From positions 1,835,115 through 1,899,114 of the forward strand of contig NZ_JAANCO010000001.1 of NCBI RefSeq assembly GCF_011326725.1: a stretch of 64,000 bases of DNA. Reading direction: 5' to 3'. Below, in pieces: positions 1 to 64,000 of this stretch. Every line of letters starts with the position of its first letter. Within the stretch, counting starts at the first letter, position 1. The notes beneath the pieces are model-generated. The model was not told the origin of the DNA and ran no database searches. It worked only from the letters and a program-made list of their open reading frames with translations. The DNA is from Microbacterium excoecariae. Lineage in GTDB: Bacteria; Actinomycetota; Actinomycetes; Actinomycetales; Microbacteriaceae. A program made the translations under genes and the position numbers.

Positions 1-2
1 AC

Positions 3-62
3 GACGCGCGGGCGCAGGTCGCCCGCGACGCGCTCGATCTCGCGCGCAAGATCGCCGGATAG
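3..62 (+). CDS. C-terminal end of an unidentified protein (5' end outside window)
   Basis: An open frame enters from the left edge and stops at TAG 60-62. Its last residues read DARAQVARDALDLARKIAG, an alpha-helical, Arg/Ala-rich tail. It converges on mutM with a 9-bp gap. Nineteen residues are too few to name a family. Confidence 0.4.
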   Translation, partial: DARAQVARDALDLARKIAG

Positions 63-71
63 CTGCCGGGG

Positions 72-989
72 TCAGGCCACGCGAGGCGCCCGCTGACACG
101 CGGGGCAGAAGTGGCTCGACCGGTTCGCGAATGCCGCACGGCGGATCGGCCGTCCGCACCGCGGGCATGGCTCGCCGGTCCGCCCATAGGCCTGCAGGGA
201 GCGCGCGAAGTACCCCGCCTGCCCGTTCACGTTGACGTACTGCGCGTCGAAGCTCGTCCCGCCCTCCGCCAGCGCGCGGGTCAGCACGGCGCGCACCTCG
301 GCGAGGATCCGGTTCGCGGCGCGCGTGGAGAGGGCACGCGCCGGCGTCTCCGGGTGCACCCGCGCGGCCCAGAGCGCCTCGTCCGCGTAGATGTTGCCGA
401 CGCCGCTGACGACGCGCTGATCGAGGAGCACACGCTTGACCGCCGAGGACGTGCGCGCCAGCGCGCGACGCAGCGCGAGGTCATCGAAGGCGGGGTCGAG
501 CGGATCCCGCGCGATGTGCGCCGCCTGCGACGCGACGAGGGCTCGGTCGTCGCCGAATCCTCCCGGGGCCCCATCCCCCGTCGCGACGAGCGGATCGATC
601 GCGAGCGAGCCGAACGTGCGCTGGTCCGCGAAGACCCACGCGACAAGGCCGTGGGACGGGTGCTCTACGAGGATCCGGATGCGCTCGTGCCGCTCGCGCG
701 GGGCGCCGGGGGCGCGCAGCAGCATCTGCCCGCTCATGCCGAGGTGGCCCACGACGCACTCGCCCGCGGGCGACGACAGCGGGAACCAGAGGAACTTGCC
801 GCGCCGCACCGCCGACAGGATGCCCTGGCCGGCGAGGCGCGCGGCGAAGTCGCCCGCGGGGTCCGGGCCGAACGCCGCGTGCCGCGTGAGGGCGCGCGCG
901 TCGAGCACCTCGACGTCCGCGACGCGCGACCCTACCAGCGCCGGCGCGAGACCGGCGCGCACGACCTCGACCTCGGGGAGCTCAGGCAC
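72..989 (-). CDS. mutM: Formamidopyrimidine-DNA glycosylase (Fpg/MutM)
   Basis: This is a bifunctional base-excision repair glycosylase/AP lyase that removes 8-oxoguanine and formamidopyrimidines. The N-terminus is MPELPEVE, so the catalytic Pro2 and Glu3 are intact after Met removal. The helix-two-turn-helix region ends in GVGNIYADEAL, and the C-terminus carries the zinc finger CPRC...CPAC. At 305 residues it is slightly longer than the usual 270-290. Translation starts at GTG (987-989). The start overlaps the rnc stop by 8 nt, so it is translationally coupled to rnc. The rnc-mutM order is normal for actinobacteria. Confidence 0.96.
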   Translation of the reverse strand: MPELPEVEVVRAGLAPALVGSRVADVEVLDARALTRHAAFGPDPAGDFAARLAGQGILSAVRRGKFLWFPLSSPAGECVVGHLGMSGQMLLRAPGAPRERHERIRILVEHPSHGLVAWVFADQRTFGSLAIDPLVATGDGAPGGFGDDRALVASQAAHIARDPLDPAFDDLALRRALARTSSAVKRVLLDQRVVSGVGNIYADEALWAARVHPETPARALSTRAANRILAEVRAVLTRALAEGGTSFDAQYVNVNGQAGYFARSLQAYGRTGEPCPRCGRPIRRAAFANRSSHFCPACQRAPRVA

Positions 990-1686
990 CCGCGCTCTCG
1001 CCCGCCGCGCGCCACAGCGTCAGCGCCGCGGCCATCTCGGCCTGCTTCTTGCTCGTGCCCTCGCCGCTCGCGGTGTGCGGGCCGACGCGCACGACGGCGC
1101 GGAAACGGCGGTCGTGATCCGGCCCCGTGCTCGAGATCTCGTACGTCGGCGCCGCCACGCCGAGCCGCGAGGCGAGCTCCTGGATCGCGGTCTTCGGATC
1201 CGTCGCCGCGCCGAAACGCGACGGATCGTCGAGGAGCGGCGTGATCAACCGGAGCACGAGCGCGTCCGCCGCGGCGCGCCCCGCCGAGAGGAAGGCCGCG
1301 CCCAGCACCGCCTCCGTCGCGTCCGCGAGGAGCGAGTCCTTGTCGCGCCCGCCGGTCTGCTCCTCGCCGCGCCCGAGCCGCAGGTGCGCGCCGAGGCCGA
1401 TGCCGCGCGCGACGCCCGCGAGCGCGACCGTCGAGACAAGACCGGCACGGCGCTTGGCGAGCTCGCCCTCCGAGACGTCCGGGAACCGGTCGTAGAGCAT
1501 CGCGGTCACGGCCAGGCCGAGGACGGAGTCGCCGAGGAACTCCAGGCGTTCGTTGTGGGGGATGCCGCCGTTTTCGTAGGCGAACGAACGGTGCGTCAGC
1601 GCCAAAGCGAGAAGCTCGGCGTCGATCTCGACGCCGAGCTTCTCGGGAAGTGTGGGCTGCGCACTTTCGTCAGAGCGCAGGGTCAT
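982..1686 (-). CDS. rnc: Ribonuclease III
   Basis: Double-stranded RNA endonuclease that processes rRNA precursors and structured mRNAs. The family signature NERLEFLGDS lies at residues 45-54, with a second acidic cluster in the DATEAVLGA stretch. The C-terminal third is a dsRNA-binding domain with TSKKQAEMAAA. I use the ATG at 1686 (MTLRSDESAQ) because upstream in-frame residues run into the rpmF coding region and are not RNase III-like. That gives 234 residues, the usual size. It lies 7 nt after rpmF and overlaps mutM by 8 nt. Confidence 0.96.
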   Translation of the reverse strand: MTLRSDESAQPTLPEKLGVEIDAELLALALTHRSFAYENGGIPHNERLEFLGDSVLGLAVTAMLYDRFPDVSEGELAKRRAGLVSTVALAGVARGIGLGAHLRLGRGEEQTGGRDKDSLLADATEAVLGAAFLSAGRAAADALVLRLITPLLDDPSRFGAATDPKTAIQELASRLGVAAPTYEISSTGPDHDRRFRAVVRVGPHTASGEGTSKKQAEMAAALTLWRAAGESAGA

Positions 1687-1693
1687 GTCGACG

Positions 1694-1903
1694 TCAGACG
1701 TCGGCGACCTTGCGGCCCTTGTACTCGAGGAACAGCTCGGTGCCCTGCGAGTCCGTGACAACCTTCGCCTGGTGGGGGCGGCTGTAGACGACCTTGCCGT
1801 TCTCCACCGTCTTGACGAGGGCCGGGGCCTCCGCCTTCCACTGCGAACGACGCGAACGCGTGTTGGAGCGGGATACCCGGCGCTTCGGGGGGTTACCTGC
1901 CAT
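1694..1903 (-). CDS. rpmF: 50S ribosomal protein L32
   Basis: Small basic ribosomal protein of 69 residues, beginning [19 protein letters not shown], the normal actinobacterial L32 N-terminus. The start at 1903 is set by that alignment and by a purine-rich ribosome-binding site (AGAGAAGAG) about 7 nt upstream. There is no CxxC zinc pair, so this appears to be the zinc-independent form. It sits 2 nt downstream of the DUF177 gene, the classic yceD-rpmF pair. Confidence 0.95.
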
Positions 1904-1905
1904 GG

Positions 1906-2460
1906 CTAACTCTCTTCTCTGCTCTGGACGGCGCCGGGCGCCGACTCGGTGTGTGTGAGTTCCTGGAGCGCGGCCCATCGCGGGTCAACGGGGGCCGGCG
2001 CCTCGCCGGAAGATTCGGACCGACGATCGCCCGTGGCGGGATCAAGACCCGGGCAATCCGGCGAACAAACCGGCTGAAACGGAAGCGACAGAACGATCGC
2101 ATCCCTGACCAGAGTTTCAAGATCCACGTGGTCGTCTTGAAGCTCAAAGTCAGATGTTTCCTGACCAGGGTACTCGAAAAGCTCCTGGAACTCGACTTCG
2201 ACAGGCTGGGAGATGTCTCGCAGGCACCGCCCGCAGACGCCGTCGTAGATCGTGTCCACCGTGCCGGAGGCGAGGATCCCCTCGTGCACGGATTCGAGGC
2301 GCACCTCAAGCTCGAGTTCGCGCCCCTGTTCGACGGAGACGATCCCCTCTCCCCAACGCTCGGGCGCGGGGATCGTGAGGGAATGCTCGCGCATCTCGCC
2401 CGGCTTGCGCACGATGTCGCGCGCCGGGAGGACGAAGGGTCCGGAGAGTCGGTTCTTCAC
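1906..2460 (-). CDS. DUF177 (YceD/Rrp-associated) protein
   Basis: This is the YceD/DUF177 family, nearly always encoded next to rpmF and linked in other bacteria to 23S rRNA accumulation. The protein has 184 residues and four cysteines in two clusters (GVCGRCLRD and [10 protein letters not shown]), the family's probable metal-binding pairs. I chose GTG 2458-2460 ([15 protein letters not shown]). A TACGCT -10 hexamer at 2467-2472 lies exactly 6 nt upstream, indicating a leaderless transcript. The C-terminus, [10 protein letters not shown], is the usual DUF177 ending. Confidence 0.9.
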
Positions 2461-2506
2461 CCCTCCAGCGTACGTGCCGCCGCCGCCCCGGGGCACGCGG
2501 CGCGGC

Positions 2507-3007
2507 TCAGAATTCGCTTGGCGTCGCGCCCTTGAGGTACTGCGATACCGCGCCGGGGACATAGGGCGAAACGTCGCCGCCGAGGCTCGCGACCTGACGC
2601 ACGAGCGAGCTCGACACGACGGAGTTCGCCGGATCCGCGAGCAGGAAGACGGTCTCCACCCCCGCGAGGTGATTGTTCACGACCGCCATGGGTGTCTCGT
2701 AGGCCACGTCCTGCTGCGAGCGGATCCCCTTCACGAGGACGCCCGCCCCGACCTCCTGCGCGTAGTCGACGAGGAGGCCGACGCTCCACGAGCCGACGAT
2801 CACGCGCCCCGTGATCCCCGCCTCCGCGATCGCCTGCTCGAGCAGCTGCATCCTGAGGGCGATGGGGAGCATCCCCTCCTTGTCGGGGTTGTGGACGACG
2901 AGGACGTGCGTCTCGTCGTACAACGCCGCCGCGCGGCGCACGATATCGAGGTGCCCCAGCGTGGGCGGGTCGAACGATCCCGGGACGACGGCGACGCGAT
3001 TGCTCAT
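2507..3007 (-). CDS. coaD: Phosphopantetheine adenylyltransferase
   Basis: Catalyses the penultimate step of coenzyme A synthesis, transferring AMP from ATP to 4'-phosphopantetheine. The nucleotidyltransferase motif SFDPPTLGH is at residues 11-19, and [16 protein letters not shown] supplies the C-terminal nucleotide-binding part. Its 166 residues are typical. A TACTCT hexamer (3014-3019) sits 6 nt before the ATG, so the transcript is probably leaderless. It lies downstream of recG on the same strand with a 33-nt gap. Confidence 0.96.
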
Positions 3008-3040
3008 GGGGAAAGAGTAGCGAGCGCGCCGCGCGAACCG

Positions 3041-5218
3041 TCAGTTCTTCCGCATCGCGGCGCGCTCGACCTCGCCGACCTGCGCCGCGACCATCGCGCG
3101 CAGCCCCGCGTGTCGCTCGAGCTGGGGGTCGTCGCGCAGCACGTCGATCGCCATCGTGCGGGCCCGGTCAATGAGCCCGGCGTCCTTGATGACGCGCAGG
3201 AGCTTCAGCGAGGAGCGCGTGCCGGACTGCGCGTCTCCCAGGACATCGCCCTCGCCGCGAAGCCCGAGGTCGGCCTCCGCGAGCTCGAACCCGTCGAGCG
3301 TCGCGGCGACCGCCTCCACGCGCTCGCGGGCGGGCGTGCCCTCGAGCGCCTCGGTCACGAGGAGGCACAGGCCCGGAACGCCGCCGCGGCCCACCCGCCC
3401 GCGCAGCTGATGCAGCTGCGAGACGCCGAATCGATCGGCGTCGAGAATGATCATCGTCGACGCGTTCGGCACGTCGACGCCCACCTCGATGACGGTCGTC
3501 GCGACCACCACGTCGATCTCCCCGGCGGCGAACGCGCGCATCACGGCATCCTTGTCGTCGGCGGGAAGCTTGCCGTGGAGGGCGCGGATCCGGAGCGCCT
3601 GAGTATCGGGCTGCCGGGAGAGCGTGTCGGCCACCTGGAGCACGCCGAATCGCGGCCCCTTCGCGCCGTCCTCGCCTTCGAGCGCCGGGGCGTCGTCCAC
3701 GTCGTCGAGGCGCGCCGCGGCGGTCGTCGCCTCCGTGTCGATCGCGGCGCAGACGACGAACACCTGGTGCCCCTTCGCAACCTCCTCCGCCGCGCGCTGC
3801 CAGACGCGGGCGAACCAGCCCGGTTTCTCGGCGATCGGCGCCACGAAGGTCTGGATGCCCGCGCGCCCCGCCGGCATCGTGCGGATCGTGGACACGTCGA
3901 GGTCGCCGAACACGGTCATCGCCACCGTGCGCGGGATCGGCGTGGCCGTAAGGACGAGGACGTGGGGGTTTTGGCCCTTCGCCCGGAGCGCCTCGCGCTG
4001 GTCGACGCCGAACCGGTGCTGCTCGTCGACGACGACGAGGCCGAGGTCGGCGAAGGTCGTCGTGTCGCTCAGCAGCGCGTGCGTGCCGACGACGATGCGG
4101 GCCTGCCCGGCCGCGACGCGGAGCGCCGCCCGGCGGCGCTCCGCCGCGCCCATGCTCCCCGTCACGAGCGTCGGGACGAGCTCGGCCGAAAGCTCCGGCC
4201 CCAGCATGCGCGTGATCGACCGCAGGTGCTGGGCCGCCAGCACCTCCGTCGGCGCGATGAGCGCGCTCTGCCCGCCGGACTCGGCGACCTGCAGCATGGC
4301 CCGCAGCGCCACAAGGGTCTTCCCCGACCCCACCTCGCCCTGTACCAGGCGGTTCATGGGGTGCGTCTCGGCGAGTTCCGCCGCGATGTCGATGCCCACG
4401 GTCTCCTGATCCGGGGTCAGCGTGAATCCGAGGGCGTCGTCGAACCGACCGACGAGGCCGCCCGCCCGCGCGGGGCGCGGCGTCGCGTCGAGCGCGCGCA
4501 CCGCCACCCGCTGCTGCACGAGGGCGGTCTGCATCACGAAGGCCTCATGCAAGCGCAGCGTGTGCCGCGCGCGGTGCACGTCCGCGTCCGTCTCCGGCCG
4601 GTGAACGCGCTGGAGCGCCTCACGGGCGGGCAGGGCCTTCTGCGCTTGGCGCGCCTCGGCCGTGAGCGGATCCGGAACCTCGCCCAGCCCGTCGAGCGCG
4701 ATCGTCACGAGGTCCTCGATCTTCCACGTCGGCAGGATCGAGGTCGCGGCGTAGATCGGAAGCGGGATCTCGGCGAACCGCTCCGCGTTCTCGCGCGCCT
4801 CCGCCTCGTCCGCGAAGAGCCGGTACTCCGGATGGGCGAACTGCAACTGCTCGCGGTACACGCCGACCTTGCCCGAAAAGATTCCGCGCGCGCCGGGCAC
4901 GAGCTCGTTCGCCCGCCACTCCTGCCCGAAGAAGGTGAGCGACATTTCCCCGATGCCGTCGCCGATGACGACCTCGACGAGCTTCCCGCGGCGCTGGCGC
5001 ATGGGGCGCACCTGGGTCTTGCGCACCTCCGCGACGATCGTGGCGGGCTGCCCCACCGGCAGTTCGAGGATCGGGGTGAGGTCCCCGCGCTTGGCGTACC
5101 GGCGCGGATAGTGCGTGACGAGGTCGCCGACCGACTCCATGCCGAACGCGCGCCCGAGGGCCTTGGCGGGCGTGACCCCCACGGCCTCCGCGAGCGGGGT
5201 ATCCAGCGTGAAGCTCAT
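3041..5218 (-). CDS. recG: ATP-dependent DNA helicase RecG
   Basis: Branch-migration helicase for replication-fork rescue and recombination. The order of domains is an N-terminal wedge/OB region, then two superfamily 2 helicase lobes. Visible motifs are Walker A GEVGSGKT, the DEQH variant of the DEAD box in VVVDEQHRFG, VLTATPIPRT, and motif VI QLRGRVGRGG. At 725 residues it is full length. A TATGAT hexamer at 5225-5230 is 6 nt upstream of the ATG, so the mRNA is probably leaderless. It diverges from rsmD. Confidence 0.97.
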   Translation of the reverse strand: MSFTLDTPLAEAVGVTPAKALGRAFGMESVGDLVTHYPRRYAKRGDLTPILELPVGQPATIVAEVRKTQVRPMRQRRGKLVEVVIGDGIGEMSLTFFGQEWRANELVPGARGIFSGKVGVYREQLQFAHPEYRLFADEAEARENAERFAEIPLPIYAATSILPTWKIEDLVTIALDGLGEVPDPLTAEARQAQKALPAREALQRVHRPETDADVHRARHTLRLHEAFVMQTALVQQRVAVRALDATPRPARAGGLVGRFDDALGFTLTPDQETVGIDIAAELAETHPMNRLVQGEVGSGKTLVALRAMLQVAESGGQSALIAPTEVLAAQHLRSITRMLGPELSAELVPTLVTGSMGAAERRRAALRVAAGQARIVVGTHALLSDTTTFADLGLVVVDEQHRFGVDQREALRAKGQNPHVLVLTATPIPRTVAMTVFGDLDVSTIRTMPAGRAGIQTFVAPIAEKPGWFARVWQRAAEEVAKGHQVFVVCAAIDTEATTAAARLDDVDDAPALEGEDGAKGPRFGVLQVADTLSRQPDTQALRIRALHGKLPADDKDAVMRAFAAGEIDVVVATTVIEVGVDVPNASTMIILDADRFGVSQLHQLRGRVGRGGVPGLCLLVTEALEGTPARERVEAVAATLDGFELAEADLGLRGEGDVLGDAQSGTRSSLKLLRVIKDAGLIDRARTMAIDVLRDDPQLERHAGLRAMVAAQVGEVERAAMRKN

Positions 5219-5224
5219 CCCTCG

Positions 5225-5269
5225 ATCATAGGTTCGGCCCCCGACATTCCCCGCGCCGGCCGTTAGGGT
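5225..5269. promoter_or_regulatory. Divergent leaderless promoters of recG and rsmD
   Basis: On the minus strand TATGAT (5230-5225) lies 6 nt before the recG ATG. On the plus strand TAGGGT (5264-5269) lies 6 nt before the rsmD GTG. A sigma-A -10 box at that distance puts the transcription start on the start codon. No clear -35 boxes are visible. Confidence 0.6.
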
Positions 5270-5275
5270 GGAGCG

Positions 5276-5875
5276 GTGACGAGGATCATCGCGGGCCGCG
5301 CCGGTGGCACCCGGCTCGACGTCCCGTCCTCCGGGACGCGCCCGACGAGCGAGCGGGTGCGCGAGTCGCTCTTCGGCGCCCTCGAGCCCACGGGCCTTCT
5401 CGACGGCACGGCGGTGCTCGACCTCTACGCCGGATCCGGCGCGCTCGGGCTGGAGGCGATCAGCCGCGGCGCGGCGCGGTGCGATCTCGTCGAGCGCGCG
5501 GCGCCGGCCGCGCGGATCGCCGAGCGCAACGCCCGGCGCGTCGCCGAGGCGGCGGGCGCCTCAGCCCGCGTGCACGCGAGCGGCGTGCAGCCCTTCCTCC
5601 GCTCCGCCCGCGGCCCCTACGATCTCGTCTTCCTCGACCCGCCCTACGACCTCGGCGCCGAGAAGCTGCAGGCCGACCTCCGCGCCCTCGCCCCGCTCCT
5701 CGCTCCCGACGCGCTCGTCGTCGTCGAGCGGGCGACGCGCTCGGGCGCCCCCGACTGGGCCGCGGCGGGTCTCGCGGCGTTCCGCGATCGCGCCTACGGC
5801 GATACCGCGCTCTGGTGGGGCGAGCCGCGGCAGGCCGATCAGGCCGGGGCCGCCCCAGACGCCCAGTCGCGATAG
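5276..5875 (+). CDS. rsmD: 16S rRNA (guanine966-N2)-methyltransferase RsmD
   Basis: SAM-dependent methyltransferase acting on G966 of 16S rRNA. It opens MTRIIAGRAGGTRL and has the RPTSERVRESLF stretch typical of RsmD. The SAM-binding motif is LDLYAGSGALGLEAISRG and the catalytic motif is DPPYDLG. GTG start at 5276, 6 nt after a TAGGGT -10 box. Length is 199 residues. Its last 37 nt overlap the convergent thiL gene. Confidence 0.93.
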   Translation: MTRIIAGRAGGTRLDVPSSGTRPTSERVRESLFGALEPTGLLDGTAVLDLYAGSGALGLEAISRGAARCDLVERAAPAARIAERNARRVAEAAGASARVHASGVQPFLRSARGPYDLVFLDPPYDLGAEKLQADLRALAPLLAPDALVVVERATRSGAPDWAAAGLAAFRDRAYGDTALWWGEPRQADQAGAAPDAQSR

Positions 5876-6828
5876 GGATCCCACCCGGATCCGCCCGCGT
5901 GCGGCTGACCGTCGACGAGCACCTCGCTCGCCCCGGCGGCCACGACCCGCCCGATCGCGCGAAACCCGGGCGGGAGCGCCCCCTCCGGGAACGTCGCCAG
6001 CAGCGCGTGGTCCTCGCCGCCCGCGAGCGCGGCCTGCGGATCCGGCCCCAGCGCGCGGGCGTCGAGGTCGAGCGCGACGCCCGAGGCACGCGCGAGCCGG
6101 CCCGCGTCGCGCGCCAGCCCATCGGAGACGTCCATCATCGCGGTCGCGCCGCCGCGCGCCGCGAAGGGCCCGAGCCCGACGGGCGGCTGCGGTCGCAGCT
6201 GGGCCGCGACGAGACGATCCTCCTCGGAGGCAAGCTCCGCGCGGTCGAGGGGCGTCGCGCGGCCGGCCTCATCGCAGAAGCGGGAGAAGAGGACGCGCAG
6301 CCCCGCGGCGGCCTGGCCCATCTCGCCCGCGAGCGCGACGACCTCCCCCGCGGCGGCTCCCGAGCGGAGCACGGGCTCACGCCCCTCCGTGTCGCCGAGC
6401 GCCGTGACGGCGATCGTGAGCGCGGCCGACTGCGTGAGGTCTCCCCCGACGACGGCGCACCCGGGAGCCAGCGCCTCGCAGGCCTCGCGGAACCCGTCCG
6501 CCATGGCCTCGACGTCGGCGATCGGCAGGTCACCGGGCAGGCCGAGCGCCACGACGAGCGCGGTGGGCCGCGCACCCATGGCCGCCACGTCGGCGAGGTT
6601 GACGGCGCACGCCTTCCAGCCCAGGTCGTACCCGGAGGACCATGCCCGCCGAAAGTCCGGCCCCTCGATGAGAGTGTCCGTTGTCACGACCACCGAGCCG
6701 GAGGTCTGAACGACCGCGGCGTCGTCGCCGGGGCCGACGCGGGCCGCGCTCGCTCGCCCCGTGCGGGCGAGGATCCGCGCCAGGATGTCGGATTCGGTGA
6801 GCTCGCGCACGAGGGTCGGTTGCTGCAT
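5839..6828 (-). CDS. thiL: Thiamine-monophosphate kinase
   Basis: Phosphorylates thiamine monophosphate to thiamine pyrophosphate. It has the PurM-like fold motifs VGPGDDAAVV near the N-terminus, NLADVAAMGA in the middle, and DVSDGLARDAGRLA for metal/ATP binding. Length is 329 residues. The ATG is 6 nt downstream of a TACGCT hexamer (6835-6840). The end overlaps rsmD tail-to-tail by 37 bp. Confidence 0.94.
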   Translation of the reverse strand: MQQPTLVRELTESDILARILARTGRASAARVGPGDDAAVVQTSGSVVVTTDTLIEGPDFRRAWSSGYDLGWKACAVNLADVAAMGARPTALVVALGLPGDLPIADVEAMADGFREACEALAPGCAVVGGDLTQSAALTIAVTALGDTEGREPVLRSGAAAGEVVALAGEMGQAAAGLRVLFSRFCDEAGRATPLDRAELASEEDRLVAAQLRPQPPVGLGPFAARGGATAMMDVSDGLARDAGRLARASGVALDLDARALGPDPQAALAGGEDHALLATFPEGALPPGFRAIGRVVAAGASEVLVDGQPHAGGSGWDPYRDWASGAAPA

Positions 6829-6834
6829 CCCTTC

Positions 6835-6853
6835 AGCGTAGGGCGCCTAGGCT
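6835..6853. promoter_or_regulatory. Divergent leaderless promoters of thiL and the DUF3515 gene
   Basis: TACGCT on the minus strand (6840-6835) is 6 nt before the thiL ATG. TAGGCT on the plus strand (6848-6853) is 6 nt before the GTG at 6860. The intergenic space is only 31 bp, so the two polymerase footprints overlap and the promoters must compete. Confidence 0.6.
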
Positions 6854-6859
6854 GGTCGG

Positions 6860-7351
6860 GTGATTCGTCGCCTCGCCGCCGCCGCCGCGCTCGCCGCCGG
6901 CGTCGCCCTCTCCGGTTGCACGCCCACCGTCCACATGGAGCCGGCCCCGCGGGCGAACGAACCGGTGTGCGCGGACGTGAGCGTACGCGTGCCCGAGCAG
7001 ATCGGCGACCTGTCGCGCGTCTGGACTGACGCGCAGGCCACCGCGGCATGGGGCGACCCCTCCGTCGTGCTGTTCACGTGCGGGCTCGAGCCGCCGGCGC
7101 CGACGACCCTCCAGTGCGTGACCGTCTCCGGCGTGGACTGGATCGTCGACGAGACCGACTTCCCGAACCTGCGGCTCACGACCTACGGACGCGCGCCCGC
7201 GGCGCAGGTGTACGTCGACACGGAAGAGGTCAGCAGCAACGACGTGCTCGCGGCCCTCTCCAGCGCCGCCGGATCGCTCCCGAAGGAGTCCGAGTGCGTG
7301 GCCGCAGACGAGGCCGAGCCCGTCCCCGACGACGCCACGGTCGCCGGCTGA
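6860..7351 (+). CDS. DUF3515-family lipoprotein
   Basis: A 163-residue exported protein of unknown function in the actinobacterial DUF3515 family, which usually sits next to ddl. The signal peptide MIRRLAAAAALAAGVALSGC ends in a lipobox, so it should be lipid-anchored on the outer face of the membrane at Cys20. The mature part has four further cysteines that could form disulfides. GTG start, 6 nt after TAGGCT. It converges with ddl, 4 nt apart. Confidence 0.85.
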   Translation: MIRRLAAAAALAAGVALSGCTPTVHMEPAPRANEPVCADVSVRVPEQIGDLSRVWTDAQATAAWGDPSVVLFTCGLEPPAPTTLQCVTVSGVDWIVDETDFPNLRLTTYGRAPAAQVYVDTEEVSSNDVLAALSSAAGSLPKESECVAADEAEPVPDDATVAG

Positions 7352-7355
7352 GCCG

Positions 7356-8444
7356 CTACGCCGCGAGCCCGAGCTCCACGAGCTCCGTGATCAGGTCGGC
7401 GTAGCTCAGGCCCGTCGCGATCCAACACTTCGGGTACATCGAGATCGGCGTGAAGCCCGGCATCGTGTTGAGCTCGTTCACGACGATCTCGCCCGCGGCG
7501 GTGAGGAACACGTCCACGCGGGCCAGCCCGCGGCCGTCCACGGCGTCGAAGGCGCGCGCGCCGATCTCGCGGATCCGCGCGGTCTCCTCGTCCGACAGCT
7601 GCGCGGGGCACACGATGTCGGCGCCGTCTCCCCCGAGGTACTTGCCCTCGAAGTCGTAGAACTCGCGCGTCGTCAGAACGATCTCGCCCGGAAGGGACGC
7701 GCGGGTCTCGCCCGCGGCGCGCCCCTCGAGCACCGCAACCTCGATCTCGCGCCCGACGATCGCGGTCTCGACGAGCACCTTGTCGTCCTCCGCGAACGCC
7801 ACGCGCATCGCCTCGGCGAGCTCCGACGCGTCGTGCGCCTTCGACACGCCCACGCTCGAACCGGCGCGGGACGGCTTGACGAAGACCGGGTAGCCCAGGC
7901 CGTCGACGGCGGACCGCACGGCCTCCTCGTCCGAGGCCCACTGCCGCGCTCGCACCGTGACCCACGGCGCCACGGCGATGCCCGCCGCCTGGAGCGCGAC
8001 CTTCATGAAGTGCTTGTCCATGCAGACGGCGGAATCCAGCACGCGCCCGCCGGCGTACGGGATCTCGAGCACGTCGAGGAACCCCTGCATCGTGCCGTCC
8101 TCGCCGTGGATCCCATGCAGGATCGGCAGCACGACATCGACCTCGCCGAGGCTGTCCACCCGGCCGTCCGCGTGACGGACCCGCAGCTCGCGCGCGCCCC
8201 CCGGCATCGGCCACAGCACGCGCGTGCCGTTGTCCGTCACCTCGGGGAGCTGCGCCGCGTCGAGCCGGAAGCGCTCCGGGTCGTCCTCCTCGAGCACGAA
8301 CACCCCGTCGCGCGTGATTCCCACGGGGATCACGCGGAACCGGTCGCGATCAATCGCCCCGAGAACCCCGCCCGCCGTCGCGGAAGAGATCGCGTGCTCG
8401 CTCGAGCGCCCTCCGAAGAGGACCGCCACGGTCGCCTGTGCCAT
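7356..8444 (-). CDS. ddl: D-alanine--D-alanine ligase
   Basis: ATP-grasp ligase making D-Ala-D-Ala for peptidoglycan. The N-terminus is MAQATVAVLFGGRSSEH. Further motifs are LHGIHGEDGTMQGFL, KPSRAGSSVGVSK and NELNTMPGFTPISMYP. A strong AGGAGGA ribosome-binding site fixes the ATG at 8444, giving 362 residues. The unusual point is that the first 95 nt lie inside the 3' end of gpsA in another frame. Its ribosome-binding site is therefore gpsA coding sequence. Confidence 0.96.
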   Translation of the reverse strand: MAQATVAVLFGGRSSEHAISSATAGGVLGAIDRDRFRVIPVGITRDGVFVLEEDDPERFRLDAAQLPEVTDNGTRVLWPMPGGARELRVRHADGRVDSLGEVDVVLPILHGIHGEDGTMQGFLDVLEIPYAGGRVLDSAVCMDKHFMKVALQAAGIAVAPWVTVRARQWASDEEAVRSAVDGLGYPVFVKPSRAGSSVGVSKAHDASELAEAMRVAFAEDDKVLVETAIVGREIEVAVLEGRAAGETRASLPGEIVLTTREFYDFEGKYLGGDGADIVCPAQLSDEETARIREIGARAFDAVDGRGLARVDVFLTAAGEIVVNELNTMPGFTPISMYPKCWIATGLSYADLITELVELGLAA

Positions 8445-9456
8445 ACTGCGTCTCCTCCTGGGGAGTGTCGTCGTCCGTTGTGAGGTGCGGGGCGATGTCC
8501 CGAGGATCCATCGTGCCATCCAGCACCATGCGCACCTGCTCCACGATCGGCATGTCCACGCCGCGCGCCTTCGCGAGCTCGAGGATCGGCGCCACCGAGC
8601 TGAGCCCCTCCGCCGTCTGCTCCATGTGCGAGACGACGTCGGGGAGCGAATACCCCTGTCCGAGCAGGCGCCCGGCCGTGTTGTTCCGGCTCAGCGGCGA
8701 CTGGCAGGTCGCGATGAGGTCGCCGAGGCCCGCGAGCCCCTGCATCGTTTCCGGCTGCGCCCCGTAGGCGACCGCGAAGTCGGTCATCTCCACGAGGCCG
8801 CGGGTGATGATCGACGCCTTCGTGTTCTCGCCGTACCCGACGCCGTCCACGATGCCGATCGCGACGGCAATGAGGTTCTTCAGCACGCCGCCGAACTCCG
8901 TCCCGGCAACATCGCTGTTCACGAAGGTGCGGAAATACCGGGTCGACGCCGTGCGGGCAATGGCCGCGGCGGTGTCGCCGTTTACGGACGAGACGACGGC
9001 GGCCGTCGGCTGCTCGCGGGCGATCTCGAGCGCGAGGTTCGGGCCGCTCGCGACCGCGATACGCGCGGGATCGCACGCGAGCGCCTCCCGGATCACCTCG
9101 CTCATGCGCAGCCCCGAGCGCTTCTCGACGCCCTTCATGAGGCTCACGACAGGTACCTCGGATCCCGAGAGCGCCTTTCGAGCCGACTTCAGCGTGTCCC
9201 GCGCGGACGAGCTCGGCACCGAGACGAACACCTGGTCGGCCCCGTCGAGGGCCGCGGCCAGGTCCGGCGTCGCGCGCATGCTGCGCGGGAGGTTGATGCC
9301 CGGCAGGTAGCGCGAGTTGCGCCGCGCCTCGGTGATCTCGCGCGCGAGTTCCGGTCGGCGCGCCCACATCACGACATCGGATCCGCCGTCCGCGAGGATC
9401 TTGCCGAAGGTCGTCCCCCAGCTCCCTGCCCCGAGGACCGCGACTCGCGCGCTCAC
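8350..9456 (-). CDS. gpsA: NAD(P)-dependent glycerol-3-phosphate dehydrogenase
   Basis: Makes sn-glycerol-3-phosphate from dihydroxyacetone phosphate for phospholipids and wall polymers. It begins VSARVAVLGAGSWGTTFG (Rossmann motif) at GTG 9456. Further conserved stretches are VASGPNLALEIA, KNLIAVAIGIVDG and GLAGLGDLIATC. The start overlaps the plsC stop (GTGA). It is 368 residues, about 25-35 longer than usual. The extra Arg/Gly/Asp-rich tail is read from inside ddl. Confidence 0.95.
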   Translation of the reverse strand: MSARVAVLGAGSWGTTFGKILADGGSDVVMWARRPELAREITEARRNSRYLPGINLPRSMRATPDLAAALDGADQVFVSVPSSSARDTLKSARKALSGSEVPVVSLMKGVEKRSGLRMSEVIREALACDPARIAVASGPNLALEIAREQPTAAVVSSVNGDTAAAIARTASTRYFRTFVNSDVAGTEFGGVLKNLIAVAIGIVDGVGYGENTKASIITRGLVEMTDFAVAYGAQPETMQGLAGLGDLIATCQSPLSRNNTAGRLLGQGYSLPDVVSHMEQTAEGLSSVAPILELAKARGVDMPIVEQVRMVLDGTMDPRDIAPHLTTDDDTPQEETQYGTGDRGGPLRRALERARDLFRDGGRGSRGD

Positions 9457-10202
9457 AGACGCCCCGTCTCGGCCTGGCCGTTCTTCGCCGGGTCCCACAG
9501 CTCGGCCGGGGGCTGCTCGCCGCGAATGCCGCCGAGGAGCCGGGCGATGTCGCCCATGATGCGGCTCGTCGCCTCGGTGAGGACGCCGCGCTCGTGCTCG
9601 CGGCCCACGAGGTCGGACAGGTCGACGGGCTCGCCGACGACGACCGTGATGCGGCGGCGCGGCGGGAAGAGGCGGAGCCTGCCGTAGCGCGGCATGATCT
9701 GCTGCTCGCCCCAGTGCGCGAGGGGGATGACGGGGATGTCGCCCGCGAGCGCGAGCCGCGCCGCGCCGGACTTGCCGCGCATCGGCCACAGGTCGGGGTC
9801 GCGCGTGAGCGTGCCCTCGGGATAGACGATCACCCCGCTGGCGCGCTCGACGAGGCCGCGCGCCTGCTCGATCGACTGCGAGGCGCCGCCCGGGCCGCGG
9901 CCCGACCGCGCGACGGGCACCATGCCGGTCGCGCGTAGGGCGGACCCGAGCACGGGCACGCGGAAGAGGCTCTCCTTCGCCATGAAGCGCGGCGCCCGCC
10001 CCATCTTCCACACGGCGACCGCGACCGTCAGGGGGTCGATCTCGCTGTGGTGGTTGGGCGCCAGGACGTACGCGCCCTCGCGCGGGAGGTTCTCCGCGCC
10101 GCGGATCTCGATCCGCGCGAGCGCGCCCACGACGGGCACGATGACCGCGGCGAGCGGCCAGAAGATGCTCGGACGGGACTTCTCCCGCGAGGCCTGCGCC
10201 AC
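9453..10202 (-). CDS. plsC: 1-acyl-sn-glycerol-3-phosphate acyltransferase family protein
   Basis: Membrane-associated acyltransferase converting lysophosphatidic acid to phosphatidic acid. The catalytic motif is NHHSEIDPL (variant of HX4D). YPEGTLTRD is the acceptor-binding motif. A hydrophobic segment at residues ~13-28 anchors it. GTG start at 10202 follows the murA stop by 2 nt, and the stop overlaps the gpsA start. plsC and gpsA act in successive steps of phospholipid synthesis, which supports the operon. Confidence 0.92.
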   Translation of the reverse strand: MAQASREKSRPSIFWPLAAVIVPVVGALARIEIRGAENLPREGAYVLAPNHHSEIDPLTVAVAVWKMGRAPRFMAKESLFRVPVLGSALRATGMVPVARSGRGPGGASQSIEQARGLVERASGVIVYPEGTLTRDPDLWPMRGKSGAARLALAGDIPVIPLAHWGEQQIMPRYGRLRLFPPRRRITVVVGEPVDLSDLVGREHERGVLTEATSRIMGDIARLLGGIRGEQPPAELWDPAKNGQAETGRL

Positions 10203-10204
10203 GC

Positions 10205-11566
10205 TCAGCCCACGACGTCGAAGTCGGCGCCGAGAGCCTCGAGCTTGTCGAAGAACTTCTCGTAGCCGCGGCGGATGATGCCGACGTTCGACACGCGGGA
10301 GGTGCCCTCGGCCGCGAGGGCCGCGATCACGTACGCGTAGCCGCCGCGCAGGTCGGGAACGACGATCTCGGCGCCCGTCAGCGGAGTCGGTCCCGTGATC
10401 ACGGCGGCCTGCTCGAGCTCGCGGCGCGGAACGCGGCGGTACTCCCCCTCCAGCCCCTCGGGGTGCACGACGATGTCGGCGCCCATCTGGTTGAGGGCGT
10501 GGGTGAAGCCGAGGCGGTTCTCGTACACCGTCTCGTGGACGACGGAGGTGCCCTCGGCCTGCGTGAGCGCGACGATGAGCGGCTGCTGCCAGTCGGTCAT
10601 GAACCCGGGATGCACGTCGGTCTCGACGGTCACGGGCTTGAGCGGCGTCGCCGCGCGGCGGAAGTAGATCCCGTCGTCGGTGATGTCGAAGGATCCGCCG
10701 ACCTTCCGGAAGACGTTGAGGAAGGTGAGCATCTCGTACTGGCGCGCGCCCTTGACGAAGATCTCGCCGTCGGTCGCGAGCGCGGCGCAGGCCCAGGACG
10801 CGGCCTCGTTGCGGTCGAAGAGGCTGCGGTGGTCGTAGCCGTGGAGCTCGTCGACGCCCTCGATGAAGATGACGCGGTTCGGCTCGTAGGAGATGATCGC
10901 GCCCATCTTCTGGAGGACGCCGATCAGGTCCATGATCTCGGGCTCGATGGCCGCGTTGCGCAGCTCCGTCACGCCCTTCGCGCGCACGGCCGTGAGCAGC
11001 ACCTGCTCCGTCGCGCCGACGCTCGGGTAGGGCAACTCGATGTTCGCGCCGTGGAGGCCCTCCGGCGCCGACAGGCGGATCCCGTTCGGCTGCTTGTCGA
11101 CGATGGCGCCGAACTTCCGCAGCGCCTCGAGGTGGAAGTCGATGGGACGATCGCCGATCCGGCACCCCCCGAGGTCGGGAATGAACGCCTGGCCGAGCAG
11201 GTGCAGGAGCGGACCGCAGAAGAGGATCGGGATCCGACTCGACCCCGCGTGCGCGTCGATCTCCTCGAACCCGGCCGACTTCGCGCCGGCCGGGTCGAGG
11301 ATGAGCGATCCCGGCTCCTCGCCCTCGGACACGGCCACACCGTGCACCTCGAGGAGCGAACGCACGACCTCCACGTCGCGGATCTCGGGGACGTCGCGCA
11401 GCGTGGACGGCGTCTCGCCGAGGAGCGAGGCGACCATGGCTTTCGTCGCGAGGTTCTTCGCGCCCTTGACGTCCACCTGGCCCGTGAGCGGGCGGCCGCC
11501 CCGGATCTCGAGCACGTCGCCCGACACCGCGGGAGTCGTCGACTGAGCGTTACCTACGAGAGTCAT
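10205..11566 (-). CDS. murA: UDP-N-acetylglucosamine 1-carboxyvinyltransferase
   Basis: First committed step of peptidoglycan synthesis: transfer of enolpyruvate from PEP to UDP-GlcNAc. KGAKN (residues 34-38) is the substrate-binding loop. Cys135 in LGGCRIGDRP is the fosfomycin-sensitive cysteine; Mycobacterium MurA has Asp here. Length is 453 residues, about 30 longer than average because of a short N-terminal extension. It lies 63 nt downstream of leuD on the same strand and heads murA-plsC-gpsA-ddl. Confidence 0.96.
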   Translation of the reverse strand: MTLVGNAQSTTPAVSGDVLEIRGGRPLTGQVDVKGAKNLATKAMVASLLGETPSTLRDVPEIRDVEVVRSLLEVHGVAVSEGEEPGSLILDPAGAKSAGFEEIDAHAGSSRIPILFCGPLLHLLGQAFIPDLGGCRIGDRPIDFHLEALRKFGAIVDKQPNGIRLSAPEGLHGANIELPYPSVGATEQVLLTAVRAKGVTELRNAAIEPEIMDLIGVLQKMGAIISYEPNRVIFIEGVDELHGYDHRSLFDRNEAASWACAALATDGEIFVKGARQYEMLTFLNVFRKVGGSFDITDDGIYFRRAATPLKPVTVETDVHPGFMTDWQQPLIVALTQAEGTSVVHETVYENRLGFTHALNQMGADIVVHPEGLEGEYRRVPRRELEQAAVITGPTPLTGAEIVVPDLRGGYAYVIAALAAEGTSRVSNVGIIRRGYEKFFDKLEALGADFDVVG

Positions 11567-11629
11567 GCGTGTGGAGCCTCACTTACTTCCGGCGAACCGT
11601 CCGCGCCCGGGATGGGGCGGATCCTCAGC

Positions 11630-12226
11630 TCACGGAACCGGGAGGGTCCGTGGCCGCCACGCCTCGCGGCGGGCCTCGAACTGCGCGATCTCGTCCTGGT
11701 GACGCAGGGTCAAACCGATGTCGTCGAGCCCTTCGAGGAGCCGCCACCTAGTGTAATCGTCGATCTCGAACGCGGCCGTGAAGTCGCCGATCGTGGCGGT
11801 TCGCGCCACGAGGTCGACGGTCATGGAGGTGCCCGGCTGCGCGTCGATCGCGGCCCAGATCTTCGCCAGGTCGTCCTCGGCAATGACGCCCGCGACGAGG
11901 CCCTGCTTGCCCGAGTTGCCCCGGAAGATGTCCGCGAAGCGCGGCGAGAGCACCACCCGGAAGCCGAAGTCGCGAAGCGCCCACACGGCGTGCTCGCGGC
12001 TGGATCCCGTGCCGAAGTCGGATCCCGCCACGAGGATCGACGCGCCCGCGAAAGACGGCTGGTTGAGGACGAAATCCTCGTCCTGGCGCCAGCTGTAGAA
12101 CAGGGCGTCGTCGAAGCCCGTCTTCGTCACCCGCTTGAGGAACACGGCGGGGATGATCTGGTCGGTGTCGACGTTCGAGCGCTTCAGCGGCGCGGCTACG
12201 CCCGTGTGGGTCGTGAACTTTTCCAT
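11630..12226 (-). CDS. leuD: 3-isopropylmalate dehydratase small subunit
   Basis: Swivelling-domain subunit of isopropylmalate isomerase in leucine biosynthesis. [22 protein letters not shown] is the usual start region (DTDQIIPA motif), and [13 protein letters not shown] is the conserved substrate loop. Length is 198 residues. Its ATG is 2 nt after the leuC stop, so the two subunits are co-translated. Confidence 0.96.
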
Positions 12227-12227
12227 G

Positions 12228-13733
12228 TCAGGCCTCCGCTCCCGTCATCGCGGGCTCATCGATCGGTTCCAGGTCGGACGGGCTCGAGAGCGTCCCGCGC
12301 ACGGCGGTCGCGGCGGCCACCAGGGGCGACACGAGGTGCGTGCGGCCCCCCTTGCCCTGGCGCCCCTCGAAGTTACGGTTACTCGTCGACGCGCATCGCT
12401 CCCCCGGCTCGAGCTGGTCCGGGTTCATGCCGAGGCACATCGAGCACCCCGCGAAACGCCATTCGGCGCCGAACGCCTCGACGATCTTGTCGATTCCCTC
12501 GGCCTCGGCCTCGAGGCGCACGCGGGCGGACCCGGGCACCACCATGACGCGGACGCCCTCCGCCTTGGTGCGGCCGGCAATGATCGACGCGAAAGCGCGC
12601 AGGTCCTCGATCCGGCTATTGGTGCACGACCCCATGAACACGGCGTCGACCGGGATCTCCTTCATGGGCGTCCCGGGCGCGAGGTCCATGTACTCGCACG
12701 CGCGCTCCGCCGCCGCCCGCTCGTTGGGGTCGGCGAAGGTCTCCGGCCGCGGCACGGCGTCGCTGAGCGAGACCCCCTGGCCCGGGTTCGTGCCCCACGT
12801 CACGAACGGCTCGAGCTCGTTCGCGTCGATGAAGACCTCGGCGTCGAACGCGGCGCCCTCGTCGGTCGGCAGCGTCTTCCAGTACGCCACCGCGGCGTCC
12901 CAGTCCTCGCCCTGCGGCGCGTGCGGGCGGCCCTTCACGTAGTCGAAGGTAGTCTCGTCCGGCGCGACCATGCCGGCGCGCGCGCCCGCCTCGATCGACA
13001 TGTTGCAGATCGTCATGCGCCCCTCCATCGAGAGGGCGCGGATCGCGCTGCCGCGGTACTCGAGCACGTAGCCCTGGCCGCCGCCCGTGCCGATCTTCGC
13101 GATGACGGCGAGGATGATGTCCTTCGCCGTCACACCCGGCTTCAACTCGCCCTCCACCGTGATCGCCATGGTCTTGAACGGCTTCAGCGGCAGCGTCTGG
13201 GTCGCCATGACGTGCTCAACCTCGCTCGTCCCGATCCCGAACGCGAGCGCGCCGAAGGCGCCGTGCGTCGAGGTGTGACTGTCGCCGCACACGACCGTCA
13301 GGCCCGGCATCGTGAGCCCCAGCTGCGGGCCGACGACGTGCACGATGCCCTGCTCCGCGTCGCCCAGCGAGTGCAGGCGCAGGCCGAACTCCTCGGCGTT
13401 CCGGCGCAGAGTGTCCACCTGCGTGCGGCTCGTGAGGTCGGCGATCGGCTTGTCGATGTCGAGCGTCGGGGTGTTGTGGTCCTCGGTCCCGATCGTGAGG
13501 TCCAGCCGCCGGGGGGTGCGACCCTCGGCGCGGAGGCCATCGAACGCCTGCGGGCTCGTGACCTCGTGCACGAGGTGCAGGTCGATGTAGATCAGGTCGG
13601 GCTGGCCGTCCTCGCCGCGGACGACGACGTGGTCGTCCCACAGCTTCTCGGCCAGGGTGCGGGGGTGGTCCGGGATCCGGATATCGGCGGTCATGCTGGT
13701 CTCGTGCTCCTTCACGTCGTCGGTGTCGGCCAT
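12228..13733 (-). CDS. leuC: 3-isopropylmalate dehydratase large subunit
   Basis: Aconitase-type [4Fe-4S] subunit that isomerises 2- to 3-isopropylmalate. Cluster ligands are visible in [13 protein letters not shown] and [14 protein letters not shown], and [15 protein letters not shown] is the conserved active-site stretch. I give the ATG at 13733 ([12 protein letters not shown] 7 nt upstream), 501 residues. The ATG at 13694 ([16 protein letters not shown] 12 nt upstream) gives 488 and is also reasonable. It is preceded by a leucine-rich leader and hairpin. It is transcribed away from a terminator that isolates it from terC. Confidence 0.95.
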
Positions 13734-13742
13734 CGACAAACT

Positions 13743-13780
13743 CCGCGACGGGAAAGGCCTACGAGGAGAGCCCGTCGCGG
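13743..13780 (-). promoter_or_regulatory. Hairpin in the leuCD 5' leader overlapping its ribosome-binding site
   Basis: CCGCGACGGG and CCCGTCGCGG form a perfect 10-bp stem with an 18-nt loop. On the mRNA the 5' arm lies inside the putative leader peptide, just after its leucine codons. The 3' arm ends in the GG of the GGAG site for the leuC ATG at 13733. A ribosome stalled on the leucine codons would cover the 5' arm and free the site. Confidence 0.5.
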
Positions 13781-13809
13781 CAGCTAAGGAGAAGCCGGAA
13801 GCACCGCAC
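13759..13809 (-). CDS. Putative leucine leader peptide of the leuCD operon
   Basis: A 16-codon frame starting GTG at 13809 encodes [16 protein letters not shown] and stops at TAG. It has three consecutive leucine codons (CTT CTC CTT) and a fourth further on. An extended -10 box (TGC then TACTGT, 13821-13816) ends 6 nt before the GTG, so the peptide would be translated from a leaderless mRNA, as in known actinobacterial amino-acid leaders. It lies 25 nt upstream of leuC. The gene is too short to prove by composition alone. Confidence 0.5.
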
Positions 13810-13829
13810 GACACGACAGTAGCAGAATG

Positions 13830-13865
13830 CCCAGGCCCGGCCGCGCGCGAGCGGCCGGGCCTGGG
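13830..13865 (-). terminator. Intrinsic terminator after terC
   Basis: A perfect 15-bp inverted repeat (13830-13844 with 13851-13865) around a 6-nt loop lies 31 nt beyond the terC stop. There is no U-tract, which is common for high-GC actinobacterial terminators. It separates terC from leuCD. Confidence 0.75.
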
Positions 13866-13896
13866 CACAATGCGCACCCCGGCAGGGTGCGAGCCG

Positions 13897-14904
13897 TCAC
13901 TTCTGGCGCGTGGACGCCTCCGAGGTGACCTCGGCGGCACCCCGCGCCGGCACGAGGCTCGCGAGCGTGGCCACGAGGAGGGATCCGAGGATCACGCCGA
14001 GTGAGACCCAGTTGCTGATTTCGGGCGCCCACTCGACGTGCTCGCCCCCGTTGATGAACGGCAGCTCGTTGACGTGCAGGGCGTGGAAGAACAGCTTCGC
14101 GCCGATGAACGCCAGGATGAACGCGACGCCGTACTTCAGGAAGCGCAGCTTCTCGAGGAGATCGCCGAGGAGGAAATAGAGCTGGCGCAGCCCCATGAGC
14201 GCGAACAGGTTGGCCGCGAAGACGAGGAATGGATCCTGCGTGATCCCGAAGATCGCCGGGATCGAGTCGATCGCGAAGACGAGGTCCGTCACGCCGATCG
14301 ACACGAACACGATGATCATGGGCGTGAGGACCTTCTTGCCGTCGACGACCGTGCGGAGCTTGGCGCCGTCGTAGCTGTCGTGAATCGGGATGAAGCGGCG
14401 CAGCACCCGGACGATGAAGGTCTCGGTCTGGGCGTCGCTCTCCTCTGCCTCCCGCTCGAACGCCTGGCACGCGGCCGTGTAGACGAGGAAGGCGCCGAAG
14501 ATGTAGAAGATCCAGCTGAAGTTCTCGATGAGGGCCGCGCCCGCGAGGATGAAGGCGGCGCGTAGCACGAGGGCGATGAGGATGCCGACCATCAGCACCT
14601 CCTGCTGATAGCGGCGCGGCACCCCGAACTGCGCCATGATCAGCACGAAGACGAAGAGGTTGTCGATCGACAGGCTGTACTCGGTGAGCCAGCCGCTCAC
14701 GAACTCGACCGCGTGGTCCGCGTCGCCGATGAGCCACAGCACGACCGCGAACACGAGCGCGAGCGCGACGTAGAACACGACCCACAGCGACGACTCGCGC
14801 GTGGAGGGGATGTGCGGGCGCTTGAGGATCAGCAGCAGATCGGCGACCAGGATGACGACGAGGACGGCGAGCGAGCCGACCTCGAACCAGACGGGAATGC
14901 CCAC
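13897..14904 (-). CDS. TerC/Alx-family integral membrane protein, probable Mn2+ exporter
   Basis: A 335-residue polytopic membrane protein of the TerC family, with about eight hydrophobic segments. Family signatures are [14 protein letters not shown] and [14 protein letters not shown], each carrying the paired acidic residues that bind metal. Relatives (MntP/Alx/TerC) export manganese or insert metals into secreted proteins. GTG start at 14904 with AAAGGA 6 nt upstream. The gene lies directly behind a yybP-ykoY manganese riboswitch, which strongly supports a manganese role. Confidence 0.88.
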
Positions 14905-14931
14905 GCGGGGTCCTTTCGGGTGCGACGGAGG

Positions 14932-15032
14932 ACGAAAGTCTCTCCCCCGCCTTCCGGCGGTGCGCGCCCGGGGCCGCTGACGAATGGGGCCCGTACTGAC
15001 GATGCGCGCAAGAACGGGATACTCCCTCTCGC
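14932..15032 (-). ncRNA. yybP-ykoY (Mn2+) riboswitch controlling terC
   Basis: The terC leader carries the family's conserved blocks: GGGAGTATCCC after P1, CATCGTCAG, CGCCGGAAGGCG, then GGGGGAGAGACTTTCG. P1 is formed by GCGAGAG (15032-15026) with CTTTCGT (14938-14932), seven pairs. The 3' arm's CTTTCG can instead pair with CGAAAG (14918-14913), which overlaps the terC ribosome-binding site AAAGGA. The two pairings exclude each other. Metal binding should stabilise P1, release the site and turn translation on. Confidence 0.85.
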
Positions 15033-15071
15033 GCCTCTCATCGTACGCGGTGCCCGCGCGGGGGGAAAAGC

Positions 15072-15103
15072 AGAACGCCCGGATCGGAAGATCCGGGCGT
15101 TCT
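15072..15103 (-). terminator. Terminator downstream of tRNA-Glu
   Basis: AGAACGCCCGGAT and ATCCGGGCGTTCT form a perfect 13-bp stem with a 6-nt loop, 6 nt past the tRNA 3' end. On the transcribed strand it is followed by a run containing CTTTTCC. Confidence 0.8.
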
Positions 15104-15109
15104 GTGCGG

Positions 15110-15182
15110 TGACCCCAGCGGGATTCGAACCCGCGTTACCGGCGTGAGAGGCCAGCGTACTAGGCCGCTATACGATGGGGCC
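15110..15182 (-). tRNA. tRNA-Glu (anticodon CTC)
   Basis: A 73-nt cloverleaf with acceptor GGCCCCA/TGGGGTC, anticodon stem-loop CTGGC-CTCTCAC-GCCGG and T-loop TTCGAATC. The anticodon CTC reads GAG. No CCA is encoded. Confidence 0.95.
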
Positions 15183-15225
15183 GCATCTGTGTTGTTATCT
15201 TGTTCCCGCTCGCGGCAACTAGATA

Positions 15226-15254
15226 ACCATAACCTGACCGAGCGCGCACGACAA
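15226..15254 (-). promoter_or_regulatory. Promoter of tRNA-Glu
   Basis: TTGTCG (15254-15249) and TATGGT (15231-15226) are separated by 17 nt. This would place the start about 37 nt upstream of the tRNA. It is one of the few promoters here with a recognisable -35 box. Confidence 0.6.
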
Positions 15255-15357
15255 AATCGAGGCGCCCTCGGCGCGCCGCCCGGGCGTGTCTCCTGCCGCA
15301 CACCCTATCCGGCGGGCGCGGCCCGGGGAACCCCCGTGCCGTGGCATTGTCGGAGCC

Positions 15358-15993
15358 ATGCGCGTTGTCAAACACGAACATGCCTTTCTCACCATCGAGC
15401 ACGGGGGCGAGACGCTCGTCATCGACCCGGGCGCCTTCGCGCCGTCCCTGGGCGATCCCGCGAACGTCACCGCCGTCGTCGTCACGCACGAGCACCCCGA
15501 CCACTGGGCCGCCGACCACCTTCGCGGGATTCGCGCCCGCTTCCCCGAGGTGCCCATGTTCACCACGGCCGCGACGGCGAGCGCCTCGCCGGTCGACATG
15601 ACGGTCGTCGCGCCGGGCGACGAGGTCCGCGCAGGCGCCTTCCGGTTGCGGTTCTTCGGCGGCACCCACAGCGAGATCCATTCGTCGATTCCGCTCATCG
15701 ACAACGTGGGGGTGCTCGTCAACGACGCGCTCTACTATCCGGGCGACTCGTATGCCGTGCCGGGCGGGGTCGACGTCGAGGTGCTCGCGGCGCCGATCGG
15801 CGCGCCGTGGCTGAAGATCGGCGAGGCGATGGACTTCGTGCTCGCCGTCGCGCCGCGGCGCGCGTTCGGCACGCACGACGCGACGCTGGCGGCGCCGGGC
15901 CTCGCGATGCACCGCGATCGCCTGGAGTGGGCCGCGCGCCAGGGCGGCGGGGAATTCGCCCGGCTCGACGCGGGCGACGCACTCGAGATCTGA
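15358..15993 (+). CDS. MBL-fold metal-dependent hydrolase
   Basis: A 211-residue metallo-beta-lactamase fold protein of the UlaG/L-ascorbate-6-P lactonase-like type. The metal motif is THEHPDHWAADHL, with a later His in FGGTHSEIH, Asp in YYPGDSY and His in FGTHDATL. The start ATG at 15358 follows a CATTGT hexamer by 7 nt. Substrate is unknown. These short MBL proteins are often only predicted hydrolases. Confidence 0.85.
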   Translation: MRVVKHEHAFLTIEHGGETLVIDPGAFAPSLGDPANVTAVVVTHEHPDHWAADHLRGIRARFPEVPMFTTAATASASPVDMTVVAPGDEVRAGAFRLRFFGGTHSEIHSSIPLIDNVGVLVNDALYYPGDSYAVPGGVDVEVLAAPIGAPWLKIGEAMDFVLAVAPRRAFGTHDATLAAPGLAMHRDRLEWAARQGGGEFARLDAGDALEI

Positions 15994-16029
15994 CCCCACG
16001 GCCCCGCGGCGCGGGCGTAGCCTGTCGCC

Positions 16030-17280
16030 ATGAGCGTGAGGGTGCGCCGGTGGTGGCGCGGGCCGTTCGACGTCGAAGGCTTCGCCATCGACGCGGTCGA
16101 GGATGCCGGCTCCGCGGCCATGGCTGCGGCCGCCAGCGCGGGCCGGCACGTGCACGCGGAGACGACGTCCGAGCTCGTCGCGGCGTCGTTCGCCGCGCTG
16201 GAGCACCTCCGCGTGGACGGACGGACCCCGTCCCCCTGGGCACCGCTGTCGGGATTCTTTCGCACCGCGGACGGGTGGATCCGCACCCACGGCAACTACC
16301 CGCACCACGCCGAGGCGATCGCGCGGGCCACGGGAGCACGCGAACGCGCCGACCTCGAGGGCGCCGCGCGGGCGGCCCGCGCGGACGACATCGCCCACGC
16401 GATCGTGGCCGCGGGCGGCATCGCGACGCGCGTGCGCACGCGCGCCGAGTGGGACGCGCATCCGCACGCGTCGGCGACGCGGGACGAGCCGTGGATCGAC
16501 GCCGAGCCGGGCGAGGCGGCGCGCCCGCGGCGGGACGGATCCGGCCCCCTCGCGGGTCTGCGGGTCCTGGACCTCACCCGCGTGCTGGCCGGCCCCTCGT
16601 GCTCGCAGCTGCTCGCCTGCCTCGGCGCCGACGTCCTGCGCATCGATCCACCCGGAATGCCGGAGATCCTCGATCAGCATCTCGCGACCGGCATGGGAAA
16701 GCGTTCCGCCGCCCTCGATCTCCGCACCGAGGGCGCCGCGGCCCGCGAGCTCGCGGCGGGCGCGGACGTCGTCGTGCTCGGGTACCGGCCGGGCTCGCTC
16801 GAGCGCCACGGGTTCGGGGCCGACGCGCTCCGGGAGGACTTCCCCCACCTCGTCGTCGCGACGCTCAGCGCGTGGGGCGACCGGGGCCCGTGGGGCGACC
16901 GCGCCGGGTTCGACTCGATCGTGCAGGCCGCGACCGGGATCGCCGACGCAATGCGCCACCCGGACGGGACGCCGGGGGCGTTGCCGGTGCAGGCGCTCGA
17001 CTACGCGACGGGCATGCGGCTGGCGGCGGCGGTCATGCGGCTCGTCGCGGGCGGCCGCGGCGGCCGGATCCGCGCGTCCCTCCTCGGCGCGGCGACGGCG
17101 CTGCAGGGCAGACCGGCGGATCCGACGCGGCCCGAGCTCACGCTCGGCGTTCCCGTCGTGGGGATCGACTCGCCGCACGGCCGCCTCCTCGCCGTGCCGC
17201 CGCCGCTCCTCATCGACCGGCTCTCGATCGAGCGCCCCGTGGGCGGATACGGCGCCGCGGAACCGGCCTGGGCAAGCTAG
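16030..17280 (+). CDS. Family III CoA-transferase (CaiB/BaiF), permuted domain order
   Basis: A 416-residue member of the CaiB/BaiF superfamily, which moves CoA between carboxylic acids. The part that normally forms the N-terminus (GPLAGLRVLDLTRVLAGP) begins only at residue ~172. It is preceded by a segment resembling the usual C-terminal domain (LSGFFRTADGWIRTHGNYPHH). A TAGCCT hexamer 6 nt before the ATG supports the long start. Substrate is unknown. The gene ends in a 4-bp tail-to-tail overlap with the lipid kinase. Confidence 0.75.
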   Translation: MSVRVRRWWRGPFDVEGFAIDAVEDAGSAAMAAAASAGRHVHAETTSELVAASFAALEHLRVDGRTPSPWAPLSGFFRTADGWIRTHGNYPHHAEAIARATGARERADLEGAARAARADDIAHAIVAAGGIATRVRTRAEWDAHPHASATRDEPWIDAEPGEAARPRRDGSGPLAGLRVLDLTRVLAGPSCSQLLACLGADVLRIDPPGMPEILDQHLATGMGKRSAALDLRTEGAAARELAAGADVVVLGYRPGSLERHGFGADALREDFPHLVVATLSAWGDRGPWGDRAGFDSIVQAATGIADAMRHPDGTPGALPVQALDYATGMRLAAAVMRLVAGGRGGRIRASLLGAATALQGRPADPTRPELTLGVPVVGIDSPHGRLLAVPPPLLIDRLSIERPVGGYGAAEPAWAS

Positions 17281-18209
17281 CGCACGCGCAGGGCGCCGGG
17301 CTGCACCGTCAGCCGGACGCGGGACACCTCGCCGACCTCGTCCCCGTCGACCTCGAAGTGGCGGGGTTCGGAGAGCTCCAGGTCCAGCGACTCGAACGAT
17401 CCGTAGGACACGCTCTCGCTGTTGCGGGCCTCGCCCGGCAGGAAGCGCCCGATCCCGCTGTTCCAGACGAGGTTGCGGAAGGCGTCCAGCCAGCCGACCA
17501 CGCCGTCCGCGTCGACGGCGACCAAGTCGAGTCGGCCGTCCCCGAAGTCGGCGTCCGGGAGCAGGGCAATCCCGCCCTGGAGCGTGCCGCAGTTTCCCAC
17601 GATCAGCGTGTGCGCGCGGGCCTCGCGGGCCTCCTGCCCGTCGATGCGCGCCGTGAACCCGATGACCTCGCTGGCCGACACGGCCCGCCCGAGCGACTCG
17701 ACGTAGGCGAGCCACCCCGCGCGCTTTTTGAGGTCCTCGTCGGTCTCCGTGATCATGTGGGCGTCGATGCCGAAGCCGGCCATCACGGTGAAGGCGTACC
17801 GCGCGGGCCCGCCCGCGCTCTCGAGCTCCGCCCAGCCGACGTCGACGACGCGGGGCTGAGCGCGCAGCGCGTGGCGGATCGCGGCCGCGGGGCCCGTCAG
17901 CGGCACACCGAGGTTTCGGGCAAGCAGGTTCCCCGTCCCGAACGGCACGATCGCGAGGTCGACCTGCGCGCCGGAGTCCGCGAGCTCCTCGGCCACGGCG
18001 CGGACGGTCCCGTCGCCTCCCGCGGAGATGACGAGCTCCGCGCCGGCGGCGATCGCGTCGCGGCAGGCCGACCGGCCCGGGTCCTTTACCGTGGTCTCGT
18101 GCCAGCTCACGACCGTCCCGTCGGGGGCGCTCGCGAGCGCATGCTCGAGGCGATCGCGGTCGCCCTTCGCGGGGTTGAAGACGACGCCGATCGGCGGGTG
18201 TGCGCTCAT
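17277..18209 (-). CDS. Diacylglycerol kinase-family lipid kinase
   Basis: A 310-residue DAGK catalytic-domain protein. It begins with VVFNPAKGDRDRL and contains the nucleotide-binding motif SAGGDGTVRAVAEEL and PFGTGNLLARNLG. Relatives phosphorylate diacylglycerol, sphingoid bases or polyprenol-type lipids. A CAGGAT hexamer is 7 nt before the ATG. It stands alone on the minus strand between the CoA-transferase and the BASS transporter. Confidence 0.88.
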   Translation of the reverse strand: MSAHPPIGVVFNPAKGDRDRLEHALASAPDGTVVSWHETTVKDPGRSACRDAIAAGAELVISAGGDGTVRAVAEELADSGAQVDLAIVPFGTGNLLARNLGVPLTGPAAAIRHALRAQPRVVDVGWAELESAGGPARYAFTVMAGFGIDAHMITETDEDLKKRAGWLAYVESLGRAVSASEVIGFTARIDGQEAREARAHTLIVGNCGTLQGGIALLPDADFGDGRLDLVAVDADGVVGWLDAFRNLVWNSGIGRFLPGEARNSESVSYGSFESLDLELSEPRHFEVDGDEVGEVSRVRLTVQPGALRVR

Positions 18210-18272
18210 GAGACGGATCCTGCCACGGATCCGGTCCGGCTCGCGCCAGCGGCTCCGTGTCGACAGGCCGTG

Positions 18273-19124
18273 TCAGCCCGCGTTGGCCCCCGCGCGGTGC
18301 CGGCCGATCTCCGACGCGAGGAGGATGAGGACGATCGGGAGCACGAGGGCGGCGACAAGCGTGGACACGACGGTGTCGCTGCCGAGCGAGGACGCGATCA
18401 CGAGGGCGGCCGCGATGTTGCGCTGGGCCGCGCCGAGCGCGAGCACGATCTTGTCGCCGGACGAGCGCCCCCATCCCGAGACCCACCCCGCCCCGAGACC
18501 CGCAAGGATGACGATCGCGGTGCCGAGGAAGATCCAGGATCCGATCGACGCGAAGATCTCGCGCCACGTCAGCAGCACGCCCGCCACGACGCCGAGCGCG
18601 AGCCCCGTCGTCGAGGCCTTGGTGAATCCCCCCACGACCGCGTCGGCCGCGTCGGGGTACCGCCACTTCACGACGAGCCCGATCGCGAGCGGGAGGAGCA
18701 TAAACAGGATCAGCGACTGGGCGATGTCCCACGTGGAGACCTCCGCGCCCTCAATGGCGAGGGGGACGACGATCGGCGCGAAGGCCACCGTCACGACCAT
18801 GAGCAGGACCATGACCCCGACGGATAGCCCCGGGTCGCCCTTGGATAGCTTCGCGAGCGTCGGCAGGAACGGGGCTCCGGCGCAGCATCCGATGAGGATG
18901 ATCGCCGCCCCGACCGCGTCATCGACCGGCAGGATCCGCGCGGCGAGGATGGCGATCGCGGGCACGACGACGAAGTTGGCCAGGAGGGTGAGCACGACCA
19001 GGCGCGCGCTCTTCAGCGGGGCGAGAACCTGGGACAGGGTGAGGTTCAGGCCGAGCCCCGCCATTCCCGCGACGACGAAGGTGAGGATCCCGACCTGGGC
19101 GATGATCGTGAGGACGTCCTGCAT
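18273..19124 (-). CDS. Bile acid:sodium symporter (BASS)-family transporter
   Basis: A 283-residue membrane protein with about nine to ten hydrophobic segments. GCCAGAPFLPTLAKLSKGD and LGAAQRNIAAALVIA are the two crossover/discontinuous-helix motifs of BASS/NhaP-fold carriers. The substrate is probably an organic anion, driven by sodium. No partner gene is adjacent. An intergenic stretch of ~185 bp separates it from the tRNA-Gln terminator. Confidence 0.85.
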   Translation of the reverse strand: MQDVLTIIAQVGILTFVVAGMAGLGLNLTLSQVLAPLKSARLVVLTLLANFVVVPAIAILAARILPVDDAVGAAIILIGCCAGAPFLPTLAKLSKGDPGLSVGVMVLLMVVTVAFAPIVVPLAIEGAEVSTWDIAQSLILFMLLPLAIGLVVKWRYPDAADAVVGGFTKASTTGLALGVVAGVLLTWREIFASIGSWIFLGTAIVILAGLGAGWVSGWGRSSGDKIVLALGAAQRNIAAALVIASSLGSDTVVSTLVAALVLPIVLILLASEIGRHRAGANAG

Positions 19125-19310
19125 GGGTCAGCTCACCCGCGATCCGGTCGCGGTACTCGAACCGCGCGACTCTGCACGTACTGCGCCCATGGTGGGGTCC
19201 TCTCGCTCATTCTGCGATCAGCATATGGCCGGCGCGGCCCCGCGGCTACAAGGGATATTTCGCCTGCGGGCGGCGCGACCGACAGATCCGCTCGCAGGCG
19301 GAGACTACGC

Positions 19311-19337
19311 AAAAAGCCCCCGCGGTTTCCGCGAGGG
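19311..19337 (-). terminator. Intrinsic terminator after tRNA-Gln
   Basis: A 10-bp stem with one G-U pair (CCCTCGCGG against CCGCGGGGG), loop AAA, then CTTTTTG on the minus strand. The U-tract makes it one of the clearest intrinsic terminators in the window. Confidence 0.85.
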
Positions 19338-19385
19338 CCGTTCGATACCTCTGTCTCGAATGAGAGAAAGGCGCCGAAAAAGTGG

Positions 19386-19457
19386 CTGGGGTACCTGGAC
19401 TCGAACCAAGAACAACTGAACCAGAATCAGCCGTGTTGCCAATTACACCATACCCCA
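19386..19457 (-). tRNA. tRNA-Gln (anticodon CTG)
   Basis: A 72-nt cloverleaf: acceptor TGGGGTA/TACCCCA, D-arm GTGT...ACAC, anticodon stem GCTGA/TCAGT with loop TTCTGGT (anticodon CTG) and T-loop TTCGAGT. A CCA is encoded at 19385-19383, unlike the tRNA-Glu here. Confidence 0.95.
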
Positions 19458-19490
19458 AGGGCGTTCCGGCTCTCGCCGTCACAAGTGACC

Positions 19491-19520
19491 AGCTTACCCG
19501 ATCCGGCGCGAGGGGGCCAA
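19491..19520 (-). promoter_or_regulatory. Probable promoter of tRNA-Gln
   Basis: TTGGCC (19520-19515) and TAAGCT (19496-19491) are spaced 18 nt apart, upstream of the tRNA and downstream of the gltX terminator. Confidence 0.45.
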
Positions 19521-19525
19521 ACCGG

Positions 19526-19561
19526 GCGCGGATCCGGGGCGTGTCGCACCCGGATCCGCGC
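19526..19561 (-). terminator. Terminator after gltX
   Basis: GCGCGGATCCGGG and its perfect complement CCCGGATCCGCGC (19526-19538, 19549-19561) form a 13-bp stem 5 nt after the gltX stop. No U-tract follows. Confidence 0.65.
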
Positions 19562-19566
19562 GTCTC

Positions 19567-21075
19567 TCAGGCGGTAAGCCGGGCGGCAAGGTCGCGCAGC
19601 CGCGCGACGGTGCGCTCGCGGCCGAGCAGCTCCATCGACTCGAACAGCGGCGGCGAGACCTGGCGACCCGAGACGGCCACGCGCGGCGGGCCGTACGCGA
19701 CGCGGGGCTTGAGCCCCATGCCGTCGATCAGGGCGGCCGACAGCGCCTCCTGGATCCGCTCGGTCGTGAACTCCTCGAGCGACGCGAGCGCATCGGCGGA
19801 CGCCACGAGCACGGCGGGGGCGTCGTCCTTCAGCTTCGAGACGGCCTGCTCGTCGTAGTCGACCTCGTCGGCGAAGAGGAAGCCCAGCATGCCCGCGGCG
19901 TCGCCGAGGAGCTGGAGGCGCGACTGCACGAGCGGCGCCGCGGCCGCCACGAGGGCGAGCTCGGCCTCGGAAGGCTCCTCCCCCAGCACGCCGCCCTGCT
20001 GCAGGTACGGCACGAGGCGCTCGGCGAAGTCGGCCTCGCCGAGCAGCCGGATGTGGTCGCCGTTGATCGACTCGGCCTTCTTCTGGTCGAAGCGCGCGGG
20101 GTTCGGGTTGACGTCGGTGATGTCGAACGCCGCGACGAACTCGTCGAGACCGAACACGTCGCGGTCGGGCGCGATGGACCAGCCGAGGAGCGCGAGATAG
20201 TTCAGCAGACCCTCGCGCACGAAGCCCTTGTCGCGCTGCAGGAACAGGTCGGCGCGCGGGTCGCGCTTGGACAGCTTCTTCGTGCCGTCTCCGAGCACGA
20301 GCGGCATGTGCCCGAAGCGCGGGATGAAGGTCGCCACGCCGGCCTCGATGAGCGCCCGGTAGAGCACGATCTGGCGCGGCGTCGACGGCATGAGGTCCTC
20401 GCCGCGCAGCACGTGCGTGATCCCCATCAGCGCGTCGTCGACGGGGTTAACGAAGGTGTACAGCGGCACGCCGTTGGGGCGGACGATGACGAAGTCGGAG
20501 AAGGACCCCGCCGGGAACGTGACCTCGCCGCGCACGAGGTCGTCGTACGTGATGTCCTCGTCGGGAACCTTGAGGCGCAGCGCGGGCTGGCGGCCCTCGG
20601 CGCGGAACGCCGCGCGCTGCTCGTCGGTGAGGTCGCGATCGAAGTTGTCGTACCCCTGCTGCTTCGCGCGGCCGGCCGCCTCGTTGCGCTGGTCGATCTC
20701 TTCCGCGGTCGAGTAGCTCTCGTAGACGAGCCCCTTCTCGATGAGCGAGGCGAGCACCTCGCGGTGGAGGTCGTGGCGCTCGCTCTGGCGATACGGCGCG
20801 TGCGGGCCGCCCACCTCGACGCCCTCGTCCCAGTCGATCTCGAGCCAACGCAGCGCCTCGAGGAGCTGCTGGTAGCTCTCCTCGCTGTCACGGTTCGCGT
20901 CCGTGTCCTCGATGCGGAACACGAGCTTGCCGCCGTGGTGCCGGGCGAAGCCCCAGTTGAACAGCGCGGTGCGGATGAGGCCGACGTGCGGCAGGCCGGT
21001 CGGCGACGGGCAGAATCGGACGCGAACGTCGCTGCCGGTGGCCGTCGTGGTGCGGGGATCGGGTGCAGAAGACAT
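19567..21075 (-). CDS. gltX: Glutamyl-tRNA synthetase
   Basis: Class I aminoacyl-tRNA synthetase. The HIGH-like signature is [10 protein letters not shown] near residue 24 and the KMSKS-like signature is [12 protein letters not shown]. Length is 502 residues. An ATG 7 nt after TAGGAT (21083-21088) suggests a leaderless mRNA. Actinobacteria generally lack glutaminyl-tRNA synthetase, so this enzyme probably also charges tRNA-Gln with Glu for GatCAB amidation. Its neighbour is tRNA-Gln. Confidence 0.96.
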
Positions 21076-21105
21076 CGACTCGATCCTAGTTCGCTCTGCG
21101 CCCCC

Positions 21106-22314
21106 TCACCTGCGACCGAGCGGAGAGGCCGCCGCGATAACGGCCACGATCGCGAGGGAAGCGAGCGCCAGCCCTCCGTACCCGATGAGCGCGAGCACGC
21201 CGCCCGCGGCGACGGCGCCGATGCCGCCGACGAGATTCATGGTGAGGTCGCTACGCCCCTGACGCGCGACCCGCACCTCCGGCGCGGAGGCCTCGGTCAG
21301 GAGGGATGCCCCGGCCACGGTCGCCGCACTCCACCCCAGGCCGAGGAGCACGAGGGCGATCGTCACGGCGAGCGCGTTGTCCTGCCCGAGCGCGGCGATC
21401 ACGAGCGAGGCGGCAAGGATCCCCTGCCCGAGGAGAATCGTGGCGACACGGCCCACGCGGTCGGCGAGCAGCCCGAACACGGGCGACAGCGCGTACATCC
21501 CGGCGATGTGGAGGCTGATCGTCAGCCCGATGATGTGGAGGGCCGCGCCGTGGCTGGCGAGGTGCACGGGCGTCATCGCCATCACGGCGACCATGACCGC
21601 GTGCGAGCCCGCCACGGCGAGGATCGCGAAGCGCGCGGCGACGGGACGGTCCGGGCGCCGCGCCCGCGCCTGCCCGCTCGCCTCGCGCGCGAGCTGAGCG
21701 GCAAGGCGCAGCGGATCCGGCCGCAGGAAAACGAGGTACAGCGCGAGCGCCGCGAGCTGCGCGGCGATCGAGAACACGTACGGGCCGGTCAGCTCCGGCA
21801 TGCCGAGCGCGCGCCCGATCGACTCCCCCGGCCCGGTGAGGTTCGGACCGAGCACGGAGCCCACCGTCGTCGCCCAGACGACCAGCGACAGATCGCGCCC
21901 GCGCGTGCGCTCGGTCGCGAGATCGGCGGCGGCGAACCGCGACTGGAGGTTTGCCGCCTGCCCCGCACCGATGAGCGCGAAACCGGCGAGCAGCAGGACG
22001 AACGCGCCGATCGCAGTCGCCGCGACGACGGTGAGGATCCCGACGAGCGCCACGATCATCCCCGTCGCGAGAGACAGGCGCCGGCCCGCCCGGCGAGCGA
22101 GGCTCGCGAGCGGCACCGCCACGATCGCCGCACCGAGGGTCATGCCCGCCGTCGACAGGCCCGACAGGGCCTCGGATCCGGAGACCTCGGCCGCCAGCAG
22201 GGCCCCGAGCGAGATCGTGACGCCGGTCGCGATGCCGCCGAGCACCTGCCCGACGGACAGGACAAGGACCGTGCGGCGCTGAACGGCGGCGAGGTCGCCG
22301 CCCGGCACGCTCAC
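21106..22314 (-). CDS. MFS transporter (drug-efflux type)
   Basis: A 402-residue, 12-TM major facilitator. GTG start at 22314 overlaps the stop of the FAH hydrolase (GTGA). Loop 2-3 has the basic signature LASLARRAGRRLSLATG, and the second half repeats it as FGLLADRVGRVATIL. The substrate cannot be predicted. Translational coupling to a FAH-family hydrolase hints at a small aromatic or keto-acid product, but that is inference. Confidence 0.85.
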   Translation of the reverse strand: MSVPGGDLAAVQRRTVLVLSVGQVLGGIATGVTISLGALLAAEVSGSEALSGLSTAGMTLGAAIVAVPLASLARRAGRRLSLATGMIVALVGILTVVAATAIGAFVLLLAGFALIGAGQAANLQSRFAAADLATERTRGRDLSLVVWATTVGSVLGPNLTGPGESIGRALGMPELTGPYVFSIAAQLAALALYLVFLRPDPLRLAAQLAREASGQARARRPDRPVAARFAILAVAGSHAVMVAVMAMTPVHLASHGAALHIIGLTISLHIAGMYALSPVFGLLADRVGRVATILLGQGILAASLVIAALGQDNALAVTIALVLLGLGWSAATVAGASLLTEASAPEVRVARQGRSDLTMNLVGGIGAVAAGGVLALIGYGGLALASLAIVAVIAAASPLGRR

Positions 22315-23075
22315 GCGTCGCGCGCGGAATTGCGCAGAACGCCGATGCCCGGCACCTCGACCTCGACAACATCGCCCGCGACGAACGGCCCCACGCCCTC
22401 CGGCGTGCCCGTGAGGATCACGTCGCCCGGGAGCAGGGTGAACGCGGCGCTGACATACTCGATGATCTCGGGGATCGAGAAGATCAGGTCCGTGAAGGAT
22501 CCGCGCTGGCGCTCCTCGCCGTTCACGCGCGTGATGATCTGCTCCGAGGCGAGATCGAGATCGGTCTCGATCGCCGGGCCGAGCGGGCAGAACGTGTCCA
22601 TGCCCTTCGCCCGTGCCCACTGCCGATCCGGCCCCTGGAGGTCGCGCGCCGTGACGTCGTTCGCCACCGTGTAGCCGAAGATCACCTGATGTGCGTCGGC
22701 CGCAGGAACGTTCTTCGCGATAGAGCCGATGACGACGGCCAGCTCGCCCTCCCACTGCGTGTCGCTCGTCTGCGGGGGCCGGACGATCGAGTCGCCCGGG
22801 CCGATGACCGACGTGTTGGGCTTGAAGAACAGCAGCGGCTCGGCGGGGACGTCGTTGCCCAGCTCCTCCGCGTGCGCGCGGTAGTTGCGCCCCACGCACA
22901 CGACCTTCGAGCGCGGGATGACGGGAGCCAGCAGAGCGACGTCGCCGAGCGAGACCCGCTCGCCCGTCGTGTCGAAGCCGGCGAGCATCGGATCCCCCGC
23001 GAGGACGACGAGCTCGGTCCCGTCGACGATGCCGAATCGGATGGCGTCCTTGTGGCTGAACCTGGCGATCTTCAC
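22311..23075 (-). CDS. Fumarylacetoacetate hydrolase-family protein
   Basis: A 254-residue FAH-fold enzyme, probably a hydrolase, hydratase or decarboxylase of acylpyruvate-like substrates. Metal ligands appear in the WEGELAVVIG segment and YTVANDVTARDLQ. LTGTPEGVGPF is the family C-terminal signature and VGRNYRAHAEELG marks the N-terminal side. GTG start lies 6 nt after TAGGCT (23082-23087). It is coupled to the downstream MFS gene. Confidence 0.88.
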   Translation of the reverse strand: MKIARFSHKDAIRFGIVDGTELVVLAGDPMLAGFDTTGERVSLGDVALLAPVIPRSKVVCVGRNYRAHAEELGNDVPAEPLLFFKPNTSVIGPGDSIVRPPQTSDTQWEGELAVVIGSIAKNVPAADAHQVIFGYTVANDVTARDLQGPDRQWARAKGMDTFCPLGPAIETDLDLASEQIITRVNGEERQRGSFTDLIFSIPEIIEYVSAAFTLLPGDVILTGTPEGVGPFVAGDVVEVEVPGIGVLRNSARDA

Positions 23076-23096
23076 CCGATCAGCCTAGCGACGGCT

Positions 23097-23124
23097 GCGG
23101 GCCGGGGCATCCGCCCCGGCCCGC
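23097..23124 (-). terminator. Terminator after ilvE
   Basis: GCGGGCCGGGGC and GCCCCGGCCCGC form a perfect 12-bp stem around ATCC, 7 nt past the ilvE stop. It lacks a U-tract and lies just upstream of the FAH promoter. Confidence 0.65.
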
Positions 23125-23131
23125 GCTCCGC

Positions 23132-24238
23132 TTACGCGTCGAGGCGTCGCAGCCAGCCGCGCGTGTCCTCGCGCCGCCCGTACTGGATGTCCGTGAGTTC
23201 CTCGCGCAGCGACAGCCCGAGGGATCCCTGCGGCTGGTCGTCCGAGAAGCCCTCGCCCATGAGCCGCCCGATCGGCGTGACGACCGCGGCCGTGCCGCAC
23301 GCGAACGCCTCCACGATGTCGCCCGAGGCGACGCCGTCCCGCCACTCCGCGAGCGAGACGCCGCGGCGCTCGACCGCGTGCCCGCGATCCGCCGCGAGCT
23401 CGAGGATGGAGTTGCGCGTGATCCCGTCGAGGATGCTCCCCGAGTCGGGCGTGACGAGCGTGCCGTCCTTCTTCACGAACACGATGTTCATCCCGCCGAG
23501 CTCCTCGACGTTGCCGCGCTGGTCGAGGAAGACGACTTGGTCGCAGCCCTTCTCGGCGGCCTCCGCCTGCGGGAGCAGGCTGGCGGCGTAGTTCCCGCCC
23601 GTCTTCGCCGCGCCCGTGCCGCCCTCGGCCGCGCGGGCGTAGCGCTCGCTCAGCCAGATCGTCACGGGCGTCACGCCGCCCGTGAAGTAGGAGCCGGAGG
23701 GGCTGCCGATCAGGTAGAAGCCATACTTCTTCGCCGGCCGCACGCCGAGGAACGCCTCCTTCGCGAACATGAACGGGCGCAGGTACAGCGTCTGGTCGGC
23801 ACCCGAGGGCACCCAGTCGCCGTCGACCGCAATGAGCTCGTGGAGGGCCTGCAGGAAGAAGCGCTCCGGCAGCTCCGGCATGGACATGCGCTTCGCGCTC
23901 CGGTTGAACCGGCGCGCGTTCTGCTCGGGGCGGAAGGTGTAGATGCCGCCGTCGGCGTGGCGGTACGCCTTCATCCCCTCGAAGACCTCCTGCGCGTAGT
24001 GCAGCACGGCCGCGGCCGGGTCCAGCGAGATGGGGCCGTAGGCCTGGACGCGCGGGCGGTGCCACCCGCCGCGCTCGGACCAGCAGACGTCGACCATGTG
24101 GTCGGTGAACACGGTGCCGAAGCCCGGGTCCTGCAGGAGCGCCTCCCGCTCGTCCGCCGAGCGGGCGGCGGAGTTGCGGGTCACCTGGAAGGCGAGGCGA
24201 TCGGGGGCGGCGAGCGGGAGGGATCCGGGAAGGGTCAT
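23132..24238 (-). CDS. ilvE: Branched-chain amino-acid aminotransferase
   Basis: Fold-type IV PLP enzyme for the last step of Leu/Ile/Val synthesis. Visible stretches are YAQEVFEGMKAYRH, KTGGNYAASLLPQAEA (PLP-lysine region near KTGGNYA) and NIVFVKKDGTLVTP. The ATG at 24238 (MTLPGSLPLAAPDR) gives 368 residues, the family's usual size. It lies 38 nt after leuB in the same operon, joining two branched-chain steps. Confidence 0.95.
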   Translation of the reverse strand: MTLPGSLPLAAPDRLAFQVTRNSAARSADEREALLQDPGFGTVFTDHMVDVCWSERGGWHRPRVQAYGPISLDPAAAVLHYAQEVFEGMKAYRHADGGIYTFRPEQNARRFNRSAKRMSMPELPERFFLQALHELIAVDGDWVPSGADQTLYLRPFMFAKEAFLGVRPAKKYGFYLIGSPSGSYFTGGVTPVTIWLSERYARAAEGGTGAAKTGGNYAASLLPQAEAAEKGCDQVVFLDQRGNVEELGGMNIVFVKKDGTLVTPDSGSILDGITRNSILELAADRGHAVERRGVSLAEWRDGVASGDIVEAFACGTAAVVTPIGRLMGEGFSDDQPQGSLGLSLREELTDIQYGRREDTRGWLRRLDA

Positions 24239-24276
24239 GACGTGTCCTGTCTGCGCGGGGCGCGGGAAAGAAGAAA

Positions 24277-25329
24277 TCAGGCGGTGAGGCGCGCCGCGAT
24301 GGCGTCGCCGATCTCGGCCGTCGTGCGGGCCGCGCCGGTGCGAGCGGCGATGTCCTCCTCGATGGCGCGCGTCACGCGCTGCGCCTCGGCCGCGAGCCCG
24401 AGGTGATCGAGCAGGAGGGCGACCGAGCCGATCGCCGCGGTGGGATCGGCCTTCTGGAGGCCCGCGATGTCCGGGGCCGAGCCGTGAACGGGCTCGAACA
24501 TCGACGGAAACTCGCCGGACGGATTGAGGTTGCCCGAGGCGGCGAGACCGATGCCGCCGGTGATCGCCCCGGCGAGGTCGGTGAGGATGTCTCCGAAGAG
24601 GTTGTCGGTGACGATGACGTCGAAGCGGCTGGGGTTCTCGACCAGGTGGATCGTCGCCGCGTCGATGTGCATGTAGTCTACGCCGACCTCGGGGTGCTCC
24701 CCCGCGACCTCGTCCACGACGCGCCGCCACAGCGCGCCCGCGTTCACGAGCACGTTCGTCTTGTGAACGAGCGTCAGGCGGCCGCGGCGTTTCTCGGCCA
24801 GGTCGAACGCGTACTCGACCACGCGCCGCACGCCGTGGTCCGTGTTGACGCTGAGCTCGTTGGCCACCTCGTGGCGGGTCCCCGCGCGGAGCGTGCCGCC
24901 GTTTCCGACGTACGCGCCCTCGGTACCCTCGCGCACCACCACGAAGTCGACCTCGCCCGGGTCCCGCAGCGGGCCCGGCACCGACGGGAATAGCCGCGTC
25001 GGGCGAAGGTTCACGTGGTGGTCGAGCGCGAACCGCAAACCGAGCAGCAGGCCGCGCTCGATGTTCGCGCCAACGAGGCGCGGGTCGTTCGGCACGCCGC
25101 CGACGGCGCCGAGCAGAATCGCGTCGTGGGCGGCAAGAGAGGCGAGGTCGGCGTCGGTGAGGACATCACCCGTCGCGAGGAAGCGGTCGGCGCCGAGCGA
25201 GAACCGCGTCTTTTCGAACGCCACGTCGGTGCCCGCGGTGACGGCGTCGAGGACCTTCTCGGCCTCGGCGACTACCTCGGGACCGATCCCATCGCCGGGG
25301 ACGACGGCCAGTTTCACGACGCGCGACAT
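24277..25329 (-). CDS. leuB: 3-isopropylmalate dehydrogenase
   Basis: NAD-dependent oxidative decarboxylation in leucine synthesis. It opens [20 protein letters not shown]. The substrate arginines lie in the [15 protein letters not shown] stretch. The metal/NAD site motif is [19 protein letters not shown]. Length is 350 residues with AAGGAGA about 3 nt before the ATG. leuCD is in a separate cluster 11 kb away, so the leucine genes are split. Confidence 0.95.
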
Positions 25330-25369
25330 GCTTCTCCTTGCTCTGGTGAGGGCGAGCCGACGGCGTCCA

Positions 25370-26905
25370 TCACCGGGACGCCTGCGACCGGCTCCGTCCC
25401 AGCGTAGCCGCCGCGACGACGCTCGCGATGACGAGCAGGGCCGCCCCGATGAGCGAGGTGACGACGACGCCCCCGTCGAACGCCGAGGTGGCCGCCTGGC
25501 GCAGCGCGTCGCCGAGGGCTCCCCCGATCTCCTCCGCGCCGTTCACGGCGCCCGCGAGCGTCTCCTGGGCCTCGGCGGAGATGTCGGCGGGTACGCCCGG
25601 GGGGAGGACGAGCGCGGCCCGGTACCACGCGGTGAGGATCCCGCCGAGGATCGACGTTCCGAGCACCGCCCCGAACTCGTACGCCGTCTCGCTAATGGCG
25701 CTCGCCGCGCCCGCCTTCTCGGGCGGGGCGGACGAGATGATCAGCTCGCCGGACACCGTCTGCGCCGCGCCGGTCCCCGCCCCCATCAGGACGAACGCCA
25801 CGACGAGCGCGGTCAGGTCGTGGGCGCCGGCGACCGCGACGAGCACGAGACCCGCGACCGCCAGCACGAGGGTGGCCGGCACGACGCGCGAGGCCGGGAA
25901 TCGACGGGCGATGGGCGTCACGATGAATCCGCTCGCGATCGACATCACGGCGCCCGGGATGAGCGCGATGCCCGCCCACATCGGGGTGAGTCCGACGACC
26001 ATCTGGAGGTGCTGCGAGACGAAGTAGAGGAACCCGATGTACGCCATGATGCAGCACAGGTTCACGGCGAGGGACCCGGAGAACTTCGGGCGGCGGAAGA
26101 GCGACATGTCGAGCATGGGGTGCAGGATCCGCCGCTGCCGGCGGATGAAGAGCCACCCGAACACCAGCCCGACGGCGAGCGGTGCGGCGCCGACCCAGCC
26201 CGCGACCGCGACCTCCTTGATGCCGTAGGCCAACGGCGCGAGCGCGAGCATGGACAGCAGGATCCCCCACCCGTCGATCGGGCCGGGCCGCGGATCCCTG
26301 CTCTCCTTCACGAAGACCGGCGCGAGGATCAGCATGAGCGCGAGGATCGGCACGGCCAGGAGGAAGACGCTCTGCCACGGGAAGTGCTCGATGAGGATCC
26401 CACCGACGATGGGGCCGAGCGCGCCGCCCGCGGCGAACATGCCGGACCAGGCGGCGATCGCGACGCGGCGCTGATCGCGCTGCCGGAAGGTCGACCGGAG
26501 GAGAGACATCGTCGACGGCATGAGCGCCGCGCCGAAGACGCCCATGCCGGCGCGGGCGGCGATGAGCCACCCCGCGGTCGGTGCGAACACCGCCGCGACC
26601 GAGACGAGCGTGAAACCGATCGCGCCGATGAGGAGGATCCGTCGTCGGCCGAGACGGTCGCCCAGGCTGCCGGCCGTCACGAGCAGCCCGGCCAGCACGA
26701 GCGAATACGCGTCGATGATCCAGAGCTGCTCGATGCTCGACGGCTCCAGGTCGCGGGCGATCGCCGGGAGCGCGAAGTTGAGGATCGTGTTGTCCATCGA
26801 CACGAGCAGCACCGGCAGCATGAGCACGACGAGCGCCGCCCAGCCGCGCCAGTCGGCGCGCGGGCCGTCGGTCGCGATCTGATCCGTCGGCGTCGGCATC
26901 GTCAT
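25370..26905 (-). CDS. MFS drug transporter, DHA2 (14-TM, EmrB/QacA) family
   Basis: A 511-residue multidrug-type exporter with about 14 hydrophobic segments. [16 protein letters not shown] near residue 38 is the DHA2 motif D1, and [16 protein letters not shown] is motif A. AAGGAG lies 7 nt before the ATG at 26905. It precedes leuB by 40 nt on the same strand without an obvious terminator, so some read-through into leuB is likely. Confidence 0.9.
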
Positions 26906-26946
26906 TGTCCTGCTCCTTGTGTACTCTCGTGCGGCCCTCGCCCCGG

Positions 26947-26985
26947 CAGAAAACGCCCCGCTCGCCGGACGCGAGCGGGGCGTTT
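26947..26985 (-). terminator. Terminator after serA
   Basis: A perfect 15-bp inverted repeat, AAACGCCCCGCTCGC (26951-26965) with 26971-26985. On the minus strand it is followed by TTTTC. It lies 18 nt past the serA stop. Confidence 0.85.
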
Positions 26986-27003
26986 CCTGCGGGGTGTGCG
27001 TCC

Positions 27004-28593
27004 TTAGTCTTCGACGATCTCGATCTGGCGGATCACGCGCGCGTCGATCGTGCGCCCGATCTCGGCGACGAGCTCGTCCGGCACGCGCGAGTCGACCGTG
27101 ACGACCGACAGCGCCTCGGCGTTCGCGCTCCGCGCGACCTGGAGGCCGTCAATGTTGATGCCCTTGTCGCCGAACTGCTCGGCGTACACCGCGACGATGC
27201 CGGGCCGGTCCGTGTAGATCATCACGAGGTGGTGGTCCGCGAGCGGCACGTCGAGCTCGTAGCCGTTGATGCCGACGAGCTTCTGCACCATGCGCGTGCC
27301 CGCGAGCGTGCCCGCGACGCTCAAGACCGTGCCGTCGGCGAGGGTTCCCGTGAGCGTCGTGAGGTTGCGGAACTCGGGGCTGTCGTGCTCCACCGTCAGG
27401 CGCGACTCGATGCCGCGCTGCTCGGCGAGGACCGGCGCGTTGACGTAGGAGACCTTCTCACTCACGACGCTCGTGAGAATCCCCTTCAGCGCCGCCAGAC
27501 GGTACACGCTCACGTCGTAGTCGGCGAGCTCGCCGCGCACGTCGATCTCGAGGCTCGTGAGCGCGCCGTGGGCGAGGCCACTGAAGACCTGTCCGAGCTT
27601 CTCGACGAGCGCGATGCCGGGCCGCACGAACGGGTCGATGACGCCGCCCGCGACGTTGACGGCGTCGGGCACGAGGTCGCCCTCGAGCGCGAGCTTGACC
27701 GAACGCGCGACCGACACGCCCGCCTTCTCCTGCGCCTCCGCGGTGGAGGCGCCGAGGTGCGGGGTCACGACGGCGCGCGCCTGGCTCGTGAGCGACCGGT
27801 CAGCCGGCGGCTCGCTCGTGAAGACATCGATGCCGGCGCCGGCGATCTCGCCCGCCTCGAGGGCGGCGGCCAGGGCGTCCTCGTCGATGAGGCCGCCGCG
27901 CGCGACGTTCACGACGTAGGCGGTCGACTTCATCGCCTTCAGCTCGGCGGCGCCGATCATGCCGGTCGTCTCGGGCGTCTTCGGCATGTGGATGGTGAGG
28001 AAGTCCATCTGCTGGACGAGGTCCTCGAGCGACAGCAGCTCGACGCCGAGCTGCTGCGCGCGCGCCGCCGTGACGTAGGGGTCGTAGGCGACGACGCGCA
28101 TCCCGAAGGCCTGCATGCGCTGCGCGACGAGCGCGCCGATGCGGCCGAGGCCGACGACGCCGAGCGTCTTCTCGTAGAGCTCGGTGCCCGTGAAGGAGCT
28201 GCGCTTCCACTCGCCCGCCGAGAGCGACGCGTGGGCGGCGGGAATCCGACGGGCCAGGCTGATGATGTGGCCGCAGGTGAGCTCGGCGGCCGAGATGATG
28301 TTCGAGGTCGGGGCGTTGACGACCATGACACCCGCCGTCGTCGCCGCCTTGATGTCGACGTTGTCGAGGCCGACGCCCGCGCGGGCGATGACCTTGAGCT
28401 GCGGCGCGTGCGAGATCGCCTCGGCGTCCATCTTCGTCGCCGAGCGGATGAGCACGGCGTGCGCCTCGGCGAGCGCCTCGAAGAGCGCGGAGCGATCGGT
28501 TCCGTCAACCGATCGCACGTCGAAATCGGGGCCGAGCGCCTCGATCGTTGCGGGTGAGAGCTGTTCTGCGAGCAGGACGACGGGCTTCGACAC
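27004..28593 (-). CDS. serA: D-3-phosphoglycerate dehydrogenase
   Basis: First step of serine biosynthesis. This is the long form: a D-2-hydroxyacid dehydrogenase core (GVVGLGRIGALVAQRM Rossmann motif, NVARGGLIDEDAL, VTPHLGASTAEAQ with the catalytic His), an allosteric substrate-binding domain, and a C-terminal ACT domain. 529 residues from GTG 28593, which AAGGA 7 nt upstream supports. A TAGGCT -10 box lies at 28665-28660. The ACT domain implies serine feedback. Confidence 0.96.
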   Translation of the reverse strand: MSKPVVLLAEQLSPATIEALGPDFDVRSVDGTDRSALFEALAEAHAVLIRSATKMDAEAISHAPQLKVIARAGVGLDNVDIKAATTAGVMVVNAPTSNIISAAELTCGHIISLARRIPAAHASLSAGEWKRSSFTGTELYEKTLGVVGLGRIGALVAQRMQAFGMRVVAYDPYVTAARAQQLGVELLSLEDLVQQMDFLTIHMPKTPETTGMIGAAELKAMKSTAYVVNVARGGLIDEDALAAALEAGEIAGAGIDVFTSEPPADRSLTSQARAVVTPHLGASTAEAQEKAGVSVARSVKLALEGDLVPDAVNVAGGVIDPFVRPGIALVEKLGQVFSGLAHGALTSLEIDVRGELADYDVSVYRLAALKGILTSVVSEKVSYVNAPVLAEQRGIESRLTVEHDSPEFRNLTTLTGTLADGTVLSVAGTLAGTRMVQKLVGINGYELDVPLADHHLVMIYTDRPGIVAVYAEQFGDKGINIDGLQVARSANAEALSVVTVDSRVPDELVAEIGRTIDARVIRQIEIVED

Positions 28594-28695
28594 GGTGAAT
28601 CCTTCGGGGGTGACGCTGCGATGGGACGGCACGCGTGCGCGGCACGCGACCGTGGCCCCAGCCTAGCGCCGCGTGGGCGCCGGGCGGGACGGCTG

Positions 28696-29043
28696 CTATT
28701 GGAAGACCACCTGCGTGGTCGTGTACGCCTGCGCGTTCAGCCAGAAGACCGCGACGACGCCCAGGCCGACGACGAGGTAGAGGGCGAGGCGCCACCACCC
28801 GGCGCGGCGGCCCAGCAGAACAGCCACGACGAACAGGGCCACGGGCAGGGCGATCGTCATGACCATCGCGATCCACGCGAACGGCGTGAGGGATCCCCCC
28901 GCCGCGCTCGCGGTCTGGGCCATCACGACGAGGTAGGACACGCCCGCCCACATGGCGTAGGCGTAGAACAGCCCCGCGATGCCGCTGATCGTCGCCACGA
29001 CCCAGCCGGGCGTGCCGCTCCGGCGCGTGTGTTCCTCGGTCAC
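28696..29043 (-). CDS. Small membrane protein of unknown function
   Basis: 115 residues from GTG 29043, which overlaps the stop of the upstream gene (GTGA). It has three hydrophobic segments (~14-36, 45-70 and 80-100), split by the basic patch GRRAGWWR. It is part of the operon prfB, then two membrane proteins. I do not recognise a functional domain. Confidence 0.7.
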   Translation of the reverse strand: MTEEHTRRSGTPGWVVATISGIAGLFYAYAMWAGVSYLVVMAQTASAAGGSLTPFAWIAMVMTIALPVALFVVAVLLGRRAGWWRLALYLVVGLGVVAVFWLNAQAYTTTQVVFQ

Positions 29044-29516
29044 TGCCCGATCACCCCCACCATCACGAACGGCCACGGCACGAGGACGACCACGCCCGCG
29101 ACAAGCGCCGCGAATCGGATCCATGCGGGGCGCGAGCGGGTGGCCACGAGCGCCGCGACGAACCACAGGAGGGGCGCGAGCATCGCGAGATACATGCTGC
29201 CCTGGAAGATCACGTCCGCGACGCCGCCGGTGGCGAGCTCGATCCATTCGCGCAGGCGCGAGCTGCCGAGGATCCATCCCAGCGTCCAGAGCGCGTAGAC
29301 CCCGCCGAGCACGCCGTAGGCGACGAGGGCGACGTTGCCGATCCCGCCGGCGGCCGGTTCGGCCTCCGCGTCGAGCGGCTCGTGCGCGCCGGTCTCGTCC
29401 AGCGCGGCGCCGGGCGGGGCCGGCCGGGCGGCGCGTTCGCGCGCGGACCCGGTCGGCGTCAGCGTCGGGTCGTCGTCGCCCTCCCAGGTGAAGGCGTCGT
29501 CGTCAGAGGTCGCCAC
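29040..29516 (-). CDS. Membrane protein with acidic cytoplasmic N-terminus
   Basis: 158 residues. The first ~55 are acidic and Pro/Ala-rich (MATSDDDAFTWEGDDDP), followed by three hydrophobic segments. It starts 9 nt after prfB and its stop overlaps the next gene. It shows no motif of any enzyme family I know. Confidence 0.7.
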   Translation of the reverse strand: MATSDDDAFTWEGDDDPTLTPTGSARERAARPAPPGAALDETGAHEPLDAEAEPAAGGIGNVALVAYGVLGGVYALWTLGWILGSSRLREWIELATGGVADVIFQGSMYLAMLAPLLWFVAALVATRSRPAWIRFAALVAGVVVLVPWPFVMVGVIGQ

Positions 29517-29525
29517 GGGCCCGGC

Positions 29526-30635
29526 TCACTCGTCGTCGGACCGCTTGCGCCAGCGGATTCCGGCGTTGATGAGGCCGTCGAGGTCGCCGTCGAACACGTG
29601 GTCCGGCTGCGACATCTCGAAGCCGGTGCGCAGGTCCTTCACGAGCTGCTGCCCGTAGAGGAAGTAGGAGCGAATCTGGTCGCCCCAGCTCGCCGTGATC
29701 GTGCCGGCGAGCTCCTTCTTCTTTGCCGCCTCCTGCTCCTTCTGGAGCAGCAGCAGGCGCGTCTGGAGCACCCGCATGGCGGCCGCGCGGTTCTGAATCT
29801 GCGACTTCTCGTTCTGCATCGAGATGACGATGCCCGTCGGGAGGTGCGTGATGCGCACCGCCGAGTCGGTCGTGTTGACCGACTGGCCGCCCGGGCCCGA
29901 GGAGCGGAAGACGTCGACGCGGATGTCGTTCTCCGGGATGTCGACCTCCTTCGCCTCCTCCATGAGCGGGATGACCTCGACGGCCGCGAAGCTGGTCTGC
30001 CGCTTGTCGGCGGATCCGAAGGGACTGATGCGCGCGAGGCGGTGCGTGCCCGCCTCCACCGACAGCACGCCGTAGGCGTAGGGGGCGTCGACCTCGAAGG
30101 TCGCCGACTTGATGCCCGCGCCCTCGGCGTACGAGGTGTCCATGACCTTCACGGGGTAGCCGTGGCGCTCTGCCCAGCGCAGGTACATGCGCATAAGCAT
30201 CTCGGCGAAGTCGGTCGCGTCGTCGCCGCCGGCGCCCGACCGGATCGTGACGACCGCGGAGCGCTCGTCGTACTCGCCGTCGAGGAGCGTCTGCACCTCG
30301 AGATCCGCGACGTCCTTCTCGAGGGAGGCGAGCTCGGCGCGCGCCTCGGCGGCGGCGTCCTCGTCCTCCATCTCGTTCGCGAGATCGACCATGACCTCGA
30401 GATCGTCGAGCCGCTGCCCGACGCCCGAGACCTTGCGAATGGCGGCCTTGCGGTGGCTCAGCGCGCTCGTGACCTTCTGCGCGTTCTCCTGATCGCTCCA
30501 GAGGTCGGGGTCGGCGGCCTGCTCCTCGAGCCGCGCGACCTCGGCGCGCAGGGTCTCGACGTCGACCACCTCGGAGATGGTGTCGTAGGTGGTGCGCAGG
30601 GCCTGGATGTCGGCGGACAGATCAAGTTCAAGCAT
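29526..30635 (-). CDS. prfB: Peptide chain release factor 2
   Basis: Releases peptides at UGA and UAA codons. The stop-codon recognition motif SPF is in [14 protein letters not shown], and the catalytic GGQ is in [17 protein letters not shown]. It is 369 residues in one uninterrupted frame. The programmed +1 frameshift (in-frame TGA near codon 25) that regulates prfB in E. coli is absent. It heads an operon with two small membrane proteins. Confidence 0.97.
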
Positions 30636-30698
30636 GACCAGCGAAGCTTATCGCGCCGCCGCTGTGACCGGGCCTCGGCGCGCTAGCGTGGGCTCTCG

Positions 30699-31988
30699 AT
30701 GAGTGACGATGAGGCGCCGGGAGCCCGCGAGGCGATCCGCCGCTACTGGCCGATGATCTACGCGCCGACCGCGCTGTATTCGATGGGGGTGGGGTCCCTC
30801 GTCCCCGTCCTCCCGACGATCGCGGGAGACCTCGGAGCCACGCTCGCGACCGCGGCCCTCGTCGCCGCGGCGCTCGTGGTGGGTCAGCTCGTCGGCAACA
30901 TTCCCGCCGGCGCTCTCGTCGCGCGCGTGGGCGAGCGGCGCGCGATGATCGCGGCCGCGCTCGTCGAACTCGGCGGCATCGCCACGATGCTCCTCGCCCC
31001 GGGCGTGCCCGTGCTGGCGGCCGGGGCGCTTGTGGTGGGCGGCTGCGCCTCGGTGTTCGCGCTCGCGCGGCACGCCTTCATGACGGCGCGCGTGCCGTTC
31101 GCGTCGCGCGCGCGGGCGCTCGCCCTCGTCGGGGGATCCTTTCGCTTGGGGACCTTCACGGGGCCCGTCATCGCCGCCGCGCTCATCTGGGCGACGGGAT
31201 CCGAGCGCTCGACGCTCTGGTTCTTCGGCGCGTGCACCCTTGGGGTCGCGTTCCTCGTCGCCTTCGGCCCCGATCCGGAGGAGAAGGCGCGGGCGGCAGA
31301 GCGCCTCGCTGCGCGCGACGCCGACGCGGAGGACACGGGCGAGCCGGTGACCGGCTCGATCCCCGCCGACGAGCGCACGGGGCTGTTTCGCACGATCTGG
31401 CGCCACCGCCACGTGCTGTCGCGCCTCGGGCTCGCGGCCGCCTCCCTCGCCGCGGTGCGCGCGGGCCGGCAGGCCGTCCTCCCGCTGTGGGGCCTCTCGA
31501 TCGGGCTCGACTCCGCGAACACCGCGCTCATCGTCGGCGTCGCGGGCGCCGTGGAGTTCTCCCTGTTCTACGCGAGCGGCCAGGTCATGGACAGGTTCGG
31601 ACGCATCTGGGCGACGGTTCCTTCCCAGGTCTTGATGGGATCCGCCTTCTTCAGCCTGGCCTTCACGCACGAGCTCGGCACCTCCGCGATGTGGTTCGGG
31701 GTGTTCGCGGTCGTCGTCGGCGTCGGCAACGGGCTGTCCTCTGGAGCGCTTTTGACGCTCGGAGCCGACGTCGCCCCGCGCGAGAACACGGCGGGATTCC
31801 TCGGCGCGTGGCGGACCCTCACCGACGGTGGCGCCGCCCTCACGCCGCTAATCGTCTCGGCGCTCACGGCGGCCGCGTCGTTGCCCGTCGCCACCGGCGC
31901 CGTGGGACTCGTCGGCCTCGCCGGAGCGGTGGGATTCTGGCGCTGGGTACCGCGCCACGGCTCGCGCCCGCCGGGTGCGTTGCGCTAG
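30699..31988 (+). CDS. MFS transporter
   Basis: 429 residues with 12 predicted TM segments and a ~40-residue charged central loop (PEEKARAAERLAARDADAED). Motif A-like basic loops are GALVARVGERRAMI and GQVMDRFGRIW. A TAGCGT hexamer lies 9 nt before the ATG. Its last 4 nt overlap the convergent Tad minor-pilin gene. Substrate is unknown. Confidence 0.85.
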   Translation: MSDDEAPGAREAIRRYWPMIYAPTALYSMGVGSLVPVLPTIAGDLGATLATAALVAAALVVGQLVGNIPAGALVARVGERRAMIAAALVELGGIATMLLAPGVPVLAAGALVVGGCASVFALARHAFMTARVPFASRARALALVGGSFRLGTFTGPVIAAALIWATGSERSTLWFFGACTLGVAFLVAFGPDPEEKARAAERLAARDADAEDTGEPVTGSIPADERTGLFRTIWRHRHVLSRLGLAAASLAAVRAGRQAVLPLWGLSIGLDSANTALIVGVAGAVEFSLFYASGQVMDRFGRIWATVPSQVLMGSAFFSLAFTHELGTSAMWFGVFAVVVGVGNGLSSGALLTLGADVAPRENTAGFLGAWRTLTDGGAALTPLIVSALTAAASLPVATGAVGLVGLAGAVGFWRWVPRHGSRPPGALR

Positions 31989-32398
31989 CCCGCCAGCGCC
32001 GTGCGCCCCGTGCCCGTGGCCGACAGCCAGACGCCGTCCGGCACGAGCGCCGCGACGAGGAACGGCTCCCAGCGCGCGGCCACGACGACGCGGGCGGTCC
32101 CGCCCGCGGTCACGTCGAGCGCCTCGATGCGGGCGTCGTCCGGGGACAGCGCGACGATGTCGGCGGCCTGCGACCGGGCGCGCTCCGCGTCGAGGCGGAT
32201 CCCCACCCCGCCGCCCGAGGGCACGACGACGAACCCCTCCGTCGCCGCGAGGGCGGCCGCATCGGCCGACGCGTCGAGCCGCTTCTGCGCGAGGTAGAGC
32301 GACGTGGCGTTCGCGCACACGAGGATGAGCGCCAGCGCGAGCGCGACGTAGCCGGCCACGAGCGGGAGCACGCTGCCGTCGTCGTCGCGGGCCCTCAC
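31985..32398 (-). CDS. TadE-like helicase/secretion-neighbourhood protein (Tad pilus locus)
   Basis: 137 residues from GTG 32398, overlapping the upstream stop (GTGA). A short charged N-terminus with DDDGSVLP is followed by one TM segment and a secreted domain with ASADAAALAATEGF. This is the usual pattern of the last Rv3660c-neighbourhood TadE-like protein in actinobacterial Flp pilus loci. It is the last gene of the remaining tad operon. Confidence 0.75.
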   Translation of the reverse strand: MRARDDDGSVLPLVAGYVALALALILVCANATSLYLAQKRLDASADAAALAATEGFVVVPSGGGVGIRLDAERARSQAADIVALSPDDARIEALDVTAGGTARVVVAARWEPFLVAALVPDGVWLSATGTGRTALAG

Positions 32399-32835
32399 GG
32401 CACGGCCGCCCGCTCGACGCGGAAGGCGGCGCGCGCCTCGATCGGAACCGCCGCGGCGTCCTGGAGCCCCCACACGTCCGGCACGAGCGGGAGCGCGACG
32501 CGCGTGGAGATCGTGACGACGACGATGGCGCCCGCCTCGGGGCACGCGGCGCGCGCGTTCTCGCACTGGACACTCATGTCCACCGCCTGCGGATCCAACC
32601 CGTATGCGGCTGCCGCGTCGACGCGGACCGCCTCGGGCGCCCCGGCCGCCCCGCTCGCGACCGACCGGGCGACGAGGCGCGCCGTCGTCTCGGCGCCGAG
32701 GGCGGCGTTCTGCAGGGCCGACAGCGCGACGACAAGATAGACGAGCGGCACGAGGAGGACGAGCCCCGCCACGAGAAACTCCAGGGACGCGCTCCCGCGC
32801 TCCGCGTCGTCATCCGAACACCTCCGCGGGAGCAC
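32395..32835 (-). CDS. TadE-family minor pilin / pilus assembly protein
   Basis: 146 residues. The prepilin-like signature ERGSASLEFLVAGLVLLVP combines GSxxxEF with an N-terminal hydrophobic helix, as in TadE/TadF pseudopilins processed by a TadV-type peptidase. Two cysteines (CENARAAC) could form a disulfide. The start overlaps the preceding TadE gene by 26 nt. Confidence 0.8.
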   Translation of the reverse strand: MLPRRCSDDDAERGSASLEFLVAGLVLLVPLVYLVVALSALQNAALGAETTARLVARSVASGAAGAPEAVRVDAAAAYGLDPQAVDMSVQCENARAACPEAGAIVVVTISTRVALPLVPDVWGLQDAAAVPIEARAAFRVERAAVP

Positions 32836-33196
32836 GGGCGGTCACCTCCGTCCCGCGCGCGGGCCCGAGGAAGCCCACGAGCGGCAGCGTCGCGTCGATG
32901 CGCACGGTGATCACCGCGACGCCGCTCGATGTGCCGCGTTCGAACGCGACGGAGTCGATGGCGTCGTGGCCTACGGCCCTCTCCACGAGCGCCCGCGCCC
33001 GGGCCTCCGCCTCGGCGGGGGTCGCGTCGGCGAGGGCGGCATGGAAGGCGGCCTCCACCGCCGCGTCCTGCACGACGTTGCGGACGTACGCGGCGAGGCC
33101 GAGCTGCACCACGCCCAGCGTGAACGTGGTGAGGAGCACGCTCACGAGGAGGAACTCGACCGTCGCGGATCCGCGCTCGTCCCGCATGCGTCTCAC
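32810..33196 (-). CDS. TadE-family pilus assembly protein
   Basis: 128 residues. The signature ERGSATVEFLLVSVLLTTF shows the prepilin cleavage region with Glu at position +5 and a hydrophobic helix. The rest is a secreted beta-rich domain. The ATG overlaps the stop of the truncated upstream frame (ATGA), so it was the first minor pilin after the missing major pilin and tadBC genes. Confidence 0.82.
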   Translation of the reverse strand: MRRMRDERGSATVEFLLVSVLLTTFTLGVVQLGLAAYVRNVVQDAAVEAAFHAALADATPAEAEARARALVERAVGHDAIDSVAFERGTSSGVAVITVRIDATLPLVGFLGPARGTEVTARAPAEVFG

Positions 33197-33387
33197 ATGC
33201 CCGTGACGCGGGAGATGGCCTGCTCGAAGACGCCCGTGAGCGCCGGGCCAGCCAGGGCCCAGATCACGACGACGAGCCCGGTCATGACATTCTCAGGGTA
33301 ATCGTCGTCGATCCCACCCCCCCACCTACCCAAAATCGCCCAAAGCCCCGTGTGCAGGTAGTAGTCGGCCTCCGCACGTGCGCGCAT
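33193..33387 (-). pseudogene. Stub of a Tad-locus gene (possible Flp/DUF4244-type pilin 3' end)
   Basis: The last ~33 residues (ENVMTGLVVVIWALAGPALTG and on to the stop) form one hydrophobic helix and an amphipathic tail. They keep an ATGA coupling with tadE, as expected for the gene just upstream. The N-terminal half of this frame is low quality and lies in DNA that looks like the island junction (~33290). I infer that only the 3' end of the original gene survives. A real 64-residue protein is possible but less likely. Confidence 0.45.
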
Positions 33388-33424
33388 TTTTGAGGGATCG
33401 CGCCCGACCGCCCTAGCCTTGCGG

Positions 33425-34240
33425 TCAGCCGCCGTCTACCACTTGACGGTGTTCGCTCTGTTCCCGGTCACGGCGCTTCGCAATTGCCTCAGCGCGCTTA
33501 ACGCTCTGCTTCGCGATGTAGCGCGTCAGGGCGCCGATTCGATGAGTGCTCGCGAGCTGGTATCGCCGCGCGACGAATTTCGCATCCTGCAATTGCATTT
33601 CGCGATAGAGCTCACGCATAAGGACCTCACGAAAATACGTATCTAGCTTGGTCACGTTTCGTAGACCCGCACGCGCGACTTCCAAATTCTGATCTGTCTG
33701 CACCGAGTTAAACGCGTCGACAATTTTTGCGCGCGTGTTATCAATCTCAATTATCTTGTTAGAGACCTCTACATCCGCGTGAACTTGTGCCTCCGAGAGC
33801 GTGACTCGCCATGCTTCCGTTGCAATCTTGACTCGCTCGCTTAGTGCATCGGAGGCCGATCTGATGGAAATTTTCACGGCTTGCGGCATGCTTTCCGGCG
33901 ATGAATCGTCTGGCAAGGCTTGCCGGATCTGATCCAAAACAGAGCCCCAGTCTTGCACCAGACGGCTGGTGGCTATGCCAAGCTCGTTAACCGCCGTAAT
34001 AGTTCGGACCCGAAACTGTCGAAACTCGCTCGATTCATCCTCTTGCACTTCGATGAGGCGCAAACGAAGGCTAGTTCTTGCGGTCATCCACCCCCCGAAC
34101 ATGATTCCAACCACCCCGAATATGGCTGGAAGGAAGCTACTCAGAATGTCCACCGAGATCGCAAGTGCCATTTCCGAATCACCCTCAAACGTCATGGCTG
34201 GAGCGTAACGCGCGACCGCGGCGTGAGGTGTATCAATCAT
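33425..34240 (-). CDS. Single-TM helical protein of unknown function
   Basis: 271 residues from ATG 34240, which overlaps the XRE gene by 8 nt. A hydrophobic segment at ~35-55 (SSFLPAIFGVVGIMFGGW) is followed by ~210 residues of predicted helix and coiled coil, ending in a basic tail (KRAEAIAKRRDREQ). The codon use is less GC-rich than in the chromosome around it. The layout matches the protein at 34458-35030. I do not recognise a family. Confidence 0.7.
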   Translation of the reverse strand: MIDTPHAAVARYAPAMTFEGDSEMALAISVDILSSFLPAIFGVVGIMFGGWMTARTSLRLRLIEVQEDESSEFRQFRVRTITAVNELGIATSRLVQDWGSVLDQIRQALPDDSSPESMPQAVKISIRSASDALSERVKIATEAWRVTLSEAQVHADVEVSNKIIEIDNTRAKIVDAFNSVQTDQNLEVARAGLRNVTKLDTYFREVLMRELYREMQLQDAKFVARRYQLASTHRIGALTRYIAKQSVKRAEAIAKRRDREQSEHRQVVDGG

Positions 34241-34448
34241 CGAGCGGGCCGAACCACTCGGCTGCGTCGTATCCAAGCGCTCCGCCGACGCGGTGCCACG
34301 CCCTCAGGCCGTCCGCCCAGTCGCCACGTTCCCCGGATTCCATGTGTCTAAGCGTCGCAATGCCCACGCCGGACCGTTCAGACAGTTCCTGGAGGCTCAG
34401 CCCGCGCTCCTCACGGATCGCGCGCAACCACGCCCGCATCGCGTACAC
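34233..34448 (-). CDS. XRE-family transcriptional regulator
   Basis: 71 residues, essentially one Cro/CI helix-turn-helix: LQELSERSGVGIATLRHMES. GTG 34448 is preceded by GAGGAG 5 nt upstream. It sits between two single-TM helical proteins, 9 nt after one and overlapping the other. It most likely represses this three-gene operon. Confidence 0.85.
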   Translation of the reverse strand: MYAMRAWLRAIREERGLSLQELSERSGVGIATLRHMESGERGDWADGLRAWHRVGGALGYDAAEWFGPLDD

Positions 34449-34457
34449 CGACGCTCC

Positions 34458-35030
34458 TCACGACCTTCGATATGTCAGCGCAGCACGAGTCTCGTCATTG
34501 CTCAGCGAATGCGCACGCCCCTCAACAGCTCCAGCCGCGAAGTTGATGCCATGGTAGGCGCCGTGCATGCTGTCGAGCGCGAGGTCAACTGCTTCAAACA
34601 CGACCCCGAGAGCGCCTTCCGCACTGTCCTGGGTGTACTCACGCCGAAATCGCGCGATTGCAGACGCGTTCGCCAAGGCGCGCGAAGCTGTGTTGATTCC
34701 CACAGCGGCCGCGTAGTCGCGAATGCGCACGACCGCGCCAGCGACCTTTGACGCGTACTCGCGCTGCCAGATCGACTCGTAGACAGCATCTTCGCCACTC
34801 GCGCCGATCGCCACTTCGCGAAACCGGGTGAATAGATCCATTAGCTCGCGAATCTCGGCTCGCTGCTCCTCGCGCTCCTCGCGGGCTACTTGCGAGGCCT
34901 CGTCTCGCGCATGCTGTTCAGCGTCATTCTTGCCCCGACGCCGCTCCAAGGCGATATTCGCCCCCTGAGTCACGACGACACCGACCAGCGCCGACAGGGC
35001 GGGTAGCGCAAAGGACCAGAACTCAGACAC
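34458..35030 (-). CDS. Single-TM helical protein of unknown function
   Basis: 190 residues from GTG 35030. The N-terminal hydrophobic segment (SFALPALSALVGVVVTQGAN) is followed by a charged coiled coil rich in Glu/Arg (SQVAREEREEQRAEIREL), then helices. It is first in the operon with the XRE regulator. Its architecture resembles the third gene's, suggesting distant paralogues or partner subunits. No enzymatic motif is visible. Confidence 0.7.
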   Translation of the reverse strand: MSEFWSFALPALSALVGVVVTQGANIALERRRGKNDAEQHARDEASQVAREEREEQRAEIRELMDLFTRFREVAIGASGEDAVYESIWQREYASKVAGAVVRIRDYAAAVGINTASRALANASAIARFRREYTQDSAEGALGVVFEAVDLALDSMHGAYHGINFAAGAVEGRAHSLSNDETRAALTYRRS

Positions 35031-35293
35031 ACCTGAACTGTACCCGCGAGCGCGTGGCACGAAATGCTGGCAGCTCACTTCGACGCGAGGAAAACGGGAC
35101 TGCTGCAGGGGTAGGTGACAGGTTGTAGTCACGCCGCAAACAAGCACAACGCCAATCGAAGGGGGCTGGGCGTGAACCTCGACGCATCGAGTGACCCCGG
35201 TGATGAGCAATTGCAGGCAGGCTGCAAATCCCTCGCGGTTACTCCGCACACCTGAAGTCCCGCCCGCAGGTGGCGGCGTGCTCGATCGAGCGT

Positions 35294-35965
35294 CTACTGG
35301 GCGGCGCGTTCTGGGCCGACCCCGCCAAAGCCATCCATCGCCTGCGAGATCAGCGTTGACAGCTCAGCACTGATGCTCGTGAGCCGATCTCGCAGTCCGA
35401 CCAGCTCGGCCTCGTTGATGTACCGGACGGTATATCCGGGGACATCATTGCCGAACGATTGTTTCATCGCGACGTATCCATCCTGCGAGAAGGCGTTCTG
35501 CTTCCCCAGTAGGAACTTCGCGTCGACGTAGACGCCGTGGACGATGTAATGACGGAAGTCCAATGCATCCGTGAAGCGCTCGTGCAACTCGTCGGGGATC
35601 TTGCCCTTGAGCTTTCTGAGCAGCCTGGTGCTAGTAGATCCGAACCCATCGACGGCCTTGTCGAGGTCGCCACTGCGTAGTTGTAGCAACTCGCTCGCAT
35701 GTTCCTCGGCGACAGCGCAGCAGATCACGACCTCACCGATCAGCTCATTCAGCCGAGGCGGAAGGTTCGTGACCGATGGAGCTTGCTCGGCAACGTGATG
35801 TCCAGTGCGCAGGGCATGCATCCGGTATTCAAGCAACTGTTGCAATCGCTTCAGTTCAGCGATCGTGGCCGCTCCGGTAGTCATGCGGAAGATGAGTTCG
35901 TCGGCTTCGTCCTGCCACTGCTCGGCCGTCAGTGCAAAGCCGAATGTGGTCTGCCCGTCATCCAT
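35294..35965 (-). CDS. Unknown protein with a HEPN-like RxxxxH motif
   Basis: 223 residues from ATG 35965 (MDDGQTTFGF). It is all-helical by composition. The segment LDFRHYIVHGVYVD contains Arg-x4-His followed by Gly, as in HEPN-type helical domains, some of which are RNases. It stands alone on the minus strand in the island. The HEPN assignment rests on this motif and helical content only. Confidence 0.65.
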   Translation of the reverse strand: MDDGQTTFGFALTAEQWQDEADELIFRMTTGAATIAELKRLQQLLEYRMHALRTGHHVAEQAPSVTNLPPRLNELIGEVVICCAVAEEHASELLQLRSGDLDKAVDGFGSTSTRLLRKLKGKIPDELHERFTDALDFRHYIVHGVYVDAKFLLGKQNAFSQDGYVAMKQSFGNDVPGYTVRYINEAELVGLRDRLTSISAELSTLISQAMDGFGGVGPERAAQ

Positions 35966-35992
35966 TAGGAACCCCGATTGCCATGACCTCAA

Positions 35993-36617
35993 CGTACCCT
36001 TGCCAGGGCCGCAACGGAGGTTGACGAGACGTCGCTATTCCGAGCCGCGAACAGCGTGGATCATCCATAGGTTCCTTGCTATCCCTGGCCAACCGAATCA
36101 CTGCGCCAGCAGAGCGCCGACAGCTCTGTTGGCGCTGAAGAGCACTAAGGCACCGACGAGGAAGGCCGATCGCTGGTGGTCGACGTACATAAAGCCGAGG
36201 GCTGGTGGCACGTGCATCGGGCCTACGCCGGCGATCTCGAGGGCCTCACAGACCACACGGAGCCCCGATAATCGTCCGTCCTTCGACGTAGAGTCGAGCC
36301 CTTGAACGGGGATCAGGACGAGATGGCGACCGCAACGAACGACCGACCGAGGCGGAGTGCTGGAAGCAGTTCTGGGAAGCCGTGGCCATCCTGTGGCTCG
36401 AGCTGCCGCCGGAGATCCAGCGGGAATACGCAGAGAAGTATCCGAAGGACTCGAAGCGTCCTCCGAATCCGTTGTTTCCGGTGGGCTCCTAGAGCCAACA
36501 CGACAGCGGATGGCGCACAGCCGCCGACGGGTCAGGAGCTGACATCGCGACCACGGCCCGGCGTCCGGGCTCCGTAGAATTGCCGGTTCATGGAACCGAC
36601 CAGAAGGCATTGACCAG
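35993..36617. other. 625-bp stretch without an intact gene
   Basis: No frame with a plausible start, ribosome-binding site and protein-like composition spans this stretch. Two short protein-like open frames on the plus strand (36149-36271 and 36292-36492) lack start codons. It looks like gene debris between two island modules. A TAGAAT hexamer at 36575-36580 near the right end may be the promoter of the plus-strand gene at 36618. Confidence 0.5.
36292..36492 (+). pseudogene. Probable 3' remnant of an unknown gene
   Basis: The frame reads ...TEAECWKQFWEAVAILWLEL and ends ...KRPPNPLFPVGS before TAG 36490-36492. The composition is protein-like, with aromatic and charged residues well mixed. There is no ATG, GTG or TTG between the upstream stop (36289-36291) and the conserved-looking part, apart from a late GTG. 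A 5'-truncated gene is the simplest reading. Confidence 0.35.
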
Positions 36618-37238
36618 ATGACGGACTTCACGTCGCACCGGGCGCAGGTACAGATCTTCATCAGCACGAGCGCGCACCACCGGCCGAGGATTCGGCGAAG
36701 CGCGATCCTGGTGCTCCTGGGCGTGCCGCTGCTCGTGCTGGGGATCTACCTGGTGGTCAACGACCTGCCTGAGATGACGGTGCGCAAGGCCGAGATCTGG
36801 TTCAGCGCCGGGCCGCTGATCCTCGGGGCCGTGGGCCTGGTCTTCGGCGCGTACGGCCTGGTGACCAGCATCCCCGCGGCGATGCGCACCGGCGACGACG
36901 CGATCGACCTGGAGCTCGGCCAGGATGGCGTCATCGTCCGCGGCGGCCACGTGATCCCGTGGGCAATGATCAAGGGTGCTACTGCGGTCCAGTACATCAA
37001 TAGCGCCAAGGCGCAGCTCTTGTGGGACGGAAAGCATCTGAACCGGGCGCTGGTGCTGCGGGTCAAGGAACCGCGGGACGTCCCGGGGGCCGCGTCGAAG
37101 GACGGCAAGCACACGGTCCGGATCAGGCTGCAGCACTACGCCGCGGCCGAGTACCAGAAGCTCTTCGTGCAAGTCGTAGCCAAGCTCAGGTCCAACGGGA
37201 TCCAGGTGGTGGAGGACAAGAAGCACAAGCAGACGTGA
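36618..37238 (+). CDS. Two-TM membrane protein of unknown function
   Basis: 206 residues. It has two hydrophobic segments (~28-48 and 61-85) and a ~120-residue soluble C-terminal domain with beta-rich composition (DGVIVRGGHVIPWAMIKG), which resembles a PH-like fold only loosely. AGAAGG lies 10 nt before the ATG. It is preceded by a tiny frame (36590-36613, eight codons including the stop) under a TAGAAT box. It is first of four plus-strand genes. Confidence 0.75.
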   Translation: MTDFTSHRAQVQIFISTSAHHRPRIRRSAILVLLGVPLLVLGIYLVVNDLPEMTVRKAEIWFSAGPLILGAVGLVFGAYGLVTSIPAAMRTGDDAIDLELGQDGVIVRGGHVIPWAMIKGATAVQYINSAKAQLLWDGKHLNRALVLRVKEPRDVPGAASKDGKHTVRIRLQHYAAAEYQKLFVQVVAKLRSNGIQVVEDKKHKQT

Positions 37239-37329
37239 TCGGGAGACGCCGCTCATCGCGACCTGCCCGCCTGCCGGTGTATTGAGCGAGTGCGAGTCCG
37301 GCACTGCGAAAGGGAAGACGCATAGAGTC

Positions 37330-37545
37330 ATGACCATGGAGTACGACGAGCTCGGCGATCTGGACGGCGTACCGATCCGCACGCCCAAGGATCAGGGCTA
37401 CCGCACCTGCGCCGAGTGCGGCGGCGACTGCGAGCCGGATCCCAGCGTCGGCTCCGATGGGCTGGGCGTGCGCATCGCATTCGTCTGCCCGAGGCACGGC
37501 GTGCAGAGCATCGGCGACCCGTTCGAGGAGGAGAGGCGACGATGA
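37330..37545 (+). CDS. Small protein with four cysteines or histidines in a zinc-ribbon-like array
   Basis: 71 residues from ATG 37330 (MTMEYDELGDLDG). CAECGGDC and CPRH could bind one zinc. The stop overlaps the next ATG (ATGA), so it is coupled to the following gene. Function is unknown. Confidence 0.65.
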   Translation: MTMEYDELGDLDGVPIRTPKDQGYRTCAECGGDCEPDPSVGSDGLGVRIAFVCPRHGVQSIGDPFEEERRR

Positions 37546-37880
37546 TCGGCGGGTTCTTCAGCGTCAACGCGACCAACATCGGCCATGCGGCCATGCGGGC
37601 TGCTTCCAGGCCCATTGCCGAGGATGCGCCGGCTGAGATGAAGCTGGTGCTGCGCACGGAGGACTCCGGCCGCGAAGAGGTCTACATCGAGGTGAGCACC
37701 CCGCAGGGCTTCGTGCGCCACATCCGCATCGGCCAGGCCAAGGTCTGGGGGATCCTGCAGATCGAGGACACGGCAGCGATGAAGGCGGCGTGCCAGAGCT
37801 TCATCGACGACCGGGCGGAGCATGCCCGCCAGGCGGTGCTGGATGCCCAGGAGCATGCAGCGCAGGCAGGCCAACGGTGA
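37542..37880 (+). CDS. Hypothetical protein, 112 aa
   Basis: It starts at ATG 37542 with GAGGAGAGG upstream and overlaps the previous stop. The N-terminal half is beta-type (MKLVLRTEDSGREEVYIEV), and the C-terminal half is a long Ala/Glu-rich helix (CQSFIDDRAEHARQAVLDAQ). I recognise no family. Confidence 0.65.
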   Translation: MIGGFFSVNATNIGHAAMRAASRPIAEDAPAEMKLVLRTEDSGREEVYIEVSTPQGFVRHIRIGQAKVWGILQIEDTAAMKAACQSFIDDRAEHARQAVLDAQEHAAQAGQR

Positions 37881-37905
37881 TCTAGTGTCGGAGGCTGCTG
37901 GCAGG

Positions 37906-38166
37906 ATGGCTGGCATGAGCACAGGCGCAGCCAGGACAGCCGACGTCGTCCACCACCTGTACCCGAACGGCCCGGCAGTAGATCTGGTGCCCTACTGCGG
38001 CGCTCTGCCCGGGCGCGACGAGCTGACTGGGGACTGGAACACCGGGCACGACCGAGACGAGCTTCTGCAGTGCCTGGGCTTCGGACTGCCGGTATACATG
38101 GTGTGCGCGTCGCCGGAAGCCCTGGGCGGCTTCACGCCGCTGATCCTCAGCGACGACAAGAGCTGA
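37906..38166 (+). CDS. Hypothetical protein, 86 aa
   Basis: ATG 37906 has GGAGG 11 nt upstream. ATG 37915 is an alternative start. The sequence is acidic, with three Cys (LVPYCGALPGRDE, LLQCLGFGLP, VYMVCASPEALGG). It ends 27 nt before the convergent CD-NTase gene. Function is unknown. Confidence 0.55.
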   Translation: MAGMSTGAARTADVVHHLYPNGPAVDLVPYCGALPGRDELTGDWNTGHDRDELLQCLGFGLPVYMVCASPEALGGFTPLILSDDKS

Positions 38167-38193
38167 GCTGGCGAGTTTTCGCGAGACAGTCAC

Positions 38194-39042
38194 TTACCCC
38201 TGCACATTGAACAGCCGGACGTAGTGGGCAACGGCGCTGGCATGATCGCCCACGTCGGAGGCGTCCTTCGCCAGCGCTGCTAGGCGTGCCGCCTCTTCGA
38301 TTGCGTACTTCGCCATGATCGACTCGGCCAAGCTGCTCGTCCCGGTCACGATCCGACGCCCGTAGTTGGTGGGGTCATTCATATCGCGAAGGCCATCACC
38401 CGTGAGACCCTTGAAGAAGTCCCTCAGGTCCCAGTCATAGATGATGATCGAGTTGCTCAGCGCGTATTGAGCCGTACGCATCTCCAGATAGAACGAGGCG
38501 AGCGGGACAGAGTTCCAGGCCTTCCAGGTCTTTACGAGGCGGATCAAGCTCTTCGCCCGGCCATCGGTCGCCTTCTGAGCCTTGTTCACATAGTCAAGGT
38601 GGACGGCAGGGTTACTGCGGATCCAGCCGGTTCCGCTGGGATCGGGGATGTCATAGTCGTCGGTTTCCCTGAAGTAGGCCGGCGTGATCTCCACCGCGGG
38701 CGTGCCGTCGAAGTAGGTGATCCGAACTGCTGGACGATCGATATGGACGAGGCAATCTGGCAGCCCCCGAGCCAACGATGCCCGTAGCTGCTCCAACGCA
38801 TCCCAAGAGTTCGTCGGCCTCAGCCCTGGCATCGTCACGAAGTAATCGACATCGCTGCTATTGCTGATGGCAGTGCCGTGGTGCCACGAGCCGGTCTCGC
38901 GCATCCGGACGATCTTGAGATCCGACTCAAGCCACGCCTCGATGGAAGACCGATGGCTGGCAGCTGCGACCCGTGCGTCCTCGTCGGGCGTCATGGCCTT
39001 GATGATCGACGCCAGCGTCGACTGCGCTGTTGCTTCGGTCAT
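38194..39042 (-). CDS. SMODS-domain nucleotidyltransferase (CD-NTase-like)
   Basis: 282 residues. The pol-beta-type active site is intact: GSWHHGT at 51-57 and SDVDYFV at 63-69 give the GS motif and two metal-binding aspartates (Asp64, Asp66). AVEITPA supplies a third acid at Glu118. The spacing matches the cGAS/DncV-like synthases that make cyclic oligonucleotide alarms in CBASS. ATG overlaps the SLATT stop (ATGA). It is the last gene of the four-gene operon. The nucleotide made cannot be predicted. Confidence 0.82.
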   Translation of the reverse strand: MTEATAQSTLASIIKAMTPDEDARVAAASHRSSIEAWLESDLKIVRMRETGSWHHGTAISNSSDVDYFVTMPGLRPTNSWDALEQLRASLARGLPDCLVHIDRPAVRITYFDGTPAVEITPAYFRETDDYDIPDPSGTGWIRSNPAVHLDYVNKAQKATDGRAKSLIRLVKTWKAWNSVPLASFYLEMRTAQYALSNSIIIYDWDLRDFFKGLTGDGLRDMNDPTNYGRRIVTGTSSLAESIMAKYAIEEAARLAALAKDASDVGDHASAVAHYVRLFNVQG

Positions 39043-39554
39043 GCAGCATCGACCTTGAATCGCTGTCCGCCATCACGTTCGATGTTCCGCTTGGCGAGCA
39101 GATACGCCAGACGCGGGATCGGATCGGCGGCGTGGTTCAGATCGGACTCCCGTTCAGCAAGCTGTGCGAGGGAGTTGCGAAGCTCGGGCAGAGCATCCAC
39201 GGGCATCTGAATGTCGCGCAGCCGACGGGCATCGTTGCGAAGAGAGGTGTAGTCGTTGCCGCTGCTCTGGGCACGCTCTGCGAGCCTGTCAGGGCGGGCA
39301 CCAGTCATCAACGCAGCGGTGATCGCCGCCAGAACAGCCAAGACCCCGGAGGCCACCTGGCCCGCTGCAGCGAACGTGATCACAGCAGCGGCAGTGCTCA
39401 AGGCTGCAGCGAGAGCACCGAGCGTCCAATGCAACCCCCGCCAGAACTTCGCCGCCTCCAGCTGGCCCTGGGCCGAGTAGATGGCGCTCTCGTGGATCCG
39501 GGAGACCTCGACGCTGATCGCGTTTCTCTGGGTGGCCTCTGCCGCGTCCGCCAC
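39039..39554 (-). CDS. SLATT-domain two-TM protein, predicted membrane effector
   Basis: 171 residues from GTG 39554. The order is an amphipathic helix (AIYSAQGQLEAAKFWRGLH), two close TM segments (LGALAAALSTAAAVITF and VASGVLAVLAAITAALM) and a cytoplasmic helical tail with YTSLRNDARRLRDIQ. This is the SLATT layout: SMODS/SLOG-associated two-TM effectors predicted to form pores on nucleotide signals. It begins 4 nt after the DUF262-HNH stop and overlaps the CD-NTase start. Confidence 0.78.
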   Translation of the reverse strand: MADAAEATQRNAISVEVSRIHESAIYSAQGQLEAAKFWRGLHWTLGALAAALSTAAAVITFAAAGQVASGVLAVLAAITAALMTGARPDRLAERAQSSGNDYTSLRNDARRLRDIQMPVDALPELRNSLAQLAERESDLNHAADPIPRLAYLLAKRNIERDGGQRFKVDAA

Positions 39555-39558
39555 AGTG

Positions 39559-40722
39559 CTACCTGTTGCCCTTGGAGCGGTTGTGGGGAACGCAGAGCAT
39601 CTCGCAGTTTCCGAGATTGGTGGGTCCATGCTTGGACCATGCCGTGACGTGATCCGCGTCCATCTCGCCGTAGCTGTAGATGCGCGTGGCGTTGTTGTTC
39701 GTGCCGCTGGCGCACATGGGGCAGTTCGAGACTCCCGCGTCTTCTGCCTGCTTGGTCTGCTTCTCGTAGGCAGCCAGCTTGGTCCTCTCATCGAAGACAC
39801 GAACTTCGAGCAGCTTAGTCTCGACCTCGCCACCTAGGACGAACTCATAGATCCCGCGCTTGTTCTTGACGTCGACGTCGCCCATGAGCTCGGCGATCCG
39901 CAGCTCCAGATCGGCAGGATCGTAACTGCCATCCTTGAACTGCTTGTGCAGCGGACCCCACTTGACCGATTTCATTGGCGCGCGCTTCTTGGGGAACGTC
40001 GTCTCAACCCAGTCGATGACGCCCTTGAAGTACAGCCACAACTCGTTGGCATTCTTGTCGTGCTGGTGGGCAGCCATGTATTCATCGATCTTGCCGTCGT
40101 TGAGCCACTCGATGGCCGTCTCTAGGTAGTCCTGGCGAATTGGCGTTCCGGACATGTAGTCCGAGGCGATGCCGTAGGCAGGGCAGCCGTTCTTGCTGAA
40201 ATACTTCTTGGCAGCGGTCACCCATGGCCCGTGGTAGACGGCGTTGCGGAGCTCCTGGTCTGTGAGCTTCTCGCCGGCGATGTTGATCGTCTTGAACCAG
40301 TCGAGCTTCTCGGAATCGGTGCCCTCGCAGAGGTAGACCATGAGCTCGTAGTCGAGGATCTGGTCCTGCTGGTCGCTCTGAAGGTTGTGGAAGGCGAGCT
40401 GGTGACCGTCGATTTCGATGGAGAAGTCACCCTCGACGTACTGGCAAATCGAGATGGTTCGCTGCTGGCCGTCGATGATCTCGTACTCGACGCCATCGTC
40501 GCCCGGCTCATCGATCACGGCCCAGTACATGACGTTCAACGGGAAGTCCCGGCGCAGCGTCTCCAGGACGGCGTCACGCTGCTTGTCCTTGTAGACGAAC
40601 TCCCGCTGGTAAGGCGGACGCACGTCGAGCTTGCCCCCGCAAGCGCGGACGCCCAGCTCGTCGTTGTCTTCATAGCCCTCGATCAAGTCGCGGACCTTGA
40701 TGCGCTGAAGCTCGATCTTCAT
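39559..40722 (-). CDS. DUF262 domain protein with C-terminal HNH nuclease
   Basis: 387 residues. The N-terminal DUF262 (ParB/GmrS-like) domain has the motif DGQQRTISI at 84-92. The last ~55 residues are an HNH nuclease: zinc pair CPMC at 334-337, catalytic DADHV at 355-359, then LC..HNR at 376-382. DUF262 proteins include GmrSD/BrxU-type nucleases that use NTP hydrolysis to cut modified DNA; this one has HNH in place of DUF1524. ATG overlaps the methyltransferase stop (ATGA). Confidence 0.85.
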   Translation of the reverse strand: MKIELQRIKVRDLIEGYEDNDELGVRACGGKLDVRPPYQREFVYKDKQRDAVLETLRRDFPLNVMYWAVIDEPGDDGVEYEIIDGQQRTISICQYVEGDFSIEIDGHQLAFHNLQSDQQDQILDYELMVYLCEGTDSEKLDWFKTINIAGEKLTDQELRNAVYHGPWVTAAKKYFSKNGCPAYGIASDYMSGTPIRQDYLETAIEWLNDGKIDEYMAAHQHDKNANELWLYFKGVIDWVETTFPKKRAPMKSVKWGPLHKQFKDGSYDPADLELRIAELMGDVDVKNKRGIYEFVLGGEVETKLLEVRVFDERTKLAAYEKQTKQAEDAGVSNCPMCASGTNNNATRIYSYGEMDADHVTAWSKHGPTNLGNCEMLCVPHNRSKGNR

Positions 40723-41747
40723 AGTTGCTTGTTCCTGATCGCGAGACGCTCGTAGGTGCGACGATATGTACCGTCACCGTTGCTGAGGTAGAAGTTCGGG
40801 CCGCCCTGCGGGTAGCTACCCTTCGGTGCGAACTCCGACATCGGAGAGGCCAGTACGAGGCTGGTACCGAGGATCTCGAACTGGTCTGGGTTGTACTTCC
40901 CAAGGAACGTGATCGGCACACCCATCACGCCCGGGTAGTCCATCGGGATGTCAACCACCTTGGAGACTTCGATGCCGTCGAAATTGACGTAGCTCGGGTA
41001 GTCCTCAGGGCTGTACGTCTTGTAGAGAATGATCTCCTCGTGACGCTTGGCGTGGTCGAGGTTGGTGAACCATGCCGAGTTACCGATGGTCTGATACCGA
41101 TGCCCGTGTTCGTCAGTGCGCTGACCGGTCTTCACCGGGGCGTCGTCAGCGATCCGGAACCACATCTGACCTGTTCCAGTTCGGGTGACACCCATCCACA
41201 TCTTGTCGTCCTGAATGAACGGCCAGACCTCTTTGTACTTCAGTGCATTCAAATTCCCGATGATCAGGAACTTCTTGTCGTACTCCATCAGCTGAGCGAC
41301 GTATTCACGGAAGAGCGAGAAGGGCGGGTTCGTCACGACAATGTCCGCCTGCTTGAGCAATGCAATGCTCTCCGCTGAGCGAAAGTCACCGTCGCCCTGG
41401 AAAGCCCTAGTCTCAATCTCGTCGCGCCCGGGGATTCGATCCCCGTCTTTGTCGCCGGTGTACTCGAGGTAGATGGCACGCTCATTGTCGCCAGTCGAGA
41501 ACAGGTCGACGTCCTGACTTTTATAGCAGGCGGCGATGAGCTTCTTCAGTCCCAACTTCTCAAAGTTGTAGCTGAAGTAGTGGAAGAACTCTGATTCACG
41601 GGGGTCGTCACAGTTGAGGTAGACGACCTTGCCCTTGAAGTGCTTCTTGTAGTGACGGAGTTCCTTCTCGATGTCAGAGAGCTGTGTATAGAACTCGTCG
41701 AGCTTTGCCGAGCGAGCCTCCCCGAGACTCTTGTGCTTCCCCGCCAC
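40719..41747 (-). CDS. EcoRI-family adenine-specific DNA methyltransferase
   Basis: 342 residues. KLDEFYTQLSDIEKEL near the N-terminus and VVTNPPFSLFREYV (catalytic NPPF at 140-143) are hallmarks of the M.EcoRI-type N6-adenine methyltransferases. It is first in the operon MTase, DUF262-HNH, SLATT, CD-NTase. Start is GTG 41747. AT content is higher than in the flanking chromosome. No classic restriction endonuclease is adjacent, so the DUF262-HNH protein is the likely cutting partner. Confidence 0.87.
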   Translation of the reverse strand: MAGKHKSLGEARSAKLDEFYTQLSDIEKELRHYKKHFKGKVVYLNCDDPRESEFFHYFSYNFEKLGLKKLIAACYKSQDVDLFSTGDNERAIYLEYTGDKDGDRIPGRDEIETRAFQGDGDFRSAESIALLKQADIVVTNPPFSLFREYVAQLMEYDKKFLIIGNLNALKYKEVWPFIQDDKMWMGVTRTGTGQMWFRIADDAPVKTGQRTDEHGHRYQTIGNSAWFTNLDHAKRHEEIILYKTYSPEDYPSYVNFDGIEVSKVVDIPMDYPGVMGVPITFLGKYNPDQFEILGTSLVLASPMSEFAPKGSYPQGGPNFYLSNGDGTYRRTYERLAIRNKQL

Positions 41748-41762
41748 ACGTACCCCGCTTCG

Positions 41763-42176
41763 CTATCCGGCCGTCTCGCACCGCCGGGCGCGGGGTGCGT
41801 CATCTGACAGGTGCATCCTATCGAAGGGGTGCGACGCGGCCTGGGATGTGCGACACGACGGTCGCCCTTTATCGAGGATCAGTTTTGCAGCTCGTGAGGG
41901 CCGGTTGATCCAGATCTCCTCGATCTCGTCGTCGTCGAGGAGCGGCTGCAGAGGCCCGTACCCCGACACGGCGGCGACGATCTCGCGCACCGCGGCCTCG
42001 CTGTCCTCGACCGCGCGACCGCCCGCGGCGAGGGCGCGATCGTTGTGGCGGCGCACCTCGGCGGCCGCGATCCGCGCCACGTCCGCGGGCAGCGCCTCGG
42101 CGCGCCCCAGCGCCGCGCGGTCTTCGCGCACGCGCTGCCGGACGCGGTCGGTGATCTCCTGCTGCGGTGTCGTCAC
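41763..42176 (-). pseudogene. tadA: TadA/CpaF pilus ATPase, truncated after ~95 residues
   Basis: The first 95 residues (42176 to ~41892) match the N-terminal domain of TadA/CpaF: EIVAAVSGYGPLQPLL then DDDEIEEIWINRPSR. The frame then runs into unrelated sequence and stops at 41763. Walker A, Walker B and the His box, which need about 300 more residues, are gone. Without this ATPase the local pilus machine cannot work unless a second copy exists elsewhere. Confidence 0.8.
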
Positions 42177-42286
42177 GCCGCCAGCGTGACAGAGACGGCG
42201 GATCCGCCTCGAAAGTTATCCACACCCCGCCTCCGCGACGCGCGGGGCGGGGATCGCGCGAAAAGCCCGCCTAGACTAGAGGGGAC

Positions 42287-42368
42287 GCGGGAGTGGTGAA
42301 ATCGGTAGACACGCGGGATTTAGGTTCCCGTGCCTCACGGCGTGCGGGTTCAAGTCCCGCCTTCCGCA
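42287..42368 (+). tRNA. tRNA-Leu (anticodon TAG)
   Basis: 82-nt type II tRNA with acceptor GCGGGAG/CTTCCGC, anticodon stem CGGGA/TCCCG with loop TTTAGGT, a long variable arm (TGCCTCACGGCG) and T-loop TTCAAGT. Anticodon TAG reads CTA. A TAGACT hexamer at 42272-42277 may be the -10 box. Its last 19 nt overlap the 3' end of the convergent sugar-porter gene. Confidence 0.94.
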
Positions 42369-43792
42369 CGGTTCCGTCGCCGCGACACCGGCGCCTCGTC
42401 GGACATCTCCTCGAGCTCCTTGCCCTTCGTCTCGGCCACGCGCCACCAGACGAAGAAGAACGACAGCACGGCGAAGAACGTGTAGAACCCGTACGCGAAG
42501 GTCAGGCTGATCTCGCTGAACACGGGGAACGTCGTGGAGATGAAGAAATTCGCGACCCACTGCGCGGCCGCCGCCACCGCGAGCGCCGAGGCACGGATCC
42601 GGTTCGGGAACATCTCCCCCAGCAGGACCCACACGACGGGCCCCCAGGTCGCGCCGAAGCCGACCACGAACAGGTTCGCCGCGACGAGGGCGATGAGCGC
42701 CCAGGGCTGGCCGAGGGTGACCTCGCCGCCGGAGGTCGTCGCGAACGAGAACGCGAGCGCCATCGTGCCGAGCGCTACGGCCATAAGCACGGACCCCGCG
42801 AGGAGCATCGCGCGCCGACCCACCTTGTCGACGAGGACGATCGCGACGATCGTCGTCACGATGTTCGTGACCGAGCTGATCACGCTCGTGAGCATGGCGC
42901 TCGACTCGTCGAAGCCCACCGACCGCCACAGCGTCGTCGAGTAGTAGAAGATCACGTTGATGCCGACGAACTGCTGGAACATGCTCAGCAGGATCCCCAC
43001 CCACACGATCGGCTTGAGGCCGAACGTGCTGCCGACGAGGTCGCGGAGGCTTTCGCGCCGGTCGCTTGCGATGGAGCTGCGGATCTGATCGATGCGTCCG
43101 ACGACGTCGACCTCGCCGGTGTAGGTCTCGAGGACCTCCGCCGCCTGATCCTCGCGCTCGCGCAGGACCAGGTAGCGGGGCGATTCCGGCAGCCGCAGGG
43201 CCAGCACGCCGTACACGATCGCCGGGATGGCCTCCGCCATGAACATCCACCGCCACGCGGGCAGGCCGAACCACAGGATCTCGGCGGCGCCGCCGCTCAC
43301 CGCCGCGAGGACCGCGTTCGACAGCAGCGCCACGAAGATGCCGAGGACGATCGCGAGCTGCTGCAGCGATCCGAGCCGACCGCGGATCCGCGCGGGCGCG
43401 ACCTCCGCGATGTACGCCGGCGCGATGACGGAGGCCGCACCGACCCCGATGCCGCCGACGACGCGCCAGGCGATGAGGTCCACGACGCCGAAGGCGAGGC
43501 CGGATCCGATCGCCGAGATGAGGAACAGCACCGCCGAGACGAGCATGACGGGGATCCGGCCGAAGCGGTTCGCGAGGGATCCGGCGAACCAGGCGCCGAT
43601 GACCGAGCCCAGGAGCGCGGAGGAGACGGCGAAGCCCTTGAGCGCGGCGCCGAGGTCGAAGGCGCCCGCGAGCGCGTCGACCGCCCCGTTGATCACCGAG
43701 GTGTCGAAACCGAACAGGAAGCCGCCGAGGGCTGCCGCCAGGGCGATCCCAACGACGGGCCCGGTTCTCGGGCGAGGCACAGACTCGGCCAT
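42350..43792 (-). CDS. Sugar porter (MFS) family transporter
   Basis: 480 residues, 12 TM segments. Family signatures are present: GFLFGFDTSVINGA, LANRFGRIPVML (motif A), PESPRYLVLRERED after TM6, QQFVGINVIFYYS in TM7 and PVVWVLLGEMFPNRIR in TM10. Relatives are proton-coupled hexose, xylose or inositol importers. AAGGAG lies 6 nt before the ATG. The stop codon lies inside the convergent tRNA-Leu gene. Confidence 0.93.
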   Translation of the reverse strand: MAESVPRPRTGPVVGIALAAALGGFLFGFDTSVINGAVDALAGAFDLGAALKGFAVSSALLGSVIGAWFAGSLANRFGRIPVMLVSAVLFLISAIGSGLAFGVVDLIAWRVVGGIGVGAASVIAPAYIAEVAPARIRGRLGSLQQLAIVLGIFVALLSNAVLAAVSGGAAEILWFGLPAWRWMFMAEAIPAIVYGVLALRLPESPRYLVLREREDQAAEVLETYTGEVDVVGRIDQIRSSIASDRRESLRDLVGSTFGLKPIVWVGILLSMFQQFVGINVIFYYSTTLWRSVGFDESSAMLTSVISSVTNIVTTIVAIVLVDKVGRRAMLLAGSVLMAVALGTMALAFSFATTSGGEVTLGQPWALIALVAANLFVVGFGATWGPVVWVLLGEMFPNRIRASALAVAAAAQWVANFFISTTFPVFSEISLTFAYGFYTFFAVLSFFFVWWRVAETKGKELEEMSDEAPVSRRRNRAEGGT

Positions 43793-43856
43793 GATGTTCT
43801 CCTTCTCGTAGGGGCGGAGCGAACCTACCCCCGTGTCGACCGATATGGCAGGACGC

Positions 43857-44450
43857 CTACAGCGCCGCGAGGATCGGGGCGAGCGCCTCCAGGGCCCGCG
43901 CGCGATGGGACACGACGTTCTTCTCGGCGGCGCTGAGCTCCGCTGCCGTGCGGTCAGAACCTTCCGGCACGAACACGGGGTCGTATCCGAATCCCCCGTC
44001 GCCGCGCGGCGCGGTCGCGAGGCGCCCGGGCCAGATGCCCTCGACCGTGGTCTCCTCGCCCGTCGGACGGACCACGGCGATCACGGAGGTGTAATGCGCG
44101 GCCCGATCGGCGGGATCCGTGAGGTCGGAGAGCTGGTCCAGCAGGAGGGCGAGGTTCGCGCCGTCGTTTTTCGCGTGCCCCGCCCAATACGCCGAGAACA
44201 CGCCGGGCGAGCCCCCGAGCACGTCGACGCAGACGCCCGAGTCGTCCGCGAGCGCGACGAGCCCGGTGTGCGCCGCCGCGGCGCGCGCCTTGATCAGCGC
44301 GTTCTGCGCGAAGGTCGTGCCGTCCTCGACCGGCTCGGGCCCGTCGTAGCCGACGACCTCGATGTCGGGGCGGACCCGCGCGACGATGCCCTGCAGCTCG
44401 GCGACCTTGTGCGCGTTGTGCGTCGCGAGCACGACGCGCGGTCCGCTCAC
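43857..44450 (-). CDS. rdgB: XTP/dITP diphosphatase (RdgB/HAM1 family)
   Basis: House-cleaning pyrophosphatase removing deaminated purine nucleotides. [14 protein letters not shown] is the nucleotide-binding N-terminus. [22 protein letters not shown] contains the catalytic acids, and [11 protein letters not shown] is the substrate motif. 197 residues. GTG start overlaps the rph stop (GTGA), the usual rph-rdgB pair. Confidence 0.96.
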
Positions 44451-45181
44451 GCCTGCCCCGCCAGGGCCGCGCGCTGGAGCGCGGTGAGGTCGGCGCAGCC
44501 CTTCGCGCCGAGCTCGAGCAGACGGTCGAGCTCGGCCTTATCGAACGGCGCGCCCTCGGCGGTCCCCTGGACCTCCACGAACGACCCGGACCCGGTCATC
44601 ACGATGTTCATGTCGGTCTCGGCGCGCGAGTCCTCCTCGTACGGCAGGTCGAGCATGGGCGTGCCCCCGATGATGCCGACGGAGATGGCCGCGACGCTGT
44701 CCGTCAGAGGCGTCGCCTTCTTGCCGATGAAGCCCCGCTCGCGGCCCCACTCGATCGCGTCGGACAGCGCCACGTACGCGCCCGTGATGGACGCGGTGCG
44801 GGTACCGCCATCGGCCTGCAGCACGTCGCAGTCGACGACGAGGGTGTTCTCCCCCAGCGCCTTCGTGTCCACGACCGCGCGCAGCGCGCGGCCGATGAGC
44901 CGCGAGATCTCGTGTGTGCGGCCGCCGATCTTGCCCTTGACGCTCTCGCGCTGCGAGCGCTCGTTCGTGGCGCGCGGGAGCATCGCGTACTCGGCCGTGA
45001 CCCAGCCTCGCCCTTGCCCCGCGAGCCAGCGCGGCACGCCGTTCGTGAAGCTCGCCGTGCACAGCACGCGCGTGCCGCCGAAGCTGATGAGGGCGGATCC
45101 CTCAGCCTGCGCGCTCCACCCGCGCTCGATCGTGACGGGCCGCAGCTCGTCGTTCTGCCGGCCGTCGTGGCGCATGGTCAT
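44447..45181 (-). CDS. rph: Ribonuclease PH
   Basis: Phosphate-dependent 3' exoribonuclease that trims tRNA precursors. It begins [16 protein letters not shown] and has [27 protein letters not shown] and [15 protein letters not shown], the family's catalytic and phosphate-binding blocks. 244 residues. AAAGGG is 7 nt before the first ATG. It follows murI by 37 nt. Confidence 0.96.
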
Positions 45182-45218
45182 CTCGTGTCCCTTTCGGTCG
45201 TGGGGTGAGCGGATTCGC

Positions 45219-46046
45219 TCACGCGCGCAGTTCGCGCAGGTCGATCTGGCCCGTGCGCAGGAGGCGCACGTCGCGCACCTCGGTGCCCAGGAGCCGGTTG
45301 GCGAGGGCGACGAAGCCGCGCGAATCCGCGCCCGTCGCCTCGTAGGTATGCCGCGGCGAGGCGTCCGCGGCCGCGAGGAGGTCGCGGCTCACGAGCTCGC
45401 GGAACACGTCCTTCGCGGTCTCGCTGTCGCTCGAGACGAGCGACACGCCGGGCCCCATGATGTAGCTGATCGCGCCCTTCAGGAACGGGTAGTGCGTGCA
45501 GCCGAGCACGACGGTGTCGACGCCCGCGTCGACCAGCGGGGCGAGGTACTCCCCCGCGACGGCGAGCAGCTCGGGCGAATCGGTGATGCCGGCCTCGACA
45601 AAATCCACGAACCGCGGGCAGGCCGCCGCGTGTACGTGCGTGCCGGGCGCGATCGCCAGCATGTCCTGGTAGGCGCCCGACGCGATCGTTCCCTCCGTGC
45701 CGATCACGCCGATGCGCCCGGAGCGGCTGGTCGCGATCGCCGTGCGCACCGCGGGCCGGATCACCTCGACCACCGGCACGTCGTAGCGCTCGCGAGCGTC
45801 GTGCAGCAGCGCCGCGGACGCCGTGTTGCAGGCGATCACGAGCATCTTGACGCCCTGATCCACGAGCGTGTCGAGCACCTCGAGGCCGTACTCGCGCACC
45901 TCGGCGATGGGGCGCGGCCCGTAGGGCGAGTGCAGGGTGTCTCCGACGTACAGAATCGACTCGCGCGGGAGCTGATCCCGCACGGCGCGTGCGACGGTGA
46001 GTCCGCCGACGCCCGAATCGAAGATGCCGATCGGCGAGTTGTCCAC
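45219..46046 (-). CDS. murI: Glutamate racemase
   Basis: Makes D-glutamate for peptidoglycan. Both catalytic cysteines are present: Cys73 in [10 protein letters not shown] and Cys183 in [11 protein letters not shown]. Asp10 is in [13 protein letters not shown]. 275 residues. GTG start is 6 nt after TAGGCT (46053-46058). It is first in murI-rph-rdgB. Confidence 0.96.
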
Positions 46047-46052
46047 GACCCC

Positions 46053-46089
46053 AGCCTACGCGGCCTGGCCCGCGCGCCGCGGATAGAGT
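46053..46089. promoter_or_regulatory. Divergent leaderless promoters of murI and pncB
   Basis: TAGGCT on the minus strand (46058-46053) lies 6 nt before the murI GTG. TAGAGT on the plus strand (46084-46089) lies 7 nt before the pncB ATG. The two genes are 50 bp apart. Confidence 0.6.
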
Positions 46090-46096
46090 GGCGTGC

Positions 46097-47419
46097 ATGA
46101 GTGCCTCGACGGCCCTGCTGACGGACCGATACGAACTGACCATGCTCGACGCGGCCCTACGCGACGGCAGCGCCGCCCGGCGGTGCGTCTTCGAGCTGTT
46201 CGCTCGGCGCCTGTCGGGGGGACGGCGCTTCGGGGTCGTCGCGGGCACCGGGCGCTTCCTGCAGCAGCTGCGGGAGTTCCGCTTCGGCGACGAGGAGCTG
46301 CGCTTCCTCCGAGACGAGCGCGTCGTCGCGGACGCCACGATCGCCTTCCTCGCGGACTATCGCTTCCGCGGGTCCATCACGGGCTACCGCGAGGGCGAGC
46401 TGTTCTTCCCGGGGTCCCCGATCCTCACGGTCGAGGGCACCTTCGCCGACGCCGTGATCCTGGAGACGCTGGCGCTCAGCGTCCTCAACCACGACTCGGC
46501 GGTCGCGACGGCCGCCGCGCGGATGAGCATCGCCGCCGGCGACCGCCCGCTCGCCGAGATGGGGTCGCGCCGGGCGCACGAGCGCTCGGCGGTCGCCGCC
46601 GCCCGCGCGGCGTACATCGCCGGGTTCACCTCCACGAGCAACCTCGAGGCCGGACGGGCATGGGGCGTGCCCACGATGGGCACGGCCGCGCATGCGTGGA
46701 CGCTGCTGCACGATTCGGAGGAGGACGCCTTCCGCGCACAGGTCGCCTCCCTCGGCGCGGACACCACGCTCCTCGTCGACACCTACGACGTGGCGCGCGG
46801 CGTCGAGCGCGCCGTGAGCGTGGCGGGCCCGGCCCTGGGCGGGGTCCGGATCGACTCCGGCGACCTGCCGCTGGTCGCGGCCGACGTGCGGGCCCAGCTC
46901 GACGCCCTCGGCGCGCGCACGACATCCATTACGGTGACCAGCGACCTCGACGAATACGCGATCGCGGCGCTCGCCGCGAGCCCCGTCGACGCGTACGGCG
47001 TGGGCACGTCGGTGGCCACGGGATCCGGCTACCCGACCGCGGGCCTCGTGTACAAGCTCGTCGCGCGCGAGGACGCCGCGGGCAGATGGGTGCGGGTCGC
47101 CAAGACCGCGGAGGGGAAGGCGTCGCACGGAGGCCGCAAGCACGCCTCCCGGCGGCTCGCTGACGGCGTCGCCACGCACGAGGTCGTGCGCGTCGCGGCG
47201 TCGTTCGAGACCGCGGCCGACGCGCTCCCCGACGCCGATTCGCGGGCCCTTGAGGTCCCGCTCGTGACCGCGGGCGACATCGACACCGCGTACGAGGGTG
47301 CCTCGGGCGTCGCGGCCGCGCGCGCCCACCACCGACGCGCGCGGGCCGAGTTGCCGATCCGCGCGCAGGCCCTGAGCAAGTCGGATCCGGCGATCCCGAC
47401 CGTCTATCGGGACGCGTGA
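46097..47419 (+). CDS. pncB: Nicotinate phosphoribosyltransferase
   Basis: Salvages nicotinate into NAD. TDRYELTMLDAAL is the standard N-terminus. FTSTSNLEAGRAWGVPTMGTAAHAW carries the family's GT-rich substrate site. VRIDSGDLPLVAADVR binds phosphoribosyl pyrophosphate, and SHGGRKHASRR is near the C-terminus. The ATG at 46097, 7 nt after TAGAGT, is preferred over GTG 46088, which would lie inside that promoter. 440 residues. Confidence 0.95.
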   Translation: MSASTALLTDRYELTMLDAALRDGSAARRCVFELFARRLSGGRRFGVVAGTGRFLQQLREFRFGDEELRFLRDERVVADATIAFLADYRFRGSITGYREGELFFPGSPILTVEGTFADAVILETLALSVLNHDSAVATAAARMSIAAGDRPLAEMGSRRAHERSAVAAARAAYIAGFTSTSNLEAGRAWGVPTMGTAAHAWTLLHDSEEDAFRAQVASLGADTTLLVDTYDVARGVERAVSVAGPALGGVRIDSGDLPLVAADVRAQLDALGARTTSITVTSDLDEYAIAALAASPVDAYGVGTSVATGSGYPTAGLVYKLVAREDAAGRWVRVAKTAEGKASHGGRKHASRRLADGVATHEVVRVAASFETAADALPDADSRALEVPLVTAGDIDTAYEGASGVAAARAHHRRARAELPIRAQALSKSDPAIPTVYRDA

Positions 47420-47420
47420 G

Positions 47421-47687
47421 TCACGACGTCAACGACGCGTAGATCTCCTTGCAGGTGGGGCACACCGGAAACTTCTCCGGGTCGCGGCCCGGCGTCCACT
47501 TCTTGCCGCAGAGCGCGCGCACGGGCTTGCCCGTGATGGCCGACTCTACGATCTTGTCCTTCTGGACGTAGTGCGAGAAGCGCTCGTGATCGCCCGGCTC
47601 CTGGGTCTCCTCGCGAATCAGCTCCTCGAGCTCGCGGTCGAGGAGGGCGGTCCCGCCCTGGTCGGGGGTGTCGAGTGGCGTGCTCAT
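47421..47687 (-). CDS. DUF3039 family protein
   Basis: 88 residues. Conserved small actinobacterial protein with a zinc-binding array: the HERFSHYVQKD His residues, then CGKKWTPGRDPEKFPVCPTC. ATG is 7 nt after TACACT (47695-47700). It converges with pncB, 1 nt apart. Function is unknown. Confidence 0.88.
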   Translation of the reverse strand: MSTPLDTPDQGGTALLDRELEELIREETQEPGDHERFSHYVQKDKIVESAITGKPVRALCGKKWTPGRDPEKFPVCPTCKEIYASLTS

Positions 47688-47736
47688 GGATATGAGTGTA
47701 AATGCCGGGTACCTGCGCGGGGCCGGAGCGCGCGGA

Positions 47737-49275
47737 TCACCCCGCGTGGAGCGCGAGTTCCATGAGGCGACGCCCGCGCCGCGTGAAGCACAGGGAGCCG
47801 ATCGCGATCCCCCCGGCGGCCGCCGCGAGCCCCGTGACGACGCCGAGGACGAGCGCGAAGCCCGCGGATCCGCCGAAGCCGAACACGACCCGGCCCGCCT
47901 CGACGAGCGTCGGGGCGGAGACGAGAACGGTCACCACGAGCGCGCCCGCCGGCGCGAGGACGCCGCGCGCACCCTGACGTTGCGGCTGACGGAACGGGCT
48001 ATCGCCGGGGCGCGCCACGGGATACGGCCACGCCGCCGAGGTCACGCTGGAGACACCGACCGCGGAGAGGAAGAGGGACAGCGCGACCCCCACGAGCGCG
48101 CCGAGGTTGTGCCATTGCCCCGCGAGCGTCGCCGTGAGGGCGATCGTCGCGGCGAGCACGGGCAGTGCCAGCAGCGCGACCGGGACGAGGCGACCGACCC
48201 GGTCGGCCGCGCCGCGCACCCCCGCGACGATGTGCATCCACAGCGCCTCGGAGTCGTAGGCGAGGTCGTTGTGCGCGATCCAGCCGAGGAAACAGGCGAC
48301 GATGGGAAGCGGCACGAGCGCGGCGGTCTCGGGCGGCATGCCCGCGACGATCAGCGGGATCACCGGCAGGACGCCAGCGATCGGCACGATCGCGAGGTTC
48401 GCGAGGTACCGCACGTCGGTTGCCCAGTACAGGATCGAGCGCGCGCCGATCGCGCCCGTCGCGGTCGCCGGCAGCATGGCGAACCACCCGAGCCGCCGAT
48501 CGCGCCGCGACGGGGCGATGTCGGCATGGAAAAACGCGCGGTGCACGACGAGGCCCCACACGGCGAGGCCGGCGGCGAGGGTGACGAGCGCGACGGCGAG
48601 CGCGGCAACGGATCCCCCGGCGGCCGCGGCCGCGGCCCCGATCGGAGACAGCGCCACGACACCGGCGGTGGCCGAGAGCAATGGGGGCACGCCGGCGGCG
48701 GCCTCGCCCAGGGCGATCGATGAGGCAACGAGGGGCACGCCGGCGGCGATCGCGGCCAGCGCCACGAGCACGCGGATCTCGCGCGATCGGCCCGCCGCAC
48801 GCACGCGATCCGCCGCGGCGAACCCGATGCGGGCGGCCACCACACAGGTCGCGACGTGCAGGGCCGTCGCCCCGACCGCGAGTCCCGCCGGCGCGTCCTG
48901 CGCGATCGCGGCCGCGATGTCGAGCCCGAGCGCGGCAGCGACCGGTACGCTGACGAACCCCGCGAGCGAGGTCGTCGCCGCGGTCGCGCCGGGCGACAGC
49001 GGAAGGTGCGCGAACGCGCGCGCGTCGAGGGGATCCCGGCGGTCGGTCAAGAACGGCCCGGCGAAGAACGCCAGCACCACCGCGGCGCCGGCGCCCACGG
49101 CGGCGACCCCCACCAGGTCCGCGGGCGCCCCGCGCGCGCCGATGACAGCCGCGGCGACAATCGCCGCATACGCGAGCGCTCCCGCCGCCGCGAGGGCGAT
49201 CCGCCCGCCCCGGGCCCGCCCGCGGAGTGGAGCGAGGAGGGCGTGGGCCCTCAGGAGGACGACGTGTGCAACCAC
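47737..49275 (-). CDS. ABC transporter permease (12-14 TM, exporter type)
   Basis: 512 residues of almost continuous hydrophobic segments. A cytoplasmic loop (ADIAPSRRDRRLGWFAM) lies in the middle. GTG 49275 lies 25 nt inside the end of the ATPase gene, with AGGGGGG about 9 nt upstream. It pairs with the ATPase as a two-component ABC-2-like exporter. Substrate is unknown. Confidence 0.82.
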   Translation of the reverse strand: MVAHVVLLRAHALLAPLRGRARGGRIALAAAGALAYAAIVAAAVIGARGAPADLVGVAAVGAGAAVVLAFFAGPFLTDRRDPLDARAFAHLPLSPGATAATTSLAGFVSVPVAAALGLDIAAAIAQDAPAGLAVGATALHVATCVVAARIGFAAADRVRAAGRSREIRVLVALAAIAAGVPLVASSIALGEAAAGVPPLLSATAGVVALSPIGAAAAAAGGSVAALAVALVTLAAGLAVWGLVVHRAFFHADIAPSRRDRRLGWFAMLPATATGAIGARSILYWATDVRYLANLAIVPIAGVLPVIPLIVAGMPPETAALVPLPIVACFLGWIAHNDLAYDSEALWMHIVAGVRGAADRVGRLVPVALLALPVLAATIALTATLAGQWHNLGALVGVALSLFLSAVGVSSVTSAAWPYPVARPGDSPFRQPQRQGARGVLAPAGALVVTVLVSAPTLVEAGRVVFGFGGSAGFALVLGVVTGLAAAAGGIAIGSLCFTRRGRRLMELALHAG

Positions 49276-50216
49276 TCGAGCGCGCCCCCCTCGGCTCCCG
49301 CACCACTCAGGTCCACGAAGCGCTGCTCGAGGGTCATCTCGCCCCGCACCTCGTCCACCGTTCCCTCCGCGAGCACCTGTCCCGTGACGAGCACCGCGAT
49401 GCGCGAGCAGACGGTCTCGATGAGGCTCATACTGTGCCCGGACAGGATGACGGTGCCGCCGCCGTCGACATAGCCGCGCAGGACGCCCATGAGGCGCGCG
49501 GCGGAGACGGGGTCGACCGACTCGAAGGGCTCGTCGAGCACGAGCAGGCGGGGCGCGTGGATCATCGCGCACGCGAGGAGGATCTTCTTCGTCATGCCCG
49601 TGGAGTAGTCGGACACGGCCCTCCCCATCGCGGGGCCCAGGTCGAACGACGCCGCCAGGTCATCGGCTCGCGCGCGCGCCGTCGCGGCGTCGAGGCCGCG
49701 CAGCGCTCCCGTGTAGTGGAGCAGCTGTCGGCCCGTCAGGCGATCGAAGGTGCGCATGCGGTCCGGGAGCACGCCCATGAGGCGCTTGGCCTCGCGCGAG
49801 CGGCCCACCGCGTCGACGCCGAAGACCGATACCTCGCCCTTGTCTGGGCGGATCAGGCCCGAGATCATCGAAAGCGTCGTCGTCTTGCCCGCGCCGTTCG
49901 GACCGACCAGGCCGTAGAAGGAACCGGTCGGGACGGTGAGGTCGATGCCAGCCACGGCCGGCTCGCCGCCGTAGGTCTTCACCAATCCCCGCAGCTGCAG
50001 CGCTGCGTCAGGGACGGGGGTGTCGGGCGAGACGACAGCGTCGTCCGGGACGACCTCGCTCTCCCGATCCGGGGCGTGCGGCGCCGCGCCCGCCGTGCGC
50101 GCGGCGTCCTCCGCCGCGAGCCGCCGCGCGGCGTCGCGCGCCGACTCTCCCGGACGCGGCGGGCCCGTCCGGTCACCGCTCGCATCGTTGCGCTTTTTCC
50201 CCGACGTGATCACCAC
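49251..50216 (-). CDS. ABC transporter ATP-binding protein
   Basis: 321 residues. A ~70-residue Ala/Arg/Pro-rich N-terminal extension precedes the ATPase. Walker A is GPNGAGKTTTLS. The signature is DYSTGMTKKILLA, the YSTGM variant seen in Na+/drug exporters in place of LSGGQ. Walker B is LLVLDEPFESVDP and the switch His is in LSGHSMSLIE. GTG start is 6 nt after TAGGTT. Coupled to the permease by a 25-nt overlap. Confidence 0.9.
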   Translation of the reverse strand: MVITSGKKRNDASGDRTGPPRPGESARDAARRLAAEDAARTAGAAPHAPDRESEVVPDDAVVSPDTPVPDAALQLRGLVKTYGGEPAVAGIDLTVPTGSFYGLVGPNGAGKTTTLSMISGLIRPDKGEVSVFGVDAVGRSREAKRLMGVLPDRMRTFDRLTGRQLLHYTGALRGLDAATARARADDLAASFDLGPAMGRAVSDYSTGMTKKILLACAMIHAPRLLVLDEPFESVDPVSAARLMGVLRGYVDGGGTVILSGHSMSLIETVCSRIAVLVTGQVLAEGTVDEVRGEMTLEQRFVDLSGAGAEGGALEWLHTSSS

Positions 50217-50439
50217 GCCCCCAACCTAACAACGGGCGAGCGCGATCCTGCGGGACCGCCCGCGTGCCGCGCGAACCGCGGCGGATCCTGATGATCCGCC
50301 CGATGGTCCGGAAGTTTTCGCGACCGGACGGTAGCATCTCCCTTGACCGGGGGTGAACTCCGCGTGAACGCCGGACATCACCGATGCGCTCGCGGATCCG
50401 CCTGAGGCGGCACGCCCCTAGATCAAAGGAGTCATGAGC

Positions 50440-51135
50440 ATGAGCATCCAGACCGTCATCCTGGCCGCGGGCATGGGGACCCGCCTCGGCCGCGAGCTGC
50501 CGAAGTCGCTGACGCCCCTGTCCGACGGCCGCACGATCATGCAGCAGCAGCACGACAACATCCGCGCCGCGTTCGGCGACGCCGCACGCATCACGACCGT
50601 GGTGGGCTATCGCGCCGAGACCATCATCGACGCGTTCCCCGACGCCGGCTACGTCCACAACGAGCGCTACGACCAGACAAACACCTCGAAGAGCCTGCTG
50701 CGCGCGCTCACGGCAACGGGGCGCGGCGGCGTGCTGTGGATGAACGGCGACGTCGTCTTCGACCCGCGGGTTCTCGGGCGCGCCATCGCGCACATCGAGG
50801 CGGAGCAGTCCTTCGTCACGGTCGACACGGCGCAGGTCAGCGACGAGGAAGTCAAGTACACCCTCGACGCGCACGGGTTCGTTGCGGAGCTGTCGAAGAC
50901 CGTCGCGAACGGGGTCGGCGAGGCCGTGGGGATCAACTACGTCTCGCGCCACGACAAGCGCGCGCTGATCCAGCACCTCCAGCGCGTCGACGACCAGGAC
51001 TACTTCGAGCGCGGCCTGGAGCTCGCGATCGCGGAAAGCGGCGTACGCGTGGCCGCCATGGACATCAGCGACCTCTACGCCGTCGAGGTTGACTTCGCCG
51101 AGGACCTCGAGCGGGCCAACCGCGTCCTCTCGTAA
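50440..51135 (+). CDS. Nucleotidyltransferase, LicC/choline-phosphate cytidylyltransferase-like
   Basis: 231 residues. LAAGMGTRLGRELPKSLTPL is the nucleotide-binding signature of the NTP-transferase fold. NTSKSLLRALTATG and LWMNGDVVFDP follow, the latter with the metal-binding Asp. Relatives make CDP-choline or CDP-polyols for wall polymers. AAAGGAG (50426-50431) is 8 nt before the second ATG (50440) but only 2 nt before the first (50434), so the second is preferred. Three TagF-like genes lie nearby. Confidence 0.8.
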   Translation: MSIQTVILAAGMGTRLGRELPKSLTPLSDGRTIMQQQHDNIRAAFGDAARITTVVGYRAETIIDAFPDAGYVHNERYDQTNTSKSLLRALTATGRGGVLWMNGDVVFDPRVLGRAIAHIEAEQSFVTVDTAQVSDEEVKYTLDAHGFVAELSKTVANGVGEAVGINYVSRHDKRALIQHLQRVDDQDYFERGLELAIAESGVRVAAMDISDLYAVEVDFAEDLERANRVLS

Positions 51136-51147
51136 GCGGCGAAGACA

Positions 51148-51187
51148 CAGGACCCCCGACACGCGTCGCGTGTCGGGGGTCCTGTTT
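51148..51187 (+). terminator. Intrinsic terminator after the nucleotidyltransferase gene
   Basis: Perfect 18-nt inverted arms (51148-51165 and 51167-51184) built around GACCCCCGACACGCG, followed by TTT. It lies 12 nt past the stop. Its TTTACG tail merges into the TACGCT -10 box of the next gene. Confidence 0.85.
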
Positions 51188-51198
51188 ACGCTCGGGCC

Positions 51199-51477
51199 AT
51201 GAGCCCGCACCCCGTCTACGCCGTTCCCTGGACCGTGGTCCGCGACGGAGCGCACCCCGTTCTGCGCAACAGCTCCGACGAGCCGCTCGCCTACGTCCGC
51301 ACCGTGCTCGCCAACCCCGCCGCGGGGCCGCCCGTCGGCGAGCCCTGGGGGCTCGTGCTACCGGGCGACGAGATCGACCTGTGTCTGTGCGATCTCGACG
51401 CGGATAACGTCACCGTCAGCGTGGCGTGGCAACCCCTCGGCACCGAGGCCGAGCTGGTGTGGCAGTTCGTGCCGTAG
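51199..51477 (+). CDS. Hypothetical protein, 92 aa
   Basis: ATG is exactly 6 nt after TACGCT (51187-51192), supporting expression as a leaderless gene. Beta-rich composition: VPWTVVRDGAHPVLRNSSDE, then a CLCDLDADNVTVSVAW core, ending VWQFVP. It converges with an XRE regulator 5 nt away. No family recognised. Confidence 0.7.
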   Translation: MSPHPVYAVPWTVVRDGAHPVLRNSSDEPLAYVRTVLANPAAGPPVGEPWGLVLPGDEIDLCLCDLDADNVTVSVAWQPLGTEAELVWQFVP

Positions 51478-51482
51478 GCGCG

Positions 51483-51788
51483 TCAGTAGATCGCGCGCCG
51501 CCGTCGACGCTCGGGAATCTCGGAGAAGCCGTACGGGTAGCGCCCGTTCTGGAGGTCGGCGGGGTCGAGGCCGGCGACGAGCTCCCCGACGTCGACCTCG
51601 AGCGCCACGGCGATCTGTAGCAGCGTCGAGATCGTCGGGTTTCCCTCGCCGCGCTCGATGCGCTGGAAGTTGGTCAGGTCCATGTCCGCGCACTCCGCGA
51701 GCGCACGCGCGCTCACCCCCGCGCGCGAGCGAAAGCTCGCGATCCGCCGCCCAATATCGCGGGAGACGGCGGAGTGTTTGGGGGCCAT
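51483..51788 (-). CDS. XRE-family transcriptional regulator
   Basis: 101 residues from ATG 51788. The helix-turn-helix is SARALAECADMDLTNFQRIE, followed by RGEGNPTISTLLQIAVALEV. A short C-terminal extension has a basic end (IPERRRRRAIY). GAGGGA lies directly before the ATG. It lies between the small unknown gene and the first TagF-like gene. Targets are unknown. Confidence 0.85.
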   Translation of the reverse strand: MAPKHSAVSRDIGRRIASFRSRAGVSARALAECADMDLTNFQRIERGEGNPTISTLLQIAVALEVDVGELVAGLDPADLQNGRYPYGFSEIPERRRRRAIY

Positions 51789-51862
51789 TCCCTCATCGTT
51801 CAGGAACCACCGCTCCCATATGCAGGCACAAAAGCTGTCGCTTTTACACCACGGTTCGCGCG

Positions 51863-53092
51863 CTACGACGACGAGCGCGCCGCCCAGTCTTCCCACCGCT
51901 CCATGAGGGTTTCGATCGCGGCATGGAAGCGTGCGGACGGCGCGCCCGGCGAGGTGTCCCCGAAGTAGTGCCGGACCCACGACTCGAGGCGCGCGGACGC
52001 GTCCGGATCGCCCGCGAGCCGATCGACCGCGTCCACGATCCGCGCAGCCTCAGCGCCGTCCAGCCACTCGCAGTCGCCGAGGTAGCCGGCCGTGTCGACC
52101 TCCGCCTCGGCGGACACGGGGCGCGTGATGAGCATCGGCCGTCCCGTGGCGAGCCGGTCGTACACCATGGCGGAAATGTCGACGACCGCCACGTCGGCCG
52201 CCGCGAGCTGCCACCCCAGGTCCGGGCCGTCGTCGTACACGTGGCCCGCCGCCGGGTCCTCGGCGTTCGCGGCCTCGATCGCGCGCACGATGCGCACGTT
52301 CGCCTCCCCGTACTCCGGGTCCACGACGCCGCTGCGCGGGTGCGGGCGGTACACCAGGCGGAAGCGCGGATCCGCCAGGAGCGCGGCGACCAGAGCCTCG
52401 CCGTGCGAACGGATCGAGCCGTACGCGGCCTGCGCACGGTCGCCCTCCCACGTCGGCGCGTAGAGCACGACGGTGCGATCGTCGGCCGCGAGCGCGATGC
52501 CCTCCGCGAAGTGGTCGGCCTGCGGACGCCCGATCTCGATCGTCCGCCGATCCAGGTCGGCGTCCCAGAGTGCGCGTTCCAGGCGCTGGCGCGCCGCCTG
52601 CCCCGCGATCAGCGCGTAGTCGTACGCCTTGAACTGGTTCGTCGTCATGTACATCTTGTCCGACTCGCCGTGATTGATGAACACGTGCCACCGGCGGCCG
52701 TAGCGGAACATCTGGAAGTTGCGGGTGTTCTGATTCACGTACAGCACGACGCGGATGTCCTGCTCGCGCAGGAAGGCCTCGATCGACCGCACCTCGGGCA
52801 CGAACGCCACCGGCAGGGCGCCGTCGGCGAGCAGCGCGCGCGCACCAGTCGCCTGCCGCGACATCACGACGACGGGCCACGTTTCGGCGAGGCGCTGCAG
52901 CGGCCGGTACCACTGGCGCATCTGGTACATATTGACGTCGCCGTCGGCGAAGTACACCGCGACACGGAACCGCCCCGCGGGCAACGGGCCGGCTGCGGCG
53001 AGCGTCCGGCGAACCTCGCGATGCGCCCGCCGGGCGTCAACGGCCTTTCGAACGAGAGCTACGGCCTTTTTCGCGTCGTTCAGCACTGCCAC
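51863..53092 (-). CDS. CDP-glycerol glycerophosphotransferase-family protein
   Basis: 409 residues. TagF/TagB-type core with FINHGESDKMYM (variant of the HGxxxK motif), VLYAPTWEGDR, YRPHPRSG and AVVDISAMVYDRLATGRP. These enzymes add polyol phosphate to membrane-bound teichoic-acid chains. Three in-frame GTGs are possible. GTG 53092 is favoured because TACCCT (53105-53100) ends 7 nt upstream. It diverges from the GT2 gene, 52 bp away. Confidence 0.85.
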   Translation of the reverse strand: MAVLNDAKKAVALVRKAVDARRAHREVRRTLAAAGPLPAGRFRVAVYFADGDVNMYQMRQWYRPLQRLAETWPVVVMSRQATGARALLADGALPVAFVPEVRSIEAFLREQDIRVVLYVNQNTRNFQMFRYGRRWHVFINHGESDKMYMTTNQFKAYDYALIAGQAARQRLERALWDADLDRRTIEIGRPQADHFAEGIALAADDRTVVLYAPTWEGDRAQAAYGSIRSHGEALVAALLADPRFRLVYRPHPRSGVVDPEYGEANVRIVRAIEAANAEDPAAGHVYDDGPDLGWQLAAADVAVVDISAMVYDRLATGRPMLITRPVSAEAEVDTAGYLGDCEWLDGAEAARIVDAVDRLAGDPDASARLESWVRHYFGDTSPGAPSARFHAAIETLMERWEDWAARSSS

Positions 53093-53144
53093 GGCCACAA
53101 GGGTAGCTGTGCGTTCTGCGCGACCCCCGTGGGATGATCGACGA

Positions 53145-54254
53145 ATGCGTAACGATCCCCGCCCGGAGGGCACTCGGCAGCGTTCCCGCGACGCTCCGGA
53201 GGTCGCCCCGGGCTCGGGCGTGTCGTTCGTCATGCCCGTGCTCAACGAGCGCGCGTACCTCGCGCGCGCCGTCGCCTCGACCCTCGCGCAGGACGTCCCC
53301 GGCCCCCTGGAGCTCATCCTCGCGCTCGGGCCGTCCACGGACGGCACGACGGAGCTCGCGGGCGAGCTGGCGGAGCGCGACGCGCGGATCCGCCTCGTCG
53401 ACAATCCCGCCGCCGACATCCCGGTCGGGCTGAATCGCGCGATCCGGGCGAGCGTGCACCCGACGATCGTGCGGGTCGACGCGCACTCCGAGCTCTCGCC
53501 CGGTTACACCCGGCGCGCGCTAGAGACGCTCGCACGCACGCGCGCGGGGAACGTGGGCGGCACGATGCGCGCGGAGGGAGACACCCCGTTCCAGCGCGCC
53601 GCGGCGCGCGCCTACAACTCCCCGATCGGGCTCGGCGGCGGCGCGTACCACGCCGGCGGCGAGGAGCGCGAGGCCGAGTCGGCCTACCTCGGCGTCATGC
53701 GCCGCAGCGTGCTCGACGAGGTGGGACTGTTCGACGAGACGATCCGTCGCGGCGAGGACTGGGAGCTGAACCTGCGGATCCGCGGCGCGGGATACCGCGT
53801 CATGTTCGACCCTGAGCTGTCCGTGACCTATCGGCCCCGCGAGAGCTGGGGTCGCCTGGCGCGCCAGTTCCTCGCCACGGGGCGGTGGCGCGGCGAGCTC
53901 GTGCGCCGGTACGGCACCCGCAACTCCGTGCGGTTCTTCGCACCCCCCGCCCTCGTCGTCGCGGCCGCGACCTCCGGCGCGGTCGGCGCGCTCCAGGCCA
54001 CGCGCACGCTCCGCGGGGTCCCCGCCGCACTGGCCGCGCTCGCGCACCTGCCCGTCGCGGCCTATGCGGCCCTCGTCCTGGGTTTCGCGCTCGCGCGCGG
54101 GGCGGGCGGGATCCGGGAGCGCGCCTGGCTCGTCGCGGTCGTCCCGACGATGCACCTCGCCTGGGGCGCGGGGTTCCTCGCCGGCGTCGCGCGCGGCGCG
54201 CGCGACACGGTCGACACGTCGCGCCTGTCGGGCCGGAACACCCCGCTCCCCTGA
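53145..54254 (+). CDS. Family 2 glycosyltransferase with C-terminal membrane segments
   Basis: 369 residues. The GT2 core has VSFVMPVLNERAYLARAV, ALGPSTDGTTELA, the DXD-like VRVDAHSELSPGY, and FDETIRRGEDWELNLRIR (ED general-base region). Three or so hydrophobic segments follow residue ~260. Its relatives transfer sugars to lipid-linked acceptors. GATGAT (53133-53138) is 6 nt before the ATG. It lies among TagF-like genes. Confidence 0.87.
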   Translation: MRNDPRPEGTRQRSRDAPEVAPGSGVSFVMPVLNERAYLARAVASTLAQDVPGPLELILALGPSTDGTTELAGELAERDARIRLVDNPAADIPVGLNRAIRASVHPTIVRVDAHSELSPGYTRRALETLARTRAGNVGGTMRAEGDTPFQRAAARAYNSPIGLGGGAYHAGGEEREAESAYLGVMRRSVLDEVGLFDETIRRGEDWELNLRIRGAGYRVMFDPELSVTYRPRESWGRLARQFLATGRWRGELVRRYGTRNSVRFFAPPALVVAAATSGAVGALQATRTLRGVPAALAALAHLPVAAYAALVLGFALARGAGGIRERAWLVAVVPTMHLAWGAGFLAGVARGARDTVDTSRLSGRNTPLP

Positions 54255-54258
54255 CGCC

Positions 54259-55695
54259 CTACCGCTCGAGCAGGCGCTGGTCCAGGATCCGCGCGACGAC
54301 CCGCTCCGCGGCGCGCCCGTCGTCGCGGGCGTTGAAGCGCCGCCGCCACGCCCGGTAGCGCTCGCCAAATTCCGCGGGATCCGCCTCGAGCGCCTCGACG
54401 AGCGCGTCCTGCGACGTGACGAGCGGGCCCGGCGCGCGCTCGGCCAGGTCGAAGTAGAAGCCGCGCAGGTCCCCGCGGAAGTGCTCAAGGTCCGGCACGA
54501 GGAAGTACATCGGGCGACCCGTGACGCTGAAGTCGAACATGACGGAGGAGTAGTCCGTGATGAGCGCGTCGGCCGCGAGCATGACCCGCGAGGCGTCCGC
54601 GAAGCCCGTCACGTCGATGACCCGGGGGCCCGACGCGCTCTCGCCCGGCAGGAGCGTGCGGCTGTGCCCGCGGACGAGGACGACGGATCCGGTCTGCTCC
54701 GCGAGCCGCGCGGGGTCGACGAAGTCGACCATGCGCTCGCGATCGTCGCGCCAGGTCGGCGCGTAGAGCAGCACGCGCTCCTCGGCGCCGATGCCCAGGG
54801 CGCGGCGCGTGGCGCCGCCGTCGCCCGCGACGAGGGCGTCGTTGCGCGGGTATCCCTCGACCCACACGGGCCTCCGGAAGAACGCATAGGCGCGGGTGAG
54901 GGTCCGCGCCGCGTAGGGATTCTGGGCGAGCAGGACGTCCCACCGGCGCGATTCCTTGAGGACCGCCCCCCACCGGCGCGGCTGCCACCCCGGGCGATGC
55001 AGCGCAAGCCGCTTCAGCGGCGTCCCGTGCCAGGTCTGCAGGACGCGTTGTCCCGCGCGACGGGCGTACGTGCGGCGCAGCCAGTCGTTGACGACGAGGA
55101 GTCGCGCCACGCTGCGGGCGCGCCACCAGGCCGCCGTCCCCTCGACGACGGCGATCGCGCCGTCGGGCACCTCGACCGACAGGTCCACGACGCTCCAGTA
55201 CCGCACGACCCCCGGCGCCACGCGGGCGAGCTCGCGGTCGATCGCGAGCGGGTTGTCGCCGGCCACGCGGCCGTAGAAGCTCTCGAAGAACGCGGCGTTC
55301 TCGAGCGGCGACGTGTGCGCGGCGTAGCGCCGCTCGAGCGCCGCGCGGGCCTCGGCGGACTCGAGCGACGGGTCGCGCGGCGGCCCCACCGTGACCGCAT
55401 CGCCCGCGACCGCGACGCGCAAGTGATCGGTCAGGAGCATCGGCACGGATCCCGTGACGCGCACCCCGGGGATCCGGATCCGGTACTCCCCGGACGGTAA
55501 CGGAAGGAGCGCGCCGCCCCAGCGCGCGGCGCGCAGCGGGAAGCGTGCCTTCCAGGTGCGGCCCCGGCCGGTCAGGCGCGCGCTGACGCTCGCGCGCGGC
55601 CCGTCGAGAACGGCCTCTTCCGGACGCTCCCCCTCGCCCGACACGACGAGCACGGTGCCGTCCTGATCGATCCCCTCGATGGTCGCCAGTCTCAC
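54259..55695 (-). CDS. CDP-glycerol glycerophosphotransferase-family protein
   Basis: 478 residues from GTG 55695, overlapping the upstream stop (GTGA). A ~100-residue N-terminal beta-rich domain precedes the TagF core: LQTWHGTPLKRLAL, VLLYAPTWRDDR, VLVRGHSRTL and ITDYSSVMFDFSVTGRP, all canonical. It should polymerise or prime a glycerol- or ribitol-phosphate chain at the inner face of the membrane. Confidence 0.9.
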   Translation of the reverse strand: MRLATIEGIDQDGTVLVVSGEGERPEEAVLDGPRASVSARLTGRGRTWKARFPLRAARWGGALLPLPSGEYRIRIPGVRVTGSVPMLLTDHLRVAVAGDAVTVGPPRDPSLESAEARAALERRYAAHTSPLENAAFFESFYGRVAGDNPLAIDRELARVAPGVVRYWSVVDLSVEVPDGAIAVVEGTAAWWRARSVARLLVVNDWLRRTYARRAGQRVLQTWHGTPLKRLALHRPGWQPRRWGAVLKESRRWDVLLAQNPYAARTLTRAYAFFRRPVWVEGYPRNDALVAGDGGATRRALGIGAEERVLLYAPTWRDDRERMVDFVDPARLAEQTGSVVLVRGHSRTLLPGESASGPRVIDVTGFADASRVMLAADALITDYSSVMFDFSVTGRPMYFLVPDLEHFRGDLRGFYFDLAERAPGPLVTSQDALVEALEADPAEFGERYRAWRRRFNARDDGRAAERVVARILDQRLLER

Positions 55696-56936
55696 GCGCG
55701 CCCCTCCCCGACCCTCGCGAGGATCTCCGTCAAAACCCGCCGCGCGTTGTGTCCGTCGCGGAACGCGTGGACCCGCGCGCTGAGGGCGCGCGCGCGATCC
55801 TGGGCGCGGGCGTAGGCGTCCGCATCTCCGAGGATCTCGTCGAGCCGGGCAAGAAGCGCGGACCACGTGCGCGGCGCGTCGGCGCCCGCCACGTCGGCGT
55901 ACGCGCCGTAGAAACCGCGCCGGGCGGCGTAGTCCTCGAGATCCGGCGCCAGGAAGAGCGCCGGGACGTCGACGAGCGCGGCGTCGTACACGAGCGAGGA
56001 GTAGTCGGTGACGAGGGCGTCGATCGCGGGCAGCGCCGGCGTGATGTCCGGCAGCACGTCGGCCCCGAGCGCCACGACGCGATCCGTGGGCGTCGGCGGC
56101 TCGTAGGTGCCCGCGCCCAGGCGATGCGACCGCACGAGGAGCGTCGCGTCGTGCCGATCGAGCGCGGCCAGGATCGCGTCCCACTCGGCTCGCGACGGGA
56201 TGGCGGGATCCGGATCCCCGTCCCGCCAGGTCGGCGCGTACAGCACGAGCCGCCGCAACCCACTTGTCCCCGGCGTGGCACGCGCGATCACCCGGCGCGC
56301 GCGGTCTTCGCGCTCACCCGCCGTTCCGCGCGACAGGACGTCGACGCGGGGCTCCCCCGTGACCGCGATGCGCGCGTAGGAGATGCCGAACGCCGACTCA
56401 AGGCGGCCGCGCACGAGGTGGCTCGCGGCGGGGAGGAGGCCGATGCGCTGCGCGGCGCCGCGATACATGCGTGAGACGAGCGCGCGCACGGCGCCGGACG
56501 ACGGGAGAAAAGCGCTGCGCACGACCTCGGGCGCGTCGAGGCCGATGCGCTTGAGCGGGATCCCGTGCCACAGCTGCGCGACGAACGCGCCGGAGACCGC
56601 GAAAGGGTTGACGTCGCCGAATCCGTGGGTGACGACGAGCACCCGCGCGCGCGCCGTGATCCAGAAGCCGCGCCACGACATCTTCGCCGCGTGCGCCATG
56701 CCCCGCGCCTCTGCCTCGCGCGCCTCTGCCGCCGTCGTCGTCAGCCAGACCGCGTCGATGCCGCGCTCCCGCGCGACCTCCCACACCGCGAGCGCGCCGT
56801 CGCCGATCCCGGCGCCGCACCCGAAGGCCCAGCGCGAGCCGCGCGGGATGACCGCCGTCGCGAGGCGGCCGAGCCCGTAGAGCGGGAGCCGCGCGAGCTT
56901 CTGAGCGTTGCCCGCGCCAAAGGAAAAGGACGCCAC
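55692..56936 (-). CDS. CDP-glycerol glycerophosphotransferase-family protein
   Basis: 414 residues. AQLWHGIPLKRIGLDA, RLVLYAPTWRDGD, LLVRSHRLG and LVTDYSSLVYDAALVDVP give an intact TagB/TagF active site. GTG start is 6 nt after TAGGCT (56943-56948), so it heads a two-gene operon with the following TagF-like gene. The shorter N-terminus suggests a TagB-like priming role, but that is a guess. Confidence 0.9.
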   Translation of the reverse strand: MASFSFGAGNAQKLARLPLYGLGRLATAVIPRGSRWAFGCGAGIGDGALAVWEVARERGIDAVWLTTTAAEAREAEARGMAHAAKMSWRGFWITARARVLVVTHGFGDVNPFAVSGAFVAQLWHGIPLKRIGLDAPEVVRSAFLPSSGAVRALVSRMYRGAAQRIGLLPAASHLVRGRLESAFGISYARIAVTGEPRVDVLSRGTAGEREDRARRVIARATPGTSGLRRLVLYAPTWRDGDPDPAIPSRAEWDAILAALDRHDATLLVRSHRLGAGTYEPPTPTDRVVALGADVLPDITPALPAIDALVTDYSSLVYDAALVDVPALFLAPDLEDYAARRGFYGAYADVAGADAPRTWSALLARLDEILGDADAYARAQDRARALSARVHAFRDGHNARRVLTEILARVGEGRA

Positions 56937-56985
56937 CCTTGGAGCCTACTGGCCCCGGGCGGCGTCCCTCCTCACCGGGCGCGTG

Positions 56986-58419
56986 TCACTCGAGCGCGCC
57001 GAGGGTCACCTCGGTCTCCTGCTCCTCGCCGTCGCGCACGTAGGTCACGGTGGCGGCGCTCCCGGCCGCGGCCGCGCGCACCTGCGCCGTCAGGTCCACC
57101 GCGTCGTTCACGCGCACGCCGTTGAATCGGGTGATCACGTCGCCCTCCGCGAGGCCGGCCGCCTCGGCAGCGCCGCCGGAGACGACCTCCGCGACGTACG
57201 CGCCCGTCGTGGTCGTGCCCTCGACCGCCGTGGATGCCGACACGCTCGCGCCGAGGAGGCCGTGCGTGGCGGATCCTGTCTCGATGATCTCGTTCGCGAC
57301 GCGCTCGGCGATGTTCGAGGGGATCGCGAAGCCCAGGCCGATCGAGCCGCCCTCCTCCGAGCTGGACGAGCTCGCGGTGGCGATCGCGACGTTGATGCCG
57401 ATCAGGTTGCCCTCGCTGTCGACGAGCGCGCCGCCCGAGTTCCCGGGGTTGATCGCGGCATCGGTCTGCAGCACGGCGATCTTGATCGACTCCGTCGCGC
57501 TCTGCTGCTGCTCCTCCTGGCCCGGCAGGTCGAAGAACCAGGGGCTCTCGCTGCCCTCCTCGCTATCCTCGCCCTGCGAGTTCGTCGAGTCGCCCTCCGG
57601 AGCGGCCGACGAGGCGATCTCGATCGAGCGGTTCAGGTTGCTGATGATGCCCGTCGTCACGGTGTTCGACAGGCCCATCGGCGCGCCGATCGCGACGGTC
57701 GTGTCGCCGACGTTCAGGTCGGACGAATCGGCGAACTCGATGGGGTCGAGCCCGCTCGCGCCCTCGAGCTTGATCACCGCGAGGTCGTACGTCGGATCGG
57801 TTCCCACGACGGTCGCGTCGTAGATCGTGCCGTCGGATCCGGTCACCTGCAGCTGGGCGTCGCTCGTCGCGCCGCCGAGGGTGACGACGTGCGTGTTGGT
57901 GAGCACGTACCCGTCCTCGCTGAGGACGACCCCGGATCCGCTGCCGCTCGCGCTGCCGTCGCTGGCTGCGGCCTGGATCGTCACGACGCTCGGGAGCGCG
58001 GCGGCGGCGACCGCGGCGGTCTGGTTCACGTCGTCCGGGTTGTTGATCGTCACGCTCTGCGCCTCGGTCGCCGACGACGAGGACGAGCCCTGGCCTCCGC
58101 TGAACAGCGAATTGCCGAGCCATGCCCCGCCGATGCCGGCGCCGCCGCCGATGAGGGCGGCCGCGAGGAACAGGGCCGTGACCTTCGTGCCCGCGCCCGA
58201 CTTCGTCTTCTTGGGCGGCGTCGAGGCGGGCGGCGCCCACTCGTAGGCCTGAGTCGCCGCGGGGCTCTGCGCGTACCCGCTCCCCTGCTCGCGGGGCGCG
58301 GCCTCGGGCGACGGGCCGCCGGAGGATGCGTGCTGCGGTGCGGGCGATGGCTGACGAGCGGCCTCGGCCGCCGAGCGCTCGGGAAGCGGGGGAAGAGAGG
58401 GACCGCTGTCGTTGCTCAT
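56986..58419 (-). CDS. HtrA/DegP-like membrane-anchored serine protease with PDZ domain
   Basis: 477 residues. A Pro/Ser-rich cytoplasmic N-terminus (1-75), one TM (~80-105), a trypsin-like domain with His177 (TNTHVV), Asp212 (YDLAVIK) and Ser328 (INPGNSGGALVD), and a C-terminal PDZ domain (ITRFNGVRVNDAVDL). An acidic 45-residue insert (~268-312, EDSEEGSESPWFF) lies in the protease domain. AAGGAG precedes the ATG. It acts outside the membrane in envelope protein quality control. Confidence 0.93.
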   Translation of the reverse strand: MSNDSGPSLPPLPERSAAEAARQPSPAPQHASSGGPSPEAAPREQGSGYAQSPAATQAYEWAPPASTPPKKTKSGAGTKVTALFLAAALIGGGAGIGGAWLGNSLFSGGQGSSSSSATEAQSVTINNPDDVNQTAAVAAAALPSVVTIQAAASDGSASGSGSGVVLSEDGYVLTNTHVVTLGGATSDAQLQVTGSDGTIYDATVVGTDPTYDLAVIKLEGASGLDPIEFADSSDLNVGDTTVAIGAPMGLSNTVTTGIISNLNRSIEIASSAAPEGDSTNSQGEDSEEGSESPWFFDLPGQEEQQQSATESIKIAVLQTDAAINPGNSGGALVDSEGNLIGINVAIATASSSSSEEGGSIGLGFAIPSNIAERVANEIIETGSATHGLLGASVSASTAVEGTTTTGAYVAEVVSGGAAEAAGLAEGDVITRFNGVRVNDAVDLTAQVRAAAAGSAATVTYVRDGEEQETEVTLGALE

Positions 58420-58525
58420 GGCTGCTCCTTTTGACTGGTTCCCCCAGCGTGCGCGGTGAACCTTTGACCGACCTATGTCCAGCGTAGGTCGTCTCTCAGA
58501 AACCGGCCGCGCCTACGCTGGGGGC

Positions 58526-59740
58526 ATGACGACTCCTGCCGGCGCGTGGCGCCGAACCGCCGTCGGCGCCGGGCTGCTCGGGCCGAACGGCGAGGTCTCC
58601 CCCACGATCTTCGCGGAGATGACGGCGCTCGCGGTCGCCGAGGACGCCATCAACCTCGGTCAGGGGTTCCCGGACGAGGACGGCCCGCGTGAGGTGCTCG
58701 ACGAGGCGCGCCGCGCGATCGCGGATGGCGAGAACCAATACCCCCCGGGCCGCGGCATCGCGCCGCTGCGCGAGGCCATCGCCGCCCACCGCGCGCGCTT
58801 TTACGGCCTGGCGGCGGATCCGGACACCGAGATCATCGTGACGGCGGGCGCGACCGAGGCGCTCGCAGCGACGCTCCTGGCCCTGTGCGACGGCCCGGAC
58901 GACGAGGTCGTCGTGTTCGACCCGTGCTACGACGCGTACGCCGCGACGGTCGCGCTCGCCGGGGCCCGGCTGCGGCGCGTTCCGCTGCGGTGGCCGGATT
59001 TCGCGCCGGATCTCGACGCGCTCGGCCGCGCCGTGACGGACCGCACCCGCATCATCCTCCTCACGGACCCGCACAACCCGACGGGAACCGTGCTCACGGA
59101 CGACGCCCGCCGCGAAATCGTGCGCCTCGCGGAGCGGCACGACGCGCTCATCGTGACGGACGAGGTATACGAGCACCTCTCGTTCGGGGCCCCGTTCCGC
59201 CCCATCGCGCAGATTCCGGGGGCCGCCGAGCGCACGATCTCCATCTCATCCGCCGGCAAGACGTTCCGGACGACGGGGTGGAAGGTGGGATGGCTCATCG
59301 CCCCCGCCCCGCTGGCGACGGCGATCCTCACCGTCAAACAGTTCCTGACCTACGCGGGCGGGACGCCGTTCCAGTCCGCCATCGCCCTCGGTCTCGCCCT
59401 GCCGGACCGCTACTTCGCGGAGCTGGCGGGGTCCATGGCCGCGGCGCAGACCGCGCTCGGCGGCGCGCTCCGCGGCGCCGGGTTCGAGGTCTCGGCGCCC
59501 GTGGCGACCTATTTCACGGTGGCGGATGCGGCGGGCGTGGGCGGCGCGGACGCCGCCGCGTTCTGCCGCGCGCTCCCCGCGGCCATCGGCGTCGCCGCGG
59601 TTCCCCTCGCCGCGTTCGTCGCGGACGAGCACCGCGCCTCGTACGCCTCGCTGGTGCGATTCGCGGCGTGCAAGCGGCCCGCGGTCATCACGGAGGCCGC
59701 CCGCCGCCTTCAGCGGCTCGGATCGGCCACGACCCGGTAG
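58526..59740 (+). CDS. Class I/II PLP-dependent aminotransferase
   Basis: 404 residues. AINLGQGFPDEDGPREV and NQYPPGRGIAPLREAI are typical of the kynurenine/methionine aminotransferase (DapL/YbdL-like) branch. DPHNPTG binds substrate and Lys245 in SISSAGKTFRTTGWKVGW holds PLP. ATG is 6 nt after TACGCT (58514-58519). The 3' end overlaps the convergent amidase gene by 31 bp. A transamination partner in the omega-amidase pathway is possible. Confidence 0.9.
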   Translation: MTTPAGAWRRTAVGAGLLGPNGEVSPTIFAEMTALAVAEDAINLGQGFPDEDGPREVLDEARRAIADGENQYPPGRGIAPLREAIAAHRARFYGLAADPDTEIIVTAGATEALAATLLALCDGPDDEVVVFDPCYDAYAATVALAGARLRRVPLRWPDFAPDLDALGRAVTDRTRIILLTDPHNPTGTVLTDDARREIVRLAERHDALIVTDEVYEHLSFGAPFRPIAQIPGAAERTISISSAGKTFRTTGWKVGWLIAPAPLATAILTVKQFLTYAGGTPFQSAIALGLALPDRYFAELAGSMAAAQTALGGALRGAGFEVSAPVATYFTVADAAGVGGADAAAFCRALPAAIGVAAVPLAAFVADEHRASYASLVRFAACKRPAVITEAARRLQRLGSATTR

Positions 59741-60522
59741 CGCCGAAGCACCAGCGCGGGGTTCGCGGCGCGCACGGCGGCGATCGTCTCGCGATCCGCC
59801 CACCCCATCACGAGGCCGGGCCCGGGCCCCAGAGCGGCGATCGTGACGCCGGACGGATCCGCCAGCCGCGACGCCCCCACGCCGACCGGAGCGGGGTGGT
59901 CGGCCGCCGCGACGAACATCGTGTTCTCGATCGCGCGCGCCGCGACGAGCGTCTCCCAGTGAAACTCCTTCAGCGGCCCCCGCACCCACTCGGCGGGCAC
60001 GACCGCCACGTCCACGCCCGCGTCCGCGAGGATCCGGGCCGACTCGGGGAACCGCAGGTCGTAGCACGTCATGAGGCCGAAGCGGAGGCCGCCCACGACG
60101 AAGGTCTCCGGCGGCCCGAGCGCGCCCGGCGCGATGTGGTCGCTCTCGCGCTCGCCGAAGGCGTCGTAGAGGTGCTGCTTCCGGTACACGGCGAGGACAC
60201 CGGATCCGTCGACGGCGATGACGGCGTTGCGCACCCGATCCCCGGGGGCCTCCTCCACGAGCCCCGCGACGATCGTCACGCCCGTCTCGGCGGCGATCCC
60301 CGCGAGCCGCGCCGCGAACGGGCCGTCGAGCGGCTCCGCATGCGCCGGGAGGGTGCCATCGAACGGCGTCACGAAGTAGCTGGAGTACTCCGGCGCGACG
60401 AGGACGCCCGCCCCGCGGGCTGCCGCCTCCTCCGCATACGCCGCGATGGCGGCGGCGTTTTCCTGCGGATCCGGCCCGGGGGCGAACTGCGCGAGCGCGA
60501 TGCCGACGGCGGGGGTTGTCAT
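59710..60522 (-). CDS. Carbon-nitrogen hydrolase (nitrilase superfamily)
   Basis: 270 residues. The catalytic triad is visible: Glu45 (APEYSSYF), Lys115 (VYRKQHLYD) and Cys153 (LMTCYDLRFPE). These are Nit/omega-amidase-type enzymes acting on amides such as alpha-ketoglutaramate. GAGGAT is 6 nt before the ATG. It is convergent with, and overlaps, a glutamine-transaminase-like aminotransferase. The two activities would form an omega-amidase salvage pair, though they are not co-transcribed. Confidence 0.9.
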   Translation of the reverse strand: MTTPAVGIALAQFAPGPDPQENAAAIAAYAEEAAARGAGVLVAPEYSSYFVTPFDGTLPAHAEPLDGPFAARLAGIAAETGVTIVAGLVEEAPGDRVRNAVIAVDGSGVLAVYRKQHLYDAFGERESDHIAPGALGPPETFVVGGLRFGLMTCYDLRFPESARILADAGVDVAVVPAEWVRGPLKEFHWETLVAARAIENTMFVAAADHPAPVGVGASRLADPSGVTIAALGPGPGLVMGWADRETIAAVRAANPALVLRRYRVVADPSR

Positions 60523-60587
60523 GCGCCCATCCTCGCACGCACAGCCGGCGCTCAGACACGCCCGGACCGCGCTCGGAGGCGCTCGAT

Positions 60588-60615
60588 TTGCCCTTCGTTC
60601 AGGGGCTGGTAAAGT
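60588..60615 (+). promoter_or_regulatory. Probable promoter of initiator tRNA-Met
   Basis: TTGCCC (60588-60593) and TAAAGT (60610-60615) are spaced 16 nt apart. The -10 box ends 11 nt before the tRNA. Confidence 0.5.
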
Positions 60616-60626
60616 AATGGATGTGC

Positions 60627-60703
60627 CGCGGGGTGGAGCAGTTCGGTAGCTCGCTGGGCTCATAACCCAGAGGTCGTAGGTTCAAATCCTGCCCCCGCAA
60701 CCA
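60627..60703 (+). tRNA. Initiator tRNA-fMet (anticodon CAT)
   Basis: 77 nt including an encoded CCA (60701-60703). It shows both initiator features: a C1-A72 mismatch at the acceptor end (CGCGGGG against CCCCGCA) and three G-C pairs closing the anticodon loop (TGGGCTCATAACCCA). Confidence 0.95.
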
Positions 60704-60709
60704 AGTCGG

Positions 60710-60745
60710 AAGGCCCGGATCCTGATTCAGGATCCGGGCCTTTTG
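60710..60745 (+). terminator. Intrinsic terminator after tRNA-fMet
   Basis: AAGGCCCGGATCCTGA and its complement form a 16-bp stem that ends in TTTT. It begins 7 nt past the CCA. Confidence 0.85.
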
Positions 60746-60780
60746 CGTTCCGCATGCGCGCGGCGCCGTGCTCATCCGGT

Positions 60781-60841
60781 CGCACGACACAGGGCCCTCC
60801 GCGCGCCGGTGATCGGCGTGCGGAGGGCCCTGTGTCGTGCG
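60781..60841 (-). terminator. Very long hairpin terminator after the UPF0182 gene
   Basis: A perfect 22-bp inverted repeat (60781-60802 with 60820-60841) around a 17-nt spacer that can itself fold. It starts 5 nt after the UPF0182 stop on the minus strand. There is no U-tract. It also lies downstream of the plus-strand tRNA terminator, so it may stop traffic from both sides. Confidence 0.7.
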
Positions 60842-60846
60842 GCGGA

Positions 60847-63801
60847 CTACTCCGACAGCTCGAGCAGGCGCTCGATCGCGTCCGTCAACTGCTCGTCGGC
60901 CTGCGCGTAGGCGACCATGTCGTCGTCCGCGAGCGCCTGCTGCTTGGCCGAGAGCGCCTCCTGCGCGTCGGCCAGCGCCTGCTCGTACGTGTCGGTCGAC
61001 GGCGGGGCAGGCTGATCCGTGGATCCCTCGTCCGTGGATCCCTCGTCCGTGGCTCCCTCGTCGGTCGCGCCCTCGTCCGTTGTCCCCTCGTCGGTCGTCT
61101 CCTCCCCCGTCTCGGGGTCGACGGGGGTGATGTCCTCGTCGCCCGTCTCGGCGCCGGAGTCGCCGCCGAACAGCGCGTCCAGCGCCTCCGCGAGGGTGTC
61201 CTCGAACGCGAGCTCGTCGCCGAACGCCACCAGCACCTTGCGCAGCAGCGGGTAGGAGGTGTCGCGCGAGGACTGCACGTACACGGGCTGCATGTACAGC
61301 AACCCGTCGCCGACGGGGAGCGTCAGCAGGTTGCCCAGGCTGACGTTGGAGTCACCGATCTGCAGCACGTTCAGCTGCTGGGCGATCTCCTGGTTCGAGT
61401 CGAAGTTGTTCTGCACCTGGCCCGGCGCGGGAACGGTGCTGGCCGACGAGATCTCGAGCATCCGGAGCGTGCCGTAGTCGTCGCGCACCGTGCCCTCCTC
61501 GTCGCCCGCGTTTGAATCGACCGAGAGGTACCCCATGAGCACCTGGCGCTCGCCGCCCTCCGGGATGAAGGTGGTGAACATCGAGAACGTCGGGTCGTCC
61601 TGGCCCGGCATCTGCATCGTCAGGTAGTACGGCGGCTGGAGCTCGTCGTTGTTCGTCGGATCCGCCGGCGTCTCCCACGCGTTGTCGCGCTGATAGAACG
61701 CGTTCGCGGTGTCGACGTGATAGGTCCCGAGCATCGAACGCTGCACCTTGAACAGGTCGGTCGGGTAGCGCACGTGGCTCATGAGGTCGCCCGACATCTC
61801 GCTGATGGGCTCGATGGTCGCCGGGTAGATGTTCTGCCACGTCTCGAGCACCGGGTCCTCGTCGTCCCACGCGTAGAGCGTCACGGATCCGTCGTACGCG
61901 TCGACCGTCGCCTTCACCGAGTTGCGAATGTAGTTCACGTCGTCGATGAGGAGGTTCGGCTGCGGGTTCGACGAGTCGCTGATCGCCTGTGACAGGCTCG
62001 TCTGCGTGGAGTACGGGTAGGTCGCGCTCGTCGTGTACCCGTCGATGATCCACACGATGCGGCCGTCGACGACGCTCGGGTACGGGTCGCTGTCGAGCGT
62101 CAGGTACGGCGCGACCTTCTGCACGCGCTCGGCCGGGTCGCGGTCGTAGAGGATCTGCGAGTCGGCGTTGATCTGGTCCGAGAACAGGATCTGCTCCGAC
62201 TGGAACTTCAGCGCGTAGAGCAGGCGGTGGAAGTAGCTCCCGACGCTCGGGCCGCCGTCGCCCTCGAAGGTCGTGCGCGTCTGGTTCTCCTCGCCGGATC
62301 CCGTCGCGTAGTCGAGCTCCACCGGCTCAGCACCCTCGGGCGCGCCGACGATCGAGTACGTGGGCGACTGCTCGCCGAAGTAGATACGCGGCTCGTAGTC
62401 CTCCTCCGTGAGGAAGCCCGAGGACGGGATGTCGCCCTCGATGAAGACGGGCTCGCCCTCGCCGGTGCGCTCGTTGCCCTTGGCGGCGACCATGCCGTAG
62501 CCGTGCGTGTAGGTCATCGTCGTGTTGACCCAGCTCTGGGCGTCGGATCCGAGGCCCGACAGGTCGAGCTCGCGCAGCGAGACGACGGTGTCCTGCATCT
62601 CGCCGTCGATCTCGTAGCGGTCGACGTCGAGGGTCTCCTGGAAGCCGTAGTACGGCCGGTACTGCTGCAGCTGCTGAACCGTCGGGCTGATGATGGCCGG
62701 ATCCATCAGGCGCAGCGACGCGGTCGTCGCGGCGTCGTCGCGCAGCTGGCCCTGCTCGACCGTGGTCTGGGCCGTGTAGTCGGTCGTCTCGATGCCGTCG
62801 AGGTCGTATGCGGCGCGCGTCGCGTCGACGTTGCGCTGGTAGTACTCGAGCTGCAGCGCGCGCTCGTTCGGCGTGACCTGGAAGGTCTGCACGCCCCAGG
62901 GCAGGCCGACGGTGACCACGAGCGAGGTCACGATGAGCAGGCCCGTCGCCACGAGCGGGTAGCGCCAGCGACCGAGCCAGGCCGTGATGAGGAACAGCAC
63001 GGCCACGAGCGCCGCGACGACCGCGAGGATCGTCTGGCCCGGGATGAGCGCGTTGGCCGCGACGTAGTCGGGGCCGGTGATGCGGCCCTGCGGCGTGACG
63101 AGCGACGCGAAGCGGTCGAGCCAGATGCTCACCGCCTGCAGAAGCAGGTACAGGCCAGCCGTCACGGCGAGCTGGATCCGCGCGGGGCGCGAGATGCTGA
63201 GCTCGCCCTGGCCGACGCGGACGGAACCGTAGAGGTAGCACACGAGCGCGGTCAGCAGCAGCGAAATGATCACGACGCCCGAGGCGAAGCCGACGAGGCC
63301 CTGCCAGAAAGGCAGGTCGAACAGGTAGAACGACGTGTCGAGCCCGAACTGGGCGTCGGTCTCGCCCGACGCCACGCCGTTGAGCCACATCCAGGTGGTC
63401 TCCCACTGCGCGGACGTGGCGAAGCCGGCGAAGAAGCCGAACAGGACGGGGATGCCCCACATGCCGAGGCGCCGGAGCGGCTCCACGACCTCCTGGTAGC
63501 GATCCAGCTGCGAGCTCAGACGCGCGTACACGGGTCGCATGCGGTAGGCCAGGTTGATCGCCACCCACAGCGGCACCGCCATGCCCACGAACCCGACCAC
63601 GAACATCACCACCCGGGCGATCCACTGGGTCGTCAGGACTGAGCTGAAGCCCAGCTGACGGAACCACAGCAGGTCCGTGTAGAGGTTCGCCATCCCGAAC
63701 AGCACCGCGAGAAGCACGGCAATCGTGACGACCGTCGCGATGACGATGCGCCTAGTCGGGGAGGACGATGTGGCCGAGTTCTGCGTCGAGTTCGTGGTCA
63801 C
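60847..63801 (-). CDS. UPF0182 (COG1615) family membrane protein
   Basis: 984 residues. It has about seven TM segments in the first ~320 residues and then a large extracellular domain containing GSGEENQTRTTFEGDGG, YFHRLLYALKFQSEQILF and EDPVLETWQNIYP, features of the family. The C-terminal linker is a run of five-residue acidic repeats (TDEGT/TDEGA/TDEGS) before a helical end. GTG start is 6 nt after TAGGAT (63808-63813). Function is unknown; it is widespread in actinobacteria and often next to a PDZ/Lon-like protease, as here. Confidence 0.92.
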   Translation of the reverse strand: MTTNSTQNSATSSSPTRRIVIATVVTIAVLLAVLFGMANLYTDLLWFRQLGFSSVLTTQWIARVVMFVVGFVGMAVPLWVAINLAYRMRPVYARLSSQLDRYQEVVEPLRRLGMWGIPVLFGFFAGFATSAQWETTWMWLNGVASGETDAQFGLDTSFYLFDLPFWQGLVGFASGVVIISLLLTALVCYLYGSVRVGQGELSISRPARIQLAVTAGLYLLLQAVSIWLDRFASLVTPQGRITGPDYVAANALIPGQTILAVVAALVAVLFLITAWLGRWRYPLVATGLLIVTSLVVTVGLPWGVQTFQVTPNERALQLEYYQRNVDATRAAYDLDGIETTDYTAQTTVEQGQLRDDAATTASLRLMDPAIISPTVQQLQQYRPYYGFQETLDVDRYEIDGEMQDTVVSLRELDLSGLGSDAQSWVNTTMTYTHGYGMVAAKGNERTGEGEPVFIEGDIPSSGFLTEEDYEPRIYFGEQSPTYSIVGAPEGAEPVELDYATGSGEENQTRTTFEGDGGPSVGSYFHRLLYALKFQSEQILFSDQINADSQILYDRDPAERVQKVAPYLTLDSDPYPSVVDGRIVWIIDGYTTSATYPYSTQTSLSQAISDSSNPQPNLLIDDVNYIRNSVKATVDAYDGSVTLYAWDDEDPVLETWQNIYPATIEPISEMSGDLMSHVRYPTDLFKVQRSMLGTYHVDTANAFYQRDNAWETPADPTNNDELQPPYYLTMQMPGQDDPTFSMFTTFIPEGGERQVLMGYLSVDSNAGDEEGTVRDDYGTLRMLEISSASTVPAPGQVQNNFDSNQEIAQQLNVLQIGDSNVSLGNLLTLPVGDGLLYMQPVYVQSSRDTSYPLLRKVLVAFGDELAFEDTLAEALDALFGGDSGAETGDEDITPVDPETGEETTDEGTTDEGATDEGATDEGSTDEGSTDQPAPPSTDTYEQALADAQEALSAKQQALADDDMVAYAQADEQLTDAIERLLELSE
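61021..61110 (-). repeat. 15-bp tandem repeats inside the UPF0182 gene
   Basis: About six imperfect 15-bp units of the type CCTCGTCCGTGGATC encode the TDEG[T/A/S] repeats. They vary mostly at third positions and in the fifth codon, which changes Ser to Ala or Thr. Confidence 0.8.
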
Positions 63802-63844
63802 GCTTCCATCCTACGTGGGAGCGGGGCCCGCGGATCCGCGCCGG

Positions 63845-64000
63845 CTACTCCGCCGCGCAGGCCGGCAGGTCCTCCGGCGCCCCGGCGGCGATCGCGTCCA
63901 CGGCCGCGAGGGCGTCGTCGAGGGTTCCGACGCGCACGACCTGCAACCCCGACGGTACGTGGCCGACGACCTCGTCGCAGTTCTCCTCGGGCGCGAGGAA
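63845..64000 (-). CDS. C-terminal end of a PDZ/Lon (S16)-like protease (YlbL type), 5' end outside window
   Basis: The last 51 residues read FLAPEENCDEVVGHVPSGLQ and continue VVRVGTLDDALAAVDAI before TAG. This matches the end of the Lon-like catalytic domain of actinobacterial YlbL/PDZ proteases, which cluster with UPF0182. The catalytic Ser and Lys are not in this fragment. Confidence 0.75.
   Translation of the reverse strand, partial: FLAPEENCDEVVGHVPSGLQVVRVGTLDDALAAVDAIAAGAPEDLPACAAE

Follow-up and report, generated by a model that had tools for sequence, protein, structure and literature searches.

A LEU-Element-Type Leader Ahead of leuCD in Microbacterium and Other Microbacteriaceae

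Introduction

In transcription attenuators of the trp/leu type, the presumed sensor is the ribosome on the regulatory codons. Among the Actinobacteria, the closest described system is the LEU element, which was reported in 2005 by Seliverstov et al. upstream of leuA in most Actinobacteria (PMC1262725). In the part of that paper drawn on here, the element has a leader peptide with Leu codons, a hairpin and a pseudoknot, there is no obvious terminator, and the Leu codons are able to pair with the Shine-Dalgarno sequence. In S. lividans, the leader peptides leuL1 (leuA) and leuL2 (leuS) are reported to be transcribed leaderless; leuL1, which reads MRFGLLLLSCRGEGL, has no typical Rho-independent terminator in that account, and a hairpin and a uridine stretch follow leuL2 (PMC8079986). 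The presumed leader peptide before leuA of C. glutamicum contains four consecutive Leu codons and is treated, in the cited part of the work, under transcriptional attenuation (PMC4046766). Control of leuCD has been ascribed to a DNA-binding protein of the IclR type: NdgR and its orthologs are reported to be adjacent to leuCD and to act as its regulator (PMC4340878).

We describe here a leader of this kind that stands before leuC in a 64,000-nucleotide stretch of the Microbacterium excoecariae genome, referred to below as the window. It shares with the LEU element the leader peptide with Leu codons, the hairpin and pseudoknot and the lack of an obvious terminator, and in the window its Leu codons are complementary to the Shine-Dalgarno sequence. 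Its peptide resembles leuL1, and like the C. glutamicum leader it carries consecutive Leu codons. The presumed sensor is also that of the trp/leu-type attenuators, but no intrinsic terminator was found in positions 13300-14200 of the window. The target is what differs, being leuC and not leuA or leuS; and the same operon that NdgR/LtbR regulates in other Actinomycetes would here be under the control of an RNA instead of a protein. Because it is located before leuC, and not before leuA as first described, we regard the leader as a related variant of the LEU element. Elements of this kind are largely known, and a leuC target is previously unreported in the literature that was found: among the mainly open-licence papers listed by the search, none described a leader peptide or LEU element ahead of leuC, and a word search of the text of Seliverstov et al. 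returned neither leuC nor leuCD (PMC1262725). The scheme had been called an uncommon one when the sequence was first annotated; given the similar element before leuA in most Actinobacteria (PMC1262725), it is less unusual than that.

Layout of the leuC Leader

The features of the locus, in the order of transcription, are as follows.

13816-13821, minus strand: -10-like promoter box TACTGT, 6 nt upstream of the leader GTG (sequence)
13759-13809, minus strand: leader-peptide frame, putatively leaderless, GTG start, TAG stop (sequence and genus comparison)
13786-13794, minus strand: Leu codons CTT CTC CTT (codon counts, complementarity, predicted fold)
13771-13780, minus strand: hairpin 5' arm CCGCGACGGG, within the leader frame (sequence, alignment, covariation)
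13756-13759, minus strand: loop half of the pseudoknot, GGCC, sharing the last base of the leader stop codon (alignment, permutation test)
13743-13752, minus strand: hairpin 3' arm CCCGTCGCGG (sequence, alignment, covariation)
13728-13731, minus strand: 3' half of the pseudoknot, GGCC (alignment, permutation test)
13707-13712, minus strand: likely leuC Shine-Dalgarno sequence AAGGAG (an SD-like string also precedes the leuC start in relatives)
12228-13694, minus strand: leuC, isopropylmalate isomerase large subunit, likely start ATG 13694 (profile search, relatives)
11630-12226, minus strand: leuD (open reading frame and its sequence, from which the name was judged)

The first-pass annotation had read a GTG frame of 16 codons with CTT CTC CTT and a further CTC, and a perfect 10-bp hairpin with one arm inside that frame, and both are there. 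The frame runs on the minus strand from GTG 13809 to TAG 13761-13759, and the additional Leu codon CTC is at 13770-13768. The hairpin pairs 13780-13771 with 13752-13743 and closes an 18-nt loop that contains the leader stop codon; four more base pairs, between GGCC (13759-13756) and GGCC (13731-13728), would form the pseudoknot. Since TACTGT ends 6 nt before the GTG, the transcript and the leader frame may begin together, a spacing that suits leaderless initiation of the frame. Downstream, leuC is identified by a profile match with an E value of 2.5e-220; elsewhere in the genome there are two weaker matches (E 6.8e-20 and 3.6e-6), both under the family cut-off. The leuD frame begins one base after the end of leuC.

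A scan of 13300-14200 returned no terminator-like or sigma-70-like site; a classical transcription attenuator, which would have an intrinsic terminator after the leader, was therefore rejected. A T-box or another cis-regulator of Rfam was rejected as well, because nothing of the sort was matched at the gathering score across the whole window, where the Rfam matches are four tRNAs only. Further upstream there is a perfect 17-bp GC-rich inverted repeat, TGCCCAGGCCCGGCCGC, with a 6-nt loop and without a T run (13828-13867). It separates the promoter of the leuC leader from the end of the gene further upstream, which looks TerC-like from its sequence, and is perhaps a terminator of that gene overlapping the -35 region.

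Conservation in the Genus

Fifty-nine Microbacterium genomes, including that of the window, were searched for leuC; one of them (G044) had no full leuC. The search gave 58 leuC loci, with 57 leaders read by a script and L059 as the 58th locus. L059, from a draft genome, is an additional and diverged leuC that has no element, while a leuC fragment on another contig of the same genome does carry it (113.8 bits). Counted in this way, the element is present in 58 of the 58 genus genomes with a readable leuC start, 57 by script and one by a model match. The script required a -10 box, a stop codon between the hairpin arms and an SD-like string before leuC, so these are partly selected features, and the presence of a TANNNT/TANNCT box at about the same distance upstream in 57/57 leaders has to be read with the box as a filter.

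The leaders start with GTG (37/57) or ATG (20/57), stop with TAG (36), TGA (18) or TAA (3), and differ in length, from 13 to 17 codons, by in-frame steps of 3 nt. The hairpin is paired at all 10 positions in 56 of the 57 leaders when G-U pairs are included, and in 42 by Watson-Crick pairs alone. The Leu codons are of an unusual composition. Among the 196 in the genus leaders, 105 are CTT, 78 CTC, 9 TTG and 4 CTG, as compared with 19 CTT, 619 CTC, 506 CTG, 24 TTG and 5 CTA among the 1173 Leu codons of 31 leuC genes. All 36 leuC elements read encode two adjacent leucines (LL), in frames that had been selected for a -10 box and for a stop codon inside the hairpin. A leader frame preceded by a -10 box was identified in each of these 36 elements, in 33/34 leuA elements of the family and in only 21/29 leuA elements outside it. 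The frame, the Leu codons and the hairpin are thus kept in close relatives. Loss of the frame or of the Leu codons there had been named as what would refute the initial proposal, and the comparison does not refute it; conservation gives good support to a leucine leader peptide before leuCD that has no intrinsic terminator.

Hairpin and Pseudoknot

Three alignments were used: A1 with 53 of the 57 leaders, A2 with 55 of the 57 after removal of identical stretches, and A3 with 99 loci chosen from those fetched. In the 55 genus leaders the hairpin is paired in 99.8% of cells, yet eight of its ten pairs are invariant. In the 99 leuA and leuC elements of the family and class it is paired in 99.3% of cells; five pairs are changed on both sides, as many as in 5 of 500 shuffles, and so are 59 cells, a number that none of the 500 shuffles attained. 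The covariation score of the hairpin is 0.218, against at most 0.086 when it is slid, and was reached by 0/500 shuffles, on an alignment that was itself fitted to the structure. Judged by these alignments, the hairpin shows compensatory changes.

The pseudoknot could not be treated in one fixed alignment register, which was dropped: loops of the AGGCC group pair one column away from those of the GAGCCC group, and this blurs the counts per column (86.4% and 78.6% of cells paired). For this reason a permutation test was used in its place, comparing the own loop with permuted 3' flanks. For the 99 elements none of 300 permutations was as good; separated by target, the count was 0/300 for the 63 leuA elements and 5/300 for the 36 leuC elements, relatedness being retained in all of these. 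The partners also change jointly, as in CTAAGCC/GGCTTAG, GACCGG/CCGGTC and TCGGCC/GGCCGA. The proposed pseudoknot is supported by permutation. The folding energy of single sequences is by itself not decisive for the predicted element, with z values of -0.97 and -0.44, and of -2.30 where promoter DNA is part of the folded stretch.

Kinship with the LEU Element

The genome of the window was scanned with a covariance model trained on 55 leuC leaders. Apart from the leuC leader, which as a training sequence is also matched, the model finds the leader of the genome's own leuA (74.6 bits, E 5.4e-15), the next match having an E value of 0.40. This leuA leader reads VRRFGLLLLICRDESS, has the same kind of hairpin and is a copy separate from that of leuC. 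One model thus detects the leuA and the leuC copies alike, and on this comparison the leuC leader is homologous to the LEU element ahead of actinobacterial leuA. A single duplication of the leuA copy was considered as the origin of the leuC copy; in the FastTree tree (99 elements, 106 columns) the leuA and leuC elements are intermingled, which speaks neither for nor against it.

Within the family, the model has matches in 144 of 150 genomes, with one match in 46, two in 85, and three or four in 13; the family search supplied 30 loci, of which 23 are leuA and 7 leuC. Ten family genomes with three or four matches were looked at, and seven of the extra matches precede a second leuA. This second, diverged leuA with its own LEU-type leader (L168, L171-L176; seven Microbacteriaceae genomes) is 53-57% identical to LeuA of the window genome.

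In the class, 263 of 296 genomes are matched, 14 of the 296 belonging to Microbacteriaceae. The 45 loci examined outside the family comprise 29 leuA, 5 leuB-like and 3 leuS-like targets, 2 leader-like matches whose downstream gene has no assigned name (L136, L142), 1 locus cut by a contig end (L115) and 5 that look like chance; leuC is the target of 0/45. The copy before leuC was thus found only in Microbacteriaceae in the samples examined, a difference from the LEU element as described in the cited part of PMC1262725. Matches rejected as chance-like are the weak ones at E 0.0017-0.01 (L145, L146, L148, L150, L151, L177-L179). The leuB-like targets (L129, L137, L138, L139, L147), all outside the family and named from sequence only, are preceded at 137-306 nt by leaders with Leu plus Ile/Val codons, e.g., MRFVLILRCRDGA. 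At L141, L144 and L149, related leaders stand before a leuS-like gene, as in the reported S. lividans leuS leader.

Distribution and the Regulator NdgR/LtbR

The distribution was followed in named leuC loci, of which the best 80 were taken from at least 596 candidates, so the sample is weighted to close relatives; loci were grouped into families by record names and the family of the genus, with Agrococcus and Rhodoluna looked up. Among these best 80, the element stands before leuC in 19 of the 27 Microbacteriaceae loci and in none of the 53 others. An NdgR/LtbR-like gene shows the opposite pattern: 51 of the 53 loci from outside the family (the exceptions are L219 and L239) have one on the other strand, upstream of leuC, and 0/27 Microbacteriaceae loci of the same best 80 have one beside leuC. 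The regulator was likewise sought in whole genomes. At E 1e-30 it was found in 0/86 Microbacteriaceae genomes and in 53 of 60 class genomes, the window's own being among the 60. The class matches have 55-94% identity; with a looser threshold, the best match in 19 genus genomes is an IclR-type protein of 36% identity (E 1.3e-22).

A possible history, to which we would give even odds, is that the ancestor of the Microbacteriaceae lost NdgR/LtbR and that a copy of the LEU element of leuA took over the control of leuCD. The swap is not universal, since 8 of the 27 family loci among the best 80 have neither the element nor an adjacent NdgR/LtbR. These eight (L191, L193, L197, L198, L201, L202, L205 and L206) are from Frigoribacterium, Curtobacterium, Salinibacterium, Agrococcus (two), Rhodoluna and two others.

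Leucine-Sensing Translational Attenuation as the Probable Explanation

We consider the leader to be best explained as an attenuator of the LEU-element type, placed ahead of leuCD instead of leuA, that senses leucine and acts on translation; its probability can be put at roughly 60%. The architecture is that of a short conserved frame whose consecutive Leu codons run into a hairpin with the stop codon in the loop. Transcription would begin at the leader GTG. When charged tRNA-Leu is plentiful, ribosomes would clear the leader frame quickly, and the freed stretch of Leu codons, CUUCUCCUU, which looks like an anti-Shine-Dalgarno sequence, would pair back onto the AAGGAG of leuC and hold down the translation of leuCD. 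Under leucine shortage, a ribosome that stalls on the Leu codons would cover CUUCUCCUU and leave the leuC site free. With its front assumed to be 15 nt from the P-site codon, a ribosome at the first Leu codon would end a median of 2 nt short of the hairpin, and the hairpin and pseudoknot could therefore remain folded during the stall. In the Microbacteriaceae, such RNA control would accompany the loss of NdgR/LtbR, which is beside leuC in most other Actinomycetes sampled.

With the leuC start at 13694, masking would have to come from a pairing other than the hairpin, e.g., that of the Leu codons with the Shine-Dalgarno sequence, and the evidence on this helix is divided. The Leu run CUUCUCCUU is complementary to AAGGAG (in the window, CUCCUU at 13791-13786), and the Leu runs consist of pyrimidines only in 52 of 57 leaders. 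The codon choice favours the helix, for none of 300 synonymous draws was as good. When partners were swapped between species, 26/300 swaps were as good as the own pairs by Watson-Crick pairing and 251/300 with G-U pairs included. By duplex energy the observed mean is -10.19, against -10.37 for swapped and -10.60 for synonymous partners, with 240/300 swapped and 191/200 synonymous sets as good or better; only 18 of the 57 leaders have a best Shine-Dalgarno partner that overlaps the Leu run. A covariation proof of the stem thus failed by duplex energy and by species matching, and only the codon choice is supportive. In the predicted fold of the window from the GTG onwards, CUUCU (13794-13790) pairs with AGGAG of the leuC Shine-Dalgarno sequence and the leuC start codon is unpaired; this fold has an ensemble share of 0.0037, and shuffles are equally stable (z -0.44).

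Modelling of the 57 leaders agrees with the direction of the proposed effect. A stall at the first Leu codon would lower the mean cost of opening the Shine-Dalgarno sequence from 4.96 to 3.57 kcal/mol, making it easier to open in 38 leaders, harder in 8 and the same in 11. The modelled cost is lower still, 3.08 kcal/mol, with the ribosome at the stop codon (46 easier, 4 harder), and in the window itself the predicted effect of the stall is small (3.42 to 3.23 kcal/mol). Two further points count against translational attenuation. One is the group of eight family loci that have neither element nor adjacent regulator. The other is earlier work on S. coelicolor, as cited in PMC1262725, in which mutations of the leuA leader had some effect that was inconsistent with classical attenuation.

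The masking stem, being without covariation support, leaves some room for a transcriptional mode of action, in which the position of the ribosome sets a stop by Rho or at a cryptic terminator between the leader and leuC, with the hairpin and pseudoknot acting as a pause or a shield. The cited part of PMC1262725 raises Rho-dependent attenuation as a suggestion for other leaders of Actinobacteria that have no terminators. Such a stop finds no terminator-like site in 13300-14200, by a scan that does not address Rho, and it does not account for a Leu-run/Shine-Dalgarno helix that is longer than for synonymous runs. We consider it unlikely, though the strongest of the competing explanations.

A lower chance still is given to the view that a regulatory protein binds the RNA fold, with the leader peptide in a secondary role. 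This is what Seliverstov et al. favoured for the LEU element of leuA, on their reading of the S. coelicolor mutants and with ML1624 as a candidate from phylogenetic profiles (PMC1262725, in the part cited here), and the strongly conserved hairpin and supported pseudoknot would fit it well. A pure protein-binding site would, however, need no constraint on the frame, and the frame looks constrained: GTG and ATG are swapped, lengths change in-frame by 3 nt, and LL is kept in 36/36 elements, in frames chosen by the script.

The Start of leuC

The masking of leuC had at first been attributed to the hairpin itself, whose 3' arm was thought to touch the leuC ribosome-binding site. That site would be GGAG 13744-13741, which straddles the end of the 3' arm and serves an ATG at 13733 that is in frame with leuC. 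The start at ATG 13694, whose AAGGAG at 13712-13707 stands 30 nt beyond the 3' arm in the window, is the likely one by comparison with relatives; ATG 13733 is less well conserved and may be a second start. In the four leaders most similar to that of the window, its site is ACG (L022), an out-of-frame ATG (L045) or TAG (L048, L057). Within 25 nt after the hairpin, 19 of the 57 genus leaders have an open in-frame start: in 13 of them it is a GTG or ATG at 8 nt, in 5 it is at 14-21 nt, and the remaining one is the window's. In all, 14 of the 57, the window among them, have it at 8-9 nt. The 13 with a start at 8 nt are L024, L029, L031, L033, L034, L038, L042-L044, L047, L051, L053 and L056. A second, hairpin-adjacent leuC start is thus possible in part of the genus.

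These 13 leaders, together with the in-frame ATG 13733 and the position of GGAG in the window, are what speaks for a hairpin arm that directly hides the ribosome site. Against it, 38 of the 57 leaders, including the four most similar to the window's, lack an open in-frame start within 25 nt, and all 57 have a leuC start 37-77 nt after the hairpin behind an SD-like string, which the script required. With the better-conserved leuC start lying 30 nt and more downstream, the direct blockade is doubtful and we regard it as improbable. A chance frame and hairpin without function, for which one could cite the unremarkable single-sequence folding energy of the leader, is refuted by the comparison, the element being kept in 58/58 genus genomes and in other Microbacteriaceae genera and being homologous to that of leuA.

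Implications for the Family

What was an observation in a single genome becomes, with these comparisons, an element of the family: leuC goes with NdgR/LtbR in most of the Actinomycetes sampled, and with an RNA element carrying Leu codons in most of the Microbacteriaceae sampled. The mechanism of the LEU element, i.e., whether it works through the leader peptide, a protein or Rho, has been a question for 20 years, and the natural variants of the leader, with their covarying hairpin and pseudoknot, render it testable. If NdgR/LtbR was indeed lost and a copied LEU element took its place, leuA and leuCD would be coupled in these bacteria to one tRNA-Leu signal, and a DNA-binding regulator would have been replaced by a leaderless, ribosome-sensing RNA attenuator.
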